DNA from: an uncultured Mucilaginibacter sp.
GTDB taxonomy: Bacteria > Bacteroidota > Bacteroidia > Sphingobacteriales > Sphingobacteriaceae
Direction: 5' to 3'
Assembly: GCA_903864275.1 (NCBI GenBank)
Contig: CAIPFE010000014.1
Location: 1 to 64,000, forward strand
Length of the DNA: 64,000 nucleotides
Positions 1-64,000 of the stretch are shown here, piece by piece; position 1 is the first letter of the stretch, and each line of letters begins with the position of its first letter. The position numbers and the translations under genes were made by a program. The notes under the pieces were generated by a model. The model was not told the origin of the DNA. It made no database searches and saw only the letters and a program-made list of their open reading frames with translations.

Positions 1-85
1 AAAGAAGTCAGTTATCAATAACCACTTTTAATAACTAACTTTGAAAACGCTTTTACAGCTCTCGCTGCTATCGTTCGCCAGCTAA

Positions 86-1162
86 TTGCCTGGTCACTTT
101 GCCACGGAATCAGGTGGTCAACATCCCCGGAATATCAACATACCTGCGCATAACGACAATTTTTATTGCCATATTGAAAAAACAGGCAATTTTAATAGCA
201 TTGTTTTAAAAAAAAAGGATCTGTCTATTCCCGGGAAAGATCATGTTCAAATTAAAGTAAAAGCTGCGAGCTTAAATTTCAGGGATCTGATGATAGCCAT
301 GAATGTGTATCCCCCTACTCCAGGTCTTCCCTCCGTAATGGGTTCCGATTATTCGGGAATTGTTACGGCTGTTGGAGATGACGTTACGGAATTTAAAGCT
401 GGAGATGAAGTGTTTTGTTTGGCCGCAGGCAGTTTGTTAACTGATAATTCGTGGGATGAAAATAGCAGTTTTGCTGCGTACATAAATATTAAGGCAATGC
501 AAATAGCGCATAAGCCGGCGAATATTTCGTGGGAAGAGGCAGCTGCTATACCAACGGTTTTTCTTACAAGCTATTATGCACTGCACTATGTTGCTAATTT
601 AAAAAAAGAAGAAAAAGTACTTATTCACACCGCGACAGGAGGCCTTGGTTTGGCCGCGGTTCAAATAGCAACGTGGCTCGGCGCGGAGATTTTTGTTACC
701 GCGGGATCCGATGAAAAAAGAGCGTATCTTAAATCTATAGGATTAAAAATGCCTATGAATTCAAGAACGACTTTATTTGCGGATGAAATACTTGAAAGAA
801 CAAATGGTGAAGGGATAGATGTAATCCTAAATACCCTGGCGGGTGAAGCGGGTAATAAAGGAATAAAGATATTAAAAAAATTTGGGCGTTTTCTTCAAAT
901 CGATAAAAAAGACATCGCTCAAAATAGGACCATAGAGTTGGGTGACTTTAACAAGGGACTAACATATTCTGCAATTGATCTCGCACTCTTATACTGGCGC
1001 CAGGACCAACTAAAAGCACTATTGAATGAAATTTCAGACCACATAAAAAAGAACGATTTTGGCCCCATAAAACATAGCACGTATAAAATAGCAGATTTAG
1101 GGTCGGCGCTTATGTATTTTTCAAGAGCACAGCACATTGGTAAAATTATTTTAGTTTATTAA
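86..1162 (+). CDS. Stand-alone enoyl reductase (PKS ER-type medium-chain reductase)
   Basis: Zinc-independent medium-chain dehydrogenase/reductase of the kind that forms the enoyl-reductase domain of polyketide synthases; it would reduce an enoyl-thioester using NAD(P)H. The GroES-like half (about residues 28-150) carries LNFRDLMIAMNVYP, typical of ER domains. The Rossmann loop TATGGLGLAAVQIA is at 182-195. No zinc-binding cysteine cluster is seen. The gene sits 37 bp before the NRPS and reads the same way, so a trans-acting ER for an upstream PKS is the best guess. The start is doubtful: the only in-frame candidate near the 5' end is TTG at 86, directly after a stop at 83-85, and the first ~25 residues do not look like the family. 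It could be the separated end of a once larger PKS. Function class is sure; exact substrate and start are not. Confidence 0.8.
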   Translation: MPGHFATESGGQHPRNINIPAHNDNFYCHIEKTGNFNSIVLKKKDLSIPGKDHVQIKVKAASLNFRDLMIAMNVYPPTPGLPSVMGSDYSGIVTAVGDDVTEFKAGDEVFCLAAGSLLTDNSWDENSSFAAYINIKAMQIAHKPANISWEEAAAIPTVFLTSYYALHYVANLKKEEKVLIHTATGGLGLAAVQIATWLGAEIFVTAGSDEKRAYLKSIGLKMPMNSRTTLFADEILERTNGEGIDVILNTLAGEAGNKGIKILKKFGRFLQIDKKDIAQNRTIELGDFNKGLTYSAIDLALLYWRQDQLKALLNEISDHIKKNDFGPIKHSTYKIADLGSALMYFSRAQHIGKIILVY

Positions 1163-1199
1163 TCAAGCATTTAAACTGCATCACAAATAATCCGGGCGC

Positions 1200-4100
1200 A
1201 TGGATGAAGAATTAAAGAATAAATTAAATGCATTGTCTCCTCAGCAACTGAAAATCCTGATGAGGAAACTAGGTAAAGAGAAGAAAGAATTGCCTAAAAT
1301 GGCAAGGAATCCAGAAAATTTATACCCACTTACAAGTGCACAAAAAAGAATGTGGTTTCTTTCAAAATTAAACCGGGATTCTTTTTTATATACAAATCCA
1401 ATGGCCGTCCGGCTAAAAACTAAAGCGCCTATTGAACTGGATATTTATACTAAAAGTTTTTCGATTATAACGGACAGGCATGAGATCATGAGGACATCAT
1501 TCTCAGCTAAGGATGGCGATATGTTTCAGACTATTCATGATTGTGTTGCAATAAACATAATAAAAACAGACTTGCGCTCTTTTAGTGAAACTGATCAAAA
1601 GAAAACTATCGAAGAAATTTTAAGAAAAGAGGGACAAACAATATTTGATATTGAATCTTTCCCTTTGTTTCGTCACTCTATTCTTCATTTATCCCATCTT
1701 GAATATGTTTTTATTTATACTTCCCACCACATTATTTCTGATGCATGGTCAAGTTCTCTGCTTTTTCGGGAAACATTGCAGGTGTATCATGATTTGCTCC
1801 AAGGAAAGCCAATTAGTTTACCTGCTATAAAATATCAGTTCATTGATTACGTGAATTGGGAAATAAATTGGTTTCAAAGTGCTGAGTATGCCAGGAGTTT
1901 AAAAATTTGGAGAAATCTAATCCCTAACGATCCGGAACCTTCGCGCCTTCCTTCAGATTATACCAGGCCACCTGTAATTAAGTATGAAGGTGCATTAGAA
2001 ACGGCGACGCTTGATGCCGGCTTAGTCTCAAAAATAGCCAATTTCAGCAGGCTTGAAAATGTCAACGTATTTCATACACTTTTGTCTGTTTTTAATATTT
2101 TATTGTATAAATATTCAGGAGATGAAGACATTGTTGTAGGTATCCCTTTGGCCAACAGAAACATTAAGGAATTTCAAAATACATTGGGGTTATTTCTAAA
2201 TACCTTACCGCATAAAACCAAATTAGATGTTACAGGCACGTTTAGAGATTACCTGTTGCAGGTGAAGGATATAAGCCAAACCGTTATACTCAACCAGGAA
2301 CTCCCTTTTGAAAAGTTAATTGAAGAAATACGGCCTATAAGAGACCGCGGCATCTCACCAATTTTCCAGGTGCTTTTTGTATATCAAAATATACCATCGC
2401 TTTATGATTGGAATGGAATAAAATTGTCACCTGAAAAAGCAGATTATAATATCTCAAAATATTCGCTAAATCTTTGGCTGGAAGATGTTGACGGTAGATT
2501 ATTGCTTTCAATGACCTATCAAACCAGTTTGTTTAAGCAAAGCACGATTAAGCGATTTTTTAACCATTTTGAATTTTTATTGAATGAGGCTATTAACAAC
2601 CCCGGCACCATCATTGGAGATTTAAAAGTGGGAGAAAAAAGAATGACTGTACCTTCAATAATGTCGTTCCCTAAAAATACTTACATTTCTGAATTTGCAA
2701 AACAAACTAAAATTAGAGGTGATAAACTTGCTTTAAAATATTTGGATAAAACCTACACCTATAATGAATTAAACAAAAAAGCCAACCAGATTGCCAATTA
2801 TATTATCAATACAAAAAATAAAAAGGATGTTGTAATTGCAATGTTACTCGATAGGTCTGATGAATTAGTTGTTTCAATTATTGGCATTAATAAATCGGGG
2901 GCAGCGTATTTACCTATTGATCCTTCAACACCTCAGGACCGATTAAATTATATCCTTGATGATGCTAAAATTAAGTATGTTATTACAGAATACAAATACA
3001 AATTACGATTCAATCATCCGGTAATTCAATTGCTGTTGATTGATGAGCAAAAGAAATATATCCAAAGCTGTAGTGACGAAACCCCAGATATTCATATAAA
3101 CCCCAATGATTTAGTTTATATAATGTATACATCAGGAAGCACCGGCGTCCCCAAAGGAGTGTGCATCGAGCACCGGCAGCTATTTAATTACTCTGAAGCA
3201 ATATGGAAACGCATTCAATTAGATCATAACAATAAATTTGCTACTGTTTCATCCATAGCTACCGACCTCGGAAACACACAAATTTTTCCCGCCTTGACAC
3301 ATGGCGCATCTGTGGACATCATTTCTGATAATCATATAACAAGTGCACAATTACTTTCGGATTATATTTCAAATAATAAAATTGATTGCCTTAAAATAGT
3401 CCCTTCTCTTTTATCAAGTTTATTAAAAGTAAAAAGCTCTACTAAACTATTACCGGCTAAACTCTTAATACTTGGAGGAGAAAAGGTATCGCCGGGTTTG
3501 ATTGAAAATATAAGGGGCATTAACAAAGAACTCCGAATTATGAATCATTATGGCCCTACGGAAACTACAGTTGGTGTGTTGACTCATGAAATAAACGAAA
3601 TAAATTCAAATTCCATAATCCCGCTGGGTAAACCATTAGACAACAATATCGTATTTATCGCAGATAAAAATAATACAGAATTGCCTGATGGATTAACAGG
3701 GGAAATTATTGTTTGTGGTAATAATGTTGGCAGGGGTTATCACAATAACGACCTATTAACAAAAACTGTTTTTGGTGAGGCGTTAGGTTTGCCATGTAAC
3801 CGATTTTATAATACAGGCGATTTGGGCCGCAAGCTGGAAGATGGCAGTGTTGAATATTTGGGAAGAATGGATAGACAGATTAAAATCAGGGGGTATAGAG
3901 TTGAACTGGAAGGAGTAGAAAGAACGATTTTAAAAGACAAAAATATAACAGATGTGCTGGTCGTTTCGAAATCGGAAAATTCACTCGCCGCATTTATTAT
4001 CGGTTCGGCCGGCGAAGAAATAAACATTTCGCAAGTGAAACGGGATTTGAAGTTGTTACTGCCAGATTACATGGTGCCCGGTAATATTGTCCAACTGGAT

Positions 4101-5273
4101 AGTTTTCCACGTTTAGGAAACGGTAAAATTGATATCAGGAAATTAAAAGAAATTGAGATTAGTGACCATCATGAAGAATCTGAAGCTTCAGTATCGCCAA
4201 GGGATGAAATTGAAATTATCATTTCTCATGTATGGAAAGATGTATTAAAAATTGATAAGATCAGTATTTACGATAATTTTTTTGAGGTTGGCGGTAATTC
4301 AATCATAGCCATTGAACTTATAGGAAAAATAAACAGTCGGTTTTTAACCCATCTCCAAATAGGAGTAATGTTTGAACATAATACAATCAATTTATTAGCC
4401 AGACTGATACGGATTGACAGCCATTCATCAAATAATAATCCGATTGTTTTGTTAAAGCGGGGGACATCAAATACAGCTGTTTTTTTAGTGCACCCTGCGG
4501 GAGGAAATATTTTGTGTTATTATGAATTGGCTCAGCAAATAAATATCGATTCCCCGGTTTATGGTTTACAGTCAGCTTTAACATATAGCGATGACTCATC
4601 GGTCAACACGATGGCTAAGCGTTATCTTGATACTATCCTAAGACAAACTCCCGGTAAAAATTATGTTTTTGCTGGTTGGTCAATGGGGGCTTTAATAGCG
4701 TATGAAATGGCAGTGCAATTGAAAGATCTTGAAAACAGGGAGTCGCAAGTTATTATATTAGATCAAAAAGCGCCCAGGTTAGGAATGGATAACCCCGGCA
4801 GTGAAATAACATCATTAGACAGGCTTGGAATTTTTGCAGAAAAGGTTGAGCAGCTAACTGGTAAAAAAAACAATATTACTAAAACAATATTAGAAAACTT
4901 ATCTGTAAAGGAGCAATCGGAATTATTTCTCCAGGAATTTAAGAAAAATAATATGGTACCGGAAGATATAAAATTGGAGGATTTTCACGGTTTCCTGGAA
5001 AAGATGATTTCGCATAATGAATTCACAATGAACTACAATGCCCTAAAATATTGTGGTAATGTATTATTAATTAAAGCTAATGATTCAACATCTATAGCTC
5101 AATCTTCTGAAAATGATGAGAGTTATGGATGGAAGAATTATGCTGAAAATTTGGAAATGTGTAATGTTACCGGCAATCACATTACCATGATGAAATCGCC
5201 AAATGTAATAACTATTGCCAATAAAATAAATGAGAAAATAGCTACCAAAATTGCTTTAAACTATATTGACTGA
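1200..5273 (+). CDS. Single-module nonribosomal peptide synthetase, C-A-PCP-TE, predicted Asp-activating
   Basis: Terminating NRPS module. Condensation domain about residues 40-480: the active-site motif is HHIISDA (H176, H177, D181), with Ala in place of the usual Gly of HHxxxDG. Adenylation domain about 500-1010: TSGSTG at 644, GPTE at 785, TGDL at 872 and GNGKID near its end. Reading the ten specificity positions by alignment to GrsA gives D-L-T-K-I-G-H-V-G-K (D689 first); the known aspartate code is DLTKVGHIGK, so two conservative changes apart. Carrier domain VGGNS with Ser1034 as the phosphopantetheine site. Thioesterase with GWSMG (Ser1161), Asp1188 and GNH (His1327), which should release the chain. 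It lies between a trans-ER and a PPTase. Product unknown; the peptide or polyketide donor must be made upstream of the window. Confidence 0.95.
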   Translation: MDEELKNKLNALSPQQLKILMRKLGKEKKELPKMARNPENLYPLTSAQKRMWFLSKLNRDSFLYTNPMAVRLKTKAPIELDIYTKSFSIITDRHEIMRTSFSAKDGDMFQTIHDCVAINIIKTDLRSFSETDQKKTIEEILRKEGQTIFDIESFPLFRHSILHLSHLEYVFIYTSHHIISDAWSSSLLFRETLQVYHDLLQGKPISLPAIKYQFIDYVNWEINWFQSAEYARSLKIWRNLIPNDPEPSRLPSDYTRPPVIKYEGALETATLDAGLVSKIANFSRLENVNVFHTLLSVFNILLYKYSGDEDIVVGIPLANRNIKEFQNTLGLFLNTLPHKTKLDVTGTFRDYLLQVKDISQTVILNQELPFEKLIEEIRPIRDRGISPIFQVLFVYQNIPSLYDWNGIKLSPEKADYNISKYSLNLWLEDVDGRLLLSMTYQTSLFKQSTIKRFFNHFEFLLNEAINNPGTIIGDLKVGEKRMTVPSIMSFPKNTYISEFAKQTKIRGDKLALKYLDKTYTYNELNKKANQIANYIINTKNKKDVVIAMLLDRSDELVVSIIGINKSGAAYLPIDPSTPQDRLNYILDDAKIKYVITEYKYKLRFNHPVIQLLLIDEQKKYIQSCSDETPDIHINPNDLVYIMYTSGSTGVPKGVCIEHRQLFNYSEAIWKRIQLDHNNKFATVSSIATDLGNTQIFPALTHGASVDIISDNHITSAQLLSDYISNNKIDCLKIVPSLLSSLLKVKSSTKLLPAKLLILGGEKVSPGLIENIRGINKELRIMNHYGPTETTVGVLTHEINEINSNSIIPLGKPLDNNIVFIADKNNTELPDGLTGEIIVCGNNVGRGYHNNDLLTKTVFGEALGLPCNRFYNTGDLGRKLEDGSVEYLGRMDRQIKIRGYRVELEGVERTILKDKNITDVLVVSKSENSLAAFIIGSAGEEINISQVKRDLKLLLPDYMVPGNIVQLDSFPRLGNGKIDIRKLKEIEISDHHEESEASVSPRDEIEIIISHVWKDVLKIDKISIYDNFFEVGGNSIIAIELIGKINSRFLTHLQIGVMFEHNTINLLARLIRIDSHSSNNNPIVLLKRGTSNTAVFLVHPAGGNILCYYELAQQINIDSPVYGLQSALTYSDDSSVNTMAKRYLDTILRQTPGKNYVFAGWSMGALIAYEMAVQLKDLENRESQVIILDQKAPRLGMDNPGSEITSLDRLGIFAEKVEQLTGKKNNITKTILENLSVKEQSELFLQEFKKNNMVPEDIKLEDFHGFLEKMISHNEFTMNYNALKYCGNVLLIKANDSTSIAQSSENDESYGWKNYAENLEMCNVTGNHITMMKSPNVITIANKINEKIATKIALNYID

Positions 5274-5371
5274 CTTTGACCGCAAACGGTAAAGCAGGGA
5301 TTTAGTTATAAGTATATATTATCAAAGCCCGGTTGAACGTAAAAAAGAAATTCAAAAAATAAAATACGAAT

Positions 5372-6013
5372 ATGAAATCCGTTATTAATATTTATTCGTC
5401 ATTTTTTGATCAACTACTGGATAAAGAAAAATTCGATTTTTATTACTTACAATTACCGGATAGGGAGCAAAAAAGAGTTGGCTCGTTTCGTAGATGGGAA
5501 GATGCAACGGCTTCGATTATTGGCAAAGCTTTATTAATAAGGTCATTACAGCATATAGGAGCAAATTTATGTATAGCAGATATGAAATATACAGAATTCA
5601 ATAGACCTTTTTTTGAGAGCAATTTAGACTTTAATATAGCTCATTCCAACAACTATGTGGTTTGCGCCATCACAACTCATGGCAGGATAGGAATTGATAT
5701 AGAAAGGGTAAATCCAATACATATCACTGATTACAAGGGTATTTTAGCTAATAGCGAGTTGACCAATATTACCAATTCAACTGCCATTTATGAGACATTT
5801 TATAGAGTCTGGACGAAGAAAGAGGCGATTGTTAAAGCCGACGGAAGAGGGTTCAATATAAAACTATGTGAAATTGATACAACTTGTTCACCCTTAATAC
5901 TGGATGAAATTTCGTGGTATACTAAAAATGTTTTTATAGCCCCTGGCTATGTAACGAATGTTGCCTTTAATAATATACCTTCCGTATTAAATCAAATTCG
6001 AATTGAAATATAA
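5372..6013 (+). CDS. Sfp-type 4'-phosphopantetheinyl transferase
   Basis: Transfers the phosphopantetheine arm from coenzyme A to the conserved serine of carrier domains; the NRPS directly upstream (Ser1034 of its carrier domain) is the obvious client. The two family signatures are present: GIDIE (D109, E111, metal ligands) and WTKKEA (W147 to A152), with the second about 40 residues after the first as usual. Length 213 aa fits the compact Sfp/AcpS-like group. About 100 bp separate it from the NRPS, so co-transcription is likely. The N-terminal half is poorly conserved, as normal for this family. Confidence 0.92.
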   Translation: MKSVINIYSSFFDQLLDKEKFDFYYLQLPDREQKRVGSFRRWEDATASIIGKALLIRSLQHIGANLCIADMKYTEFNRPFFESNLDFNIAHSNNYVVCAITTHGRIGIDIERVNPIHITDYKGILANSELTNITNSTAIYETFYRVWTKKEAIVKADGRGFNIKLCEIDTTCSPLILDEISWYTKNVFIAPGYVTNVAFNNIPSVLNQIRIEI

Positions 6014-6120
6014 ACTTCTTATTCTTAAAAGGATCTCTTTAAAATAACCTTCTTATGGTCAAGGATTATATTAATTTTTGAATTAAAAAAATATTGAACT
6101 TACAATGCGATACGTGATGG

Positions 6121-6234
6121 CGGTTCGATCTCAATCCTGCTTAGATATTTCAAAAGTGTCCCTCAAGCCACCAAAGCCACTATTCGCTTCAAGTCTTCGA
6201 TAAATTGGTTCGAGAACAGTCCCGCTCTGAGTAC
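6121..6234. repeat. 114-bp repeat, copy A (matches 33126-33239)
   Basis: Aligns without gaps to 33126-33239 with 11 mismatches (about 90% identity); similarity stops sharply at both ends. Both copies end in GCTCTGAGTAC and are followed at once by a terminator hairpin of unrelated sequence. On the minus strand a 23-codon frame runs from the GTAC end to a shared TGA (6163-6165); five of the six differences inside it are synonymous third-position changes. It may be the 3' end of a gene used as an integration site, or a remnant of the end of an island. Function unproven. Confidence 0.8.
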
Positions 6235-6272
6235 AAACCCTCGCAACTACCGATGTACTTGCGAGGGTTTTT
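6235..6272 (+). terminator. Rho-independent terminator
   Basis: Twelve-base-pair stem AAACCCTCGCAA / TTGCGAGGGTTT (6235-6246 and 6259-6270) with a 12-nt loop and a T-run to 6272. It would end transcription from the NRPS/PPTase operon, and because it is symmetric may work in both directions. Confidence 0.8.
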
Positions 6273-6301
6273 CATTTTAATTTATATTAGAATTGCTTAA
6301 G

Positions 6302-7304
6302 GGGCCGCAGGCTTTGGGATCAGGTAAAAGCAGCAACAACCGGCGCATTTTTAGGCCCTGCAATTGGGGTGTTTGGCTTTGCGCTGGCGTTGTCAATCCC
6401 TTTCACCTTATTCGCCATGTTCCCCAGCCTCATGCATTCCTAACCGAGATCAGGTGGCTAGCTCAACAGCGTGAAAGTTGTATTGGATTTCCTTGAACTG
6501 GCCCTCCCCTTAAAGTTCCTGAGTAACGTCGACCTGGCCTATCATTGGCAATGGTTTGACAGGGAAGCGTTCCTGGTGCTCTGGATCATCATCTTTGCCT
6601 TAATAGGTATATATTTAATGGGCAAGATTAGGTTTAGCCATGACAGCGAACTAAACTACTTGTCAGTACCGCGACTGTTTATGGCCATAGTCGTATTGGC
6701 ATTTACGATGTACATAATACCTGGTTTATGGGGTGCGCCTTTAAGGTCTATATCGGCTTTTTTGCCGCCGCAATCAACCCAGGACTTTGATTTGTATATA
6801 ACAACGCTGATGGGAAACAACGCTAACGTCTTCAATGCAAAACATATTCAACGTAAGTATCCAGATATTTTCCAGGCGCCACTTAACCTGGATATTTTTT
6901 TTGATTATCAGGAGGGAATGGCTTATGCCAGATCAATGAACAAACCCGTGATGATTGATTTTACAGGGCATGCCTGCGTAAACTGCCGAAAGATGGAGGC
7001 CAATGTATGGCCGAACAAGGGGGTGTATAAACGAATTAGTCAGGATTATGTACTCATACAGCTTTATGTGGATGATAAAACCGACCTGGCGAAAGGAGAA
7101 CAGACGGTGAATGCCCAAGGCAAAAGAATCGAAACAATCGGCAACAAATGGAGCGATTTGCAAGCGGAAAAGCTCCAGGCAAACTCACAGCCATTTTATG
7201 TACTGCTCGACAATAATGGCAACTTGCTGGTGCCGTCCAGCGGAGCTGACTATGACCCGGCGAGTTATTTGAAATTCCTTGACAGGGGGACTAAACTCGT
7301 TTAA
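6302..7304 (+). pseudogene. 5'-truncated, frameshifted DsbD-like thiol:disulfide interchange protein
   Basis: Remnant of a cytochrome c biogenesis/DsbD-family membrane reductase. Conceptual joining of frames gives GPQALGS, then after a one-base shift near 6320 KAATTGAFLGPAIGVFGFAL, the conserved DsbD membrane core, followed by PSLMHS. In-frame stops then replace the expected Leu (TAA) and Trp (TAG) of SLPRSGGWLNS, around 6439-6456. The open C-terminal part (from GTG 6471, 277 aa) has membrane segments and a periplasmic thioredoxin-like domain with the redox pair CVNC. Everything upstream of the GP motif (N-terminal domain and first helices) is missing; the break lies within about 30 bp of the terminator that follows repeat A. 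The C-terminal piece might still be translated, but a working DsbD is not possible. Confidence 0.85.
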
Positions 7305-7368
7305 AGCACCTTCCAGATAAACAAGATCTTCATTACGTTCTTATAATACCAGTTAATTAAATAGTTAA

Positions 7369-7394
7369 AAGCACCCGAGGGAAGACGGGTGCTT
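7369..7394. terminator. Bidirectional terminator between convergent genes
   Basis: Stem AAGCACCCG (7369-7377) / CGGGTGCTT (7386-7394), 8-nt loop, between the dsbD remnant (+) and the kinase gene (-). The T-run is better on the minus strand, so it probably serves the kinase/LacI transcript. Confidence 0.6.
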
Positions 7395-7491
7395 ACTTGT
7401 TTGTGTCGACCATTATTCGCATCAACTATTGCTCAGTTTGAAAGCACAGGTAAGTTCATGTGAAAATGGCTCTGGATAACTTCATTAAACG

Positions 7492-8604
7492 TCAAAAATC
7501 TGGTACAGTTGATAAATCTCTTTCCGCTTCGATCATCATTTGCCTGAATTTTTCTTCAGCCTCAACGTATTTGTTTAGCAATGTAAACTGATTTCTGGCT
7601 CTGTTTAAATTATGTCCGGGGTACTTAGTTCCGTAGTAAATATCGTTATTAAGAAAATCTGTCAGAAAGCGGATGGCCTGCATATAAATCATCAATTCTC
7701 CCGAAAATATAAAATATTTTTTTTCTGTTTCACTTAACACCGTCCCCATTTCCGACAGGTACCCTTTGCATATGGCGTAAAAAAAGTTTTCCCGGATATG
7801 AATTTTAGAAAGATCGGCCTCTTCTTCATTGGCAGGTGACAGATAGGTCCTCATCATATCTCCAACATCACTCAAATAATATCCCGGCATTACGGTATCC
7901 AAATCAATTACACACAATCCATTTTGCTGCTCGTCGAACAGGATATTGCTGATTTTGGTATCATGATGGATAACCCTCAGTGGTATCTCATTATTGGCAA
8001 TCAGCCGTTTATAGGTTTGTAAAATATAATCATGTTTGTATACTTCCTTAATTTCATTTGAGGCCGGGTCTAATCGCTCTCCTGGTGCATTTTGATGGGC
8101 GGTTTTGAATTGTTGAAATCTTAATGTAAGATTATGAAAATCTGGCAAAATATACTTCAGTTGCCCAATTTCAAACTCGTTAAGTAAGCGCGTAAACTTG
8201 CCAAACTGCTTTGCTGCTTCAAATGCCTCCTTTTCATAGCTTATAAAATTGATGGTTTGCGATCCCTTTACAAATGGAAACAACCTGAAAACATTGCCGG
8301 ATGCTGATTTAACTAAAAAATCGCCCGAAATCGCCGGCAAGGGGGCTACGAAGAGATAATCAGATTTGGTTTTTTTGAAATGTTTATTTAATAAAGATAA
8401 ATTTTCGGCAATATCCTCCGGAGATTTAAAAACATTAACATTGATTTGTTGAAGAATAAAATCTCCTGCATTGCCGGATACTTTTAATGTATGGTTAATT
8501 AAACCGGAGCCAAAAGGCTGAATAGTATAATCAGAAGGATTTAAGCCGAAGCTAATAAGGATGTTATCAAACATAAATTGGTTGTTGATCAACCAAACAT
8601 ACAT
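7492..8604 (-). CDS. Sugar (N-acetylhexosamine 1-kinase-like) kinase, APH fold
   Basis: Aminoglycoside-phosphotransferase-fold small-molecule kinase, 370 aa, closest in feel to the NahK-like kinases that phosphorylate N-acetylhexosamines at C1. Catalytic loop HHDTKISNILF (D215, N220) and the metal-binding DLD of VIDLDTVMPG about 20 residues later are both intact, so it should be active. An internal ATG ten codons in (MFDNIL) is an alternative start. It follows lacI on the same strand with a 42-bp gap that contains an operator-like palindrome (8628-8637), suggesting control by that regulator. Substrate is inferred from family and from the sugar-uptake locus nearby; other hydroxylated substrates cannot be excluded. 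Confidence 0.75.
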   Translation of the reverse strand: MYVWLINNQFMFDNILISFGLNPSDYTIQPFGSGLINHTLKVSGNAGDFILQQINVNVFKSPEDIAENLSLLNKHFKKTKSDYLFVAPLPAISGDFLVKSASGNVFRLFPFVKGSQTINFISYEKEAFEAAKQFGKFTRLLNEFEIGQLKYILPDFHNLTLRFQQFKTAHQNAPGERLDPASNEIKEVYKHDYILQTYKRLIANNEIPLRVIHHDTKISNILFDEQQNGLCVIDLDTVMPGYYLSDVGDMMRTYLSPANEEEADLSKIHIRENFFYAICKGYLSEMGTVLSETEKKYFIFSGELMIYMQAIRFLTDFLNNDIYYGTKYPGHNLNRARNQFTLLNKYVEAEEKFRQMMIEAERDLSTVPDF

Positions 8605-8627
8605 AACGGATGTGTTAAATATTTGCG

Positions 8628-8637
8628 CAAACGTTTG
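8628..8637. promoter_or_regulatory. LacI-type operator CAAACGTTTG (site 1)
   Basis: Perfect 10-bp palindrome CAAACGTTTG in the 42-bp gap between lacI and the kinase gene, 23 bp before the kinase ATG. The central CG with flanking AAA/TTT is typical of LacI-family sites. Four further copies occur at 9826, 10992, 16957 and 16990. Confidence 0.75.
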
Positions 8638-8646
8638 AGCGTCTTT

Positions 8647-9681
8647 TTAAAGGAACCCTTTTTTATTTTCTATCAATTGCGATTCGATAATAATTCTGTA
8701 ATAGGCGGCGTGTTCCTGGGTCTTTAAATTTTTTTGATTAAGCAGGTCCAGTAATATGTCGGTCGCTTTTTGCCCCTGGAGATACGGGAACTGCTCAACC
8801 GATGCAACAGGGGTATGATCCATATAGTTTATCAGCGGCAGGTTAGCATAACTTACAAACGCCAGATCAGTATTTATACTGATATTGAGGCTTCGCGCAT
8901 ATTTGATAGCAAACAATGAAACATAATCATTAAAAGTTACAATTGCCGTAGGCTTTCTTTTACTGGCTAATAATTCATTCAATGCCTCTTTCGTTCCATC
9001 TTCAGTCAGGTCACAACTTACCACTAACGACGGATCAAATTTAAGCCTGTTCCCAATCATTGCTTTAATATAACCTTCACGACGCTGACCACTGGCCAGT
9101 AATGTTTTAGGCCCATTGATCATTCCAATTGCGCGATGTCCTTTTTTTAATAAATAATTAACAGCCTCAATTGTACCGGTTTCCATATTGCACCCTACAT
9201 AGTGAATATCGGGTATTTCGGGGACGCGATCAAAAAAAACTATGGGTATGTTGTATTTCTCCAATGACCTGAAGTGGTCAAAGGTAGAAGTGTTTTTGGC
9301 AACTGAAACCAAAAGGCCATCTACCCGGTGATTCTTCATCTTTTCAACCAGTTGTTTTTCAGTTAGTTCACTATCGTGCGATTGGGCCAATAGTACAGTA
9401 TAGTTTTTTTTGTAGGCTGTATCTTCAATAGCGCTAACTGCGGTGGAAAAAAATGATTCAGAAAGTTCCGGCAATATTACACCAATGGTATAGGTCTTTC
9501 CTTTTTGAAAAAATATCGCTGTTTGATTAGGCTCATAATTAAGTTCTTTGGCTAATTTTTTGACCTTTGATCGCGTTGTTAATCCAATACTGGGATGATC
9601 ATGGAGCGCCCTTGACACCGTAGATGCCGAAATATTTAAAATAGAAGCAATTTCCGTTATCGTAGTTGGCTTTGATGACAT
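8647..9681 (-). CDS. LacI-family transcriptional regulator
   Basis: 344-aa repressor/activator. Residues 5-55 form the LacI helix-turn-helix (TITEIASILNISASTVSRAL), with the hinge NYEPNQTA. Residues ~60-335 are the periplasmic-binding-protein-like effector domain (IGVILPEL, VDGLLVS, NIPIVFFDR, GYIKAM). It should bind a sugar or sugar phosphate in the cytoplasm and the palindrome CAAACGTTTG, which lies 145 bp in front of the gene (9826-9835) and before four neighbouring transcription units. It thus appears to be the local regulator of kinase, dehydrogenase, sulfonation and SusCD operons. Effector not predictable from sequence. Confidence 0.93.
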   Translation of the reverse strand: MSSKPTTITEIASILNISASTVSRALHDHPSIGLTTRSKVKKLAKELNYEPNQTAIFFQKGKTYTIGVILPELSESFFSTAVSAIEDTAYKKNYTVLLAQSHDSELTEKQLVEKMKNHRVDGLLVSVAKNTSTFDHFRSLEKYNIPIVFFDRVPEIPDIHYVGCNMETGTIEAVNYLLKKGHRAIGMINGPKTLLASGQRREGYIKAMIGNRLKFDPSLVVSCDLTEDGTKEALNELLASKRKPTAIVTFNDYVSLFAIKYARSLNISINTDLAFVSYANLPLINYMDHTPVASVEQFPYLQGQKATDILLDLLNQKNLKTQEHAAYYRIIIESQLIENKKGFL

Positions 9682-10026
9682 TTATAAAAAACCCAAATAA
9701 GAAGCTATTAATTAAGCTGTCAAATTTAAAGATATTATTAAATTTTTACTAATTGCTTATATGATGGGTAATTAAGGCACAAATTATAATATAAAGGGGG
9801 TATAACCTGAAATTATCCCCTTTTTCAAACGTTTGCGCTATATAAGCCCCCCTAAGGGCTCTCCCTCTAAGCAACTTAATTTCTACTTTCATAAAATTGA
9901 TCTTAAATAAAAGAAAAAATAGCCTTTTTTGCTAACATTTGGATCAATCAGTAACAGGAAGCTTCTGAAAGCCAAAAACATTTGGTGGAATTAAAAGGAA
10001 CTTACAGCTTAATTTGATTATAAAAT
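9682..10026. promoter_or_regulatory. Divergent intergenic region with LacI operator (site 2, 9826-9835)
   Basis: 345 bp between lacI (-) and the threonine-dehydrogenase-like gene (+). It holds CAAACGTTTG at 9826-9835, followed by CGC as in most of the other sites, roughly midway between the two start codons, so one regulator could control both genes. The rest is AT-rich; no gene or clear terminator seen. Confidence 0.7.
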
Positions 10027-10980
10027 ATGTATACAGATAAAATTTTAGTTATTGGGGCAAATGGCCAGATTGGAACTGCCTTGCTTCCCGTTTTACAAAA
10101 CGCGTTTGGCATAAACCACGTTATTGGGTCTGATCTTTTTATGCCAGATTCGCCTTGCTGTTTCTTTGAAAAACTCGATGCCACAAATGCGGCCGACCTG
10201 GCAAACATTTGTAAAAAACATAATATAACTCAAATATATCATCTTGCTGCAATTCTTTCAGCAAAGGGCGAGGCTGATCCTGTTTGGGCGTGGAATTTAA
10301 ATATGACCACACTTTTAAATGTTTTTGAAGTTGCAAGATCATTTGACCTAAAAAAGGTTTTTGTTCCGAGTTCCATCGCGGTTTTTGGTGGCAGCGCCCA
10401 AAAGAAACATACGCCGCAACATACATACCTTGACCCAACAACCGTATACGGCGTGAGTAAAGTAGCCGCAGAAAACTGGTCGGTATACTACCATAAGCGT
10501 TATGGTATTGATATTCGTTCGTTAAGATATCCGGGGGTGATCAGTTATCAGTCAATGCCCGGTGGCGGTACTACAGATTATGCTGTTGATATGTTTCATA
10601 AGGCAATAACAGAAGAAAATTATATTTGCTACTTGACTCAAAATACGTGTTTACCTATGATATACATTGATGATGCATTGCAGGCTACGCTCAATATAAT
10701 GGAAGCACCTTCAGATAAAATTAAGATAAGGTCATCTTATAATCTTTCCGGGCTAAGTTTTACCCCAGGTGAATTAATTAAGGCGATAAATGTCCATTTG
10801 CCTGATTTTACATGTGATTTTTTGCCGGATTTCAGGCAAAGTATAGCCGACTCATGGCCATACTCAATAGACGATAGTGAAGCAAGAAAAGATTGGGGCT
10901 GGAAACCGGTATATGATCTTGAAAAGATGACCACAGCCATGTTTTCAGGGTTATCATCCCTGTTAATAGATATTAAATAA
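10027..10980 (+). CDS. NAD-dependent epimerase/L-threonine 3-dehydrogenase-like SDR
   Basis: Extended short-chain dehydrogenase/reductase. NAD-binding GANGQIG (G10, G13, G16), and the active-site pair YGVSK (Y141, K145). The C-terminal part has RSSYNLSG, SFTPGELIK, DFRQSIADSWP and DWGWKP, strings I associate with the UDP-glucose-epimerase-like L-threonine 3-dehydrogenases rather than with sugar epimerases. Such enzymes oxidise L-threonine to 2-amino-3-ketobutyrate with NAD+. It is preceded by LacI site 2 and followed 12 bp after its stop by site 3. A threonine-catabolic enzyme inside a sugar regulon is odd; a related hydroxy-acid or sugar substrate is the alternative. Confidence 0.78.
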   Translation: MYTDKILVIGANGQIGTALLPVLQNAFGINHVIGSDLFMPDSPCCFFEKLDATNAADLANICKKHNITQIYHLAAILSAKGEADPVWAWNLNMTTLLNVFEVARSFDLKKVFVPSSIAVFGGSAQKKHTPQHTYLDPTTVYGVSKVAAENWSVYYHKRYGIDIRSLRYPGVISYQSMPGGGTTDYAVDMFHKAITEENYICYLTQNTCLPMIYIDDALQATLNIMEAPSDKIKIRSSYNLSGLSFTPGELIKAINVHLPDFTCDFLPDFRQSIADSWPYSIDDSEARKDWGWKPVYDLEKMTTAMFSGLSSLLIDIK

Positions 10981-10991
10981 TTGGCCCTTAT

Positions 10992-11001
10992 CAAACGTTT
11001 G
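10992..11001. promoter_or_regulatory. LacI-type operator CAAACGTTTG (site 3)
   Basis: Palindrome CAAACGTTTG followed by CG, 11 bp after the dehydrogenase stop and 97 bp before the CHR transporter start. Placed to control the five-gene sulfonation operon that begins at 11098. Confidence 0.75.
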
Positions 11002-11097
11002 CGTTAAGCTATCAAGTTAAATAAAAGGGCTTATAGGTAAATTCAAAAAAACTTACTACTACAATTTGACAGTTAAGGACAGAAATTTGCAATCCCA

Positions 11098-12327
11098 ATG
11101 CAATTGGCAGAAAATATTTTAAACAGGTATGAGAAAGAAAAGATAAGCCTTGGCTACCTTTTTTATACTTTTTTGAAAATTGGCTGCGTAAGTTTTGGTG
11201 GTTACATGGCACTGGTTTCGTTGGTGCAGCGCATTATGGTTGACGAAGATGAAACTGTAAATAATGAGGTTATACTCGATAGTATAACCGTAGCCAACCT
11301 GCTGCCAGGCCCGGTAGCGGTAAATATTGTGGCCTATATTGGTTATCATCTTAAAGGCAAAATTGGGGCCATTGTCAGTACGCTGGCTGTTTTATTGCCC
11401 GCCTGTACCTTGATGCTCATTTTATCATGGACTTATTTTACCTACGCTTATAAAATTGAGTGGGCCCAGATCATGTATTATGTTGGTGCAGTGGTAAGCG
11501 GAATTATCTTATCAACAGGCTTTCAGCTATATAAAAAGGAGATTGGGAGAAACTACAAAAAGGCGGCACTTTGTTTTTTTACTGTCGTAATTATCTCTAT
11601 AACAAATAATTATTTAATCACTATCGCTTTTATCTGTACGGGGGCAATCCTTGGCCTTTTTATTGAACAGGATAAATATGCCAATGCTTTAACGCTTGAT
11701 CGCCTAAATGTCAAAAGTAAAGTTCGCCCGGTTTATGCCCTGCTTATTGGCTTATTAGCTGTTAATGAGTTTTTATTTATCACTAACACTTTCAGGAATT
11801 TTAATAACTCACTACTGAAAATAGTAGTAGCTTTTTCGGGAATAAGCCTTTCTTTATTTGGAGGTGGCTATGTGATGATCCCATTAATGCAATCTTTATT
11901 TGTAAATGATCTGCACTGGCTTACTTCAAGGGAATTTATTGATGCCATCGCGTTTAGCCAGGCTACCCCGGGGCCCATTCTGGTGAGCGCTACATTTATC
12001 GGCTACAAACTGGCGGGTATTTTTGGAGCGATAGTCGCAACCATCGCCATGTTCGCACCTTCGGCAATTTTAATGATAATAGTTGCCAAAGCGTTTAAGA
12101 AAACAAAAGATCATCACTTGGTTAAAAACATGATCGTTGGTATAAAGGTGGTGGTTATCGGCCTTATCATCTCATCTGCAGTACGGATCTTAATATTGCA
12201 GCCCCTATCAATAAGCATCATATTAATAGCCGTAGCTGCATTAATTCTGAGTTTTAAATATAAAATAAGCCCGGTTTATTTAATCATAGCGTCAATATCA
12301 TTAGGCGTAATAACAAAGTATATTTAA
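11098..12327 (+). CDS. CHR-family (ChrA-like) anion transporter
   Basis: 409-aa inner-membrane protein with two CHR domains. The first carries CVSFGGYMALVSLVQ and LLPGPVAVN, the second LFGGGYVMIPLMQS and FSQATPGPILVSATFIGYKL; the repeat of FGG...P and PGP motifs is the family hallmark. CHR proteins are known as chromate effluxers, and chromate is a sulfate analogue. Because the next genes are a sulfotransferase, CysQ and CysC, movement of sulfate or a related anion is a reasonable but unproven role here. It is the first gene of a tightly packed operon (one base to the next start). Confidence 0.85.
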   Translation: MQLAENILNRYEKEKISLGYLFYTFLKIGCVSFGGYMALVSLVQRIMVDEDETVNNEVILDSITVANLLPGPVAVNIVAYIGYHLKGKIGAIVSTLAVLLPACTLMLILSWTYFTYAYKIEWAQIMYYVGAVVSGIILSTGFQLYKKEIGRNYKKAALCFFTVVIISITNNYLITIAFICTGAILGLFIEQDKYANALTLDRLNVKSKVRPVYALLIGLLAVNEFLFITNTFRNFNNSLLKIVVAFSGISLSLFGGGYVMIPLMQSLFVNDLHWLTSREFIDAIAFSQATPGPILVSATFIGYKLAGIFGAIVATIAMFAPSAILMIIVAKAFKKTKDHHLVKNMIVGIKVVVIGLIISSAVRILILQPLSISIILIAVAALILSFKYKISPVYLIIASISLGVITKYI

Positions 12328-12328
12328 C

Positions 12329-13351
12329 ATGAGCAATTTCAAAAAACCATCCGGTATTCAAATAATCGGCACCCAAAGATCGGGTTCAAACCTGTTAAGG
12401 GTAATATTGGATCAATCGGCTGAGATCGCATCGCCGCATCCGCCGCATATACTGGTTACGTTTGTTCCCTTATTGCAGCTTTATGGAGAGCTTGATACAA
12501 ACACTTATAAAGCACTGATAAACGATGTGGTTAGTTATGTTGAGGCTAACCCGGTTCCATGGGAGGGCATAAAGCTTAACAGGGATTGGATATTTGAGAA
12601 TTCTCAAAGCTATAGCCTTTTTGAAATAAACAGGCTTGTTTATGAACAAGCCGCTATTCATAAAAACGCAAAATACTGGTGCTGCAAAAGCATGGCGAAC
12701 GTTCATTATGCCGATGAACTGGAAAAGTATAACCCAGGTTTAAAATATATCTATCTGTACAGGGATGGCAGAGATGTAGCGGTATCCTTTAAAAAAACGA
12801 TAGTTGGAGAAAAACATATTTATAACCTGGCCAGTCAATGGACGAAAGACCAGGCAGCCTGCATAAAATTAGCTGAATCAATAGGTGAGGATCGTTTTTT
12901 TTCTCTTAATTATGAAACGCTGATCCAACAGCCTGAAGCGGTTATCAGGAAATTGTGCAGATTTTTGGATATACCTTATTCTGAGAACATGCTTGATTTT
13001 TATCACTCTAACGAATCAAAAACTACTGCGGCCGCCGGTGAAATGTGGCAAAATCTTGAAAAACCGATCATTAGTAACAATACAGGCAAATTCCATAAGG
13101 AGCTGACGAAAGAAGAAATAGAAATTTTTGAATTGGTTTCTCAGGACGTTTTAAGGAAGCTTAATTATCCACTGTTTACTTCATTAGCTGATCTCAATTT
13201 GGTTTCAGTGTCTGCTATTGAAAAATATGGTTTGGAGAATGAAATATTAAAAAAGGGCATCTTAAAAAATGCGAGGCAATCTGATTTGGACAAAAGAGCA
13301 TTACAATTACAGATTTTGAAGGATATCAAGGAAAATGCCCTTTCAATTTAA
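12329..13351 (+). CDS. PAPS-dependent sulfotransferase family protein
   Basis: 340-aa cytoplasmic sulfotransferase domain protein. The 5'-phosphosulfate-binding loop TQRSGSN is at residues 15-21 and the 3'-phosphate-binding motif YRDGRDVAVS starts at 144, followed by the usual QW segment (LASQWTKDQ). It should transfer sulfate from PAPS to a hydroxyl or amine acceptor. It begins one base after the CHR transporter and is co-encoded with CysC (makes PAPS) and CysQ (removes the PAP by-product), a complete accessory set for sulfotransfer. The acceptor could be a lipid, glycan or small molecule; nothing in the sequence fixes it. Confidence 0.87.
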   Translation: MSNFKKPSGIQIIGTQRSGSNLLRVILDQSAEIASPHPPHILVTFVPLLQLYGELDTNTYKALINDVVSYVEANPVPWEGIKLNRDWIFENSQSYSLFEINRLVYEQAAIHKNAKYWCCKSMANVHYADELEKYNPGLKYIYLYRDGRDVAVSFKKTIVGEKHIYNLASQWTKDQAACIKLAESIGEDRFFSLNYETLIQQPEAVIRKLCRFLDIPYSENMLDFYHSNESKTTAAAGEMWQNLEKPIISNNTGKFHKELTKEEIEIFELVSQDVLRKLNYPLFTSLADLNLVSVSAIEKYGLENEILKKGILKNARQSDLDKRALQLQILKDIKENALSI

Positions 13352-13361
13352 TTTATAACCA

Positions 13362-15311
13362 ATGATAAATGATAAACAACTTATAAAATTAGGACTATTG
13401 TGTATATGTATGCTGCCATTTTATGCGATGGCGCAAACTAAATCTTCCTACAATCCATTACAGGTATTCGATCCTTCATTTTTCACCCATAACGGGAATG
13501 AATTGAGAAGTGCCAATGGAGCACCAGGACCTAAATACTGGCAAAATTCAGCCAGTTACGTTATTAGCGCAGCTTTGATAGAAAAAGATACTTCGGTAAA
13601 AGGGGATGTTAGTATTAATTACACGAATAACAGTCCAGATACGCTTAACTATTTATGGCTGCAAGTTGATCAGAATTTATTTAGGGCAGATTCACGAGGA
13701 ACAGCTGCAACACCCGTTACAGGTGGCCGCTTTGATGTAAAAAAATATACTAAAGGATACCAGATAGATTCGGTTTCTGTTACTTACATGGGAAAAACCT
13801 ACCAGGTTGAACCTGTAATTTCTGATACCCGTATGGAAATACGTCTACCCTTTGCGGTAAAGCCACATGGTGACCAGATTAGTATAAAAGTAAATTATTC
13901 TTTTTTTGTTCCTGAACATGGTGCCGACCGGATGGGCAGATTGTCCACTAAACAAGGGATGATCTATCAATTGGCCCAATGGTACCCGCGCATGTGTGTT
14001 TATGACGATGTGGAGGGATGGAACACTTTACCTTACATGGGCGAGGGGGAGTTTTATTGCGAATACGGCGATTATGATTATTTTATTACTGTACCATCTG
14101 ATATGATAGTTGCCGGCTCGGGCGATCTTCAAAATCCACAACAGGTTTTAACAGGCACACAAATTAAGCGTTTGGCAGATGCAGGAAAGAGCGATAGTAC
14201 GGTTAGTATTATTAGCAGGCAGGAAGTTGGCACTCCCGGTTCAAGGCCGAAGCAGCAGGGTACATTAACCTGGCACTATAAAATGCATAACACACGCGAT
14301 GTTTCTTGGTCAGCATCCAGATCATTTATCTGGGACGCGACGCGTATCAACCTGCCTTCAGGAAAAGGTGGCCTGGCCATGGCCGTATATCCTGTAGAAA
14401 GTGTAGGGCATGAAAGATATAGCCGGGCGGCCCAGTATTTGAAGCATAGTATTGAGTTCTACTCCAACAGTTATTTTGTTTATCCCTGGCATTCGGCATT
14501 TGTAGTGGCGGGTGTGGCGCTTGGTATGGAATATCCGGGTATAGTATTTTGCAGCTATGAAATAAAAAATGACGATCTGTGGCGCGATGTTACCCATGAA
14601 ATTGGGCATAACTGGTTCCCCATGATAGTCGGCAGTAATGAACGCCGCTTTATGTGGATGGATGAGGGTTTAAATACCTTCATTAATGGATACTCCACCG
14701 CCGCATTTAATCGTGGCGAATATGTGGATACCTCCAGCGCGGCGATAGGTATCACGCGCAGCCTGCTGAAAGAGAAAGCTCCATTAATGACAGCGCCGGA
14801 AGTAATGACCGAAGGTGGCCTATATTATTATAAAACAGCTTTGGCTTTAAATATCCTGCGAAATGAAGTTTTAGGGCCAGATAGGTTTGACTACGCTTTT
14901 AATGTCTATATAAAACGCTGGGCGTATAAGCACCCCCAGCCGGATGATTTTTTCCGCACGATGAATGATGCAGCCGGTGATAACCTCAATTGGTTTTGGA
15001 AAGAATGGTTTTATACTACCTGGAATGTAGATCAGGCTGTAACCGATGTTAAATACGTAAATAATGACCCATCACAAGGTGCGCTTATATCCATTGAAAA
15101 CCTGGGAGAAATGGCCCTGCCTGTCACTTTAAAAGTAACCAGGCAAAATGGGGATGTTCAGCTTATAAAACTTCCTGTTGAGGTGTGGCAACGGGGTGCA
15201 AAATGGACCTTTAGATGCAATTCAACTACCAAAATTGCTTCTGTGATTATTGACCCTGATAGACGGTTCCCTGATACAGACCGCTGTAATAATGTTTATA
15301 AAATGCCTTAA
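13362..15311 (+). CDS. Secreted M1-family metallopeptidase
   Basis: 649-aa zinc peptidase with an N-terminal signal peptide ending near MAQTKSS. The zinc site is HEIGH (H412, E413, H416) plus E435 in WMDEG, the exact HExxH-18-E spacing of M1. GMEYPG (from 388) stands for the GAMEN exopeptidase loop, in the diverged form usual for this Bacteroidota subgroup. Expected in the periplasm or outside the cell. It sits between the sulfotransferase and cysQ with short gaps (10 and 5 bp), so it is part of the operon, although a peptidase is not needed for sulfonation; its role there is unknown. Confidence 0.92.
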   Translation: MINDKQLIKLGLLCICMLPFYAMAQTKSSYNPLQVFDPSFFTHNGNELRSANGAPGPKYWQNSASYVISAALIEKDTSVKGDVSINYTNNSPDTLNYLWLQVDQNLFRADSRGTAATPVTGGRFDVKKYTKGYQIDSVSVTYMGKTYQVEPVISDTRMEIRLPFAVKPHGDQISIKVNYSFFVPEHGADRMGRLSTKQGMIYQLAQWYPRMCVYDDVEGWNTLPYMGEGEFYCEYGDYDYFITVPSDMIVAGSGDLQNPQQVLTGTQIKRLADAGKSDSTVSIISRQEVGTPGSRPKQQGTLTWHYKMHNTRDVSWSASRSFIWDATRINLPSGKGGLAMAVYPVESVGHERYSRAAQYLKHSIEFYSNSYFVYPWHSAFVVAGVALGMEYPGIVFCSYEIKNDDLWRDVTHEIGHNWFPMIVGSNERRFMWMDEGLNTFINGYSTAAFNRGEYVDTSSAAIGITRSLLKEKAPLMTAPEVMTEGGLYYYKTALALNILRNEVLGPDRFDYAFNVYIKRWAYKHPQPDDFFRTMNDAAGDNLNWFWKEWFYTTWNVDQAVTDVKYVNNDPSQGALISIENLGEMALPVTLKVTRQNGDVQLIKLPVEVWQRGAKWTFRCNSTTKIASVIIDPDRRFPDTDRCNNVYKMP

Positions 15312-15316
15312 TTAAG

Positions 15317-16114
15317 ATGTGTATAACAATTGATATTAATTCGGTTTTAGATATTGCAGTTGCAGCGGGGCATGCGATCATGACCATTTATGATGACCCT
15401 GAGCAGGATTTTAACATAACCAGTAAAGAAGATTCTTCTCCTTTAACTATTGCGGATCAGGTATCACATGAACTCATATACAAAGGTTTAACAAAACTGT
15501 GTCCTCAAATTCCAATTATATCCGAAGAAGGTAAACACACACCTTATGAAGTGCGGAAAAATTGGGCCTCCTACTGGTGTGTTGATCCGCTGGATGGAAC
15601 AAAAGAATTTATTAAAAGGAACGGTGAGTTTACCGTAAATATCGCCCTGATCCATAAACAAGTGCCAGTGCTGGGGGTAATTTATATCCCAACGCAAAAC
15701 CTGCTATATTATGGCGATAGTACTTCAGGGAGTTGGAAGCAGACACCGGGTGAGGAACCACTACAAATAAAGGCAGACAAGAGCACCCATGATTGGATAG
15801 CTGTAGGAAGCCGCTCTCATTCGGATTCGGACGAAGATGAAGTCGTCAATCAGTATCCTGTTGTCAATTTCGTAGCCGTTGGCAGTTCCATCAAGTTTTG
15901 TATGATCGCCGAAGGGAAAGCCCACCTGTATTTTCGTAGTGGGCCAACTATGGAATGGGATACAGCAGCAGGGCAAGCAATTGCCCATTTTAGCGGTTGT
16001 ACGGTTGAAACGCTTGCAGGCCAGCCATTATTTTATAATAAGCCGTCTATGTTAAACGATAGTTTTTTGTGTAAAATAAATACGGATGTTTATGAATCAG
16101 AAGAAGGATATTAG
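15317..16114 (+). CDS. cysQ: 3'(2'),5'-bisphosphate nucleotidase CysQ
   Basis: 265-aa inositol-monophosphatase-fold enzyme that hydrolyses 3'-phosphoadenosine 5'-phosphate (PAP), the product left after PAPS-dependent sulfotransfer. Metal-binding motifs are present in order: EDSSPLTIAD, ISEEGK, the central DPLDGTKEFI and, near the C-terminus, EWDTAAGQA. The CysQ-specific KEFI after DGT supports this over a generic inositol phosphatase. Its 3' end overlaps the start of cysC by 29 bp, indicating translational coupling. Confidence 0.92.
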   Translation: MCITIDINSVLDIAVAAGHAIMTIYDDPEQDFNITSKEDSSPLTIADQVSHELIYKGLTKLCPQIPIISEEGKHTPYEVRKNWASYWCVDPLDGTKEFIKRNGEFTVNIALIHKQVPVLGVIYIPTQNLLYYGDSTSGSWKQTPGEEPLQIKADKSTHDWIAVGSRSHSDSDEDEVVNQYPVVNFVAVGSSIKFCMIAEGKAHLYFRSGPTMEWDTAAGQAIAHFSGCTVETLAGQPLFYNKPSMLNDSFLCKINTDVYESEEGY

Positions 16115-16676
16115 CCAAAAAGGCATAGTAGTTTGGTTATTTGGCTTGTCTGGGGCCGGTAAAACTACCATATCATCTTTATTGAAAGAGAAACTGGAAA
16201 ACGACGGCTATAATGCTGTTGCTTTAGATGGCGATGTGTTAAGGCAGGGTATTAATAAAGACCTGTCGTTCAGCGAAGCGGATAGACAAGAAAACCTTAG
16301 ACGGACGGCAGAAATAGCGAAGATCATGTTAAGCAATAACATGGTAAGGATTTGCTCTTTTATAACCCCCCTTGAAAAAAACAGAACGATGGTATCCAAT
16401 ATAATAGGAGAGGGTTATTTCGAAGTTTTTGTTGATTGCTCCTTAAATATATGTTCTAAACGAGATGTAAAGGGTTTATATAAAAAAGCTAAAGCAAATC
16501 AAATAACAGATTTTACCGGTATTGGTTCAAGTTTTGAAGAGCCTGAAAAACCGAACCTGGTTATTTCTACTGTACATGAATCTCCTTATGAAAGCATGGA
16601 GAAAATTTACAGCGCAATAGCTCCCCGGATCACCTTATTAATGCCAGAAAGGGAAGATATTCTTTCTATGCGTTAA
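16086..16676 (+). CDS. cysC: Adenylyl-sulfate (APS) kinase CysC
   Basis: 196-aa kinase that phosphorylates APS to PAPS. P-loop GLSGAGKTT at residues 20-28, DGDVLRQGINKDL (APS-binding loop), FSEADRQENLRR, and TDFTGIGSSFEEPEKPNLV near the C-terminus are all family features. ATG at 16086 gives a 29-bp overlap with cysQ; ATG at 16092 is equally possible. Last gene of the operon, followed by a terminator. No ATP sulfurylase (CysD/CysN or Sat) is in the window, so APS must come from elsewhere in the genome. Confidence 0.93.
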   Translation: MFMNQKKDISQKGIVVWLFGLSGAGKTTISSLLKEKLENDGYNAVALDGDVLRQGINKDLSFSEADRQENLRRTAEIAKIMLSNNMVRICSFITPLEKNRTMVSNIIGEGYFEVFVDCSLNICSKRDVKGLYKKAKANQITDFTGIGSSFEEPEKPNLVISTVHESPYESMEKIYSAIAPRITLLMPEREDILSMR

Positions 16677-16700
16677 GAATGAAATAATTACGCCGTTTTA

Positions 16701-16731
16701 AAGGCCAGCTGAATAATAACAGCTGGCTTTT
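16701..16731 (+). terminator. Rho-independent terminator after cysC
   Basis: Stem GCCAGCTG / CAGCTGGC (16704-16711 and 16720-16727), AATAATAA loop, then TTTT. It separates the sulfonation operon from the SusCD operon. Confidence 0.75.
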
Positions 16732-16956
16732 GCGTATGTGAAAGGTGCCTTTATCCATTATAAAATATCCCCATTGATGCTAAAAAACAGGTCTGCAATC
16801 CTGTTTGTTTTTTTGCGCTTACCAAAAAAATTTAGTGATAATTCTCAAACATGACGTTTCGGGGAGAAAATTGCAAAAAATATTATGCATCAGCGTTAAA
16901 AAGAACGCAATATACTCCCCCAAAAATTCCCGGATGTGAATTGATCGTTAATTTAT

Positions 16957-16999
16957 CAAACGTTTGCGTGGGTTAAGTTTTTGTAAAAACAAACGTTTG
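16957..16999. promoter_or_regulatory. Tandem LacI-type operators (sites 4 and 5) upstream of SusC
   Basis: Two copies of CAAACGTTTG, at 16957-16966 and 16990-16999, both followed by CG and spaced 33 bp centre to centre (about three helical turns, so same face of the DNA). They lie about 120-160 bp before the susC-like start. The rest of the 442-bp gap (16677-17118) holds the cysC terminator and AT-rich DNA with no gene seen. Confidence 0.78.
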
Positions 17000-17118
17000 C
17001 GCTGCGTTTGAGCGCCTTAAACATTGCTTTTATTATGGGTAAGCCCTAATTTCCGTAATTCAAAAACAACTCAAAGTACCAATAAAAACAAACGAACTAA
17101 TACTAACCCAAAAAATGT

Positions 17119-20100
17119 ATGACTAAAATTTACACGCAACTTGGATCTGGTTTCAGAAAAACAATCTTTCCAATTAAGGGCATAACAGGCAATGCGCTCT
17201 TAAAAAATGTCTGCTGCTGTTTGCTAATGCTTTTACCAATCTTTGCAATTGCACAAAACAGGGAGATAACTGGTATCGTAAAAGATAGCAAAGGCGCCCC
17301 GGTAATTGGCGCAACCGTCAAAGAAAAGGGCGTAGCTAATTTAACCTCGACAGACGTTAATGGCAAGTTTGTTATTGCATTGAAAAAAAATACCGGCGTA
17401 CTGGTAATATCCGAAGTAGGCTATATTACTAAGGAAGTTTCGGTTGGCAGTTCCACATCAATTTCAATTGTTTTGGATGAAGACGTAAACAAACTGAATG
17501 AAGTGGTAGTGGTAGGATACGGTGCTGTAAAAAAATCAGACCTCACGGGTTCTGTCAGCTCAATAAAAAGCGGCGATCTGAATCTTGGAGGTTCAGTATC
17601 AAATGTGGGTCAGGCGATACAGGGCAAAGCAGCAGGTGTACTGGTACAGCAAACAAATTTTGCGCCAGGCGGTGGTATTGCTATTACGATAAGGGGAGGC
17701 AACTCCATTAATGCAAGTAATGAACCTTTATACGTTATTGACGGATTTATTTCTGACTACGGCAACCTGATCAACCCAAATGATATCGCCGACATTCAAA
17801 TCTTAAAAGATGCTTCGGCAACAGCAATATATGGGTCGCGCGGTGCAAACGGTGTAGTCTTAATTACAACCAAGAAGGGAACACCTGGCCAGGTTTCTAT
17901 TGATGCCGATGTGTCCAACGGCTGGCAGTACGATACTTACAAACCTGCTTTACTTACCGGGCAGCAATATACCGACATTCAAAATGCTACAGCTATTGAG
18001 GATGGTAAATCGGCGCCATATGGCTCTGGTTTTGCGCCTGCCAATACTAACTGGTTGCAATCGGCAATACAAACTGCCACCGTTGATAACAGGAGCATTA
18101 GCGTAAGCAGCAATAATAAGGATTCCAAAATTTATGCCTCTGTAAACTATCTTAACCAGGTTGGAGTATTAAAGAATACCGATTTCCAAAAATACTCTGC
18201 AAGGATGGGAGCCGAAAAAAACCTTAATGAAAATATCAAATTAGGTGCTAATTTTTATGGCTCAAGCTCTATCGCAGATCTGCAGTCGTACACAGGCGAT
18301 ATCACCGCACCAATTTTTGGCCTGCTGGTTGCGCCGCCTAACGTTCCGGTTTATAAACCTGATGGCAGTTTTAATATATTTTATAATCCCCAAACAGGTG
18401 GTAACGGCAATCCTATATATAGTTTGCTGTCAGCAACAAATAATACCCAAAATAAATTTGGCAATGGGAACATCTATCTTGATTATTCCTTATTAAAAAA
18501 CCTTACCTATCACGTAAGTGCGGGTGCCGAATATAATCAAACAATTGCCGGTCAGTATTCGCCAAATAACAGCGCCGAAGGTCTTACAAACCCGGGTATG
18601 GCTACCGATCAGTGGTATTCTACATTCAGGTGGCTGGTTGAAAATTATTTTACTTATAAATTTAATATTCATAAGGACCATGATTTCACCATATTGTTAG
18701 GTAACTCAAATCAAAAAGACATTGACCAAGGAATAGGTGCAGGGTCACAAGGCTATTCAACCAATGAATTTTTGTTTTATAATTTAACAGCTGGTTCAAT
18801 AGCAAATTCACCCACCAGTTACAGGGTACAGACAACCGGTACCGACTACTATACCAGGATAAATTATGCTTTCAAAGATAAATTATTAGCAACCTTTACT
18901 TTAAGGGATGATGGATCCTCACGATTCGGCCCTAAAAACAGCCACGGTATTTTCCCATCCGGTGCAATTGCTTATAAGCTGGGAGAAGATGATTTTATAA
19001 AAAATTTAAATACATTTTCCGATCTGAAAATCAGGGTTGGTTATGGTATAACCGGTAACGACCGTATTCCTCAGTCAACCGCTTATTTGAGCACATTTAG
19101 TCCATGGAACACAGTTCTTGCCCCGGGCGGCCCGCTCCAGGTAGGTATAGAACCGGCATCATTGCCTAACCCCGCTTTAAAATGGGAAAGTACTGCTCAA
19201 TTTGATGCAGGTTTAGATATGGGATTTTTTGATGGCCGTATAACTGCAACGTTAGATGTGTACAGGAAAACTACCTCTAACTTATTATTAAACGTTCCGG
19301 TTGGAAACTGGTGGGGCGCTAACAGCGAAATAGTAAATGCCGGTTCAGTCCGCAACCAGGGTGTTGAATTGGGTATAAATACAGTTAATGTGAAATCTGC
19401 CAGCTTTTCATGGACCAGCAGCTTCAACGCCGCTTATAACAAACAAACTTGTTTATCATTAGCGCCGGGCATTTCAGCAATTTATTCAAATACAGCTAAC
19501 CCCAGCGGAACAGTTTCGGGTGCACAGTTTACTAAATTAGCTGTGGGCCAGGAATTAGGCGAATTTTATGGCTATAAATATGAAGGCGTAATTAAAACAG
19601 GCGAGAACTATGCCCCTGAACCAAACGCTAAACCGGGCGATCCTAAATATGCTGATTTAAATGGCGATGGCGCTATTACGCCTGCCGACCAAACCTATTT
19701 AGGCAACACAAACCCGCATTATACTGCGGCCCTTGGAAATAATTTTTCTTATAAAGGTTTTGGTTTAAACGTGTTCTTCCAGGGCGCCTTTGATTACGAT
19801 CTGTATAACATGAATGCATTAGTATTAGAATCGACAACCGGTGCTGCTGCGTTAAACAGGTTTGTACCAGGCGTAAATGAAAATACCAATATACCGCGCG
19901 AAGGGTATTTTTTAAGCCAATACGGTGGTTATGTTAACTCCAGATTTGTTCAAAATGCATCGTACGTACGTTTAAAAACAGCCTCATTCAGCTATACTAT
20001 ACCTTCTTCCGTATTTACAAAAACGCCATTCATCAGGGGGCTGACAATATATGCTGAAGGACAAAATTTATTAACCTTTACAGGTTACAAAGGCACCGAT

Positions 20101-20241
20101 CCGGAGGAAAATGTTCACCAAGGCCAGGCGCTTAACGCTTCCGGCGGTTATAGTGGGAGCAATATTACCGGTGGTTTGGATTTTGGCGGCTTCCCCGCTT
20201 TCAGGACCTATATTATTGGTTTAAAACTTTCTGTTCACTAA
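17119..20241 (+). CDS. SusC-type TonB-dependent outer-membrane transporter
   Basis: 1040-aa SusC/RagA family protein. Signal peptide ending at IFAIAQ (about residue 49), carboxypeptidase-like regulatory domain (ITGIVKDSKGAPVIGATV), the signature NEVVVVGYG at the plug start, plug domain with VIDGF and LKDASATAIYGSRGANGV, and a long beta-barrel ending in a short C-terminal strand (YIIGLKLSVH). It imports an oligosaccharide or other large ligand together with the SusD-like lipoprotein 43 bp downstream. Two LacI operators precede it. Ligand not predictable, but the operon partners suggest a glycan or glycoconjugate. Confidence 0.96.
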   Translation: MTKIYTQLGSGFRKTIFPIKGITGNALLKNVCCCLLMLLPIFAIAQNREITGIVKDSKGAPVIGATVKEKGVANLTSTDVNGKFVIALKKNTGVLVISEVGYITKEVSVGSSTSISIVLDEDVNKLNEVVVVGYGAVKKSDLTGSVSSIKSGDLNLGGSVSNVGQAIQGKAAGVLVQQTNFAPGGGIAITIRGGNSINASNEPLYVIDGFISDYGNLINPNDIADIQILKDASATAIYGSRGANGVVLITTKKGTPGQVSIDADVSNGWQYDTYKPALLTGQQYTDIQNATAIEDGKSAPYGSGFAPANTNWLQSAIQTATVDNRSISVSSNNKDSKIYASVNYLNQVGVLKNTDFQKYSARMGAEKNLNENIKLGANFYGSSSIADLQSYTGDITAPIFGLLVAPPNVPVYKPDGSFNIFYNPQTGGNGNPIYSLLSATNNTQNKFGNGNIYLDYSLLKNLTYHVSAGAEYNQTIAGQYSPNNSAEGLTNPGMATDQWYSTFRWLVENYFTYKFNIHKDHDFTILLGNSNQKDIDQGIGAGSQGYSTNEFLFYNLTAGSIANSPTSYRVQTTGTDYYTRINYAFKDKLLATFTLRDDGSSRFGPKNSHGIFPSGAIAYKLGEDDFIKNLNTFSDLKIRVGYGITGNDRIPQSTAYLSTFSPWNTVLAPGGPLQVGIEPASLPNPALKWESTAQFDAGLDMGFFDGRITATLDVYRKTTSNLLLNVPVGNWWGANSEIVNAGSVRNQGVELGINTVNVKSASFSWTSSFNAAYNKQTCLSLAPGISAIYSNTANPSGTVSGAQFTKLAVGQELGEFYGYKYEGVIKTGENYAPEPNAKPGDPKYADLNGDGAITPADQTYLGNTNPHYTAALGNNFSYKGFGLNVFFQGAFDYDLYNMNALVLESTTGAAALNRFVPGVNENTNIPREGYFLSQYGGYVNSRFVQNASYVRLKTASFSYTIPSSVFTKTPFIRGLTIYAEGQNLLTFTGYKGTDPEENVHQGQALNASGGYSGSNITGGLDFGGFPAFRTYIIGLKLSVH

Positions 20242-20284
20242 TAAAATAGCTTGATTTATAAAGGATTAACATAAAATTAAAAAA

Positions 20285-21802
20285 ATGAAAAAATATATTT
20301 TGCTTCTCATACCGGTGGTCATTCTGCAGTTTTCCTGCAATAAGAATTTAGACCCTAAAGTAGTTAGCAGCCTTACCAGTGTGAATGCTTTTCTTACTGA
20401 GTCGGATGCTATTGCTGCAGTAAATGCAGTGTACGCCCGTTTAAAGGGCCCATCGATTACCGACAATTATGATTACTGGACAGTAAGGCACTTTGCCCTT
20501 ACTGACATTCCTACCGATATTGGCAATTGCAGCTACGGTGGCGACCCTGGCCAGCTTTCACTGTCCAAATGGAACTCGGCAAACGGGTTATTGGCTGAAG
20601 ACTGGCGTCAGATTTATAAATTGATCGCAGACGCGAACAGCGCGATTTATAACATTTCGGCCATGACAACAATTACTGCTGCACAAAAGGCCCAGTTTTT
20701 GGCAGAGGCGAAATTTTTACGCGCTGTAGCTTATATGGACCTGACCGATGCATGGGGCCCTGTGGTTTTGGCAACGGAGGCTAATTTGGCCAATCCAAAT
20801 TACTTGAGCCAGGCGCCTGTAACATCGGTAGCTGGCATTGAGACTTTGCTGATCTCGGACCTGCAAAATTCAATTAATGTTCTTCCGGTAAGCTATGCAA
20901 ATAACACAATCTATCCAAGTAACGATCCGGGCAGGGCTACAAAAGGCGCTGCAATGACTTTGCTGGGTAAACTATATCTGCGCCAGCATCAATGGCAAAA
21001 ATCTGCTGATATGATGCAGCAGGTGATCAGCGCGGGTACCTATCAACTTTTCCCATCATACCAGGGCTTATTTTTAGAGTCTAACAAATGGTGTTCTGAA
21101 AATATATTCTCCGTATTGAGTGATGCCAATGTAAACGGAACTGAATTAATGAACCATTTTGGCCCGCTGGTACATCCGGCTATACCAAACAGGTGGCAAT
21201 ATTACGCGGTAACCTGGTCTTTTTATCATAGCTTTGCTGCTAACGACGACCGTGGAGGTGAATTTTTCCCTAAATATAACGGTACCGATGGTTTATTACA
21301 TGAAGAGGCTCCAACTCCGGGCGCTACCCCGCCTGCAGGCGTTTTGTATATGCCTAACGTGGCAACCTCAAAGTATGCCGATTCAACCGGTTCAGTAAAT
21401 GTTTATTATGATGGGCACAGCGTTGATATTTTGCGCTACGCTGACGTACTGCTAAGCAGGGCTGAAGCCTTAAATGAACTGAATGGCCCGAGTGCTGAAA
21501 GTATTGGGTTAATTAACCAGGTTAGGCAGCGCTCGCACGCTACACCGCTTGTTTTGGGCAACTATACGCAAACATCGTTAAGGTTAGCTATTTTGCAGGA
21601 GCGCGGATGGGAATTCTTTTATGAAGGAAAACGCAGGGCCGATTTATTAAGAATGGGCCAATATGATGTGATTGTAAATGCCTACCTTAAATCTATCGGG
21701 CAAACCAATACCATTAGCTTGCCTAAAGATCAATATTTCTCGTACCCGCTAAACCAGGCTCAGCTTAACCCGAACCTGAGTAATGCCGGAAGAGAACAAT
21801 AA
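20285..21802 (+). CDS. SusD/RagB-family nutrient-binding lipoprotein
   Basis: 505-aa surface lipoprotein partner of the SusC above. Lipoprotein signal with lipobox LQFSC (Cys about residue 18). SusD features: the TPR-like helical N-terminal part with AEAKFLRAVAYMDLTDAWGPV and the C-terminal part with RYADVLLSRAEALN, ILQERGWEFFYEGKRRADLLR and YPLNQAQLNPNL. Binds the ligand on the cell surface and lids the SusC barrel. A strong terminator follows directly. Confidence 0.95.
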   Translation: MKKYILLLIPVVILQFSCNKNLDPKVVSSLTSVNAFLTESDAIAAVNAVYARLKGPSITDNYDYWTVRHFALTDIPTDIGNCSYGGDPGQLSLSKWNSANGLLAEDWRQIYKLIADANSAIYNISAMTTITAAQKAQFLAEAKFLRAVAYMDLTDAWGPVVLATEANLANPNYLSQAPVTSVAGIETLLISDLQNSINVLPVSYANNTIYPSNDPGRATKGAAMTLLGKLYLRQHQWQKSADMMQQVISAGTYQLFPSYQGLFLESNKWCSENIFSVLSDANVNGTELMNHFGPLVHPAIPNRWQYYAVTWSFYHSFAANDDRGGEFFPKYNGTDGLLHEEAPTPGATPPAGVLYMPNVATSKYADSTGSVNVYYDGHSVDILRYADVLLSRAEALNELNGPSAESIGLINQVRQRSHATPLVLGNYTQTSLRLAILQERGWEFFYEGKRRADLLRMGQYDVIVNAYLKSIGQTNTISLPKDQYFSYPLNQAQLNPNLSNAGREQ

Positions 21803-21818
21803 AAAATTGTAATGTCCG

Positions 21819-21867
21819 ATCACTAAGAATATATCACCTTCGGGTGGATATTCTTAGTGATTTTTTT
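21819..21867 (+). terminator. Strong hairpin terminator between SusD and the arylsulfotransferase-like gene
   Basis: 14-bp perfect stem ATCACTAAGAATAT / ATATTCTTAGTGAT (21819-21832 and 21848-21861) enclosing a second CACC-TTCG-GGTG tetraloop hairpin, then seven Ts. It would let SusC/SusD be made in excess over the downstream enzymes if readthrough is partial. Confidence 0.85.
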
Positions 21868-21882
21868 AGTTCAATAATTACT

Positions 21883-23301
21883 ATGCTAATGATCAAGCGT
21901 TTTTCGGGGTATGCGGTCCTTTTGGTTTTTGCAGTAGTTTTTTTCGGCTGCTCTAGTCCTAACGGAAAGGTTATAAATGAGATCCGGATAGGGTTGCATA
22001 ACAATAATGTGTTAAAAATCCAGGTTGATGTATTAACCGATTCCGCAGTAGACGCATACGCGGAATATTGGCCTCAAAAAGGCGACAGCATTAACAAAAT
22101 GCAATCGAATGTCTCAAAGAGTTCGGTATCGCACCGGCTTGTTTTATGCAATTTATTACCGAAAACAAATTACCAGTACCATATTGTAACCACGAAAAAC
22201 GGGGTTAAGCGCATTAGTAAAACGTATAGCTTCCAATCGAAGGACCTGCCCATGTGGCTGCAGGAACAATTTAAAGCCATCAATAAGTTCCCAAAGTTTG
22301 TTCCCGCGGAATTTAGAAATGGATTAATGCTCGTCAATAAAAGATACGCACCTGGCATAGCAGTTTTGGTTGATTACCGGGGGCAGATACGATGGTATCA
22401 TATGGTTGATGGCATGGGCTTTAAAGTCGCTCATTTCACAAAGGATCATACCATCCTTTCTATTCTTGGCACAAATGATGAACCTACCAGTTATGGTAGC
22501 CAGATCTTAGAGATCAATTTACTGGGCGATACGCTTTTGAACCTTAAAAAAGGGCAGGGCGATTTTACCAATACCATTCACCACGAAATTTTAAGAAACG
22601 ATCAAAACCAGCTGGTAACGCTGTATGTAGATAAAAGGATTATGGACCTGAGTTCCATTGGCGGCGGTAAAAAGGATACCGTTGCCGGCGATGGTATTTT
22701 GGTAATGGATAATAAGGCCAGAAAAGTATGGTCCTGGAGTGTTTTTGATGCGATTGACCCATTAAAAGATGCCAGGCTGCTCAAAAGTAAAAAAGACTGG
22801 ATGCACGCCAACAGTTTAAATTTTGATAAAGACGGTAATTATATTATTTCATTTTTTAACAACGGCCAGATCTGGAAAGTGGATGCCCATACCGGAAAAG
22901 TGATCTGGAAGTTTGGTAAAGGCGGCACAATAACAATGCCGGCCGAATGCGATTTTACCCAGGCACACGCGGCGCATATAAACGCTTACGGGAACCTGAT
23001 GTTTTTTGACAATGGCGTTGATAAGCATCAGTCGGGTGTATTTGCTTTAAAATTGGATGAAAAAAATAAAACTTCAAAGTTAGACCTGCACATAAAACTG
23101 CCTAAGGAAGTGTTCAACGGGCGAATGGGCAGCGCTTATATGATCAATGATACAACAGTATTGGTTTGCTGTTCAAAAAGGCACATAATGGTTTTGGCTG
23201 ACAGAAAAGGAACACTGTTATGGACAATGGAAACTGCTATGCCAAGTTACAGGGCTGAATTTATAAAAGGCGACGAGCTTTCTCCTTATTTGCGGCCATA
23301 G
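21883..23301 (+). CDS. Arylsulfotransferase (ASST)-like lipoprotein
   Basis: About 472 aa, lipoprotein signal with lipobox FFGC. Resembles the ASST family of PAPS-independent, periplasmic beta-propeller enzymes that move sulfate between phenolic donors and acceptors: DYRGQIRWYH, TIHHEI (H233/H234), WMHANSLNFDKDGNYIISF (H308), IWKFGKGG and QAHAAHIN (H362, H365), where propeller strands and the family's several histidines occur. Which of these is the catalytic His cannot be told by eye. The start is taken at ATG 21883 (or 21889) because an upstream in-frame ATG at 21844 lies in the terminator stem. Second sulfotransferase-type gene of the regulon; cell-surface or periplasmic location, unlike the cytoplasmic PAPS enzyme. 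Confidence 0.75.
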   Translation: MLMIKRFSGYAVLLVFAVVFFGCSSPNGKVINEIRIGLHNNNVLKIQVDVLTDSAVDAYAEYWPQKGDSINKMQSNVSKSSVSHRLVLCNLLPKTNYQYHIVTTKNGVKRISKTYSFQSKDLPMWLQEQFKAINKFPKFVPAEFRNGLMLVNKRYAPGIAVLVDYRGQIRWYHMVDGMGFKVAHFTKDHTILSILGTNDEPTSYGSQILEINLLGDTLLNLKKGQGDFTNTIHHEILRNDQNQLVTLYVDKRIMDLSSIGGGKKDTVAGDGILVMDNKARKVWSWSVFDAIDPLKDARLLKSKKDWMHANSLNFDKDGNYIISFFNNGQIWKVDAHTGKVIWKFGKGGTITMPAECDFTQAHAAHINAYGNLMFFDNGVDKHQSGVFALKLDEKNKTSKLDLHIKLPKEVFNGRMGSAYMINDTTVLVCCSKRHIMVLADRKGTLLWTMETAMPSYRAEFIKGDELSPYLRP

Positions 23302-23325
23302 GGAGTACATTAAAATTACGGATCG

Positions 23326-24333
23326 ATGAAAAAGAGTTATCAGTTTATTATTTTTCTTGTTATGCTGGGGCCAGCGCTCCAGGTATTTATTTCATGTAAT
23401 GAAAGTGCAAAAGGCGCTTTGGTTGAAGCAAAGGCTTCCGTTGCAAATACCAACACGATTGTGAGTATTGACACCACAAAAATACCAGATGATAAATACG
23501 GGGATGAGGTGAGGTATGGCAGGGAATTAATGCTGCATACGGCATATTATATCGGCCCCAATGGTATAAATGGTAAATACCTGGGTAACAAAATGAATTG
23601 CAGCAATTGCCAACAGGATGCCGGGGCAAAACCGTATTCACTGAATTTGGCTATGTCTTTCCGGAATTATCCGGGATATCGTGCCCGCGAAGGCCGGGTT
23701 TTATCATTGGCCGAGCGGATAAATAATTGTATCATGCACCCTCACCTGGGCAAGCCCTTGCCGCTGGACAGCAAAGAAATGGTTTCAATTATGTGCTATT
23801 TAAAATGGCTAAACGATTCATCCAGGGTTGATAATAGTACCAAAGGCATAAAAAATCTGGAGCTAACTTTTCCCGACGTGGCTGCATCGCCCGAAAGAGG
23901 AAACGTGCTGTTTGCAGCGAATTGCGCAAGGTGCCATGGGCTTGATGGCGAAGGGAAGATGCAACCAAATGGGGTAACATATATTTATCCGCCATTGTGG
24001 GGGCCAAAAGCATACCAGCCTGGCTCAAGTATGCACCGGATCGTTAAGTTAGCACAATGGCTGATGGCCAATATGCCTTATGATAAAGCTACTTATAATA
24101 AACCGGTCCTTACATCGGCTGATGCGCTTGACCTTGCTGCTTTTATCAATGACGATAAAATACACAAGCGCCCATTTGTGAAAGAATATCAATATCCAAA
24201 CTATAAAGAAAAAGCCATTGATTATGACAGGGGGCCGTTTAACGACACTTTTTCGGATGCGCAACACAAGTATGGGCCATATAAGCCAATAATTGACTAT
24301 TGGGAAAGTAAAGGCATGAAACCAACATTCTAA
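23326..24333 (+). CDS. c-type cytochrome, diheme TsdA-like layout with one altered heme motif
   Basis: 335 aa, lipoprotein-like signal (FISC near residue 24). Layout resembles diheme cytochromes of the thiosulfate dehydrogenase (TsdA)/SoxA-like type: GKYLGNKMNCSNCQQDAG (C92, C95) followed by RINNCIMHP, and a second domain with CARCHG (C200, C203, H204). The second motif is a normal CxxCH. In the first, the residue after the second Cys is Gln (Q96; codon CAA), so the usual His ligand is missing. It may bind one heme only or use another ligand. It lies 24 bp after the ASST-like gene. Role in electron transfer to an unknown partner is inferred; thiosulfate oxidation is only a family hint. Confidence 0.8.
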   Translation: MKKSYQFIIFLVMLGPALQVFISCNESAKGALVEAKASVANTNTIVSIDTTKIPDDKYGDEVRYGRELMLHTAYYIGPNGINGKYLGNKMNCSNCQQDAGAKPYSLNLAMSFRNYPGYRAREGRVLSLAERINNCIMHPHLGKPLPLDSKEMVSIMCYLKWLNDSSRVDNSTKGIKNLELTFPDVAASPERGNVLFAANCARCHGLDGEGKMQPNGVTYIYPPLWGPKAYQPGSSMHRIVKLAQWLMANMPYDKATYNKPVLTSADALDLAAFINDDKIHKRPFVKEYQYPNYKEKAIDYDRGPFNDTFSDAQHKYGPYKPIIDYWESKGMKPTF

Positions 24334-24388
24334 CGAATAAATAATAATGCCGTGCCGGGTCCTATAAATATCGCTTAAACTAACATTA

Positions 24389-27379
24389 ATGAAAAGAAAA
24401 CTGCTTACCCTTATTCTTCTTTTGGCCGGAATTACGGCTTATTCACAGGATATCCCATATACAAATTGTCCAAAATGCTGGCTCCCGGATTCATTGGGGA
24501 ACCACAGGGTTGTGTTAGAATTTAATGGTACCGGTAAGATAGCTAAGGCAATTATCCCATGGAGAAGAAGGGATAATGACCCGCAAAACAAACGGATAAT
24601 TATTGAAGATGCCACTACGCATCAAAAGGTAAGTAATGTAAAACCAGGCGCGATAAACCGTGAGTACGGCGAAATTCTTTTTGAACCGGTTTCGGGCAAG
24701 GGGACATACTACGTGTATTATATGCCGTATAAAAATGAAGGCCGTTCCAATTATCCAAGGGGTGTTTATTTGAAACCTGAAAATACAGCGCCTGCCGATT
24801 TGTTAAAAGCAATAGATGGCAGTAATGATGTTCAATTAGCCACCGTAAAAGAATTTCAATCCATCGATGCATTCAATAGCTTTTATCCGATGGAGGTAAT
24901 CGCTACAAAAGATGAAACCAACCAGTTAATTGAAAAGCACAAATCTGAAACATTCCTGGTTTTCCCTGAAGACAGGCTGAATTCCATCAGGATGGTAAAT
25001 GATCTGCCCAAACGCTGGATAGACAAGGGGCCGCAGGGTAATTTTAACGGAGAAGCGGCAAAAGGAGAAAACTTCTCATTTCAATTAGGTGTTTATGCAT
25101 TACAAAGCCTTGAAGATGTAAAGGTTACTTTCAGCGATCTTACTTCTTCATCGGGTAAAATAATTTCGGCCGCGAACCTTTTTTGTATCAACACCAATGG
25201 TATTGGGTACAATGCCTTGCCACTTACAAAAACAGTAGATGTTGCAGCCGGAACGGTTCAGGCTATGTGGTGTGGCATTGATGTACCAAAAGATGCAACC
25301 GCTGGCGCATATTGTGGTAAAGCTACCATCACGGTAAAAGGCAGCCCTGCAAAAGAAATTCAACTATCAATTACGGTTAATAACACCTTGTTAGCCGACG
25401 GCGGTGTAAATGAACCCTGGAAAATGACCAGGCTGAGATGGCTGAATTCTACCATGGCCCAACAGAATACGGTAATCGCACCATACATACCGCTCATCGT
25501 TAAAAATAACACCATCAGTTTGCTGGGAAGAAAAGTTGAGATCAACAAAGACGGTTTCCCAAAACAAATACAAACATTTTTTACCCCCGAAATGACGGGT
25601 TATTCAAAACTTCCTAATGACTTGTTGACGGAGCCCATTCATTTTCATTTCACCAAAATGACTGATGGTAAAAATATGGCACTGAAAGGCCAGGGGGTAC
25701 GATTTACCAAAACCGAACCGGGCACAGTTCAATGGAAAGCGGTCAGCAGCAATGATATCGTACAAATGGAAGTAACTGCATCGCTTGAGTTTGATGGCTT
25801 TATTGCATACACTGTAAAAGTAAAAGCCTTGCAGGATGTTGATTTGAAAGATATTACCATGCACATCCCTTTTACAAAAGATGTTGCCAAATATATGATG
25901 GGTTTGGGCCAAAAAGGTGGCTACCGGCCTGACAATTTTGAATGGAAATGGGACGTAACCCATAAAAACCAGGATGGCGCATGGATAGGCAATGTAAATG
26001 CAGGACTTCAGTATTCGCTCCGCGACGAAAAGTATGTGCGGCCTTTAAATACAAATTTCTATTTACAAAAGCCATTGCTTTTACCTTCGTCATGGGGAAA
26101 TGATAATAAAGGAGGGATCAAAGTATCAGAGGTAGGCAAGTCTATTCTTGCTGACAATTATAGCGGTGAAAGAAAACTGGTTAAAGGCGAGGAATTATAT
26201 TATAATTTTAACTTGCTTATCACGCCGTTTCATCCAATTAACACCGATTTTCAATGGGCTACGCGGTTTTATCATGCCTACAAACCTATCGATACCATTA
26301 AAGAAACCAGTGCTACCGTTATAAACATACACCACGCAACGGCGATAAACCCTTATCTCAATTATCCTTTTATCGCCTGGAAAAAAATGAAGGCTTATGA
26401 TGATTCGGCCCATGCTGCCGGCTTGAAGGTTAAGATATACAACACCATTCGTGAACTATCCAACCATGCTTACGAAACTTTTGCCTTAAGAAGTTTGGGG
26501 CATGAAATTTACTCATCCGGGAAGGGTGGTGGGTTTAGTTGGTTGCAGGAGCATCTGGGCGACGATTATATCGCCGCCTGGTTTGTTCCTGAATTAAAAG
26601 ATGCCGCCATTATTAACAGTGGCATGAACCGCTGGCATAATTATTACGTGGAAGGAATGAACTGGCTAACGCAAAATGTTGGCATTGATGGTATTTACTT
26701 AGATGATGTTGCCTTCGACCGTGTTACAATGAAACGTATTAAACGTGTACTTACGGCAGATGGCCATCCCGGTATAATTGACCTGCACTCTGCCAATCAG
26801 TACAACAAAAACGACGGCTTTAATAACAGCGCTAATTTGTACATGGAGCATTTTCCATACCTGAACCGTTTATGGTTTGGTGAATATTTTGATTACGAAA
26901 AAAATTCTCCTGATTTTTTCCTGACAGAAGTAAGCGGAATACCTTTTGGCTTAATGGGAGAGATGTTACAAGGCGGGGGCAACAGATGGAGGGGCATGGT
27001 GTTTGGCATGACTAACCGCATGCCATGGAGCGATAATGCAGATCCACGGCCGATATGGAAAGTATGGGATAATTTTGGAATGAAAGGCACCCAAATGATT
27101 GGTTATTGGGTGGAGAGCAATCCTGTAAAAACGGATAACGAAAAGGTATTGGCCACCATTTACAAAAAGAAAGGGACCGCATTGGTCTCCATTGCCAGCT
27201 GGGCTGAAAATGACACGGAAATAGCTTTGAAAATTGACTGGAAAAAATTAGGCATCGATCCAACGAAAGCAACTATAACTGCGCCTGAAATAAAAAACTT
27301 TCAGCCAGGCAAAACATTCGGGTTAAACGAAAAAATACCAGTTGAAAAAGGCAAAGGCTGGTTATTGATAGTCAAATAA
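24389..27379 (+). CDS. Secreted glycoside-hydrolase-like protein (DUF6067/DUF4091 type)
   Basis: 996 aa with a signal peptide (cleavage near TAYSQ). An N-terminal beta-rich region (about 20-350) is followed by further beta domains and a TIM-barrel-like C-terminal region in which GIDGIYLDDVAFDR (D772, D773) sits at a strand end, as catalytic carboxylates do in GH clans; IYNTIRELSNHAYETFALR and MGEMLQGGGNRWRG flank it. I recognise it as the DUF6067-like family related to GH123-type proteins, whose known members act on N-acetylgalactosamine. No activity can be assigned from this sequence alone. It is in the utilisation operon, 55 bp after the cytochrome gene. Confidence 0.65.
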   Translation: MKRKLLTLILLLAGITAYSQDIPYTNCPKCWLPDSLGNHRVVLEFNGTGKIAKAIIPWRRRDNDPQNKRIIIEDATTHQKVSNVKPGAINREYGEILFEPVSGKGTYYVYYMPYKNEGRSNYPRGVYLKPENTAPADLLKAIDGSNDVQLATVKEFQSIDAFNSFYPMEVIATKDETNQLIEKHKSETFLVFPEDRLNSIRMVNDLPKRWIDKGPQGNFNGEAAKGENFSFQLGVYALQSLEDVKVTFSDLTSSSGKIISAANLFCINTNGIGYNALPLTKTVDVAAGTVQAMWCGIDVPKDATAGAYCGKATITVKGSPAKEIQLSITVNNTLLADGGVNEPWKMTRLRWLNSTMAQQNTVIAPYIPLIVKNNTISLLGRKVEINKDGFPKQIQTFFTPEMTGYSKLPNDLLTEPIHFHFTKMTDGKNMALKGQGVRFTKTEPGTVQWKAVSSNDIVQMEVTASLEFDGFIAYTVKVKALQDVDLKDITMHIPFTKDVAKYMMGLGQKGGYRPDNFEWKWDVTHKNQDGAWIGNVNAGLQYSLRDEKYVRPLNTNFYLQKPLLLPSSWGNDNKGGIKVSEVGKSILADNYSGERKLVKGEELYYNFNLLITPFHPINTDFQWATRFYHAYKPIDTIKETSATVINIHHATAINPYLNYPFIAWKKMKAYDDSAHAAGLKVKIYNTIRELSNHAYETFALRSLGHEIYSSGKGGGFSWLQEHLGDDYIAAWFVPELKDAAIINSGMNRWHNYYVEGMNWLTQNVGIDGIYLDDVAFDRVTMKRIKRVLTADGHPGIIDLHSANQYNKNDGFNNSANLYMEHFPYLNRLWFGEYFDYEKNSPDFFLTEVSGIPFGLMGEMLQGGGNRWRGMVFGMTNRMPWSDNADPRPIWKVWDNFGMKGTQMIGYWVESNPVKTDNEKVLATIYKKKGTALVSIASWAENDTEIALKIDWKKLGIDPTKATITAPEIKNFQPGKTFGLNEKIPVEKGKGWLLIVK

Positions 27380-27419
27380 AAATTAACATATATTCCTCAA
27401 TATAATCTAAAATTTCGCC

Positions 27420-30400
27420 ATGAAAAAAACAGGGTTGATCGCGTTTTTAGTATCATTTGCTATAGTCAACGTTTATGGTCAAAGCGATGCTGTTGTAAGG
27501 GAATATAATAAAGTATTTACCACCTATCCGTTTTCAGATCCTAACCCAATACCTGTATCTACTAATGTTTATCCGTATTTCCGTTATGATGGTTTTACCG
27601 ATAAACCAGTACAAAAGGAATGGAAAGTAGTAGAGTTAGAGAACGCCTACATCAAACTGATGATATTGCCAGAAGTGGGCGGAAAGATATGGTCGGCCAT
27701 TGAAAAATCAACCGGGCGGTCTTTTGTTTATGACAACCATGTTGTTAAATTCAGGGATATTGCCATGCGCGGGCCATGGACGAGCGGAGGTATTGAAGCT
27801 AATTATGGCATTATTGGCCATACGCCAAACTGCGCAACCCCCGTTAGCTACACAACCCGGAAAAATGATGACGGCAGCGTGAGCTGCATTATTGGCGTAC
27901 TTGATTTGCTTACCCGTACAAACTGGACAATGGAAATTAATTTGCCCAAGGACAAGGCATATTTTACCACAAAATCATTTTGGTATAACGGTACCGCCAT
28001 TGAACAGCCCTACTATCACTGGATGAACACCGGGATAAAAACGAAAGGTAATTTACAATACATGTATCCGGGTAACCATTACATTGGGCACCAGGGGGAA
28101 TACAGCGACTGGCCGGTGAATAAAGAAAACGGGAAGGACATTTCTTTTTATGATAACAATAACTTCGGTGGGTATAAATCATACCATGTATTTGGTAAAT
28201 ACACTGATTTTTTTGGCGCTTACTGGCACGATGATGATTTTGGTATGGCGCGCTATTCGGGCCACGATGAAAAACCGGGGAAGAAGATCTGGATCTGGGG
28301 CCTTTCGCAGCAAGGCATGATATGGGAAAAATTATTGACTGATACCGATGGCCAGTATTCCGAAATTCAATCAGGCAGGCTGTTCAACCAAACGGCAGAT
28401 AAAAGCACGTTTACACCATTTAAACACAAAAGCTTTTCGCCTGCCGATGCGGATACATGGACAGAGTACTGGTACCCCGTTTTAAAAACAAAGGGATTTG
28501 TTGAAGCCAATGAATATGGCGCATTAAATGTGAAACACGAAAATGGCTGGCTCAAAATTTATTTTAATCCAATATTAAAACTCGCGGATACTCTGCAAGT
28601 AAGGCAAGGTGCCCAGGTTATTTATAATAAAAAAATAGAGTTATCGCCGTTAAAAACTTTTGTTGATTCTATAAAAATTAACGGCGGTCAGGATGACCTG
28701 GTAGTTACCTTGGGCGGTAACAAGCTCATTTATCAATCAAACCCTGATGCAAACAATTTAGCCCGTCCGCTTGATTCGCCAAAAGATTTCGACTGGGCGT
28801 CTGATTATGGGTTATACATCCAGGGTAAAGAGTTGATGGATGAGAAAATGTATGCCGCAGCTGAAGAAAAATTACAGGCAGCCTTGCAGAAAAATCCTGA
28901 TTATTTACCCGCATTGGTGCAAATGGCGGAGCTAATGTATCGCAATATGCGATATACTGAAGCATTGGCGCTGGCTAAACGGGCATTGAGCATTAACACC
29001 AACGATGGCGGCGCAAATTATTACTATGCCCTTATCAACGCTCAGCTTGGGAATACTGTTGATGCCAAAGATGGTTTTGATATAGCAAGTTTAACAGGCG
29101 AATATAAGAGCGCCGCTTATAATGGGCTGAGTAATTTATATCTAAAAGAAAAGAACTGGAATAAAGCATTAGAATTTGCCGCAAAGGCCCTCGACTTTAA
29201 CCGCTTTGATATTGCAGCATTGGAAATACAGGCGATTGCTTACCGGAATCAAAGTAATAACGAAAAGGCTAAACAGATTTTAGATACAATATTATCTTTT
29301 GATCCGCTGAATCATTTTGCGCGGTTTGAACAATATTTGTGGCAGCCATCCGAAGAAAACAAAACAAAGTTTGCGTCGGTGATCCGTGATGAAATGCCGG
29401 TAGAAACCTACCTTGAGTTAGCAATTGATTATTACAAAAATGGCTGCACCGATGAGGCTGAAAAAGTTTTACAAATAGCGCCTGCAAATGCACTGGTGAA
29501 TTATTGGTTTGCATTTTTGCAAAACAAGCGAGGGCTGCCCTTTACTGAAACCTTAAAGAAGGCAAATAATTCATCGCCCGCGTTTGTGTTTCCATTTCGC
29601 TCCGAAGATGAAGAGGTATTGCTTTGGGCAAAGCAACAAAACAATAATTGGCAGCCTGAATATTACCTCGCTTTATTATACAAAGACAGGAACCGTATAG
29701 AAGAAAGTAAAAAACTATTTATTGAATGCGGCAATGAACCAGACTTTGCGCCTTTTTACTCGGCGCGTGCGGGAATGCAATTGGGAGCTTCGGATCTGAC
29801 TGACCTAAAAAAAGCCGAAGCACTGGATAAAGGCGAATGGCGTTATAATAAACTGCTTTGTGAATATTATATTAAAAATAATCAATATGAAATTGCATTA
29901 GCAACTGTTGAGCCTTTCTATCATTCCCATTCCGAAAATTATATTATAGGGATGTTGTATGCCAAAACCTTGTTGCTTAACAAACAATATAAGGCTTGTT
30001 CTGACCTTTTAGCCAGGATTGATATTTTGCCATTCGAAGGGGCCACCATCGGGCGTGAGTTATACCACGAAGCAGAGCTGATGCAGGCCATTGAAAAAAT
30101 CCAAAATAAAAAATATACAAATGCATTGATCTTGATAAATGATGCAAAAAAATGGCCGCTTAACTTAGGCGTTGGTAAACCTTACCCCGAAAATTTGGAT
30201 GAACGGTTAGAAGATTGGATGACCTATCTCTGCTATCAAGGGTTAGGAAAAAAAGACGAAGCACAGGAATCATTGCAAAAGATTATTCAGTTTAAATCGA
30301 AAATTGAAAATACGGTGAGTAATTTTTTACCTGCCAACCACCTCGTAACAGCATGGGCCATGGAAAAGCTGAACGGAAAAACGGAAGCAGTTGAATGGTT

Positions 30401-30539
30401 AAACGCCCAGGTTAACCAGTACCCGGATAATAAGATATTGGGATGGTGTAAACAGGTGTTTGAAAATGAACAAAGCGGGAAAATTGATCCTGATGATTCA
30501 GGCGTACGTTTATTGGAACGGTTGATGCAGTTAAAATAA
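27420..30539 (+). CDS. DUF5107-domain protein with TPR repeats
   Basis: 1039 aa with an N-terminal signal peptide (cleavage after VNVYGQ). Residues ~30-440 match the DUF5107 type: a galactose-mutarotase-like beta-sandwich with MILPEVGGKIWSAIEKSTG, HWMNTGIKTKG and a WIWGLSQQG motif. From ~470 onward come tetratricopeptide repeats (AEEKLQAALQKNPDYLPALV, YTEALALAKRALSINTNDGG, NEKAKQILDTILSFDPLNHF), ending in a helical tail. Homologues are frequent in Bacteroidota sugar loci but have no settled activity; carbohydrate binding or epimerisation is a guess from the fold. 40 bp after the DUF6067 gene. Confidence 0.75.
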   Translation: MKKTGLIAFLVSFAIVNVYGQSDAVVREYNKVFTTYPFSDPNPIPVSTNVYPYFRYDGFTDKPVQKEWKVVELENAYIKLMILPEVGGKIWSAIEKSTGRSFVYDNHVVKFRDIAMRGPWTSGGIEANYGIIGHTPNCATPVSYTTRKNDDGSVSCIIGVLDLLTRTNWTMEINLPKDKAYFTTKSFWYNGTAIEQPYYHWMNTGIKTKGNLQYMYPGNHYIGHQGEYSDWPVNKENGKDISFYDNNNFGGYKSYHVFGKYTDFFGAYWHDDDFGMARYSGHDEKPGKKIWIWGLSQQGMIWEKLLTDTDGQYSEIQSGRLFNQTADKSTFTPFKHKSFSPADADTWTEYWYPVLKTKGFVEANEYGALNVKHENGWLKIYFNPILKLADTLQVRQGAQVIYNKKIELSPLKTFVDSIKINGGQDDLVVTLGGNKLIYQSNPDANNLARPLDSPKDFDWASDYGLYIQGKELMDEKMYAAAEEKLQAALQKNPDYLPALVQMAELMYRNMRYTEALALAKRALSINTNDGGANYYYALINAQLGNTVDAKDGFDIASLTGEYKSAAYNGLSNLYLKEKNWNKALEFAAKALDFNRFDIAALEIQAIAYRNQSNNEKAKQILDTILSFDPLNHFARFEQYLWQPSEENKTKFASVIRDEMPVETYLELAIDYYKNGCTDEAEKVLQIAPANALVNYWFAFLQNKRGLPFTETLKKANNSSPAFVFPFRSEDEEVLLWAKQQNNNWQPEYYLALLYKDRNRIEESKKLFIECGNEPDFAPFYSARAGMQLGASDLTDLKKAEALDKGEWRYNKLLCEYYIKNNQYEIALATVEPFYHSHSENYIIGMLYAKTLLLNKQYKACSDLLARIDILPFEGATIGRELYHEAELMQAIEKIQNKKYTNALILINDAKKWPLNLGVGKPYPENLDERLEDWMTYLCYQGLGKKDEAQESLQKIIQFKSKIENTVSNFLPANHLVTAWAMEKLNGKTEAVEWLNAQVNQYPDNKILGWCKQVFENEQSGKIDPDDSGVRLLERLMQLK

Positions 30540-30604
30540 AACCATACCTTATACCAATTTTATTTTCCTGGTTTACTTCGATAAATACATTTATAAAAAT
30601 AAAA

Positions 30605-31912
30605 ATGAGTCAAATTGAAAACGATTATTCAACTGTTGCGCCACAAAAAGCGGCAGTAAAAAGCGGGTTAAAGCCTATTTACATTATTAGTGCCTTGTTT
30701 TTCGTTTTCGGCTTTCTTACCTGGTTAAACGCCGTATTGATCACCTACCTCAAACTTGCCTGCCAGCTGAATAACCTGGAGGCTTTTTTTGTGGCGTTCG
30801 CCTTTTATATCGCTTACTTCTTTATGGCGCTGCCGTCAACGTTTATCCTTAAAAGAATGGGGTTCAAAAACTCAATGGCCGCCGGATTGATCGTTATTGG
30901 TGTGGGGGCAGCCATTTTTATTCCCGCCGCGTTAACACGAATATATTTGCTGTTCTTGCTGGGGCTTTTTGTACAGGGCATGGGCTTAGCCATATTGCAA
31001 TCTGCTTCAAACCCATACATTACTATCCTGGGGCCAATTGAAAGCGCTGCCAGGCGTATCAGCATTATGGGGATATTTAATAAGGTTGCAGGGGCCTTAG
31101 GGCCGATTATATTGGGGGCAATCATATTAAAGGATGCAGACAAATTAAAGATCAATATTCTAAAGATGTCGGCAGTTCAAAAGGATGCCGAACTGACCAT
31201 ACTTTCGCATAAAGTTATTATGCCTTATGTGGCCATTGTTGCCGGAATGGTGATCCTGGCGATATTCATTTATTATTCCACCCTGCCTGAAATCGACACT
31301 GATAATAAGGATGTGGCAGAAGACGAATCAACAGCCGGCAAAACAAGTATTTTCCAATTCCCCTATTTGTTATTGGGTGTATTAACCCTGTTCCTTTATG
31401 TTGGGGTTGAGGTTTTAGCGGGCGATTCGGTGATCAATTATGCATCCAGTATCGGGGTTCCCTTGCAAACAGCTAAGTTTTTCGCTACCTGTACCTTATC
31501 GGGGATGCTCTTAGGGTATATTGTGGGCATAATCTGTATTCCGAGATATTTTTCGCAGCGGGCGGCTTTAAAGGTGTCGGCTGTCATCGGCGTTATTTTT
31601 TCGCTGGTCGCCATTTTTACCCAGGGTACTGTTTCTGTTTTTTTTATCGCATTCCTGGGCATAGCCAATGCGCTGATGTGGCCGGCGCTGTGGCCATTGG
31701 CGATCAACGGCCTTGGTAAATTTACAAAATCAGGTTCATCCTTATTAATTATGGGTATAGCGGGCGGCGGGTTGATCCCCCTGCTCTATGGCTTCCTTGC
31801 AGATAAATTTAGTTTGCACCAGGCCTACTGGGTGATGGTTCCGTGTTATTTGTTCATCCTATATTATGCGATAAGCGGATATAAAAAGGGGCTTGCAATA
31901 ACAAAAAAGTAA
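30605..31912 (+). CDS. FucP/GluP-family sugar:H+ symporter (MFS)
   Basis: 435 aa, twelve predicted membrane segments. Motifs of the fucose/glucose/galactose permease group: FFVFGFLTWLNAVLITYLK at the first helix, FVQGMGLAILQSASNPYITILGP, and SIMGIFNKVAGALGPI. It carries a monosaccharide across the inner membrane and so completes the chain from outer-membrane uptake to a cytoplasmic kinase. The locus includes an N-acetylhexosamine-kinase-like gene, so an amino sugar is one candidate substrate, but FucP-type proteins accept several sugars. Confidence 0.9.
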   Translation: MSQIENDYSTVAPQKAAVKSGLKPIYIISALFFVFGFLTWLNAVLITYLKLACQLNNLEAFFVAFAFYIAYFFMALPSTFILKRMGFKNSMAAGLIVIGVGAAIFIPAALTRIYLLFLLGLFVQGMGLAILQSASNPYITILGPIESAARRISIMGIFNKVAGALGPIILGAIILKDADKLKINILKMSAVQKDAELTILSHKVIMPYVAIVAGMVILAIFIYYSTLPEIDTDNKDVAEDESTAGKTSIFQFPYLLLGVLTLFLYVGVEVLAGDSVINYASSIGVPLQTAKFFATCTLSGMLLGYIVGIICIPRYFSQRAALKVSAVIGVIFSLVAIFTQGTVSVFFIAFLGIANALMWPALWPLAINGLGKFTKSGSSLLIMGIAGGGLIPLLYGFLADKFSLHQAYWVMVPCYLFILYYAISGYKKGLAITKK

Positions 31913-32022
31913 GTCAGTATTAGTGATTTAATGAACGGTGCAAAGGCTTGAAAATAAACCATAACAGGTTTTAAGCAGCTTTATGTATGCAGCGTTAGTG
32001 TTAAAAATAAATTGAATTGTAA

Positions 32023-32682
32023 ATGAGTTTATTAAAAGTGCCTTATTTGCCAGGTATCCACTATGGAAGCTCAGCACTCGATTCAGCGGATCTGTTTTCG
32101 CAGACTAAGCCCAATAAATTAACCTGTGAACCCTGGCCAGCTGTTTTTGACAGGCCCGAAGTTACCTTCAACATAGGTTATGGCGATGATGCGATTTTCC
32201 TGGCATTTTGTGTGAAAGAAAAGCACTTCAAAGCTATTTACCAACGAACCAACGAACCTGTTTACAAGGATAGTTGTGTTGAATTTTTTATAACATTTGA
32301 CGACGATGAGACTTATTACAATTTCGAATTCAACGCTATTGGCACTGCCCTTGTCGGCTATGGATTGCCAGGCGACAGGGAACTGCTTCCGGCATTACTT
32401 ATAAGTGATATAAAAAGCACGGCAAGCAATAAAACTGTACGTGGTGATTCATTGCCTTTTGAGTGGGAGCTCAGCCTGGTTATTCCTTTCAGCCTATTTT
32501 ATAAGCACTCAATTTCAACATTGAAAGGCATGGCCTGTAAAGCCAATTTTTATAAATGCGGCGATGATTTACCGGAACCCCATTTTTTATGCTGGAATAA
32601 TATCATCGCTGACAAGCCCAATTTTCACTTACCGCAATATTTTGGCGCCTTAATATTTGAACAGGATAAATCAAATGAATGA
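32023..32682 (+). CDS. Carbohydrate-binding family 9-like protein
   Basis: 219 aa beta-sandwich of the CBM9-like type: FNIGYGDDAIFLAFCVKEK, YKDSCVEFFITFDDDETYYN, FEFNAIGTALVGYG and EWELSLVIPFSLF. No signal peptide is seen at the chosen ATG, so it may be cytoplasmic, unusual for a glycan-binding module. It follows the sugar symporter by 110 bp (nothing seen in the gap). Likely a ligand-binding accessory; no catalytic residues recognised. Confidence 0.7.
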   Translation: MSLLKVPYLPGIHYGSSALDSADLFSQTKPNKLTCEPWPAVFDRPEVTFNIGYGDDAIFLAFCVKEKHFKAIYQRTNEPVYKDSCVEFFITFDDDETYYNFEFNAIGTALVGYGLPGDRELLPALLISDIKSTASNKTVRGDSLPFEWELSLVIPFSLFYKHSISTLKGMACKANFYKCGDDLPEPHFLCWNNIIADKPNFHLPQYFGALIFEQDKSNE

Positions 32683-32787
32683 AATATTGGTGGTCTCATA
32701 TCACTCCATTTACAATAACCCCGATTGATTCAACAGGTAAAAGAAGTTTTTAGAACTGCTATGCCTGTTATCTTAAATAAACATCAA

Positions 32788-33125
32788 ATGAAAAGAACAT
32801 TATTAGTTTTTTGCAGTATTTGTAAGCACGTTAAACACTTACCCCCAAAAGAATAATGCAGACCAAAAAGGTTTTTGGAGCGAAAATTTCAAAACCGCCA
32901 AATTGCCGCTGGGTTGGAAGAATGTGGATATGAGCAAAACTAATGGTGTTGAATGGTTGGTTACAGATCAGCCTTATCCGGGATCGTACCAATACCAGCA
33001 ACAAGCGCCGCCTATAGCCTCAAAAAGCCGTAGCTATTATTTGCAATTTCAACCCGGGTATATTGTTGATGAGGATCAGAATTCCTGGGTGAAGAAGAAG
33101 CTGCCTTACAACGCGAAAACAGTTC
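32788..33125 (+). pseudogene. Frameshifted, 3'-truncated secreted protein remnant
   Basis: ATG at 32788 opens MKRTLLVF, then a run of six Ts (32807-32812) throws the frame; removing one T restores a normal secretion signal (MKRTLLVFAVFVSTLNTYPQ) followed by NNADQKGFWSENFKTAKLPL, GWKNVDMSKTNGVEWLVTDQ and KSRSYYLQFQPGY. The frame is lost exactly where the 114-bp repeat copy B begins (33126). By position (last gene of a utilisation operon) it was probably a glycosidase; no family recognised. About 110 codons remain. Confidence 0.75.
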
Positions 33126-33239
33126 CGGTTCGATCTTAATCCTGCTTTGATATTTCAAAAGTATCGTTCAAGCCACCAAAGCCGCTATTCGTTTTAAATC
33201 TTCAATAAATTGGTTCGAGAATAGTCCCGCTCTGAGTAC
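33126..33239. repeat. 114-bp repeat, copy B; left edge of the integrated island
   Basis: Gap-free match to 6121-6234 (11 mismatches). It starts where the truncated gene is cut and ends in GCTCTGAGTAC, after which the island's own DNA begins. The tail TTCGA...GCTCTGRGTAC recurs at 41979-42007 next to the integrase gene, so the GTAC end probably marks the left attachment junction. Confidence 0.78.
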
Positions 33240-33241
33240 TG

Positions 33242-33274
33242 AAAACCGCTTTAGAGTAAATCTAAGGCGGTTTT
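33242..33274. terminator. Terminator hairpin beside repeat B
   Basis: Imperfect 14-bp stem AAAACCGCTTTAGA / TCTAAGGCGGTTTT (33242-33255 and 33261-33274; one G-T pair), GTAAA loop, ending in Ts. Same position relative to the repeat as the hairpin at 6235, but unrelated sequence. Confidence 0.7.
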
Positions 33275-33379
33275 ATTATTTATACATACAGTTTAACATA
33301 CACTATTTATAGTTAGCCGCAACTTTCGGATGTTATTAGCTTAGATAATCGCTTTTTATATTTCTTTCAGATTTAGGTT

Positions 33380-33796
33380 TTATATTACCCCGGCAACTGT
33401 TAAAACGTCCCTGATTACTTGAAAACCTTTAAGAGTAGTGTTATAGGCTGTATCAACTTTAAAACACTGAAAGGGTATAATTAAGCGGGGTTTGCCAAAC
33501 TCATACACTAAATCCAATTCTTTTAAATAATCTATTGCATGGCAAGTGGATTGCCTACAGGTATAAAATGATCTTGCGTATCCTGTTTTAGTTAACCGGG
33601 GTTCTACCTTGATATTTAGCAGGCATTGAAAAGCAAAAGTGCTTCTTAACCCTTGCTTTCGGGGTATGTATTGCTCTATAATAACTGGCTGGATATTGTT
33701 TATTTTATTAGTAGCTAATATAAGACAGTTAATACGTTCATCATTGATGTTAACAGGGCTTACCCTGCCGCTGTACTTATGTAAGACGTTAGTCAT
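33380..33796 (-). CDS. Island hypothetical protein
   Basis: About 138 aa. ATG at 33796 is preferred to a TTG two codons upstream. Basic, mixed alpha/beta composition with two close cysteines (FYTCRQSTC) and a segment DYLKELDLVYEFGKPRLI that could be the wing part of a small DNA-binding fold. No family recognised, no signal peptide. First gene inside the left edge of the island; about 215 bp of DNA between it and the next gene shows nothing recognisable. Confidence 0.5.
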   Translation of the reverse strand: MTNVLHKYSGRVSPVNINDERINCLILATNKINNIQPVIIEQYIPRKQGLRSTFAFQCLLNIKVEPRLTKTGYARSFYTCRQSTCHAIDYLKELDLVYEFGKPRLIIPFQCFKVDTAYNTTLKGFQVIRDVLTVAGVI

Positions 33797-34018
33797 AACC
33801 AAAGATAAGTATTAGGAAGATAAAGTGATTATTGTGCCTTATAGCGATTGTAATACAGCCCACGGGCAACCAAAGGAACAAACACCCACCCCATCAAATG
33901 TAAACCGCTTTTCATTGTCGGGATAAGCCCCCCGGTTGTTGTGTAGTTACCCCGGCAAGAAAGGCACATAATTTATAATTTAGCTAACTGAAAAAATTAT
34001 AAAAAAAATTGGTGAAGT

Positions 34019-34564
34019 TTAATTGTGGTAGATTGATATTAAACTACCATGCAAAATAAACATTTTTGAGGGGATTTCAGTATCAACACTTGCTGTTTGG
34101 TTTTTAGTATCCTCATCTTCGCTAAAATCATCATCAATAGTTGCAACTAAATTAATATCAATTTTATGAGCATTGAAAATTTGAAATACTAATATTATAT
34201 CTTCCGGGTGAGTTTTACTCAAAATATCAGCTTGCTTATCGGTAATATCGAGGTAAATAATATATTTCCTCCACCCCCGAGGCGATACTTTTAAAAAATA
34301 TTGGTTTTGTCTCTTTTGAATATCAAGAATTTTAAAATAATTCAAAAAAAATCTTTTGTTCGATATGGTATCAAACCCAATCGAATATTGTATGCCACGA
34401 AGCGATGAAAAGTCTGTTGCATTCAATTCTTTATAAAGTGAAACTTCCCGTTTAACAGCTTCAATAGAATCATGTTTTAAACTATCTATATTGCTTTTTT
34501 CCGTTTCACTATGGCAAGAAAAAAGTAAGAGCATAAACAGAAATGGTGTAAAGTTAATTTTCAT
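34019..34564 (-). CDS. Island lipoprotein of unknown function
   Basis: 181 aa, lipoprotein signal MKINFTPFLFMLLLFSC (Cys17). After a charged linker the middle region alternates beta-type segments (KYIIYLDITDKQADILS, IILVFQIFNAHKIDINL), then an acidic stretch DDDFSEDEDTKN. No known family. Probably anchored in a membrane facing the periplasm. It lies 100 bp downstream of another lipoprotein gene on the same strand, perhaps one cargo transcript. Confidence 0.6.
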   Translation of the reverse strand: MKINFTPFLFMLLLFSCHSETEKSNIDSLKHDSIEAVKREVSLYKELNATDFSSLRGIQYSIGFDTISNKRFFLNYFKILDIQKRQNQYFLKVSPRGWRKYIIYLDITDKQADILSKTHPEDIILVFQIFNAHKIDINLVATIDDDFSEDEDTKNQTASVDTEIPSKMFILHGSLISIYHN

Positions 34565-34664
34565 TTTATGATTAATTTACGTTAGCTATGCTTTTACTTT
34601 ACAATCAAACTGGTTTATTAGCCATAAAATGTAAAACTGATTTTCCGAACTCAATTGTTGACGA

Positions 34665-35075
34665 CTATTTGTTATAATATTGATACGTGTTGGACTTGTA
34701 ACTAACACCAGCTGTAACTTCAGTTTGACTTTGCGAATGTATAACAAGGTTATTTTGAGATAATGAAGAAATGGTATCTACCTCCGTTTCACCGTTTAAA
34801 ATTGATGTTAAAATTGATCCGGATATTGTGTAATTAAAATCTCCGTTGGGCGATAATCCAGTGTTGTTGCTATTGAATTGAACATAATTACTTGCGGTGT
34901 CGGTTACCGGGTCGGTGATGATTGATATTCCAGAAGTAAGGTAATTCACCTCTGATATCTTGTACATATACCATCTTCCGGTAATGGCGGATTGTGCGGA
35001 TGGGGTTGGGTTTGATTTTTTGCCACATCCATAAATTAATGTTAAGGATAATAGCATGAGTATTGCTTTTTTCAT
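34665..35075 (-). CDS. Small lipoprotein, lipocalin-like
   Basis: 136 aa, lipobox LIYGC (Cys17), Ser/Pro/Gln linker, then SAITGRWYMYKISE, a pattern (GxW opening strand followed by short beta strands with NYVQFNSNNTG) common in Bacteroidota lipocalin-like lipoproteins. No catalytic residues seen; ligand unknown. It begins 26 bp after the end of the NHL-repeat gene on the same strand. Confidence 0.6.
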   Translation of the reverse strand: MKKAILMLLSLTLIYGCGKKSNPTPSAQSAITGRWYMYKISEVNYLTSGISIITDPVTDTASNYVQFNSNNTGLSPNGDFNYTISGSILTSILNGETEVDTISSLSQNNLVIHSQSQTEVTAGVSYKSNTYQYYNK

Positions 35076-35101
35076 TCTAAAAAATTAATGAATGTGTCAG
35101 T

Positions 35102-35968
35102 TTATTGGATCACGATTTTACGAATAAGGTTATTGCCATAATCAGCCACATATAAATTCCCTGATGCATCAAAAGCAATACCGGATGGACTACTAAACGA
35201 AGCGGCTGTTCCGACACCATTAGCACGCCCACCGCCCATGCCGCCGACGATTGTGGTTAAGACCCCTGATGGACTTATTTTGCGAATATCGTTATTGACT
35301 ACTTCGGCTACATATAAATTCCCTGATGCATCAAAGGCGATACCGGATGGTTCATTAAATCCGCCTGCAAATTCTGTTTCTAACCCTACTGAATTAATTT
35401 CCCGAATAAAGTTTAGGCCAATCTCCGCACAAAATAAATTTCCTGATGTATCAAAAACAAGGCTGTATGGGTCACCGCCAGAACTATCCGAACCCGAAAA
35501 AATTGTTACAACACCCGACGGGCTTATTTTACGAAACTCATCTACGTATGACGTTGCCACATATAAATTCCCCGAGGCGTCAAAAACAAGGGCTTTAGGG
35601 TATATAATAGATGCAAAAGTGGTTACTACCCCGGATGTGTTTATTTTACGAATAAGGTTATTGCCATAATCAGCCACATATAAATTCCCTGATTCATCAA
35701 AAGCAAGGCCAAGTGGCTCATTAAATCCAGTTGCAAATGTTGTTAAAACCCCTGATGGGCTTAATTTGTCAATTACATTACCGCCAAATTCTGATACATA
35801 TAAATTTCCTGATTTATCAAATGCAAGGCCAGATGGTCCAAGCCCTGTAACTGCAAATGTGCTCACGGTTAAGTTGACATTTGCCTTAACAGGATTAGTT
35901 TCATTTTTTTTTCCGCAAGAGGAAATTAATAATAGTGGCATTAACAGCAAGTAAAAGGTTTTTTTCAT
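35102..35968 (-). CDS. NHL-repeat lipoprotein
   Basis: About 288 aa from ATG 35968 (a TTG seven codons upstream is unlikely). Lipobox LISSC, then six or seven repeats of about 40 residues built on P-x-G-LAFD-x-SGNLYVA-(D/E) and IRKIxxSGVxTTFA, which should fold as a six-bladed NHL beta-propeller on the outside of the membrane. The first and last LYVADYGNNLIRKI units are nearly identical, also in DNA, so recent repeat duplication or exchange is likely. Cargo of the island; NHL propellers bind proteins or glycans, no activity assigned. Confidence 0.85.
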   Translation of the reverse strand: MKKTFYLLLMPLLLISSCGKKNETNPVKANVNLTVSTFAVTGLGPSGLAFDKSGNLYVSEFGGNVIDKLSPSGVLTTFATGFNEPLGLAFDESGNLYVADYGNNLIRKINTSGVVTTFASIIYPKALVFDASGNLYVATSYVDEFRKISPSGVVTIFSGSDSSGGDPYSLVFDTSGNLFCAEIGLNFIREINSVGLETEFAGGFNEPSGIAFDASGNLYVAEVVNNDIRKISPSGVLTTIVGGMGGGRANGVGTAASFSSPSGIAFDASGNLYVADYGNNLIRKIVIQ

Positions 35969-36157
35969 ATAATTTAAGTTATTGAACAAATACTCTTAGT
36001 CCCTGCCTGGCGGTTAAAAAAAATAAGCGTGGGACTATCACTTGTCTTTTTAAGTTTTAGGATTATTGAAAAGTTAATGAAGCAATATTAAGAAGTATTT
36101 TTTAATATCAACGTATCCGTTGACGGATTTTTTGTAGAATGTGGTCAAAATTGATAC

Positions 36158-36394
36158 ATGGGTATCAATGAGACACAAAGTAAAGATTTAAAACTCTTAG
36201 GGGACAGGCTTAAGCGTTTTAGAACCGATAAAGGTCTCACTTTAAAACAGCTGGGATACCTGATAGATAAAGACCCTCAATCTATTAGCCGGGTTGAAAT
36301 GGGAAACATAAATCCGACGTATCTATTCTTATTGGATTTGTGTAAGGGGTTGGGAGTTGATATTTCGGAAGTATTGAAGGATTTGCAGAAATAA
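36158..36394 (+). CDS. XRE-family helix-turn-helix regulator
   Basis: 78 aa, essentially one Cro/CI-type HTH: LGDRLKRFRTDKGLTLKQLG, then DPQSISRVEMGNINPTYLF. It is the only plus-strand gene well supported in the island. Likely represses island genes or its own promoter; about 170 bp separate it from the NHL-lipoprotein gene transcribed the other way. The 230 bp after it hold no clear gene. Confidence 0.82.
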   Translation: MGINETQSKDLKLLGDRLKRFRTDKGLTLKQLGYLIDKDPQSISRVEMGNINPTYLFLLDLCKGLGVDISEVLKDLQK

Positions 36395-36625
36395 GATAAT
36401 TATTTCAAGTTAATGACAAACTCGGAATATCGTTTAAAGGGGCGGTGAAAATTTTAAGCAATACTGTAAAAGAATAAGTAGCTTTGATAATTAATCAGTG
36501 TTCCCGCACTGCGTAACTAACTCTTATTGGTTTGGGTTTACAACTCAAAGGTAAACTTTTATTCTCAAAAAATCAATAAGCAATGGAAAACGAAACAGTA
36601 AAACCGATTAAAATAAAAGTAAAGT

Positions 36626-37057
36626 TTAGTGATAAAGGCCCTGTCTTGTTAGTTCCGCGAAAACGGAAGTTTTTAATATTTGTATGTCGTCTTTCGATAT
36701 TAAAGGTGTTAATGTTGAAATCATTTCAAGCGGTATATTTTTTGGGTTCTTTAAATATTTTTCGATTTTCAAATAAACCTCGGTCAAAAACCGCTCAATC
36801 ACAATTAAATCATCATCCTTAAATTTTGATACGATAAATTTTGCAATCACCTTTACAGTTACTTCAGCAACAATATCACAGGTAGTTATAGATTCAAAAA
36901 CCACTTCATATTCAAGGGTTATTATACCATCATCTGTAGTTTTTTCAATAGTAAACTCCATTTCATTCTTTTTAAAACGACAATGGGTTGTTCTATTCTT
37001 ATAATTTTGGTTGATATATAAATTAACAGGGTCAATTTTCCATGGATAAATAAGCAT
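36626..37057 (-). CDS. Island hypothetical protein
   Basis: About 143 aa from ATG 37057; the frame extends to a TTG at 37114 and has another ATG at 36961. Lys/Ile/Glu-rich with segments such as FTIEKTTDDGIITLEYEVVF and VIERFLTEVYLKIEKYLKN. It looks like a mixed alpha/beta cytoplasmic protein but matches nothing I know. Just downstream of the primase-like gene on the same strand. A competing small frame runs the other way at 36583-36822; this one has the more natural composition. Confidence 0.5.
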   Translation of the reverse strand: MLIYPWKIDPVNLYINQNYKNRTTHCRFKKNEMEFTIEKTTDDGIITLEYEVVFESITTCDIVAEVTVKVIAKFIVSKFKDDDLIVIERFLTEVYLKIEKYLKNPKNIPLEMISTLTPLISKDDIQILKTSVFAELTRQGLYH

Positions 37058-37150
37058 TTGATCTGTGGTTTTAAAGGTTTTAATAAACCTAACAACAACT
37101 AACCGCAAAAACAAATTATCTTTGTCCCAATAGGCATATAGTTAGCAAAA

Positions 37151-38053
37151 TTATTTCTTCCCATATCCTAAATCCCTTAATTTTTTTGCGCAAAGTTTCC
37201 AGTCATTAATACATTCCAGTTCGCAAAATATATTTACCGGGTTAAACCCTTTTGATGCTTCAAATTTACTTGCATCCGTAAACACATAAAGTATCCGTCT
37301 TTCTGTGCAATAATCCGCACTAATGCCGCTTTCTTTACCCGGACGGGTATAGCGTTTTCTTGTACCTTTATCATAGGCCGGCTGGTATGTCCAGCCATTG
37401 TTTAGTAACACGGTTTCAACGTCCCCGTTTAAGTTAAAGTCATCAAATACATTCTTTTCTGTACTATTGGCATAATAGGCTTTTTTAGGCATTACAGGCG
37501 GCTCATAGATATAACTGAACACATTCGCATTGTGATTAAAATAGGCGCTCTTATCAAATGATTGATACCTAAAACGGGAAACATCTTTTACCGCATTATC
37601 AAAGTAGGGGCTATCAATACCACATGACTGAAAATATAGCCGCATGGCCTCAAAATGCTGACCGTGCTTACCTTTGTTTGATATTGGTATAATCCCCCAA
37701 TAGCCTGTACCGCTTACCGATAAACCACAATAAGCAACAAACGGCATATTCGTAATGGTTTTAAAAATTTCGTTCATCTTTTCGGGCGGTAGCTTGTCCA
37801 GATCAAAGCAGATCAACCCGGTATGCGCTATGACATTTTTTGCGCTCCGTGTCGGGCTGCAGATTGCGGACGGGGTGATACCGGGTAAATAAGCCTTCAG
37901 AAGATCCCGCTCGTCCTTTGTGGCTTTTGATCGTATTTCTAATACCTGGTCCTTAAAGCTTTCATCATTCAAATAATCCAATAGGTTACAATTAAATGCA
38001 ACCCCTGCATAATTGTTGTATTTTGATATGGTTTTATTTAATATTGATTCCAT
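37151..38053 (-). CDS. BT4734/BF3469-family (VirE N-terminal-like) primase-type protein
   Basis: 300 aa. Residues ~55-185 carry the family signs: SAICSPTRSAKNVIAHTGLI, CFDLDKLP (D-x-D metal-binding look), and VAYCGLSVSGTGYWGIIPIS, as in the primase-polymerase-like domains found with replication helicases of Bacteroidota islands. The C-terminal 100 residues hold a small winged-helix-like region (VETVLLNNGWTYQ). With the ATPase upstream it probably helps the excised element to replicate. Repeated TACTGTGTTA motifs lie just in front of the gene. Confidence 0.8.
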   Translation of the reverse strand: MESILNKTISKYNNYAGVAFNCNLLDYLNDESFKDQVLEIRSKATKDERDLLKAYLPGITPSAICSPTRSAKNVIAHTGLICFDLDKLPPEKMNEIFKTITNMPFVAYCGLSVSGTGYWGIIPISNKGKHGQHFEAMRLYFQSCGIDSPYFDNAVKDVSRFRYQSFDKSAYFNHNANVFSYIYEPPVMPKKAYYANSTEKNVFDDFNLNGDVETVLLNNGWTYQPAYDKGTRKRYTRPGKESGISADYCTERRILYVFTDASKFEASKGFNPVNIFCELECINDWKLCAKKLRDLGYGKK

Positions 38054-38079
38054 TTTTTATTTTCCTTTCAAATTTGGCT

Positions 38080-38174
38080 TACTGTGTTACCGTTTTGACG
38101 TAGTAATTAAATCAGTATAGCTTCTACTGTGTTACTATGTTAATGCCTATATATAATTAGGCATAACACAGTAG
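38080..38174. repeat. Iteron-like motif TACTGTGTTA, two direct and one inverted copy
   Basis: The 132-bp gap between the ATPase and primase-like genes has TACTGTGTTAC at 38080-38090 and 38125-38135 and its inverse TAACACAGTA at 38164-38173. The last two frame a second inverted repeat (ATGCCTA...TAGGCAT), giving a cruciform-capable stretch at 38124-38174. Either a replication-initiator binding region or an operator. Confidence 0.65.
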
Positions 38175-38185
38175 TAAATTAATAG

Positions 38186-39322
38186 CTATTTTAATGTGTC
38201 GGGTTTAAGGTTTTGATAGCGGGTATGTGGTGTTTTACCTACAGTAAAAAGCAAATTTTTGTCGGTATAATATTTGACATATTCCCTTACCCTTGCATCT
38301 GCAATGTGATAACCGTACCATGAACTTATTTCATTTTTAAGCCCTAAACACAACTCCTTATATTTGGGTGTTCTGTCAACTTTTAAAACTTTTGCGATTA
38401 TTTCAATATGTGTTTCAATTGCGATTTCACCGGGTAGCAAAACTTTGTTTTTTCTCTCGGCCTTGTTTTTGGGTGTATAGTCATCAATAATGTTTGGTAA
38501 CCCGTTTAAATCAATGCTAAAAGCAATTGGTTCAAAGTCTTTATCTCTGCAAAATTCAGCAGTAATAACGCTAACGTTTTTATTTTCAGCTTTGCTTACA
38601 GACACTACAGTTTGACTTTTATTTGTCAGTTCCGTTCCTAAGTGTCCCCTGGCATGTAGGTCGCTTTTATTTTGATGTAATACTGTGATAATGTGAATAT
38701 TTAAATCCCCTGTCCATTTAAGCAATTTAGATGCTATCATACTGGCTTGTTCCTCATCATTGATAGAAGTAATTAAATCCCGTATGCCGTCAATTACCGC
38801 CATACCAATATTTTCAGTATTATAGATCGCAAATTCAATCGCTCCTAATCGTTCTGCTGGTGTAAGGCCCCTCAATGAATAAATTATAAGATTATAAGGT
38901 TCGGGTACGCCTGATATGTCGCAAATGCGTTTTAATGCTTTTTGTACATAGTACTTGCTTTGTTCTGTATCAAAGTAGAGTACAGTTTTTTTGTCGTTGG
39001 GAAAGGTTGCTAATAATACTTTTTGAAAGGGTCTACCGTCTACTAATGCCGCTGCTAAAATTAGTGACAATGCAAAAGTTTTACCCGCTTTAGCTTTGCC
39101 TATCAATAGTGTAAAATCGCCTAACGTCCCGAACGTATGCGGTACACCATCGATAATAATTTCAATGCAAATGGGCGGTATTGGTATAATATCGTTTACA
39201 CTTATCCGGCAATTACTTAATAAGGTTTTATAATCCGGCTCTTTTATTATCCCCGGTATTATTTCAAATGAATTATTATTATCTTTGCTTTGGGAGTTCA
39301 AAGAATTTAAAGGAGTGTTCAT
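38186..39322 (-). CDS. RepA-like AAA ATPase / replicative helicase-type protein
   Basis: 378 aa RecA-fold ATPase (AAA_25/RepA group). Walker A GKAKAGKT in FTLLIGKAKAGKTFALSL, Walker B-like IGMAVIDGIRDL, and a downstream IHIITVLHQNKSD segment typical of hexameric RepA/DnaB-like helicases. N-terminal part SVNDIIPIPPICIEIIIDG leads into the fold. The last ~90 residues may bind DNA. It starts one base before the stop of the HTH gene region and precedes the primase-like gene; together they look like a minimal replication module for the element. Confidence 0.85.
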   Translation of the reverse strand: MNTPLNSLNSQSKDNNNSFEIIPGIIKEPDYKTLLSNCRISVNDIIPIPPICIEIIIDGVPHTFGTLGDFTLLIGKAKAGKTFALSLILAAALVDGRPFQKVLLATFPNDKKTVLYFDTEQSKYYVQKALKRICDISGVPEPYNLIIYSLRGLTPAERLGAIEFAIYNTENIGMAVIDGIRDLITSINDEEQASMIASKLLKWTGDLNIHIITVLHQNKSDLHARGHLGTELTNKSQTVVSVSKAENKNVSVITAEFCRDKDFEPIAFSIDLNGLPNIIDDYTPKNKAERKNKVLLPGEIAIETHIEIIAKVLKVDRTPKYKELCLGLKNEISSWYGYHIADARVREYVKYYTDKNLLFTVGKTPHTRYQNLKPDTLK

Positions 39323-39616
39323 TTATTTGGATGCTCCTTTCTTTTTGACGACCTCTAATGCGGTATCAACTTCTGATTTCTTAAAATATACTGTACGGCC
39401 GGTTTGATAATATTTAAAAATTCCACGTTTTTTATATGCGTGTACAGTCGCCTTTGTGCATTTAAGATAATCCGCCAATTCTGTAATTGTGAATTGCTGT
39501 GAGGTTTCGACTGGCGGGGCTGTGGGTTGTGTTAAGGCAAGGGCTGCGATAACACTTTTTTTAATTAGTAATTCAAAATTTTCTAAGCTAATTGGTGATA
39601 AAATCATGTTTTCCAT
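39323..39616 (-). CDS. Excisionase-type helix-turn-helix protein
   Basis: About 97 aa from ATG 39616 (a GTG at 39640 is the alternative). The C-terminal half is the HTH_17/MerR-like excisionase domain: FTITELADYLKCTKATVHAY, then RGIFKYYQTGRTVYFKKSEV. In Bacteroidota elements such proteins act with the tyrosine recombinase as directionality factors or regulate the module. Directly abuts the ATPase gene. Confidence 0.85.
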   Translation of the reverse strand: MENMILSPISLENFELLIKKSVIAALALTQPTAPPVETSQQFTITELADYLKCTKATVHAYKKRGIFKYYQTGRTVYFKKSEVDTALEVVKKKGASK

Positions 39617-39720
39617 TTGCTGTGTTTTTTTAAAATCCACATCAAAAGTATAAGCATAATTTACTGCAATACAATTAGTTGAATAGAGAAATTAGACTTT
39701 TGGCGAAAAGTCTAAAAAAT

Positions 39721-40446
39721 CTAATCGGTTAGAGTAAAAGGGGGTATATTTAAAGTGGTCGCCTGTCTCGTTTTGTGATTTCTTGCTGTACCTTCCTTTA
39801 TGTCAGCTTTAAAAGTATTGTTACAAATGTTCAAATACTCGCTTTTATTAGGCTGTCTCTTAAAATAGCCTTTTTCATTAAACGAAATTATGGTACTATA
39901 AAAATGTCCTTTATAGCCCCCGGTTTTGTCCTTTAAAATCTTAGTGTCTTTATCAATTAATTCGGCCTCTGAAAGTAAAACATAGATTTTATTTAAAGCA
40001 TCATTATTTTTAACAGCATCTTCAAGGGTGTTTATAGGGGCTTTAGGTTTAATTGAGTTATTTGTATTTTTTATTTTTATAGGTTTAACTGGTTTTAATT
40101 GAGCATCCAATAATCTCAATTGTTTATCTAAAAGTCTATTTTCTTTAAAATATCTCAAACCTTTATCTGTAATTGAAGCAAAAAACGGCATGTCAACTAT
40201 TAGGAGATTAATTAATTCTTGATTTGCATCATAATTTATATAGTCTTTGGACTTCAAATTACTTATAAGAATATTAATACTGTTATTGACACTTTCTTTC
40301 CAAATCAGTTTCATAGGATCATTTATTGTTTGTCCTGACTTAATATACTTACTAAAAACATGAGCAATATCAGTTTTATAGCCAATGCCGTAATCTGATA
40401 AATAGGACAAGACATTTAGAAAAAAATCTTTCTCAATAATTTCCAT
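39721..40446 (-). CDS. Island hypothetical protein next to the integrase
   Basis: 241 aa, Lys/Asn-rich, no signal peptide. The first ~110 residues are helical and contain a winged-helix-like run (ASITDKGLRYFKENRLLDKQ), a second part (~150-235) reads VLLSEAELIDKDTKILKDKT and FYSTIISFNEKGYFKRQP. The gene ends two bases before the integrase start codon region, so the two are co-transcribed. Similar unnamed proteins are common beside such integrases; function unknown. Confidence 0.6.
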   Translation of the reverse strand: MEIIEKDFFLNVLSYLSDYGIGYKTDIAHVFSKYIKSGQTINDPMKLIWKESVNNSINILISNLKSKDYINYDANQELINLLIVDMPFFASITDKGLRYFKENRLLDKQLRLLDAQLKPVKPIKIKNTNNSIKPKAPINTLEDAVKNNDALNKIYVLLSEAELIDKDTKILKDKTGGYKGHFYSTIISFNEKGYFKRQPNKSEYLNICNNTFKADIKEGTARNHKTRQATTLNIPPFTLTD

Positions 40447-40448
40447 TT

Positions 40449-41822
40449 TTATAATCCTAATTTTTGTAAGGTTTCCGCTAATAGCTTAGCCTTATCATCA
40501 TTGTTTGCCCGGATATATTTTAAAAAGCTGGTTTCTGTTTTGTGGCCTGTGGCGCTCATTATTAACATTGGCGGTACACCTGCTTTAAACATATTAGTTG
40601 CATAACTGCGGCGGCAACAATGAGAGGTTACTAAGTTGTATAATGGGTGTGTGCTTTCATTTTCTGTATTTCCCTTTGTGTCGGTTATTTTCCGGGTTTC
40701 GGTTAAACCCGCTAATTCAGCCACGAATTTTACATAATCATTAAATTTTTGATTTGATATTGTAGGTAGGCTATCAGGGTATTTATTAAGCACCGGGCGT
40801 AATTTGCTCATAATTGGAATTGTTACCCTGCTGCCTGTTTTGATCTGCTTAATTTTAATGAAATTTCCTTCAATGCTTTGAGCGTCTAACGTATTAAAGT
40901 CGCTAAACCGCAAGCCTGTATAACAGCCAATTAAAAATAAATCTCTTACCCTGTCTAATGTCGGATAACCAATTTTAAAAACTTCGTTCCCTTTAGTGTA
41001 GGTATGGAATTTAGTTTTATCCGATAAGTCTAAGTCTGTGATTTTGTTAATTTGATCTACTGTTAAATAAAGGGTGTCGGCCTCATAAGAAGGGATAATA
41101 TAATCTTTGGTTTTAAATCCTGGGCTATTGCTCTCGCTCATAACGGTTTTAATATCCTTTATATACCCGCCAAAGGTTGATTTTTCTTTATTCTCAATGT
41201 TGTAACAATAAAACCTAAAGTCCTCGTAAAACTCTTTATTAATAGCCTCAAGGGGCAATTCAGCAATACCCATATATTTCATATAGCGTTTTATTGCAGA
41301 TAGCGTAATACCATAATTTTTATAGGCATTACGTGTATATCGGCTGCCGTTATTCTTTCCAACTGAAATTAACCTTTTGCCGCTTATTGTATCGTTTAAC
41401 ACCTGTTGAAAGAATGATATAAAGTTGTGTTTAATTTCAGGTTTAGCGATTGGTTCCGGCGTTACTATTTTAGGTTTATAAATTAAGTCCAGTTGCTCCC
41501 GTACATACTTAGTGGTTAAGTTTTCGCCCTTTGCGTCCGTTACTATTGAAACCGCATCTTTTGCCAAAGCCGTTAACTTTTTATTGTTCTGTTCAGCATA
41601 AGGCGCAATACTCTTTATTGGCTTAATCGTATTGCTTGTATTGCATTCAGGCCGAAAGTATTTAATCGCTACTCTGATACCAGTATAGTATTGTAACCTT
41701 TGGCTATTAAAGGAATAAAACATATTTATTGCCTGCACGGCATCTTCGGGCTTTGATTTTTCATCTTTTTCCCTTTCGTCCCCGGCTGGGCGGGGTTCTA
41801 AGTAAAATTTAGGCTTTGCCAT
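40449..41822 (-). CDS. Tyrosine site-specific recombinase (integrase)
   Basis: 457 aa. N-terminal arm-binding region, SAM-like core-binding domain (~150-250, NFISFFQQVLN) and catalytic domain with all key residues: R305 in TGLRFSD, H401 and R404 in SHCCRRSYA, H427 in TGHKTETS and the nucleophile Y436 in FLKYIR. Should integrate and excise the island; located about 160 bp from the right junction (41997-42007), as usual for int genes. Confidence 0.95.
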   Translation of the reverse strand: MAKPKFYLEPRPAGDEREKDEKSKPEDAVQAINMFYSFNSQRLQYYTGIRVAIKYFRPECNTSNTIKPIKSIAPYAEQNNKKLTALAKDAVSIVTDAKGENLTTKYVREQLDLIYKPKIVTPEPIAKPEIKHNFISFFQQVLNDTISGKRLISVGKNNGSRYTRNAYKNYGITLSAIKRYMKYMGIAELPLEAINKEFYEDFRFYCYNIENKEKSTFGGYIKDIKTVMSESNSPGFKTKDYIIPSYEADTLYLTVDQINKITDLDLSDKTKFHTYTKGNEVFKIGYPTLDRVRDLFLIGCYTGLRFSDFNTLDAQSIEGNFIKIKQIKTGSRVTIPIMSKLRPVLNKYPDSLPTISNQKFNDYVKFVAELAGLTETRKITDTKGNTENESTHPLYNLVTSHCCRRSYATNMFKAGVPPMLIMSATGHKTETSFLKYIRANNDDKAKLLAETLQKLGL

Positions 41823-41978
41823 AACTGTATGTGTTGACTGTATGTAAAGCCTAAAAGTACATACACTTTTTATTATATCCTAATTTATTTTACTTTATTC
41901 CATTTTACATAATGTGCCTAAAAATGCTTTAAAAAGGGTTTATTAAGGTGGTTTTTATATTTCATTAAATTCTAACAA

Positions 41979-42045
41979 TTCGATTAATGTACTCCGGCTC
42001 TGGGTACCTGGAAAAAGCCCGGTCTGCTATGGCAGATCGGGCTTT
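41979..42045. other. Putative right attachment junction and adjacent hairpin
   Basis: TTCGA ... GCTCTGGGTAC (41979-42007) resembles the end of repeats A and B (TTCGA ... GCTCTGAGTAC). It is followed by a hairpin AAAGCCCGGTCTGC / GCAGATCGGGCTTT (42014-42027 and 42032-42045; one mismatch), the same arrangement seen at 6235 and 33242. The hairpin probably belongs to the original chromosome and terminates transcription there. The exact crossover point is not determined. The 41823-41978 stretch holds nothing else recognisable. Confidence 0.55.
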
Positions 42046-42091
42046 GTTGGTTTTAAACGCAAGCAAAGCATCAAATTTAACCGATATCGTA

Positions 42092-42493
42092 ATGAGCTGG
42101 ACCTGCCCCAAATGCGAAAGGGAATTAAAAGCACCCAACCAGATACATTATTGTGCTAAAGTAAGCATCGACAGCTTGTTTGACGGTAAGGATAAAGAGC
42201 TGATCCTGGTGTTTGATAAAATCCTGGCCGAAGTTGCCGGCTGGGATGGGGTTTTGGTGAGTACCACGCCGCACTGTATAGTATTTGTGCACAATTATAC
42301 CTTTTTAATTATCCGCCCGATGAAAAAGGCCCTTGATGTGAAGTTTTATTCTAAAACTATGCTGCACGGGAATTTGATAATAAAAAGTACCGGCTACGAA
42401 GGTAAATTTGAAAACCACATTAGGGTTATAGCATTGGATGATTTGACGCAACAGTTGTTTGGTTATTTATATCAATCGTGGCAGTTATTATAG
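42092..42493 (+). CDS. DUF5655-domain protein with N-terminal zinc ribbon
   Basis: 133 aa. MSWTCPKCERELKAPNQIHYC gives two Cys pairs of a small zinc ribbon; the rest (SLFDGKDKELILVFDKILAE ... FLIIRPMKKALDVKFYSK) is the DUF5655 fold, whose function is not known. ATG 42092 is chosen because the in-frame sequence further upstream reads through the hairpin at 42014-42045. First chromosomal gene right of the island. Confidence 0.7.
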   Translation: MSWTCPKCERELKAPNQIHYCAKVSIDSLFDGKDKELILVFDKILAEVAGWDGVLVSTTPHCIVFVHNYTFLIIRPMKKALDVKFYSKTMLHGNLIIKSTGYEGKFENHIRVIALDDLTQQLFGYLYQSWQLL

Positions 42494-42527
42494 GTTGGTT
42501 AAGATATTGTGTTAGAAACCTCTCCTC

Positions 42528-43301
42528 TTACATCTTCCCCAACCTAAATATCATAAATTCCGGTATCTTACTTAACCGGTTATAGGTTTGCGGATCTATC
42601 TCTTTAAGTTCCTCTAGGGGGCGGGGATCCACCAGCTTTTCGATAAGGAAGCCCGCATCTGCTGCCAGGGTGGCAATATCGCCAATGGGCATGGTCCAGG
42701 TGTTTGCAGTATTTTTGCCGAGGGCGTCAATCGTTTTTCTCTTGGCAAGATAATCTCCTGTGATCTGGAACTCATGTGTTTCCGTGTTTTCACTGATCGC
42801 TAACGTCCTGGTGAGATTTTTCCCGTTTTCATCCTCATTCATTGCAAAGCGCAGCGGGTGCCCGCAGGAAAAGAGGAATGATGAACCTGGTTTCAGTATC
42901 CGGTGTACATGTGTGAATACCTTGCTCCAGTCCTGTACATAATGAATCGCCAGGCTGGAATACGCAAAATCAAAGCTGTTATCCGGAAAATCAATATCCT
43001 CCATATTTATGATATGGAATTCGCATTCAGGGTATGAATTCTTTGCAATACCGATCATTTCATCACTGATATCGATCCCGATTGATCTATTGGCGCCCTG
43101 GCGTTTAAGGTGTATGCTATCTTCCCCGCTTCCGCAACCTATGCTGAGTACTGTTTTGCCTTTAATATCCGGCAGCAGCGCATACATAGCTGGCTTCTCA
43201 TAATAGGCGTGGTAAACAGAATCCTTCGGGTTTCGAACGTGCGCCGCATACGCCTTCGCACCGGCTGTATAAAAATGAAGTGATTTATCGTCAATGGACA
43301 T
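42528..43301 (-). CDS. Class I SAM-dependent methyltransferase
   Basis: 257 aa. SAM-binding motif I VLSIGCGSGEDSIHL, acidic motif II GIDIS, motif MEDIDFPDNSFDFAYSSLAIHY and the post-motif HRILKPGS. Cytoplasmic small-molecule methyltransferase of the UbiE/BioC-like broad group; substrate not predictable. Convergent with the DUF5655 gene. Confidence 0.88.
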   Translation of the reverse strand: MSIDDKSLHFYTAGAKAYAAHVRNPKDSVYHAYYEKPAMYALLPDIKGKTVLSIGCGSGEDSIHLKRQGANRSIGIDISDEMIGIAKNSYPECEFHIINMEDIDFPDNSFDFAYSSLAIHYVQDWSKVFTHVHRILKPGSSFLFSCGHPLRFAMNEDENGKNLTRTLAISENTETHEFQITGDYLAKRKTIDALGKNTANTWTMPIGDIATLAADAGFLIEKLVDPRPLEELKEIDPQTYNRLSKIPEFMIFRLGKM

Positions 43302-43362
43302 AGATAAAGATACATTAAATCTATCAATTAAGATTGTTCAGCAGGAACACGATGTGCAAGTT

Positions 43363-43674
43363 TTAGCCGAAAAAACCATCGTTTGACGCAACTAAAGAAA
43401 GCAATTCCAGTTTTGGCTCTGTTTCCAGGTCGCTTGCCTCTAATTCAGTGGCGAACTTTTTAAACGATTCAAGCCCGGTCAAAACCGCGTGGGCGGCTTC
43501 ACTTTCAAACTGGTCGAAGTGCATAAATGTTTTGCCGTCGGGCAGCAGGTAAGCCCCATATTTAATGCCGGGGTGTTTCAGTTCCCTTAATTCGTCGACA
43601 ATGTTAGCAATATTGGCCTGGTTGGCGGCAACGTATCCCGGCGCTGTAGTATAAATAACCCTGACTATCTTCAT
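43363..43674 (-). CDS. Small ferredoxin-like-fold protein (monooxygenase-like, unassigned)
   Basis: 103 aa. Beta-alpha-beta pattern (MKIVRVIYTTAPGYVAANQA ... AYLLPDGKTFMHFDQFESEA) resembling antibiotic-biosynthesis-monooxygenase/dimeric alpha-beta barrel proteins, with the residues that define the active ones unclear. No signal peptide. Upstream of the methyltransferase on the same strand with a 61-bp gap, so perhaps co-transcribed. Confidence 0.6.
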   Translation of the reverse strand: MKIVRVIYTTAPGYVAANQANIANIVDELRELKHPGIKYGAYLLPDGKTFMHFDQFESEAAHAVLTGLESFKKFATELEASDLETEPKLELLSLVASNDGFFG

Positions 43675-43689
43675 ATATGATCAAATTTT

Positions 43690-44886
43690 TTATGAAGATA
43701 ATAAAGCCGGGCTTTTTTTCAAAGTGATGACCGTTATTTCCGGCCAGATGCCCAGCCGCCCTTTAAATCCTAAAAAGCCAAAGCCACGGTTAACATACAG
43801 GTATTTGCCGGCACGCTCATAAAGGCCTGCCCATTGCGGGTAAACATATTTCACCGGGCTCCATTGAAACCCAAACAGCTCGATACCGAACTGCATGCCG
43901 TGCGTATGCCCGGCCAGTGCCAGGTTAATGTGTTTATCATGCTCCAGCGTTTTAGCCTCCCAATGTGAAGGATCGTGCGACATCAGTATTTTAAACTCGT
44001 TGTCGGGTACGTTTGCCGTAGCTTTGGTTAAGCTGCCGTATTTATGAAAACCACCTTTTCCCCAATTCTCTACCCCGATCAGCGCGATGGCGCCTCCTTC
44101 CTTCTTTATTTCAACAGAATTGTTTAACAGCAATTTAAAACCTATCTCTTTATGCACTTCTTTCAAGCGGGCGAGGTTTGCAGTTTTTGCTTCACTGCTT
44201 TCCCAACTGGTATAATCGCCATAATCATGGTTACCCAGCACCGAATACTTGCCGAAACGCGCTTTAAGTTTCGAAAATGTTGCCGTCCATGGCGCCATTT
44301 CGCTGGCCTTGTTATTTACAAGATCGCCCGTGAATAAAAGCAGGTCGCTGTTTTGCTTGTTAACCAGGGATATGCCCTTTTCAACCCCCCTCCTGCTGCT
44401 AAAGCTGCCCGCGTGGATGTCGGAAAGCTGTGTTATCGTAAAGCCGTCAAATTGTTGCGGCAGGTCGTCGAACATTAAAGTCAGCTTATGCACTTTATAG
44501 CGGTGCCGGCCGCCCGTAATGCCATACAGCAAACTGAGAAATACAAAGGCTGCGATACCAAGGGCGAGTTGGCTTACCCAAATACTGTGCGGCGGAAAAT
44601 GCCGGAAAATCCTCGTTATATCTTCGAGCAATAAAACTGGCAAGGCGAAAATTTTCGGCACGAACACCAGTAATGTGAGCGCCATCAGCCAGGCAATAGC
44701 ATTTCCCGGCGGGCGATTAGCTTTGCGCCGTGCAATAAGCGACACAAACCCGGCGGCGATGAGGAAATCAACCAGCCAGTATGCGTCTAAAATGTATTCG
44801 TTGTTTGTTAAGGTGCCAACGGCGCGGAAAAAATATATATCGGCAAGTACCCATGCCAGTAAAATAAACGGAAGTGTTTTTCTCAT
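43690..44886 (-). CDS. Membrane-anchored metallophosphoesterase
   Basis: 398 aa. Four N-terminal membrane helices (~1-130), then a calcineurin-like phosphoesterase domain with all metal motifs: QLSDIHAG (DxH), FTGDLVNNKA (GD), LGNHDYGD (GNH) and AGHTHGMQFG (GHxH). Topology suggests the catalytic domain faces the periplasm or membrane surface; YaeI/UDP-diacylglucosamine-type lipid phosphoesterases have this look. Substrate unknown. Confidence 0.9.
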   Translation of the reverse strand: MRKTLPFILLAWVLADIYFFRAVGTLTNNEYILDAYWLVDFLIAAGFVSLIARRKANRPPGNAIAWLMALTLLVFVPKIFALPVLLLEDITRIFRHFPPHSIWVSQLALGIAAFVFLSLLYGITGGRHRYKVHKLTLMFDDLPQQFDGFTITQLSDIHAGSFSSRRGVEKGISLVNKQNSDLLLFTGDLVNNKASEMAPWTATFSKLKARFGKYSVLGNHDYGDYTSWESSEAKTANLARLKEVHKEIGFKLLLNNSVEIKKEGGAIALIGVENWGKGGFHKYGSLTKATANVPDNEFKILMSHDPSHWEAKTLEHDKHINLALAGHTHGMQFGIELFGFQWSPVKYVYPQWAGLYERAGKYLYVNRGFGFLGFKGRLGIWPEITVITLKKSPALLSS

Positions 44887-45043
44887 CTTTACAAAAGTCC
44901 ATAAGCCGTAAATTGTTTAGTACGGCTGCTATTAAGACGATTGAGGGCGGGGAAACATTTTAAAGAATTGCGGATACAACGAGTTGTGACCGGCAAATGA
45001 CATTATGCGGCGTCATTGACCTTCGGTTCGAAGCCCCTACCCG

Positions 45044-46030
45044 CTACTTCACCGGCGTGATCACGATATTCCGGTAATCAATTGGCCCTTCATCCCCCTG
45101 TAGCTTGATGGGGCCCGGTTCTCCTTCCCTGCTGTCGAGCGCGCCGCCGGTGATGCCGGGTATTTCCGCGTTGCATATAACGGTTTTTCCATTTGCCACA
45201 ATAGTTACTAATCTGCCTGTTAAGGTAATATCGTAAGATTGCCACTCGCCGGGATTTTTAGCCATCAATTTGTTTGGCGGCAGGAAGCCGTAGACTGAGC
45301 TAAACTGGTTATTTATAGGTTCGGGATCGCCGTTTTTAGCGTCAATGATCTGTACCTCATACCTGCCCCTCAGGTATACGCCACTGTTACTGCCCTTGGG
45401 ATACCTGAATTCAACATGAATTTTAAAATCAGTAAAGGTTTTATCACTTATAAGGTTAGCGCCTTTTTTAGGGCTTACTAATATTCCGTTTTGCACAGTC
45501 CATTGATTATCGGCATCAACATGCCAGCCCTTAATACTTTTCCCATTGAACAATCTAATTGGCGCACCCCAAACCGGCGCCTTATCCCTGACAAGTTTGG
45601 GCGCACGCACCCCTGTCCAGTTATAGGTAACGCCGTCGGTATAAACCATGGTGCCTTTTATATGATCGCCGCTAACCTCGAATTGGAAATCTAAATTCCT
45701 GGTACCCGCATCCCATTGCGGGGGGATAGAAAAACTGTATTTCCCATCGTTTACTTTAACTTCCGAAATAGGCCGTGCGCTGCCGCCCGAATGCACAAAA
45801 CGACCGATCAGCGTATGCGTCCCTGATTTCTGCACCTCTAACCATGAAGGCTGGCTTTTACCTCCCTGATCAATAGTCAAGTCCCACCGGCCAATTACAT
45901 CAGGATTTTTATTCGGTTCCGGGCGGCCGACGGATGCCCTTACAGCGGAAAAGATAAATAGCATCAGAATAATTTGTACGCTAAAAAAATGGACAACCGG
46001 CTTGTGGCTGTATATTGACAGGTTTTTCAT
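45044..46030 (-). CDS. Secreted DUF1080 (3-keto-disaccharide hydrolase-like) protein
   Basis: 328 aa with a signal peptide. Residues ~150-325 are the DUF1080 concanavalin-like fold: LFNGKSIKGWHVD, FKIHVEFRYPKGSNSGVYLRGRYEVQII, and DYRNIVITP at the end. A separate N-terminal beta region (~40-140, GRWDLTIDQGGKSQPSWLEV) comes first. DUF1080 proteins include 3-keto-glucoside hydrolases and sugar-binding modules; activity here is open. Between the metallophosphoesterase (157 bp, small imperfect hairpin only) and the divergent sensor gene. Confidence 0.82.
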   Translation of the reverse strand: MKNLSIYSHKPVVHFFSVQIILMLFIFSAVRASVGRPEPNKNPDVIGRWDLTIDQGGKSQPSWLEVQKSGTHTLIGRFVHSGGSARPISEVKVNDGKYSFSIPPQWDAGTRNLDFQFEVSGDHIKGTMVYTDGVTYNWTGVRAPKLVRDKAPVWGAPIRLFNGKSIKGWHVDADNQWTVQNGILVSPKKGANLISDKTFTDFKIHVEFRYPKGSNSGVYLRGRYEVQIIDAKNGDPEPINNQFSSVYGFLPPNKLMAKNPGEWQSYDITLTGRLVTIVANGKTVICNAEIPGITGGALDSREGEPGPIKLQGDEGPIDYRNIVITPVK

Positions 46031-46358
46031 AAAATTTATAATTTCGGTTTAAGTTCCCAAATTAAGTAAATAATCTTACTAAAGAAAGGCTGTAGCGTGT
46101 AATTCAAATCGTCGCTTTGATATCAAACGTTCCGGCAGAACGTGAAAATTATTTTTGTGTCTTCTGCCAACCAAACGTCCGTCCGGACGATTACCACAGT
46201 TTTCGTGCTGTAAGGGCGTTTGATTGCCGGCCTTTGCAACATTTAAAGCAATTTCATCGTCATTATTGTTTACCGGGACAGCCCGGCCCAATAGAAAACC
46301 AATCAAAATAGTTACAAAGAAATAACTCAGGGTACTGCTATATTTACATCATTAAAAT
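46031..46358. promoter_or_regulatory. Divergent intergenic region (DUF1080 / 7TM sensor)
   Basis: 328 bp without a convincing gene. It contains the palindrome GTCCGTCCGGAC around 46187-46198 and, close to the sensor gene, TATATTTA at 46339-46346, a weak match to the Bacteroidota -7 element TAnnTTTG. Promoters for both flanking genes must lie here. Confidence 0.4.
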
Positions 46359-48266
46359 ATGAGTAAAAACGCTATAAACTTATACTTTTTAACCCTCACC
46401 TTATTACTCTGTGTGTCGGCGCTAAATGGCCGTGCCCAGCAAAAAGTTGCCATTGACGACCATGTAAATCAACATATATTTTCGTTTGATGAGATCACCT
46501 ATCTCGAAGATCCAAAAGGAACGCTTACTTTTAACCAGGTTTTATCGCCGCAGGAATCTTCCCGGTTTAAGCCAAGCCCGTCAAGTACGCCCCAGAATTA
46601 TAACCTCTCATCGGTATATTGGTATAAGATCACTATTCAACATCCACTTAATACAAAGAAAAACTGGATACTTGAGTTTTTCGATCAAACCATTGATCAG
46701 ATCGACGGATACATACCCACTAACGGCGGACAATATACTATCGAAAAAATCGGGGCCCTTAACAAGTTCAGTGACCGCCCGTTCCAGCATAAAAATTTTG
46801 AGATCAACCTCGGCATTTATCCCGGCAAGGCATACACTTATTATTTCAGGGTAAAATCGCACCAAACGGCAGATGTGATCATTGTACTGCGTTCCGTTAA
46901 CTGGTTCATTCAGTATGCTTTAAGCGAATATTTGCTATTTGGCGTATTTTATGGAATGATACTCGTTTTTGCCTTCTACAACCTGATCATGTTTGTTGCA
47001 GTAAAACAAAGGCAGTACCTGTATTATATTCTGTATAACCTTAGCGTGGCATTTTATGAGCTTTGTAATGATGGCATAGGCTACCAATATTTATGGCCAA
47101 ATTCACCAGGTTGGAACGAATACGCTTACGGTTTTGCCTTATGCTTTGTAAGTGTATTTGCGCTAATGTTTACCAACAGGCTATTGTTTGTAAAGGTAAA
47201 AGCGCCACGCCTTTATAAATTAATTAATATAGTTATTGCCGCCAGGATAGCGTTTTTCTTTATTTGTCTCATTGTAAATAAGCAATGGTTCAACTATAAA
47301 TTTTTAGAAGCCATCCCGTTATGCATCGCATTTTATACCGGCATTTATATTTTTAGCAAAGGTTACCGGCCGGCCAGGTTCTTTGTATTAGGTTATACCT
47401 TTCTTTTTGCCGGCTTTACCCTAAAGCTGCTGAGCAACTTTGGCTGGTTTGATTTGCAAACCATCAGCTATTACAGTCTTAGTATTTGTTTCATAATTGA
47501 GATGATCTTCCTGGCATTTGCGGTTGGTGATAAGGTTAGATTGCTGAAAAGCAATAAGGACAGAGCTCAACGTGAAATTATAAGGCAGCTGAAGGATAAC
47601 CAAAAACTTAAAGAGTCCATAAATATCCGGCTCGAGGAACAAATACAAGAGCGGACACACGAGGTAATTGAAAAGGCGGCGATTATTAAACAACAAAATG
47701 AGGACCTGAACCGCGTTAATAAAATTTTATCTCAACAGGCAGCCGATATATTAAGAATGAACTTGCTGCTGGAGAAGGATAACCTGGAACTGCAAAGTAG
47801 TTTTGAGAAAGTCAGCCGGGACCGCATAATGTCCGCCGGGGTAGATTTTGAAGAATTCAGCAAAATTTATCCTGATACCGACAGCTGCTACAAGTTTTTG
47901 GCAAGCCTTAAATGGAATAACGGCTATAAGTGCCATAAATGCGGCAATATACACTTCTTTCATGGGCACCTGCCCTACAGCAGGCGTTGCAGTAAATGCA
48001 GCTATGAAGAATCGGTTACAGCGTACACCATATTCCAGAATACACGTATCCCGATAACGAAGGCTTTTTACATGATATTTTTAGTTTATTCGACCAACGG
48101 AAAAATATCATCCCACAAACTATCCGAAATATTAACTATACGCCAAAGCACCTGCTGGGCCTATAGCAACCGCATAAAAAAGCTCTTATCCGATCGTAAA
48201 AACGCCTTAAAAAACCGCAGCAGTGAAGGCTGGAGTAAGCTGGTACTGGATAATCATGCCGAATAA
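46359..48266 (+). CDS. 7TM-DISM sensor fused to an IS1595-transposase-type zinc ribbon/HTH region
   Basis: 635 aa. Signal peptide (cleavage near NGRAQ), extracellular 7TMR-DISMED2 beta-sandwich (~40-170), seven membrane helices (~180-390), a coiled coil (~395-490; KLKESINIRLEEQIQERTHE). Instead of a kinase or cyclase output it ends in a zinc ribbon (C525-x2-C528, C544-x2-C547), YEESVTAYTIFQNTRIPITK and an HTH-like region (SSHKLSEILTIRQSTCWAYS), which is how IS1595/ISXO2-family transposases begin; their catalytic DDE/N domain is absent. I infer a membrane-tethered, ligand-responsive DNA-binding regulator, likely of the SusCD operon that starts 314 bp downstream on the same strand. Confidence 0.82.
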   Translation: MSKNAINLYFLTLTLLLCVSALNGRAQQKVAIDDHVNQHIFSFDEITYLEDPKGTLTFNQVLSPQESSRFKPSPSSTPQNYNLSSVYWYKITIQHPLNTKKNWILEFFDQTIDQIDGYIPTNGGQYTIEKIGALNKFSDRPFQHKNFEINLGIYPGKAYTYYFRVKSHQTADVIIVLRSVNWFIQYALSEYLLFGVFYGMILVFAFYNLIMFVAVKQRQYLYYILYNLSVAFYELCNDGIGYQYLWPNSPGWNEYAYGFALCFVSVFALMFTNRLLFVKVKAPRLYKLINIVIAARIAFFFICLIVNKQWFNYKFLEAIPLCIAFYTGIYIFSKGYRPARFFVLGYTFLFAGFTLKLLSNFGWFDLQTISYYSLSICFIIEMIFLAFAVGDKVRLLKSNKDRAQREIIRQLKDNQKLKESINIRLEEQIQERTHEVIEKAAIIKQQNEDLNRVNKILSQQAADILRMNLLLEKDNLELQSSFEKVSRDRIMSAGVDFEEFSKIYPDTDSCYKFLASLKWNNGYKCHKCGNIHFFHGHLPYSRRCSKCSYEESVTAYTIFQNTRIPITKAFYMIFLVYSTNGKISSHKLSEILTIRQSTCWAYSNRIKKLLSDRKNALKNRSSEGWSKLVLDNHAE

Positions 48267-48580
48267 GCCATTTAATTCCTAATTAACCAGACCACAACCG
48301 GTTGTATAACAATCTCTTAAAAATGGGATTTATCCGTATCACAATTTGTTAAAAATTCATCGGTATCCTTCTGTTTATAATTAAAAATCAACAGGTTATG
48401 AAAATTGAATGAAGGGTGTTAAACCGTATCATTTTATTTGTAAATGGCTAATTATTAATTATTTATAAAAATAAATATCCATTTTTTTTTCATTTTGCAA
48501 TTTAATGCTCCTAACTTTACATCCATAAACCAGCATGCATCTCGGCATGCAGTAAATTTTGTAACCACTAAGAAAAATGT
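48267..48580. promoter_or_regulatory. Upstream region of second SusCD operon
   Basis: 314 bp, very AT-rich, no gene. TTTG at 48494-48497 and TAACTTTA at 48512-48519 resemble the Bacteroidota -33 and -7 elements but their spacing (14 bp) is shorter than usual. The inverted repeat GCATGC...GCATGC lies at about 48534-48550 close to the presumed transcript start. No CAAACGTTTG site occurs here, so this operon is outside the LacI set. Confidence 0.4.
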
Positions 48581-51500
48581 ATGAAAAAAAGACTTACTTT
48601 ATTTGTAGTCCTGCTATTAGCCGGCTGTGCTTTTGCCTTTGCACAAACAAACACCGTAAAAGGAGTTGTCAAGGATGACCAGGGACTCCCATTGCCCGGG
48701 GTAACCGTTAAGATAAAAGGTATAAATGAGGGTGCTACAACCGATTTAAATGGAAAGTATTCCATTAATGTCTCCGGGACAGCAACATTAGTATTTTCGT
48801 TTATCGGTTTTGATAACCAGGAGCAGCCTGTTAATAACCGTTCAGAGATCAATGTGTCCCTAACAATCAGCAAAAAACAGTTGAATGAAGTTGTAGTTGT
48901 TGGTTATGGCACACAGAGAAAAGGCGATCTTACATCAGCTATATCAACTGTAAGTGTTAAAGACATTGCAACCAGGCCAATAACTAATCCGGAAGAGGCT
49001 TTAATTGGTAAAGCGCCCGGCGTGCAAGTATCCATCCCATCAGGGGAGCCGGGGCATGACCTATCTGTCCGCATACGTGGTATTGGTTCGGTAAATGGCG
49101 CAGAACCATTGTATGTGGTTGACGGAGTACTGGCAAATGACATAAAAACCCTTGATCCAAACTCAATTGAGTCGATCAGCGTTCTGAAAGATGCTTCAGC
49201 TACAGGGATTTATGGCGCGGCGGGTTCTACCAATGGCGTGGTAATGATCACAACCAAACAAGGCACAAAAGGTAAACCAAAAGTTGATGCGAATTTTTCT
49301 ACCGGGATGCAGCAAATATCGAAAAAAATCCCCGTTCTTAATAACCAGCAATGGCTTGCACTACAGACGGAAATTGATGGTGGTACGCCGCCTGTCCTTC
49401 CGTCATATTACAGTTTAAGTACCAATAATAACTGGCAGGATTTAATTTATCATAGCGCCATACAAACCAATGCCAATGTTGGCATATCGGGCGGTTCTGA
49501 AACAGGTACCTATTATTTTGGCCTGGGCTATTTAGCCCAGGATGGTATTGTGGTAGGCTCAAATTTTGACCGTTATTCGGCAAAATTTAGTGTTAATCAA
49601 ATGGCAAACAAATGGCTTACTGTTGGTGGTAATATTAATTATAACCGTTCAAACCAGCGTACAGTGCCTCAAAATGCTGCTATATCTCGTGGCGGTTCAA
49701 TTTTAAGCGTTTTACAAACCCCTGAGTATGTTCCGATCATTATGCCTGCAGGTAGCCCTACACCAGGGGTGTATGGTTATAGTACCTTTTACTCAGGTGA
49801 TAATCCGTATTCTGATATTTACAACAATAACAATAAAACCATTGCAAACAACTTGCTGGGCGATGCACACGCCGAAATCAAATTGCCTTTTGATATTCAC
49901 TACCGCAGCCAGTTTAATTTGACGATGGAAAACTCTAATTACCAATATTTCCTAGACCCCTATAAAAGTTTAGGCGGTCTTGGTACAGGGGGTTCAGCAA
50001 GTCAAAACTATAACGAAACCACCCGCTGGGCCTGGGATAACACGTTAACTTACGACAAAACCATAGGTTCGAGTAAAATCAATGTAGTAGCAGGCACATC
50101 GGCATTAGACGAAAAAATATTCCTTTCTTCACAGACCGGAAATGGCTTTGGCTCAAGCGCTATTCAAACACTCAATGGGGCAAGCAGTGTTGGCAGTCCA
50201 TATACTGCAGGGTATGAGTGGTCAACGAACTCTTATTTCGGCAGGGCTACATACGCTTATAATGATAGATATTTGCTTACCGCAACGCTCCGCTCAGATG
50301 GCACATCCCGCGTAGGTATCAATCAACAATATGGTACATTCCCTGCATTTTCTGCTGGTTGGAAAGTATCGAACGAAGACTTTATGAAAGGTGTGAACTG
50401 GGTTCAGGATTTAAAAATACGCGGTGGTTGGGGTAAAACAGGCAACTTACCACCTTATTCCATGCTATACCCTTCATTCTCGTTGTTAGGTAGCGGGAGT
50501 TATCCTTTTAATTCATCAACCAGTGCAACGCCCGGTTATAGCCCATCAGGACAAATCGGAAATCCGGATTTGAAATGGGAATCGGCAACCTCTACAAATT
50601 TTGGTTTCGATGCCTCCTTTTTAGATAGTAGAATTAACGTATCGGCCGATTTTTACAACAAAAAGGTAACGGATTTAATATTTATCAAATCTTTACCGGG
50701 AACAACGGGCGGAAAACAGATTGCCTCCAATTTACCGGCCAACGATATTAATAAAGGTTTCGAATTTAGTATAGATGCGGCCATTGTAAGACAACACAAT
50801 TTTACCTGGGATATGAACTTAAATATGTCTTTCAATACCAATAAAATACAAGGCTTAGACCCCGCGTTAGTTTACAGTACAGCAGGCTTTGGTGGCGGCG
50901 CAACCAGCGCAGCTGGTACGCAAATTATTAAAAACGGTTATGGCCTGGGTACTTTTTGGGGTTATGTGGCCGAGGGCGTTGATCCTGCAACGGGTAATGA
51001 AAAATTTAGCGCTGACCAAACCAACTTAGGCAGTGCTTTACCAAAATTCAGCTATGGCATTGCTGAAAATTTCCGCTATAAAGCATTTACATTATCGTTA
51101 TTGTTTGATGGGGTATATGGCAACAAAGTATATGATGCTACCCGGCAGGAAACCGAATCGCTCAATGGCCCTGCCAACGAAACCACCGGTGTATTAGCAC
51201 GTTGGGAAAAACCTGGGGATATCACCAGTGTACCAACTGCAATTAACAACGGCACTACTAATTCGGCGGCAATCAACTTCCTGAATAACAATGCAACTTC
51301 TTATTATCTTGAAAGCGGCTCGTACTTCCGCTTGCGTAACGCCTCATTAGGCTATAATTTTAACCCTGCTTTATTAAAACAAATCGGTATCGAAAAGCTT
51401 CGTTTATTTGTTACGGGTCAAAACCTGGTTATGATTACCAAATACAAAGGGTATACCCCCGATGTAAATAGCTTTGGTAATGGCACAAACAATAAACCGG

Positions 51501-51604
51501 TAAATGCAGCCGATGGTGGTCCATCCTTATTGTCGTTAGGTGTGGATCATGGTACTTATCCTGCTGCCAGGGTTTATACAGTTGGTGTAAATGTTGAATT
51601 TTAA
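48581..51604 (+). CDS. SusC-type TonB-dependent outer-membrane transporter (second locus)
   Basis: 1007 aa. Signal peptide to FAFAQ (about residue 22), carboxypeptidase-like domain (VKGVVKDDQGLPLPGVTVKI), NEVVVVGYGTQRKGDLTS at the plug start, plug with YVVDGV and LKDASATGIYGAAGSTNGV, then the beta-barrel ending ARVYTVGVNVEF. Forms the transporter with the SusD-like protein 20 bp downstream; GH30 follows. A beta-glucan or glucosyl conjugate is a plausible ligand because of GH30, by inference only. Confidence 0.96.
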   Translation: MKKRLTLFVVLLLAGCAFAFAQTNTVKGVVKDDQGLPLPGVTVKIKGINEGATTDLNGKYSINVSGTATLVFSFIGFDNQEQPVNNRSEINVSLTISKKQLNEVVVVGYGTQRKGDLTSAISTVSVKDIATRPITNPEEALIGKAPGVQVSIPSGEPGHDLSVRIRGIGSVNGAEPLYVVDGVLANDIKTLDPNSIESISVLKDASATGIYGAAGSTNGVVMITTKQGTKGKPKVDANFSTGMQQISKKIPVLNNQQWLALQTEIDGGTPPVLPSYYSLSTNNNWQDLIYHSAIQTNANVGISGGSETGTYYFGLGYLAQDGIVVGSNFDRYSAKFSVNQMANKWLTVGGNINYNRSNQRTVPQNAAISRGGSILSVLQTPEYVPIIMPAGSPTPGVYGYSTFYSGDNPYSDIYNNNNKTIANNLLGDAHAEIKLPFDIHYRSQFNLTMENSNYQYFLDPYKSLGGLGTGGSASQNYNETTRWAWDNTLTYDKTIGSSKINVVAGTSALDEKIFLSSQTGNGFGSSAIQTLNGASSVGSPYTAGYEWSTNSYFGRATYAYNDRYLLTATLRSDGTSRVGINQQYGTFPAFSAGWKVSNEDFMKGVNWVQDLKIRGGWGKTGNLPPYSMLYPSFSLLGSGSYPFNSSTSATPGYSPSGQIGNPDLKWESATSTNFGFDASFLDSRINVSADFYNKKVTDLIFIKSLPGTTGGKQIASNLPANDINKGFEFSIDAAIVRQHNFTWDMNLNMSFNTNKIQGLDPALVYSTAGFGGGATSAAGTQIIKNGYGLGTFWGYVAEGVDPATGNEKFSADQTNLGSALPKFSYGIAENFRYKAFTLSLLFDGVYGNKVYDATRQETESLNGPANETTGVLARWEKPGDITSVPTAINNGTTNSAAINFLNNNATSYYLESGSYFRLRNASLGYNFNPALLKQIGIEKLRLFVTGQNLVMITKYKGYTPDVNSFGNGTNNKPVNAADGGPSLLSLGVDHGTYPAARVYTVGVNVEF

Positions 51605-51624
51605 TTAAAATAAAAAAAATTGAT

Positions 51625-53100
51625 ATGAGAAATACAAAAATATTTTTAACCTGTGCCGGGATAATGCTATTGGCACTATCGGCATGTAAAAAGAGTTTTA
51701 TAGATAAAGTTCCACAATCCAGCTTAACAACCGGAAATTTCTTCAAAACAGCCGCGGATGCTGAAACCGGTTTAACCGGGGCTTACATTGCTATGAGAGG
51801 TGGTTTTTATCAATACGATAATCTTTTGTTTACGGATGGCCGGTCGGATAATTGCTATGTAAATGGTGATAACAGTGGCCAGGAGTGGCCCCTGGAAAAC
51901 TTTACCTACTCACCTTCGAATGACAAAGGCGATTGGCAAGTTTTATATGATATGATTTATGCAGCTAATACGGTATTAGACAAGGTGCCCGCTATAACCG
52001 ACCCTGCATTAACAGCTACCCGTAAAAACCAAATATTGGCTGAAGCACGATTTTTAAGAGCCACGCACTATTATTGGTTAGTCACCGAGTGGGGAGCATC
52101 TCCTTTGATATTGTCTACCAACTTTAATAATAATTTCACGCCTGACCGTGCGCCGGTTGCTACTGTATATGCTCAAATTATAGCCGACCTGCAATTTGCA
52201 GATGCTAATTTACCGGCAACGCCTTTTAATGGGCAAGCAGGCCGGGCCACACAAGGCGCCGCCGATGCTCAATTAGCAAAAACTTATGCACAAATGGGTG
52301 ATTATACCAACTGCCTTGTTTATTGTAATAAGGTTATTAATAGCGGGCAGTATTCCTTAATACCCAATTACGCTAATTTATGGGGTGTTGCAAATAAAAA
52401 TAATGCTGAGTCCATTTTCGAAATTCAGGCTAACCAAACAGGCAGCTACTATAATTATGGCGCTGAACTATGGGATTATGTATCCTCTGATAATTATCCT
52501 AAACGTAATATTGGCTCCTATGATTTGATCCAGGCTTTCGCAGCAGAAGGTGATAGTGGCCCCCGGTACCAGGCTACCTTTAACTGGCAAATTGCGAATG
52601 CTGCATTTAATATGCCATTGAACGCCTGGGACCCCAATAAGCCAATACCATTTGTAAATAAACAACCCGATCCGGGCGGCTTTGACAGCCCTGATGATAT
52701 TGAGCTAATACGTTACGCTGATGTTATTTTACTCGCTGCAGAAGCAAATAATCAGTTAGGTAATGGAGCTGCCGCGATTGCTGAACTCAATCAAATCAGA
52801 ACCCGTGCCGGTATCGCTAATACTACAGCTACCACAAAAAGCGAATTGGCATTGGCTATCTTAAACGAAAGGAGATTAGAGTTAGTAAACGAAGGCCACC
52901 GCTGGAACGATTTATTGCGTGCTAACGCTAATGGCACGATCAACATAATAACCTTAATGAATAGCCAGCATGATTCAAACGGTAATTTGCTAAAATATGG
53001 ACCTGGTGGAGCAGGTGTTGATCAACACTTGCTGTTATTCCCTTTTCCAGCCAGCGAATTACTGTTAAACCCGAACCTTAAGCAAAACCCGGGTTATTGA
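51625..53100 (+). CDS. SusD/RagB-family lipoprotein (second locus)
   Basis: 491 aa. Lipobox ALSAC (about residue 20). SusD features: EARFLRATHYYWLVTEWGAS, GAADAQLAKTYAQMGDYTNC, ELIRYADVILLAAEANNQLG, ILNERRLELVNEGHRWNDLL and the C-terminal FPFPASELLLNPNLKQNPGY. Partner of the SusC directly upstream; followed by a strong terminator. Confidence 0.95.
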   Translation: MRNTKIFLTCAGIMLLALSACKKSFIDKVPQSSLTTGNFFKTAADAETGLTGAYIAMRGGFYQYDNLLFTDGRSDNCYVNGDNSGQEWPLENFTYSPSNDKGDWQVLYDMIYAANTVLDKVPAITDPALTATRKNQILAEARFLRATHYYWLVTEWGASPLILSTNFNNNFTPDRAPVATVYAQIIADLQFADANLPATPFNGQAGRATQGAADAQLAKTYAQMGDYTNCLVYCNKVINSGQYSLIPNYANLWGVANKNNAESIFEIQANQTGSYYNYGAELWDYVSSDNYPKRNIGSYDLIQAFAAEGDSGPRYQATFNWQIANAAFNMPLNAWDPNKPIPFVNKQPDPGGFDSPDDIELIRYADVILLAAEANNQLGNGAAAIAELNQIRTRAGIANTTATTKSELALAILNERRLELVNEGHRWNDLLRANANGTINIITLMNSQHDSNGNLLKYGPGGAGVDQHLLLFPFPASELLLNPNLKQNPGY

Positions 53101-53117
53101 TATATTGAATTCTTTTA

Positions 53118-53151
53118 AAAAAGCCGCCCCGATATACCAGGGCGGCTTTTT
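53118..53151 (+). terminator. Rho-independent terminator after SusD (second locus)
   Basis: 12-bp stem AAAAAGCCGCCC / GGGCGGCTTTTT (53118-53129 and 53140-53151) with a 10-nt loop. As in the first locus, it separates SusCD from the following enzyme gene. Confidence 0.88.
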
Positions 53152-53199
53152 AATAATTGGTTATTTGTTTAATTACTTTAACACATCTACCTTATAAAA

Positions 53200-54612
53200 A
53201 TGTATAACTGTAAGTACCTTACCGTGGGTTTATTTATTGTATTGGGTTTACAATCACCCCATGCTGCCGGCCAAAAAATAGCTTCAAAGGAAAGCAAGCC
53301 CCAGTTATGGCTCACTGATCCCGGCGATTCAATATTTTTTAAGTTACAAAATCAACACGTCGGGACTGCGCCTGATAACGGCCCGGTAATCACCATCGAT
53401 AAATCAAAAACTTACCAGCAAATGGATGGGTTTGGATTTGCTTTAACCGGTGGCAGCGCCATGCTGATAAACAAAATGAGTGCGGTTAAACAGGCTGATC
53501 TGTTAAAGGAGTTATTTGGTGTCGCTAAAAATAATATCGGTGTTAGTTATTTAAGAATAAGCATTGGCTCCTCCGACCTGGATGATCATGTTTTTTCGTA
53601 TGATGACGTACCTGCCGGCGAAAAAGATATTGATCTTAAAAAATTTAGTTTGGAAAATGACCATAAAGCACTGATACCGGTATTAAAAAAAATATTGGCG
53701 ATAAATCCTCATGTAAACATACTTGCCTCGCCCTGGAGCCCACCGGCCTGGATGAAAACCAACGATAGTACGGCCGGGGGGTATTTAAAACCCGAATACT
53801 ACCACACTTATGCACAATATTTTATAAAGTATATAAAAGAAATGGCTGCCAATGGTATCCGTATAGACGCGATCACTATTCAAAATGAACCTTTGAACCC
53901 AAAAAACAACCCGAGTATGGTTATGGAAGCAGCCGAACAGGCTGACTTTATATTAAAAAACCTGGGGCCTGAATTTAAAAAGGCAGGAATTAAAACGAAG
54001 ATCATCCTTTATGATCATAACGCTGACCGGCCCGACTACCCAATTTCGATTTTAAATAATCATGAAGCAGCAAAATATATTGATGGTTCTGCGTTTCATT
54101 TATACGGCGGCAAAATAGAAGCATTATCAAAAGTTCACGATGCCAATCCCGGCAAAAATTTGTATTTTACTGAACAGTGGGTTGGTGCGCCGGGTAACAT
54201 AAAGAAAGACCTCCCCTTTCATATTAAAGAATTAATTATCGGTGCGCCACGAAACTGGAGCAGGAATGTTATCGAATGGAACCTGGCAGCCGATCAGTAC
54301 CAGGAACCGCACACGCCCGGCGGATGTAGTCGTTGCCTCGGGGCGATAACCATTAACGGCGATAGCGTAACCCGGAACTCCGCATATTATATAATTGCTC
54401 ACGCTTCAAAATTTGTGCGGCCGGGCTCAAAACGTATCGCTTCCAGTAATCTTGAAGATTTGCCAAACGTTGCTTTTTTAACGGCAGACGGAAAAATCGT
54501 ATTGATCGTGTATAACGATAGTAAATCCAAACAAACATTTGATGTCAGATATGATGGTACGCACATAGCGGCGGTGTTAAATGCTGATGCTGTTGGCACT
54601 ATTGTATTCTAA
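53200..54612 (+). CDS. Secreted GH30-family glycoside hydrolase
   Basis: 470 aa with signal peptide (cleavage near AAGQK). GH30 glucosylceramidase/beta-1,6-glucanase type: MDGFGFALTGGSAML, ILASPWSPPAWMKTN, TIQNEPLNP with acid/base Glu230, YFTEQW with nucleophile Glu325, and VIEWNLAADQ. The C-terminal beta-sandwich (FVRPGSKRI, VALIVYNDS-like) completes the family architecture. A retaining beta-glycosidase, probably cleaving beta-1,6-glucan or glucosyl linkages in the periplasm. Lies 48 bp after the SusD terminator. Confidence 0.9.
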   Translation: MYNCKYLTVGLFIVLGLQSPHAAGQKIASKESKPQLWLTDPGDSIFFKLQNQHVGTAPDNGPVITIDKSKTYQQMDGFGFALTGGSAMLINKMSAVKQADLLKELFGVAKNNIGVSYLRISIGSSDLDDHVFSYDDVPAGEKDIDLKKFSLENDHKALIPVLKKILAINPHVNILASPWSPPAWMKTNDSTAGGYLKPEYYHTYAQYFIKYIKEMAANGIRIDAITIQNEPLNPKNNPSMVMEAAEQADFILKNLGPEFKKAGIKTKIILYDHNADRPDYPISILNNHEAAKYIDGSAFHLYGGKIEALSKVHDANPGKNLYFTEQWVGAPGNIKKDLPFHIKELIIGAPRNWSRNVIEWNLAADQYQEPHTPGGCSRCLGAITINGDSVTRNSAYYIIAHASKFVRPGSKRIASSNLEDLPNVAFLTADGKIVLIVYNDSKSKQTFDVRYDGTHIAAVLNADAVGTIVF

Positions 54613-54766
54613 TTTTATTTAAGGCGCTGCTTGTTGATGAATAATATTTTATCGCATTTTTTAATGCCATTTTTTCAAATGCAATCCTTAGATTTAAATT
54701 TATTTTGATTTTCTTGTCGTCAAACTAAATTATCTTGCTCATTTTAACCGGCCCCAATAAAATTAA

Positions 54767-55714
54767 ATGTTAAATAAAACCATCAGCCGTCGCAGCGTAC
54801 TGCAATTAATCGGCATAACAGCCGGGGTATCTGTTGTCGAAAAAGCAGAAAGCAGTATTCCTAAATTAAGCGCAAAAGAAAACCCGGCGTTCACTTTTTG
54901 CCTGAATATGGCAACCATACGCGGCCATAAATTGGGCTTTGTGAAGGAGTTGGAAACGGCCTCGGCTGCGGGTTTTCATTCGGTTGAAATATGGATAGAT
55001 TCATTTAACGAATACTTAACCAAAGGCGGAACCATAACTGATACGAAAAAACGACTAAATGATTTGGGGCTAAAAATTGAGAACAGTATCAGTTTTAATA
55101 AATGGATAGTGGATGATGCCACGACCCGGAAAAATGGACTCGAGCAGATGAAAAAGGAAATGGGCGTACTTGCCGAGCTGGGTTGTAAAAGATTAGCCGC
55201 TACCGGCGAAGGAGCAACAACCGGAAACGTCCCTGAATTTAATACCATTGCCGAACGTTACCGCGCCATACTTGAACTTGGTGACGCCAGCGGGGTTGTG
55301 CCCCAATTGGAAATGTGGGGCTTTATGAAAAATATGAGCAATGTGGCTGAAGTGCTATATATCGCCATGAAAAGCGGCCACCCTTCTGCGAGGATATTAC
55401 TGGACATATTCCATTTATACAGGGGAAACTCTTCAGTGGATACGCTCCCGCTGATGGATCCTTCAGCAGTTGAGATGTTGCACATGAATGACTACCCGGC
55501 AACGCTTTCATCAGACGTCATAACCGATGCCGACCGGATTTACCCCGGCGATGGAGTGGCTCCCCTGAAACGCATTTTGCGTATCCTGGGAAAAAGAGAT
55601 AAACCACTGGTGCTTTCCACCGAATTATTCAACCAGGCCTATTACAGGCAGGATGCTTTATTGGTTGCCAAAACTTCGCTTTCAAAATTGAAGGCAGTGG
55701 TTGCAGCGTTGTAA
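54767..55714 (+). CDS. Sugar phosphate isomerase/epimerase (TIM barrel) with Tat-like signal
   Basis: 315 aa. N-terminus SRRSVLQLIGITAG is a twin-arginine-type export signal, common for Bacteroidota members of this family. The rest is an AP-endonuclease-2/xylose-isomerase-like barrel: GFHSVEIWID, LGCKRLAATGEG, LEMWGF (Glu ligand), ARILLDIFHLYRG (D and H ligands), VEMLHMNDYP, and LSTELFNQ with a metal-binding Glu. Likely a periplasmic sugar or sugar-acid isomerase acting after GH30; substrate unknown. Confidence 0.82.
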   Translation: MLNKTISRRSVLQLIGITAGVSVVEKAESSIPKLSAKENPAFTFCLNMATIRGHKLGFVKELETASAAGFHSVEIWIDSFNEYLTKGGTITDTKKRLNDLGLKIENSISFNKWIVDDATTRKNGLEQMKKEMGVLAELGCKRLAATGEGATTGNVPEFNTIAERYRAILELGDASGVVPQLEMWGFMKNMSNVAEVLYIAMKSGHPSARILLDIFHLYRGNSSVDTLPLMDPSAVEMLHMNDYPATLSSDVITDADRIYPGDGVAPLKRILRILGKRDKPLVLSTELFNQAYYRQDALLVAKTSLSKLKAVVAAL

Positions 55715-55848
55715 CTTAAATATTTCTTTATTCATCTTTTTTATCCTAAAGAAATTTCACGCGCCGAAATATTTAATTTATCTTTAAAATCGACGCGGTT
55801 TAATTACTTTTACGTTAATTTTAGCTAAGGCCTAAAATATCATAATTA

Positions 55849-56868
55849 ATGCCGTCTACAAAGTTACCCTTATCAACAGAAACCGGGAAATTACAGGTAA
55901 TGCATTTAAAGCGTTATTGGAAAAAATCCATATTAAAAAGGGAAGGTAAACTTCAGCCCGGTTTTTTCAAAGAAGAGTGGAAGATAGATACGACTTTATT
56001 AACTGTACTCGGTCTGGGACTTGAGCAGTCTATGATATATCTTTACCGGGATGCCCCTTCTTTCGAAGAATTTGAAAACTGGATAGTCGCGATCAGCGGT
56101 GTTCCTGATAAGGAAAAGGTAGCCCAGTTTAATCAACTATTTACAAGTAAAAATAATGCAAAAAATGGCGTTGCCTGGCATTACGAGCTGCTCACCAAAG
56201 ATGATATTGAGTTTTGGGACAAAAACGGGTACATCATCGTCAGGGAAGCGGTTACCAAAGAAAGTTGCGACCAGGCCATCGAAGCGATTTGTAACTTTAT
56301 AGAGATTGACCGTTATGATGCAGGCACTTGGCATAAAGAGCATCCTGCAAGGCAGGGTATTATGGTGCAATTTTTTCAGCACCCAGTGCTTGAACAAAAT
56401 CGTCGGGCTTTTAAAATACGAAAAGCTTTTGAGGACCTCTGGAACAGGAAAGATATATGGGTAAACACGGACAGGGTTGGTTTTAACCCGCCGGAAACAG
56501 AAAGTCATAAATTCCAGGGCCCCCGCTTGCATTGGGATGTAAGTATTAAGCAACCTATTCCGTTTGGGACGCAGGGGATACTTTACCTGGCCGATACGGC
56601 TGAAAACCAGGGCGCATTTACACTCATCCCCGGATTTCATAATATCATCGGCGAATGGATGAGTAATTTACCGCCGGGCGCCAATCCCAGGAATGAAGAT
56701 CTATACGCTTTGGGCGCCAAGCCAATAGCTGCCAATGCCGGGGACCTAATTATATGGCACCAGGCGCTTCCGCATGGCAGCAGCCCGAACGCGTCAGCGC
56801 TGCCAAGGTTTGTGCAATACCTTAACTACGAACCGGTTGACGTTAAAGAGAGTGATATCTGGATATAG
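55849..56868 (+). CDS. Phytanoyl-CoA dioxygenase family (PhyH) Fe(II)/2OG enzyme
   Basis: 339 aa. Double-stranded beta-helix with the iron triad H228 and D230 (RLHWDV) and H309 (LPHGSS), and the 2-oxoglutarate-side region LPRFVQYLNYEP. N-terminal ~110 residues are an extra helical part; WDKNGYIIVREAV starts the core. Oxidises an unknown substrate, using O2 and 2-oxoglutarate. A weak -7-like TACTTTTA is at 55805-55812. It may be independent of the GH30 genes (134-bp gap). Confidence 0.85.
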   Translation: MPSTKLPLSTETGKLQVMHLKRYWKKSILKREGKLQPGFFKEEWKIDTTLLTVLGLGLEQSMIYLYRDAPSFEEFENWIVAISGVPDKEKVAQFNQLFTSKNNAKNGVAWHYELLTKDDIEFWDKNGYIIVREAVTKESCDQAIEAICNFIEIDRYDAGTWHKEHPARQGIMVQFFQHPVLEQNRRAFKIRKAFEDLWNRKDIWVNTDRVGFNPPETESHKFQGPRLHWDVSIKQPIPFGTQGILYLADTAENQGAFTLIPGFHNIIGEWMSNLPPGANPRNEDLYALGAKPIAANAGDLIIWHQALPHGSSPNASALPRFVQYLNYEPVDVKESDIWI

Positions 56869-57040
56869 GAATCGACTTTAGTCCCTGAAATCGCAATTAT
56901 TCTCCGGAGACGATCCCTAAGAACCATTATGCCAAAAGAAGATGCCGGTACATATTTAGCAGCACATATATGTCCTGGTTGGTGAGTTAATAATCAAAAA
57001 TGATTTATCGTAATTCTGAAAATGGTGTAACAATTAAAGA

Positions 57041-57048
57041 TACTTTTG
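57041..57048 (+). promoter_or_regulatory. Candidate Bacteroidota -7 promoter element
   Basis: TACTTTTG matches the consensus TAnnTTTG exactly, 15 bp before the ATG of the TonB receptor; no good -33 TTTG is seen 19-21 bp upstream, so the call is tentative. Confidence 0.35.
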
Positions 57049-57063
57049 CATCAAATTGTCCCG

Positions 57064-59388
57064 ATGTCTAAATTTCTGCTTTTCATCCTATTTTTATTCG
57101 CCGCAAATCAAGCCTTTTCCCAAAAAAAATTTACAATCAGTGGTACTATTAAAGATGAAGCAACCGGCGAGCAACTGATAGGCGCGTCAGTGATCATAAA
57201 AGAACTTCCGAAAAACGGTACGGCAACAAACAGCTACGGATTTTATTCACTCACTACCCAGGAAGGTGATTATACGCTGTCGGTCACATATATCGGTTAT
57301 GAAACTCTTATTAAACAGGTTTCCCTGCATCAAAATCAAACCATTAATTTAGGTTTATCGCCAAAAAGCGAATTGAAGGAAGTGGTGATCAGCGCTAACA
57401 AACCGAATAACGATAATGTAGCTTCGCCGCAGATGGGCGAGGAAAAATTAAATATGTCGCAAATAAATAATATACCGGTAGTATTGGGAGAAAAAGACAT
57501 ATTAAAAACCATAGCGCTATTACCTGGGGTTAAAGCGGCCGGGGAAGGCAACACCGGCTTTTATGTGAGGGGCGGCACGTCTGATCAAAACCTCATTTTG
57601 CTCGACGAGGCCACTGTTTACAATGCATCGCATCTTTTTGGCTTTTTTTCAACTTTTAATTCAGATGCGGTTAAGGATGTAACTTTGTACAAAGGCGGTA
57701 TGCCTGCGGCATACGGGGGCAGGTTGTCATCAGTGCTGGACATAAAAATGAACGAGGGAAATAACCAGGATTATACTGTGCAGGGCGGTTTGGGGCTTAT
57801 CTCGTCGCGTATTAAGGTTGAAGGGCCTATTGTTAAGGATAAAGGCTCGTTTATGATCAGCGCCCGCCGTACCTATCTCGATCTTTTTTTCAAAGCCTCC
57901 TCGGACTCCACGCTGCGCGGCAGCTCAATTTATTTTTATGATATTAATGCAAAGGCTAATTATCATTTCGATGACAATAACGTCCTGTACATTTCCGGTT
58001 ACTTTGGGAAGGATGTCCTACTGCTTAAAAATACATTTGGCACCAATTGGGGCAATGCAACCGGGACAATAAGATTTAACCATATATTTAATAACAGGCT
58101 GTTTTCTAATACTTCGTTAGTATTTAGCAACTACAATTACGCTATACAGGATTTTGAAAGCACTGATTTTTTTAAGGCGACTTCGCAAATAACGGACGTT
58201 AACTTTAAAGAAGATCTTCAATATTCAATGGGCAATAACCATAACCTTAAATTTGGGTTGAATATTTTACACCACACTATAGCGCCCGGCAATATTACAA
58301 CCAACGCAACTTCGAGCTTTAATCCGGTAAGTATTGAACAACGGTTCGGTTTCGAAAATGCCGCTTATATAAGCGATGACTGGCGGGTAAGCGACAAAAT
58401 AACTTTTTTATATGGACTAAGGTTAAGCGGCATGTTTTTGTTAGGCCCCGGAACATTCAGCACTTACGATGCGGCAGGCGATGTATTGACCTTAGCAACC
58501 TACTCTTCAGGGGCAACAGTGAAAGATTACTTTAACCTGGAGCCGCGCTTTTCTTCAAGTTACCAGCTCAATGACCAAAGTTCGATCAAAGCTTCTTATA
58601 ATCGTAATACACAAAACATACACCTTCTCAGTAATTCAACAAGCAGTACCCCTACTGATCTTTATGTAATGAGCAGCAATAATATTAAACCGGAAATAGC
58701 CGACCAGGTTTCGACTGGTTATTTCAGGAATTTCAATGAAAATACAATTGAATTTTCTGCCGAAGTGTATTACAAGTGGCTGCAAAACCAAATTGATTAT
58801 AAAAATGGCGCACAGCTTTTAATTAACCAGGACGTTGAATCGCAACTGGTTTATGGAATAGGGCGTGCTTACGGGATTGAATTATTTCTGAAAAAAAAAT
58901 ATGGGCGTTTTAACGGCTGGATAGGTTATACATTATCCAGGACAGAAGATAAGTTTGCCGCTATCAACAACGGAAATTATTTTCCTGCTACCCAGGACCG
59001 CACGCACGACCTGTCAATTGTTGGCATTTATCAGTTGAGCAAACGCTGGACATTGTCAAGCACATTTATATACGCCACGGGCAATGCGGTTACTTACCCA
59101 ACCGGCAAATACCAAATCGGCGGGCTAACCACATTTTCTTATTCAGCGCGTAACAGCTACCGCCTGCCCGCAGCAAACAGGCTTGATATCGGAGCGACGC
59201 TCGAAGGTAAGGAACACAAAAAATATCATTCCAGCTGGACATTTGGCGTATACAATCTTTACGGGCACTGGGACCCCTATATTATCACTTTCCGCAACAG
59301 TAAAACGGTGCCGAATACCACCGAAGCTGTGCAGACCAGTATTTTTCCAACGCCTATTCCATCAGTTACATGGAACTTTAAATTTTAG
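57064..59388 (+). CDS. TonB-dependent receptor with carboxypeptidase-like domain
   Basis: About 774 aa. The start is taken at ATG 57064 (MSKFLLFILFLF), since a TTG upstream overlaps the promoter-like element. Signal peptide, carboxypeptidase-like domain (FTISGTIKDEATGEQLIGAS), TonB-plug with PGVKAAGEGNTGFYVRGG and LLDEATVYNASHLFGFF, then a short barrel ending in VTWNFKF. Smaller than SusC and without a SusD partner; paired with a DUF4249 lipoprotein, an arrangement known for Bacteroidota TonB systems of unknown ligand. Confidence 0.93.
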   Translation: MSKFLLFILFLFAANQAFSQKKFTISGTIKDEATGEQLIGASVIIKELPKNGTATNSYGFYSLTTQEGDYTLSVTYIGYETLIKQVSLHQNQTINLGLSPKSELKEVVISANKPNNDNVASPQMGEEKLNMSQINNIPVVLGEKDILKTIALLPGVKAAGEGNTGFYVRGGTSDQNLILLDEATVYNASHLFGFFSTFNSDAVKDVTLYKGGMPAAYGGRLSSVLDIKMNEGNNQDYTVQGGLGLISSRIKVEGPIVKDKGSFMISARRTYLDLFFKASSDSTLRGSSIYFYDINAKANYHFDDNNVLYISGYFGKDVLLLKNTFGTNWGNATGTIRFNHIFNNRLFSNTSLVFSNYNYAIQDFESTDFFKATSQITDVNFKEDLQYSMGNNHNLKFGLNILHHTIAPGNITTNATSSFNPVSIEQRFGFENAAYISDDWRVSDKITFLYGLRLSGMFLLGPGTFSTYDAAGDVLTLATYSSGATVKDYFNLEPRFSSSYQLNDQSSIKASYNRNTQNIHLLSNSTSSTPTDLYVMSSNNIKPEIADQVSTGYFRNFNENTIEFSAEVYYKWLQNQIDYKNGAQLLINQDVESQLVYGIGRAYGIELFLKKKYGRFNGWIGYTLSRTEDKFAAINNGNYFPATQDRTHDLSIVGIYQLSKRWTLSSTFIYATGNAVTYPTGKYQIGGLTTFSYSARNSYRLPAANRLDIGATLEGKEHKKYHSSWTFGVYNLYGHWDPYIITFRNSKTVPNTTEAVQTSIFPTPIPSVTWNFKF

Positions 59389-59397
59389 CAAATTGAC

Positions 59398-60192
59398 ATG
59401 AAAAGCTTCAAATATTATATCTTTTGCACTGTACTCGGTCTGGCAACATCCTGCACAAAAGTTGTCGACCTGAAATTAAATAACAATGCGGGTATTTTAG
59501 TGATTGAAGGAAACATCACCAATATCCGGGGCCCTCAGTATATAAAGTTGCACCAGAACGTTTCTTTTTCAAATACCAATACGTATCCCCCGGTTACCGG
59601 TGCAACAGTTAGTGTCAGCGACGATAAGGGAAACAATTACGACTTTACCGAGGGCCCAGCCGGGACATATTCTATTACCGCTATGGCCGGAACCCCCGGT
59701 TATACCTATTCAATGAAGGTGATAACCAACGGCAAAATCTATACGGCCAACTCCGTAATGCCCGCACAGGTTATATTAGACTCCCTGACATCAAAGGCAA
59801 GTGAATTTAGCAGCGGTAAAAACCAAAGAGATATAGTTGTTCATTACCAGGATCCGCCTGGGGTTGCTAACCAATATCGGTTTGTAATGTATATTAACAG
59901 CGTGCAGGTAAACGGTACTTTTGCATATAACGATGATTTTATTGACGGCCGGTATGTAAACCTGGAGGTATTGGAAAACGATATAAAAATATATCCGGGC
60001 GACACGGCGATCGTAGAAATGCAGTGCATTGACAAACCTGTTTACACCTATTGGTACACGCTGATGCAGCAACAGCAAAACGGACCGGGAGGCGGGGTTA
60101 CCCCGTCAAACCCGCCCACAAATATTACCCCGGTGGCACTTGGCTACTTTAGCGCCCATACTACACAAACGACGACCATTACTGTAAAATAA
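59398..60192 (+). CDS. DUF4249-family lipoprotein
   Basis: 264 aa, lipobox LATSC (Cys19). Beta-rich: LVIEGNITNIRGPQYIKLHQ, VTGATVSVSDDKGNNYDF, YSMKVITNGKIYTANSVMP, the DUF4249 pattern. It starts ten bases after the TonB receptor stop, so one operon; likely the surface partner of that receptor. Ends a few bases from the convergent GNAT gene with no clear terminator hairpin between them. Confidence 0.85.
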   Translation: MKSFKYYIFCTVLGLATSCTKVVDLKLNNNAGILVIEGNITNIRGPQYIKLHQNVSFSNTNTYPPVTGATVSVSDDKGNNYDFTEGPAGTYSITAMAGTPGYTYSMKVITNGKIYTANSVMPAQVILDSLTSKASEFSSGKNQRDIVVHYQDPPGVANQYRFVMYINSVQVNGTFAYNDDFIDGRYVNLEVLENDIKIYPGDTAIVEMQCIDKPVYTYWYTLMQQQQNGPGGGVTPSNPPTNITPVALGYFSAHTTQTTTITVK

Positions 60193-60198
60193 AGCCTT

Positions 60199-60684
60199 TT
60201 AGATTTTCCGATACATAATATAGGCGTTTGTTAGCCCGTTTTGCTGATGATCAAAAGCATCCGGAATTTCACCAATTATTTTAAATCCTAATTTTTTCCA
60301 AAGCGAAACAGCGGCTTCATTGCTTTTAACCACGATATTAAACTGCATTGCCTTATATCCAAGGCGTTTGGCTTCCGTTATCGAAAATTCCCCCATCGCT
60401 TTCCCAATACCTTTACCAAACGCTGCGGGCAAGGTCATATAGCCCGCATTGGCGATGTGTGAACCCAGGTCGGGCTGGTTATTTTTAATAAAAAAAGTTC
60501 CAACTATCTTACTGTCAATCAAAGCGATGTAAGTTTGTTTATCCTCACCGCACCAAAAGTTTAACATTTTTTCTTTTGAAGATCCCGGGGCAAAGACATA
60601 AGTGTCCCCTTTTGAAATCACTTCATTTATGATGTTCCAGATGTCCTGATGATCTGTTAGAATGGCTTTGCGAAAAGCAATCAT
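60199..60684 (-). CDS. GNAT-family N-acetyltransferase
   Basis: 161 aa. Acetyl-CoA binding region LPAAFGKGIGKAMGEFSITE (the Q/R-x-x-G-x-G/A motif in GKGIGKA), AMQFNIVVKSNEAAVSLWKK and LGFKIIGEIPDAF. Similar to acyltransferases acting on small amines or toxins; substrate not predictable. Convergent with the DUF4249 gene. Confidence 0.88.
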   Translation of the reverse strand: MIAFRKAILTDHQDIWNIINEVISKGDTYVFAPGSSKEKMLNFWCGEDKQTYIALIDSKIVGTFFIKNNQPDLGSHIANAGYMTLPAAFGKGIGKAMGEFSITEAKRLGYKAMQFNIVVKSNEAAVSLWKKLGFKIIGEIPDAFDHQQNGLTNAYIMYRKI

Positions 60685-60938
60685 TTGGGTGTTTAGTATT
60701 TGTCAATTATAACCCGTAAAAACAAATAATGGGCTCTACAAACCTGAGAACGTATATATCTGCCAATTGCTGGTCAAACAATTGAAAGTATTGATGGTTA
60801 GTAAATCAATTATAATAATCATTGTTATCACCTGCCTTAAAAACCTGCTAAATTATTTTACGGTGTTTTTAACGTATCAACTTTATAATAATTATTTCGT
60901 ACAAAGATGGGGATATTATTTCAGCGTGAAACTGCTAA

Positions 60939-63194
60939 ATGGAAGAAACTACCGTTTTACAAAAAATAGATAAAGATTCGTACCAGGAATTGATGGAAGA
61001 GGCCCAAAGGCTGGCCCACTTTGGCGGATGGGATGTAAATTTAATCACAGGCGCGGTGAAGTGGTCATCTGAAATGTTTCAGATGCTTGGTTACGATCCC
61101 CTGGTTACCGAAGCCACATTTAAAAATTTCATAAAAAAACTTCACGTCGAAGACATATTGTATGTTAAAAGAAACCTGAAAACACTTTTAAGGTTTCACA
61201 GTACCGATACTTACGACTTCAGGATCGTTAACAAGGATGATGGCTCGATCAGGTATTTAAGGACTGGGATCATTGTTAAACGCAACACAAAAGGTCTGGC
61301 CTTAAGTATGACGGGCTTTAGCCAGGATATAACTCAACAAAAACTCGCGGAAAAGAAAATAGAAAACGTTAACAGGGAGCTAAATACTTTTTTTAAGATC
61401 ATTGATGATGTTTTTTTCTCCATTGATACGGTTTCCCTCAGGTTTTTGCAGGTTTCGCAGGGATTCTCGAAGTTAACAGGTTATTCACAGGAAGAGTTGC
61501 TGGCTGATTTTAATTTATCTGTTCAAATGCTTCATCCTGATGATAGCGGGATCATTGAAGCCGGTAATATTAAACTGGCTAACGGTGAAACAGTTGTTTC
61601 CCAATACCGGATACTCCGAAAAGATGGTGCAATTCGCTGGGTTGAAAACAAGATCATCCCCAGTCTTAACGCCGAAGGCAAGCTTATGCGGATGGACGGC
61701 GTTACCCGCGATATCACAGAACAAAAGGAGGCTGAACTTGAGCATCAGCGCACAGAAAAACGTTACAGGCAAATAGTAGAAAGCGCCCAGGAAGGCATAT
61801 GGACAATTGATGAGCACAATAAAACCAATTTTGTGAACAAAATGATGTGCAGCATTCTCGGTTATTCATCTGAAGAAATGATGGGGAAGGAACTTTTTCA
61901 TTTTATGGATGACGAAGGCAGGGCCTACGCCGAAGAATGCATGGAGCGCCGGCGTAAAGGAGCAAAAGAAAACTTAAACATCCGCTACATAACAAAAAAC
62001 GGCAGGCATGTTTGGGCCAATATAACTGCCAACCCCATTATTGATGAGAATGGGACCTATAAAGGCGCTCTTGCTATGGTAACAGATATTACCGATCGCC
62101 TTTTATCTGAACAGTCCCTTAAGAAATCGGAAGCAAATCTTCGTGCCGTATTTGAAAATACCGATATGGCATTTGTGCTTTTTAACACAAGCCTTAATGT
62201 TGTTTCCTTTAATTCGCAGGCCACTGACTTTTATCTGAAGTACGCTAACAAAAAATTAAAAGCGGGTACGCACGCTCTTAAATATTTCCCGAAACACAAA
62301 AGAAAGTTTTTCGATACAATAGCAGATAAAGTTAAAAACAGGGAAATAGTAAATTATGAAACAAATTTTTATAAGAATAATGAAGTTGACTGGTACGATG
62401 TAAAGTGGGCAGGGGTGCTAAATGAGCAAATGGAACAAATCGGTATATTATTGACATTTAAAAATATTACCGAGAAAAAAGTATTAGAGCTCGAGACGGA
62501 AAAAATAACAGCTGACCTTGTTCAGCGGAATAAGGACCAGGAGCAGTTCAATTACATCGTTTCACATAATTTGCGCGCGCCCGTTGCCAATGTAACAGGG
62601 CTCCTTGGTTTACTTAATGATGCCGAAATAACTGAAGAAGATAAGAAATATGTTCTTGACGGAATTTCGCTCTCGGTAAAGAACCTGGATTCAGTTATTA
62701 TTGATATGAACCATGTGCTCCAGGACAAAGAACTTATAAACGAAACCAAGGAAAACAACAACTTAAGCCAATTGGTAGATGGTATTAAGGTGAGCATTAA
62801 AAATATAATAGATAAAGAGCGCGTACTCATCAAATGTCATTTTGATATTGAAAGCATATTCTCCATAAGGAGTTATCTATACAGTATCTTTTATAACCTT
62901 ATTTTAAACAGTATTAAATACAGGCAATGTGGTGTCTCACCCTTAATTAGCATTAAAAGCACCTTATACGAAAATAAAATACAATTAACTTTTACCGACA
63001 ATGGTAAAGGGATCAACCTTGACAACCATGGCAAGCAATTATTCCGTTTGTATAAGCGGTTTGATACGACGGTAGAAGGCAAAGGGCTTGGTTTGTTTAT
63101 GGTTAAAACCCAAGTAGAATCATTAGGCGGAACCATCACCGTTAAAAGCGAAATTTATAAAGGAACTCAATTTATCATACAACTGCCCCTCTAA
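60939..63194 (+). CDS. Multi-PAS sensor histidine kinase
   Basis: 751 aa, no membrane helices seen, so cytoplasmic. Four PAS/PAC units (about 15-140, 145-275, 275-395, 395-520; e.g. AHFGGWDVNLITGAVKWSSE, SILGYSSEEMMGKELFHFM), then the dimerisation domain with His543 in YIVSHNLRAPV, N box FYNLILNSIKYR, G1 FTDNGKGINLD and G2 GKGLGLFMVK. A two-component kinase sensing a small ligand, redox or light through PAS; no response regulator gene adjacent. The 254 bp upstream holds no clear gene. Confidence 0.94.
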   Translation: MEETTVLQKIDKDSYQELMEEAQRLAHFGGWDVNLITGAVKWSSEMFQMLGYDPLVTEATFKNFIKKLHVEDILYVKRNLKTLLRFHSTDTYDFRIVNKDDGSIRYLRTGIIVKRNTKGLALSMTGFSQDITQQKLAEKKIENVNRELNTFFKIIDDVFFSIDTVSLRFLQVSQGFSKLTGYSQEELLADFNLSVQMLHPDDSGIIEAGNIKLANGETVVSQYRILRKDGAIRWVENKIIPSLNAEGKLMRMDGVTRDITEQKEAELEHQRTEKRYRQIVESAQEGIWTIDEHNKTNFVNKMMCSILGYSSEEMMGKELFHFMDDEGRAYAEECMERRRKGAKENLNIRYITKNGRHVWANITANPIIDENGTYKGALAMVTDITDRLLSEQSLKKSEANLRAVFENTDMAFVLFNTSLNVVSFNSQATDFYLKYANKKLKAGTHALKYFPKHKRKFFDTIADKVKNREIVNYETNFYKNNEVDWYDVKWAGVLNEQMEQIGILLTFKNITEKKVLELETEKITADLVQRNKDQEQFNYIVSHNLRAPVANVTGLLGLLNDAEITEEDKKYVLDGISLSVKNLDSVIIDMNHVLQDKELINETKENNNLSQLVDGIKVSIKNIIDKERVLIKCHFDIESIFSIRSYLYSIFYNLILNSIKYRQCGVSPLISIKSTLYENKIQLTFTDNGKGINLDNHGKQLFRLYKRFDTTVEGKGLGLFMVKTQVESLGGTITVKSEIYKGTQFIIQLPL

Positions 63195-63217
63195 ACCGCA
63201 GGAATTACACGGATCAA

Positions 63218-63655
63218 TTACTTATCCATCGGGACTACACATACCGGAACCGGGGAATGTTGTATAATAGATTCGGAGACACTGCCGCTGAACAACTTGC
63301 TTAACCCGGTACGACCATGAGTGCCTACGACAATCAAATCCGCCCCCCATTTTACCGCTATTTCAATAACAGTTGGTTGTATGTCTCCCAACGGGGCCAT
63401 TAGTTCTGTGTCAATCCCGTTCGCATATTCGTTTTTAACCTGGCTTAAAAAGTCTTCCGTTTTTTCTTTTAACAAAATTATTGCATCGTCAGGGAATATA
63501 CCGGCGTCAGGGTTGCCTAAGGCATGGCCCGGTTCAACAACACTTAACAGCGTCACTTTGGCGCCAAGCTTTATAGCCAGGTCAAAGCCATATTGAATTG
63601 CTTTCATTGACGGGGCGCTGTCATCCGCCACGATTAATATTTTATCTGCTTTCAT
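63218..63655 (-). CDS. Universal stress protein (UspA family)
   Basis: 145 aa single Usp domain: KILIVADDSAPSMKAIQYGF at the start and the ATP-binding motif VGTHGRTGLSKLFSGSVSES (G-x2-G-x9-G-S) near the end. Two bases after the fluoride-channel gene, so co-transcribed with it. Convergent with the PAS kinase. Confidence 0.92.
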   Translation of the reverse strand: MKADKILIVADDSAPSMKAIQYGFDLAIKLGAKVTLLSVVEPGHALGNPDAGIFPDDAIILLKEKTEDFLSQVKNEYANGIDTELMAPLGDIQPTVIEIAVKWGADLIVVGTHGRTGLSKLFSGSVSESIIQHSPVPVCVVPMDK

Positions 63656-63657
63656 TT

Positions 63658-64000
63658 TTAAAAAGTTCGTGCCACTAAAATACCAGAATAAGTTGCCAGG
63701 AAACCCAATGCTAAACTTGCAAATGTATAAGCCAGGAATGTAAAAACCTGGTTGCTTGTGATCAGTTGTATGTTTTCAAGAGAAAAAGAAGAAAAAGTGG
63801 TATAGCCCCCGCAAATGCCTGTAACCAGGAACAGCCGCCATGGCAGCGAGGCTGCGCCAAAACGCCCCTCGGTAAAATAAAAAACAAAAAAGCCTATTAG
63901 AAAGCAGCCCGTCACGTTCACCAGGAATGTCCCGTAAGGGAAAACGGAAATTACCGTGCCTGTTATCCACTTGCTAACCAAATAGCGGCACAAACTGCCT
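63658..64000 (-). CDS. crcB: CrcB/FluC-family fluoride channel (5' end beyond the window)
   Basis: At least 111 codons visible. Four membrane segments; GTFLVNVTGCFLIGFF carries the conserved Asn and GGYTTFSSFS the family's channel motif. The frame is still open at the window edge with GSLCRYLVSKW, where the family normally has GSxLRYLVS about 15 residues into the protein, so the true start lies outside. Exports fluoride as a dual-topology dimer. Confidence 0.9.
   Translation of the reverse strand, partial: GSLCRYLVSKWITGTVISVFPYGTFLVNVTGCFLIGFFVFYFTEGRFGAASLPWRLFLVTGICGGYTTFSSFSLENIQLITSNQVFTFLAYTFASLALGFLATYSGILVARTF

Follow-up and report, generated by a model that had tools for sequence, protein, structure and literature searches.

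In the 64,000-nucleotide stretch of DNA analysed here (the window), a gene directly upstream of a susC-susD-GH30 cluster encodes a 7TMR-DISM receptor with a zinc ribbon and helix-turn-helix (HTH) region at the place where the catalytic output of such receptors would be. This raises the questions of where the C-terminal end came from and whether this protein, which we call the fusion, regulates the genes behind it.

Architecture and origin of the fusion protein

The original prediction described a 7TM-DISM receptor ending in a transposase-type ribbon and HTH, and Pfam, NCBIfam and an alignment to the complete transposase L081 agree with that description (Table 1). A hydrophobic, signal-peptide-like N-terminus precedes the DISMED2 domain (PF07696, E = 5.9e-34) and a 7TM domain that fills its model (PF07695 7TMR-DISM_7TM, E = 9.1e-47, model positions 1-205 of 205). 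In the full-length AlphaFold2 model, which has low confidence there, the linker forms helices at residues 367-471 and 475-492. The ribbon matched Zn_ribbon_IS1595 (PF12760) with E = 8.4e-5 and 22.9 bits in hmmscan, below the curated cut-off of 25.4, and with 27.8 bits, above the cut-off, in the genome search. Residues 561-615 matched positions 1-56 of 215 of the NCBIfam IS1595 transposase model NF033547 (E = 5e-5, 23.3 bits versus a curated 75), and a 20-aa tail follows before the stop. C525, C528, C544 and C547 of the ribbon are invariant in an eight-row alignment. The CxxC...CxxC zinc ligands were intact in all 103 fusions examined, a count that is partly preselected because the fusions were collected with a profile that includes the ribbon.

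Table 1. Positions in the window of the fusion gene, its domains, the predicted target operon and the candidate regulatory elements between them
Feature	Position	Strand	Basis
7TMR-DISM / IS1595-ribbon-HTH fusion regulator, 635 aa	46359..48266	+	ORF and profile searches
7TMR-DISMED2 extracellular (periplasmic) sensor, aa 45-177	46491..46889	+	Pfam
7TM domain, aa 190-392	46926..47534	+	Pfam
Long helical (coiled-coil-like) linker, aa about 393-495	47535..47843	+	Low-confidence model and sequence
IS1595-transposase-type zinc ribbon, aa 507-549	47877..48005	+	Pfam and alignment
IS1595-transposase-type helix-turn-helix region, aa 561-615	48039..48203	+	NCBIfam, alignment, model
Distal copy of candidate operator, GGGATTTATCCGTATCA	48325..48341	+	Alignment and pair count
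Proximal copy of candidate operator, GGTGTTAAACCGTATCA, 90 bp from distal	48415..48431	+	Alignment and pair count
-7-like element TAACTTTA, putative susC promoter	48512..48519	+	By eye
SusC/RagA outer-membrane transporter, first gene of predicted target operon	48581..51604	+	TIGR04056
SusD-family protein	51625..53100	+	PF07980
GH30 glycoside hydrolase	53200..54612	+	PF02055

It had also been claimed that 7TMR-DISM proteins usually end in kinases, cyclases or LytTR domains and that no catalytic domain follows the ribbon and HTH here. The first claim fits the three ordinary 7TMR-DISM proteins of the genus that we scanned, all of them histidine kinases. As to the second, Pfam detected no histidine kinase, receiver, AraC or sigma domain in the fusion and no match to the DDE domain PF12762. 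L081, found within L106, is a 296-aa transposase of the IS1595 family with a DDE domain (Pfam, NCBIfam), to which residues 499-615 of the fusion align with 42% identity over 117 aa (E = 3e-34). A tblastn search with L081 of window positions 45001-50000 recovered the ribbon-HTH part, one chance-level match and nothing else, and thus no DDE remnant lies in or around the fusion gene. Since it lacks the DDE domain, the fusion is not itself an IS1595 transposase.

Structure prediction gave no information on the family of the ribbon-HTH. The AlphaFold2 models reached a mean pLDDT of 75.2 for the C-terminal 165 aa and 69.6 (pTM 0.47) for the full length. Foldseek against the PDB returned no match at E <= 0.001. 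In a second structure comparison 117 of 480 chains had Z >= 2 and none reached 5, with several Lrp/AsnC- and TrpR-type HTH proteins in its top rows. Searches of PDB sequences yielded four ribosomal zinc-ribbon chains with one profile (E = 0.16-1.3) and two unrelated chains with the full-length profile (E = 0.11-0.12).

The ribbon could have belonged to a non-transposase family, which a tree and alignment speak against. A tree was built from 68 ribbon-HTH segments (127 columns); all 42 fusions in it, out of 83 then collected, formed one clade inside the IS1595-type transposases. The clade had 99 bootstrap and 77 SH-aLRT support and was found in 98% of 200 bootstrap trees; an SH-aLRT of 77 from 127 columns is moderate support. 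Nearest outside it were the stand-alone ribbon-HTH protein L024 and the transposase-type sequences L081, L023 and L082. The simplest reading of this tree looks like a single old capture of a transposase head.

L024 (L108:1194-1607, genome G160) is a 137-aa protein without DDE domain that adjoins the fusions in the tree; it may be a transposase cut short or else a soluble relative. Separately, genome G162 has nine places with frames of 306-339 aa that score 135-145 bits against the fusion C-terminal profile. By eye, two acidic residues seem to be missing from the DDE region of one of these proteins (L109:5356-6300); this protein scores 22 against the PF12762 cut-off of 27 and meets the cut-off of the NCBIfam IS1595 transposase model (77.2 versus 75). 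The group is possibly another domesticated IS1595 group. SusC/SusD-like genes were seen by eye near L109. A PUL-linked second domestication in G162 is nevertheless unsupported, because the nearest PF07980 SusD lies 12-21 kb away from six copies and is absent from the contig (C6) of the other three.

Distribution and gene neighbourhood

The fusion might have been an accident of one genome, an outcome that would have refuted the original prediction. A scan of named genomes found seven full-length relatives, in five Mucilaginibacter, a Fulvivirga and a Cyclobacteriaceae MAG, and one Hufsiella protein with only the sensor in common. By C-terminal profile score and frame length, fusions occur in at least 11 of 395 genomes of a phylum sample and at least 16 of 395 of a class sample; the two samples overlap, and the counts are lower bounds as up to nine candidates were scored per genome. 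In a genus sample 75 of 120 genomes carry the fusion, which in one of them is truncated by contig ends. All phylum-sample fusions fall within the window's class, and fusions are present in several families, not in the window's alone. This spread, together with the single clade, rules out a one-genome accident. A recent insertion of an IS1595 element that interrupted a 7TMR-DISM gene and left a shortened pseudogene would account for the IS1595-type C-terminus. We consider it next to impossible, as the fusions form one clade over several families with full-length frames and shared gene order, their zinc ligands are intact and no DDE remnant follows the gene.

SusC had been noted downstream in the same direction, which TIGR04056 confirmed, and SusD and GH30 follow on the same strand. 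The nearest solved structure to the GH30 protein is PDB 5ngk/5ngl (E = 1e-83); human glucosylceramidase matches at about E = 2e-38. PDB 5ngk is a Bacteroides beta-1,6-glucanase, from which beta-1,6-glucan is only inferred as the substrate.

We compared the contexts of 103 fusions, including that of the window, with those of 13 other 7TMR-DISM proteins and of 128 genes from 20 arbitrary windows of five genus genomes, using a simple ORF caller (>= 140 aa). The 13 are what remained of 20 windows after removal of seven in which the sensor search had missed the protein. Counts below are given in this order. A Sus or carbohydrate-enzyme gene lay within three genes of 98/103, 1/13 and 18/128, and directly adjacent to 92/103, 0/13 and 7/128. 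SusC or SusD was within three genes in 59/103, 0/13 and 15/128. SusC came directly downstream in 42/103, 0/13 and 2/128 and directly upstream and divergent in 8/103, 0/13 and 0/128, giving 50/103, 0/13 and 2/128 for either arrangement. The five fusions without a Sus or CAZyme neighbour within three genes are L008, L098, L125, L127 and L129. The 98/103 contrast is inflated in favour of the fusions because the CAZyme families were picked from fusion neighbours; the SusC/SusD contrast is free of this bias. Randomly varying neighbours, which had been named as a second ground for refutation, are not what these counts show, and the fusion belongs to polysaccharide-utilization loci (PULs). Pfam assigned cluster representatives of the neighbouring enzymes to GH5, GH16, GH3, glycoamylase, GH2, alginate lyase, chondroitinase-B-like, GH88, GH97 and GH30. 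Regulator subgroups track PUL types, namely SusC-SusD-GH30, GH5-GH30-GH16 and alginate lyases.

At one locus (L284, G906:C127) a tandem pair of fusion genes lies downstream of a GH5 gene. Upstream of the fusion locus in the window, positions 36626-41822 appear by eye to be a small integrative island with integrase-like, excisionase-like HTH and replication-like ORFs on the minus strand. Adjoining it, positions 41987-42493 encode a 168-aa protein with a CxxC-type ribbon of its own (TCPKCERELKAPNQIHYC), as far as seen unrelated to the fusion question.

A candidate operator at fusion loci

The 314-bp gap between the fusion gene and susC holds a conserved direct-repeat motif. In an alignment of six orthologous regulator-SusC gaps, CCGTATC or a near variant occurred twice, 90-92 bp apart, and each of the six loci in the window's closest group has the pair. 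Gaps of other genera had the same layout, often with GCGTAT(C/T). We regard as a candidate operator, for which there are no binding data, a direct repeat of two boxes of about GGTATTNAA(G/C)CGTATCA with a spacing of mostly 86-94 bp.

A CGTAT(C/T/A) pair spaced 75-105 bp was found in the flanking gaps of 50/103 fusions versus 1/231 control gaps (67.6 versus 75.6 kb of gap sequence), and by eye the conserved flanks are missing from the sole control pair. The flanking gaps of the other 53/103 fusions have no pair. It occurred with 49/89 fusions of the window's family and 1/14 outside it, which rules out an operator common to every lineage. This count is circular to the extent that the motif was first noticed by reading the same gaps.

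Letters that had not been searched for are conserved around the core. With the spacing set at 84-96 bp, 58 of 102 fusion loci contained 60 intergenic pairs, with 19 more pairs in coding DNA. In the two copies of these 60, G stands at -10 in 56/60 and 52/60 and A at -3 in 57/60 and 59/60. The positions conserved outside the core are G at -10, AA at -3/-2, G or C at -1 and A at +6, for a box consensus of about GKKATTNAA(G/C)CGTAT(C/T)A. The gene after the pair was SusC in 35 cases, GH30 in 16, GH5 in four, alginate lyase in two, GH2 in one and the regulator itself in one, with none in the remaining one. A SusC gene directly after a fusion had the pair in 33/50 cases. Where a pair lies upstream of the regulator, it is mostly oriented toward a divergent gene and away from the regulator, and autoregulation through the putative operator is hence not general; one in L152 is directed at the regulator.

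In an alignment of the proximal copies, 56 of 58 sequences (two near-copies dropped) share a second conserved block (about TTAATTATCAGTTATTTA) as well as two TTTG elements. The block lies some 23-40 bp after the proximal CGTAT, at a similar distance across loci, and may be a second binding site. Of the TTTG elements after the proximal copy, the second is about 83 bp downstream. These elements and TAACTTTA are read as putative promoter parts by analogy with the Bacteroidota promoter consensus (-33/-7). An ATNATCA element resembling the second block sits between the two boxes in many loci.

Outside the window's family the picture is thinner. The gaps of six loci and one upstream gap of the Fulvivirga/Cyclobacteriaceae-like clade yielded no usable direct repeat or shared 8-mer; a CGATTTCGGA stretch common to three loci was too little to use. 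In family f9, the gap after the fusion has a single half-site (AAGCGTATA / GTGTGTANNAAGCGTATA) in two of three loci (L101, L105), which suggests, from these letters only, the same recognition sequence outside the window's family.

Genome-wide searches were less circular, although not independent, as the genus and family samples partly contain genomes of the discovery set. The strict pattern CGTATYAN{74,86}AASCGTATYA was run on the 120 genus genomes with the reversed pattern as control. It matched 58 times in the 75 fusion genomes (in 41 of them at least once; reversed control 15) and 9 times in the 45 fusion-less genomes (7 genomes; reversed control 2). In the source genome it matched twice, once in the fusion-susC gap and once in what by eye appears to be recQ coding sequence. 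A hand tally of a family sample (101 genomes) gave 27 matches in 19 of the 28 genomes with a fusion-like sensor match (reversed control 8) and 6 matches in 5 of the other 73 (reversed control 12). Fusion-like here rests on sensor length and identity, and the C-terminus was read in some of the 28. Relative to the reversed control, fusion-less genomes thus had more matches in the genus (9 versus 2) and fewer in the family (6 versus 12).

Of the 58 matches in fusion genomes, 34 were no more than 15 kb from a fusion; the other 24 lay elsewhere. GH30 genes were mapped in nine fusion genomes, which hold 12 of the 24 distant matches, the extent of this check. Nine of the 12 lie 382-543 bp upstream of a GH30 gene in the right direction (G447, G490, G491 twice, G440, G497, G413 twice, G436), and the other three, one in G491 and two in G413, have no GH30 behind them. 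In G491, a one-contig genome, the GH30-preceding matches are 1.06 and 1.93 Mb from the fusion; in the other mapped genomes they are on a different contig from the fusion, and the sites in G440 and G413:C18 are near a contig end. The nine genomes were chosen after their matches looked alike, and the nine sites represent about two orthologous promoter families (7 and 2). GH30 also follows two more matches, in G506 and G461, that lie about 10 kb from a fusion. Regulation of the SusC-SusD-GH30 locus by the fusion is supported by the motif in the gap and before distant GH30 genes, in the absence of binding or regulation data.

Could the motif instead belong to a different PUL regulator, with the fusion merely travelling with PULs and its ribbon-HTH serving as a protein-protein or structural module? 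Without binding data, and without a systematic look for another regulator common to the loci, this remains possible, and the pattern does match in some fusion-less genomes. We give it little weight. Fusion genomes hold most of the genus matches (58 in 75 versus 9 in 45) and make up most of the family genomes with a match (19/28 versus 5/73), and 34 of the 58 genus matches are near a fusion. SusC genes that do not directly follow a fusion mostly lack the motif (2/11 in fusion loci, 0/6 in other windows), and the HTH and ribbon residues remain conserved.

Proposed mechanism and relation to known systems

What we infer, with high confidence, from the observed architecture, the missing DDE domain, the single clade, the PUL linkage and the conserved motif with its location is a membrane-tethered one-component activator of PULs that took its DNA-binding head from an IS1595-family transposase; inferred parts of this reading are the binding of DNA, the ligand and the sign of regulation. 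An oligosaccharide released by the PUL, here most likely from beta-1,6-glucan, would bind the periplasmic DISMED2 domain. The 7TM bundle and helical linker would relay the change to the cytoplasm and keep two subunits together. The two ribbon/HTH heads are predicted, from the conserved cis element, to bind the two asymmetric direct-repeat boxes, and RNA polymerase would then be recruited to the adjacent promoter to turn on susC-susD-GH30.

Activation is inferred because the boxes lie upstream of promoter-like elements. A tethered repressor that keeps the susC promoter off until the ligand comes is the alternative; sequence by itself gives no sign of regulation. We think this unlikely: with the promoter-like TTTG elements of the aligned set about 50-80 bp downstream of it, the proximal box is in an activator position, and the functional analogue SusR activates (PMC3878776).

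SusR-like regulators resemble the proposed activator in that a membrane sensor and a long linker go with asymmetric direct-repeat boxes, set before susC with a long spacer of 67 or 77 bp (PMC3878776). The order of sensor, membrane and C-terminal end in the fusion agrees with this plan, its topology and DNA binding being inferred. They differ in that the fusion has a 7TMR-DISM sensor, an IS1595-type DNA-binding end and a spacing of mostly 86-94 bp; two large membrane proteins joined as a dimer, each with its head on one box, would fit the longer spacing. That the fusion is simply a divergent SusR-family protein is very unlikely, as the SusR DNA-binding domain is without significant similarity to known factors, as far as the accessible text of PMC3878776 goes, whereas the DNA-binding end of the fusion matches IS1595 transposases. 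No direct comparison with SusR sequences underlies this judgement.

With other 7TMR-DISM receptors the activator proposed here shares DISMED2, 7TM and helical linker, and it has no catalytic output where those carry a kinase, cyclase or other output. With IS1595-family (ISXO2-like) transposases it shares the zinc ribbon followed by the HTH, and it differs in lacking DDE and being fused to a receptor. A 7TMR-DISM protein with a ChiS-family DNA-binding end has been drawn for Proteobacteria; the ChiS-family domain is a cryptic HTH without the transposase ribbon, is proteobacterial and has no PUL link noted in the portion of that paper available (PMC8092284). Hybrid two-component systems and ECF sigma/anti-sigma pairs also couple glycan sensing to PULs (PMC3878776, PMC10766802). 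Unlike these, the fusion has no kinase, receiver, AraC or sigma domain. The main text of a census of transmembrane transcription regulators contains no mention of zinc, LuxR or transposase (PMC10269533). The literature searched, which mostly did not cover subscription papers, held no description of the fusion family, and the transposase-derived transcription factors among the matches listed were eukaryotic or unrelated by title. Capture of a transposase to yield a transcription factor is a route known mainly from eukaryotes. The fusion would be a clear bacterial case of such a capture giving a sequence-specific transcription factor. Its regulatory job would be of a known kind and its DNA-reading part and operator new, in the absence of binding data. 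It would add a family, with a testable operator and regulon, to the few known regulator classes for polysaccharide choice in Bacteroidota, and it would make testable how a membrane-bound protein reaches its promoter.

A more specific version of this reading, in which one transposase-domain capture gave a PUL activator class whose operators descend from, or converge on, the inner portion of transposon terminal inverted repeats, is conceivable and in our view doubtful. The right ends of a related Persicobacter element (GGTACCTAAGTGCATAAAA) agree with the operator consensus (GGTATTAAAGCGTATCAAA) at 13/19 positions without gaps. Among eight transposon ends compared, the two Persicobacter right ends were beaten or equalled by 7 and 6 of 2000 shuffles; being copies of one element type, they are not independent. 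The other six do not resemble the operator (199 to 1997 of 2000 shuffles as good). For the left end of the same Persicobacter element, one of these six, 742 of 2000 shuffles were as good, and for a by-eye consensus transposon end 16 of 5000. No clear terminal repeats were seen at the nearest transposases L081, L023 and L025, in part owing to contig ends. A transposon-end origin of the putative operator is a lead only.

The Hufsiella arboris protein L011:7941-9665 has a sensor 48% identical to that of the fusion (query residues 25-451). No motif pair was seen by eye in the L011 gap. Its output is a LuxR/GerE-type HTH (PF00196, 22.4 bits; cut-off 23.5), unlike that of the fusion. SusC and SusD come after it, as they do after the fusion, and one gene further on lies a relative of the window's GH30. 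In this protein the output domain appears to have been swapped and the link to the SusC-SusD-GH30 locus kept.
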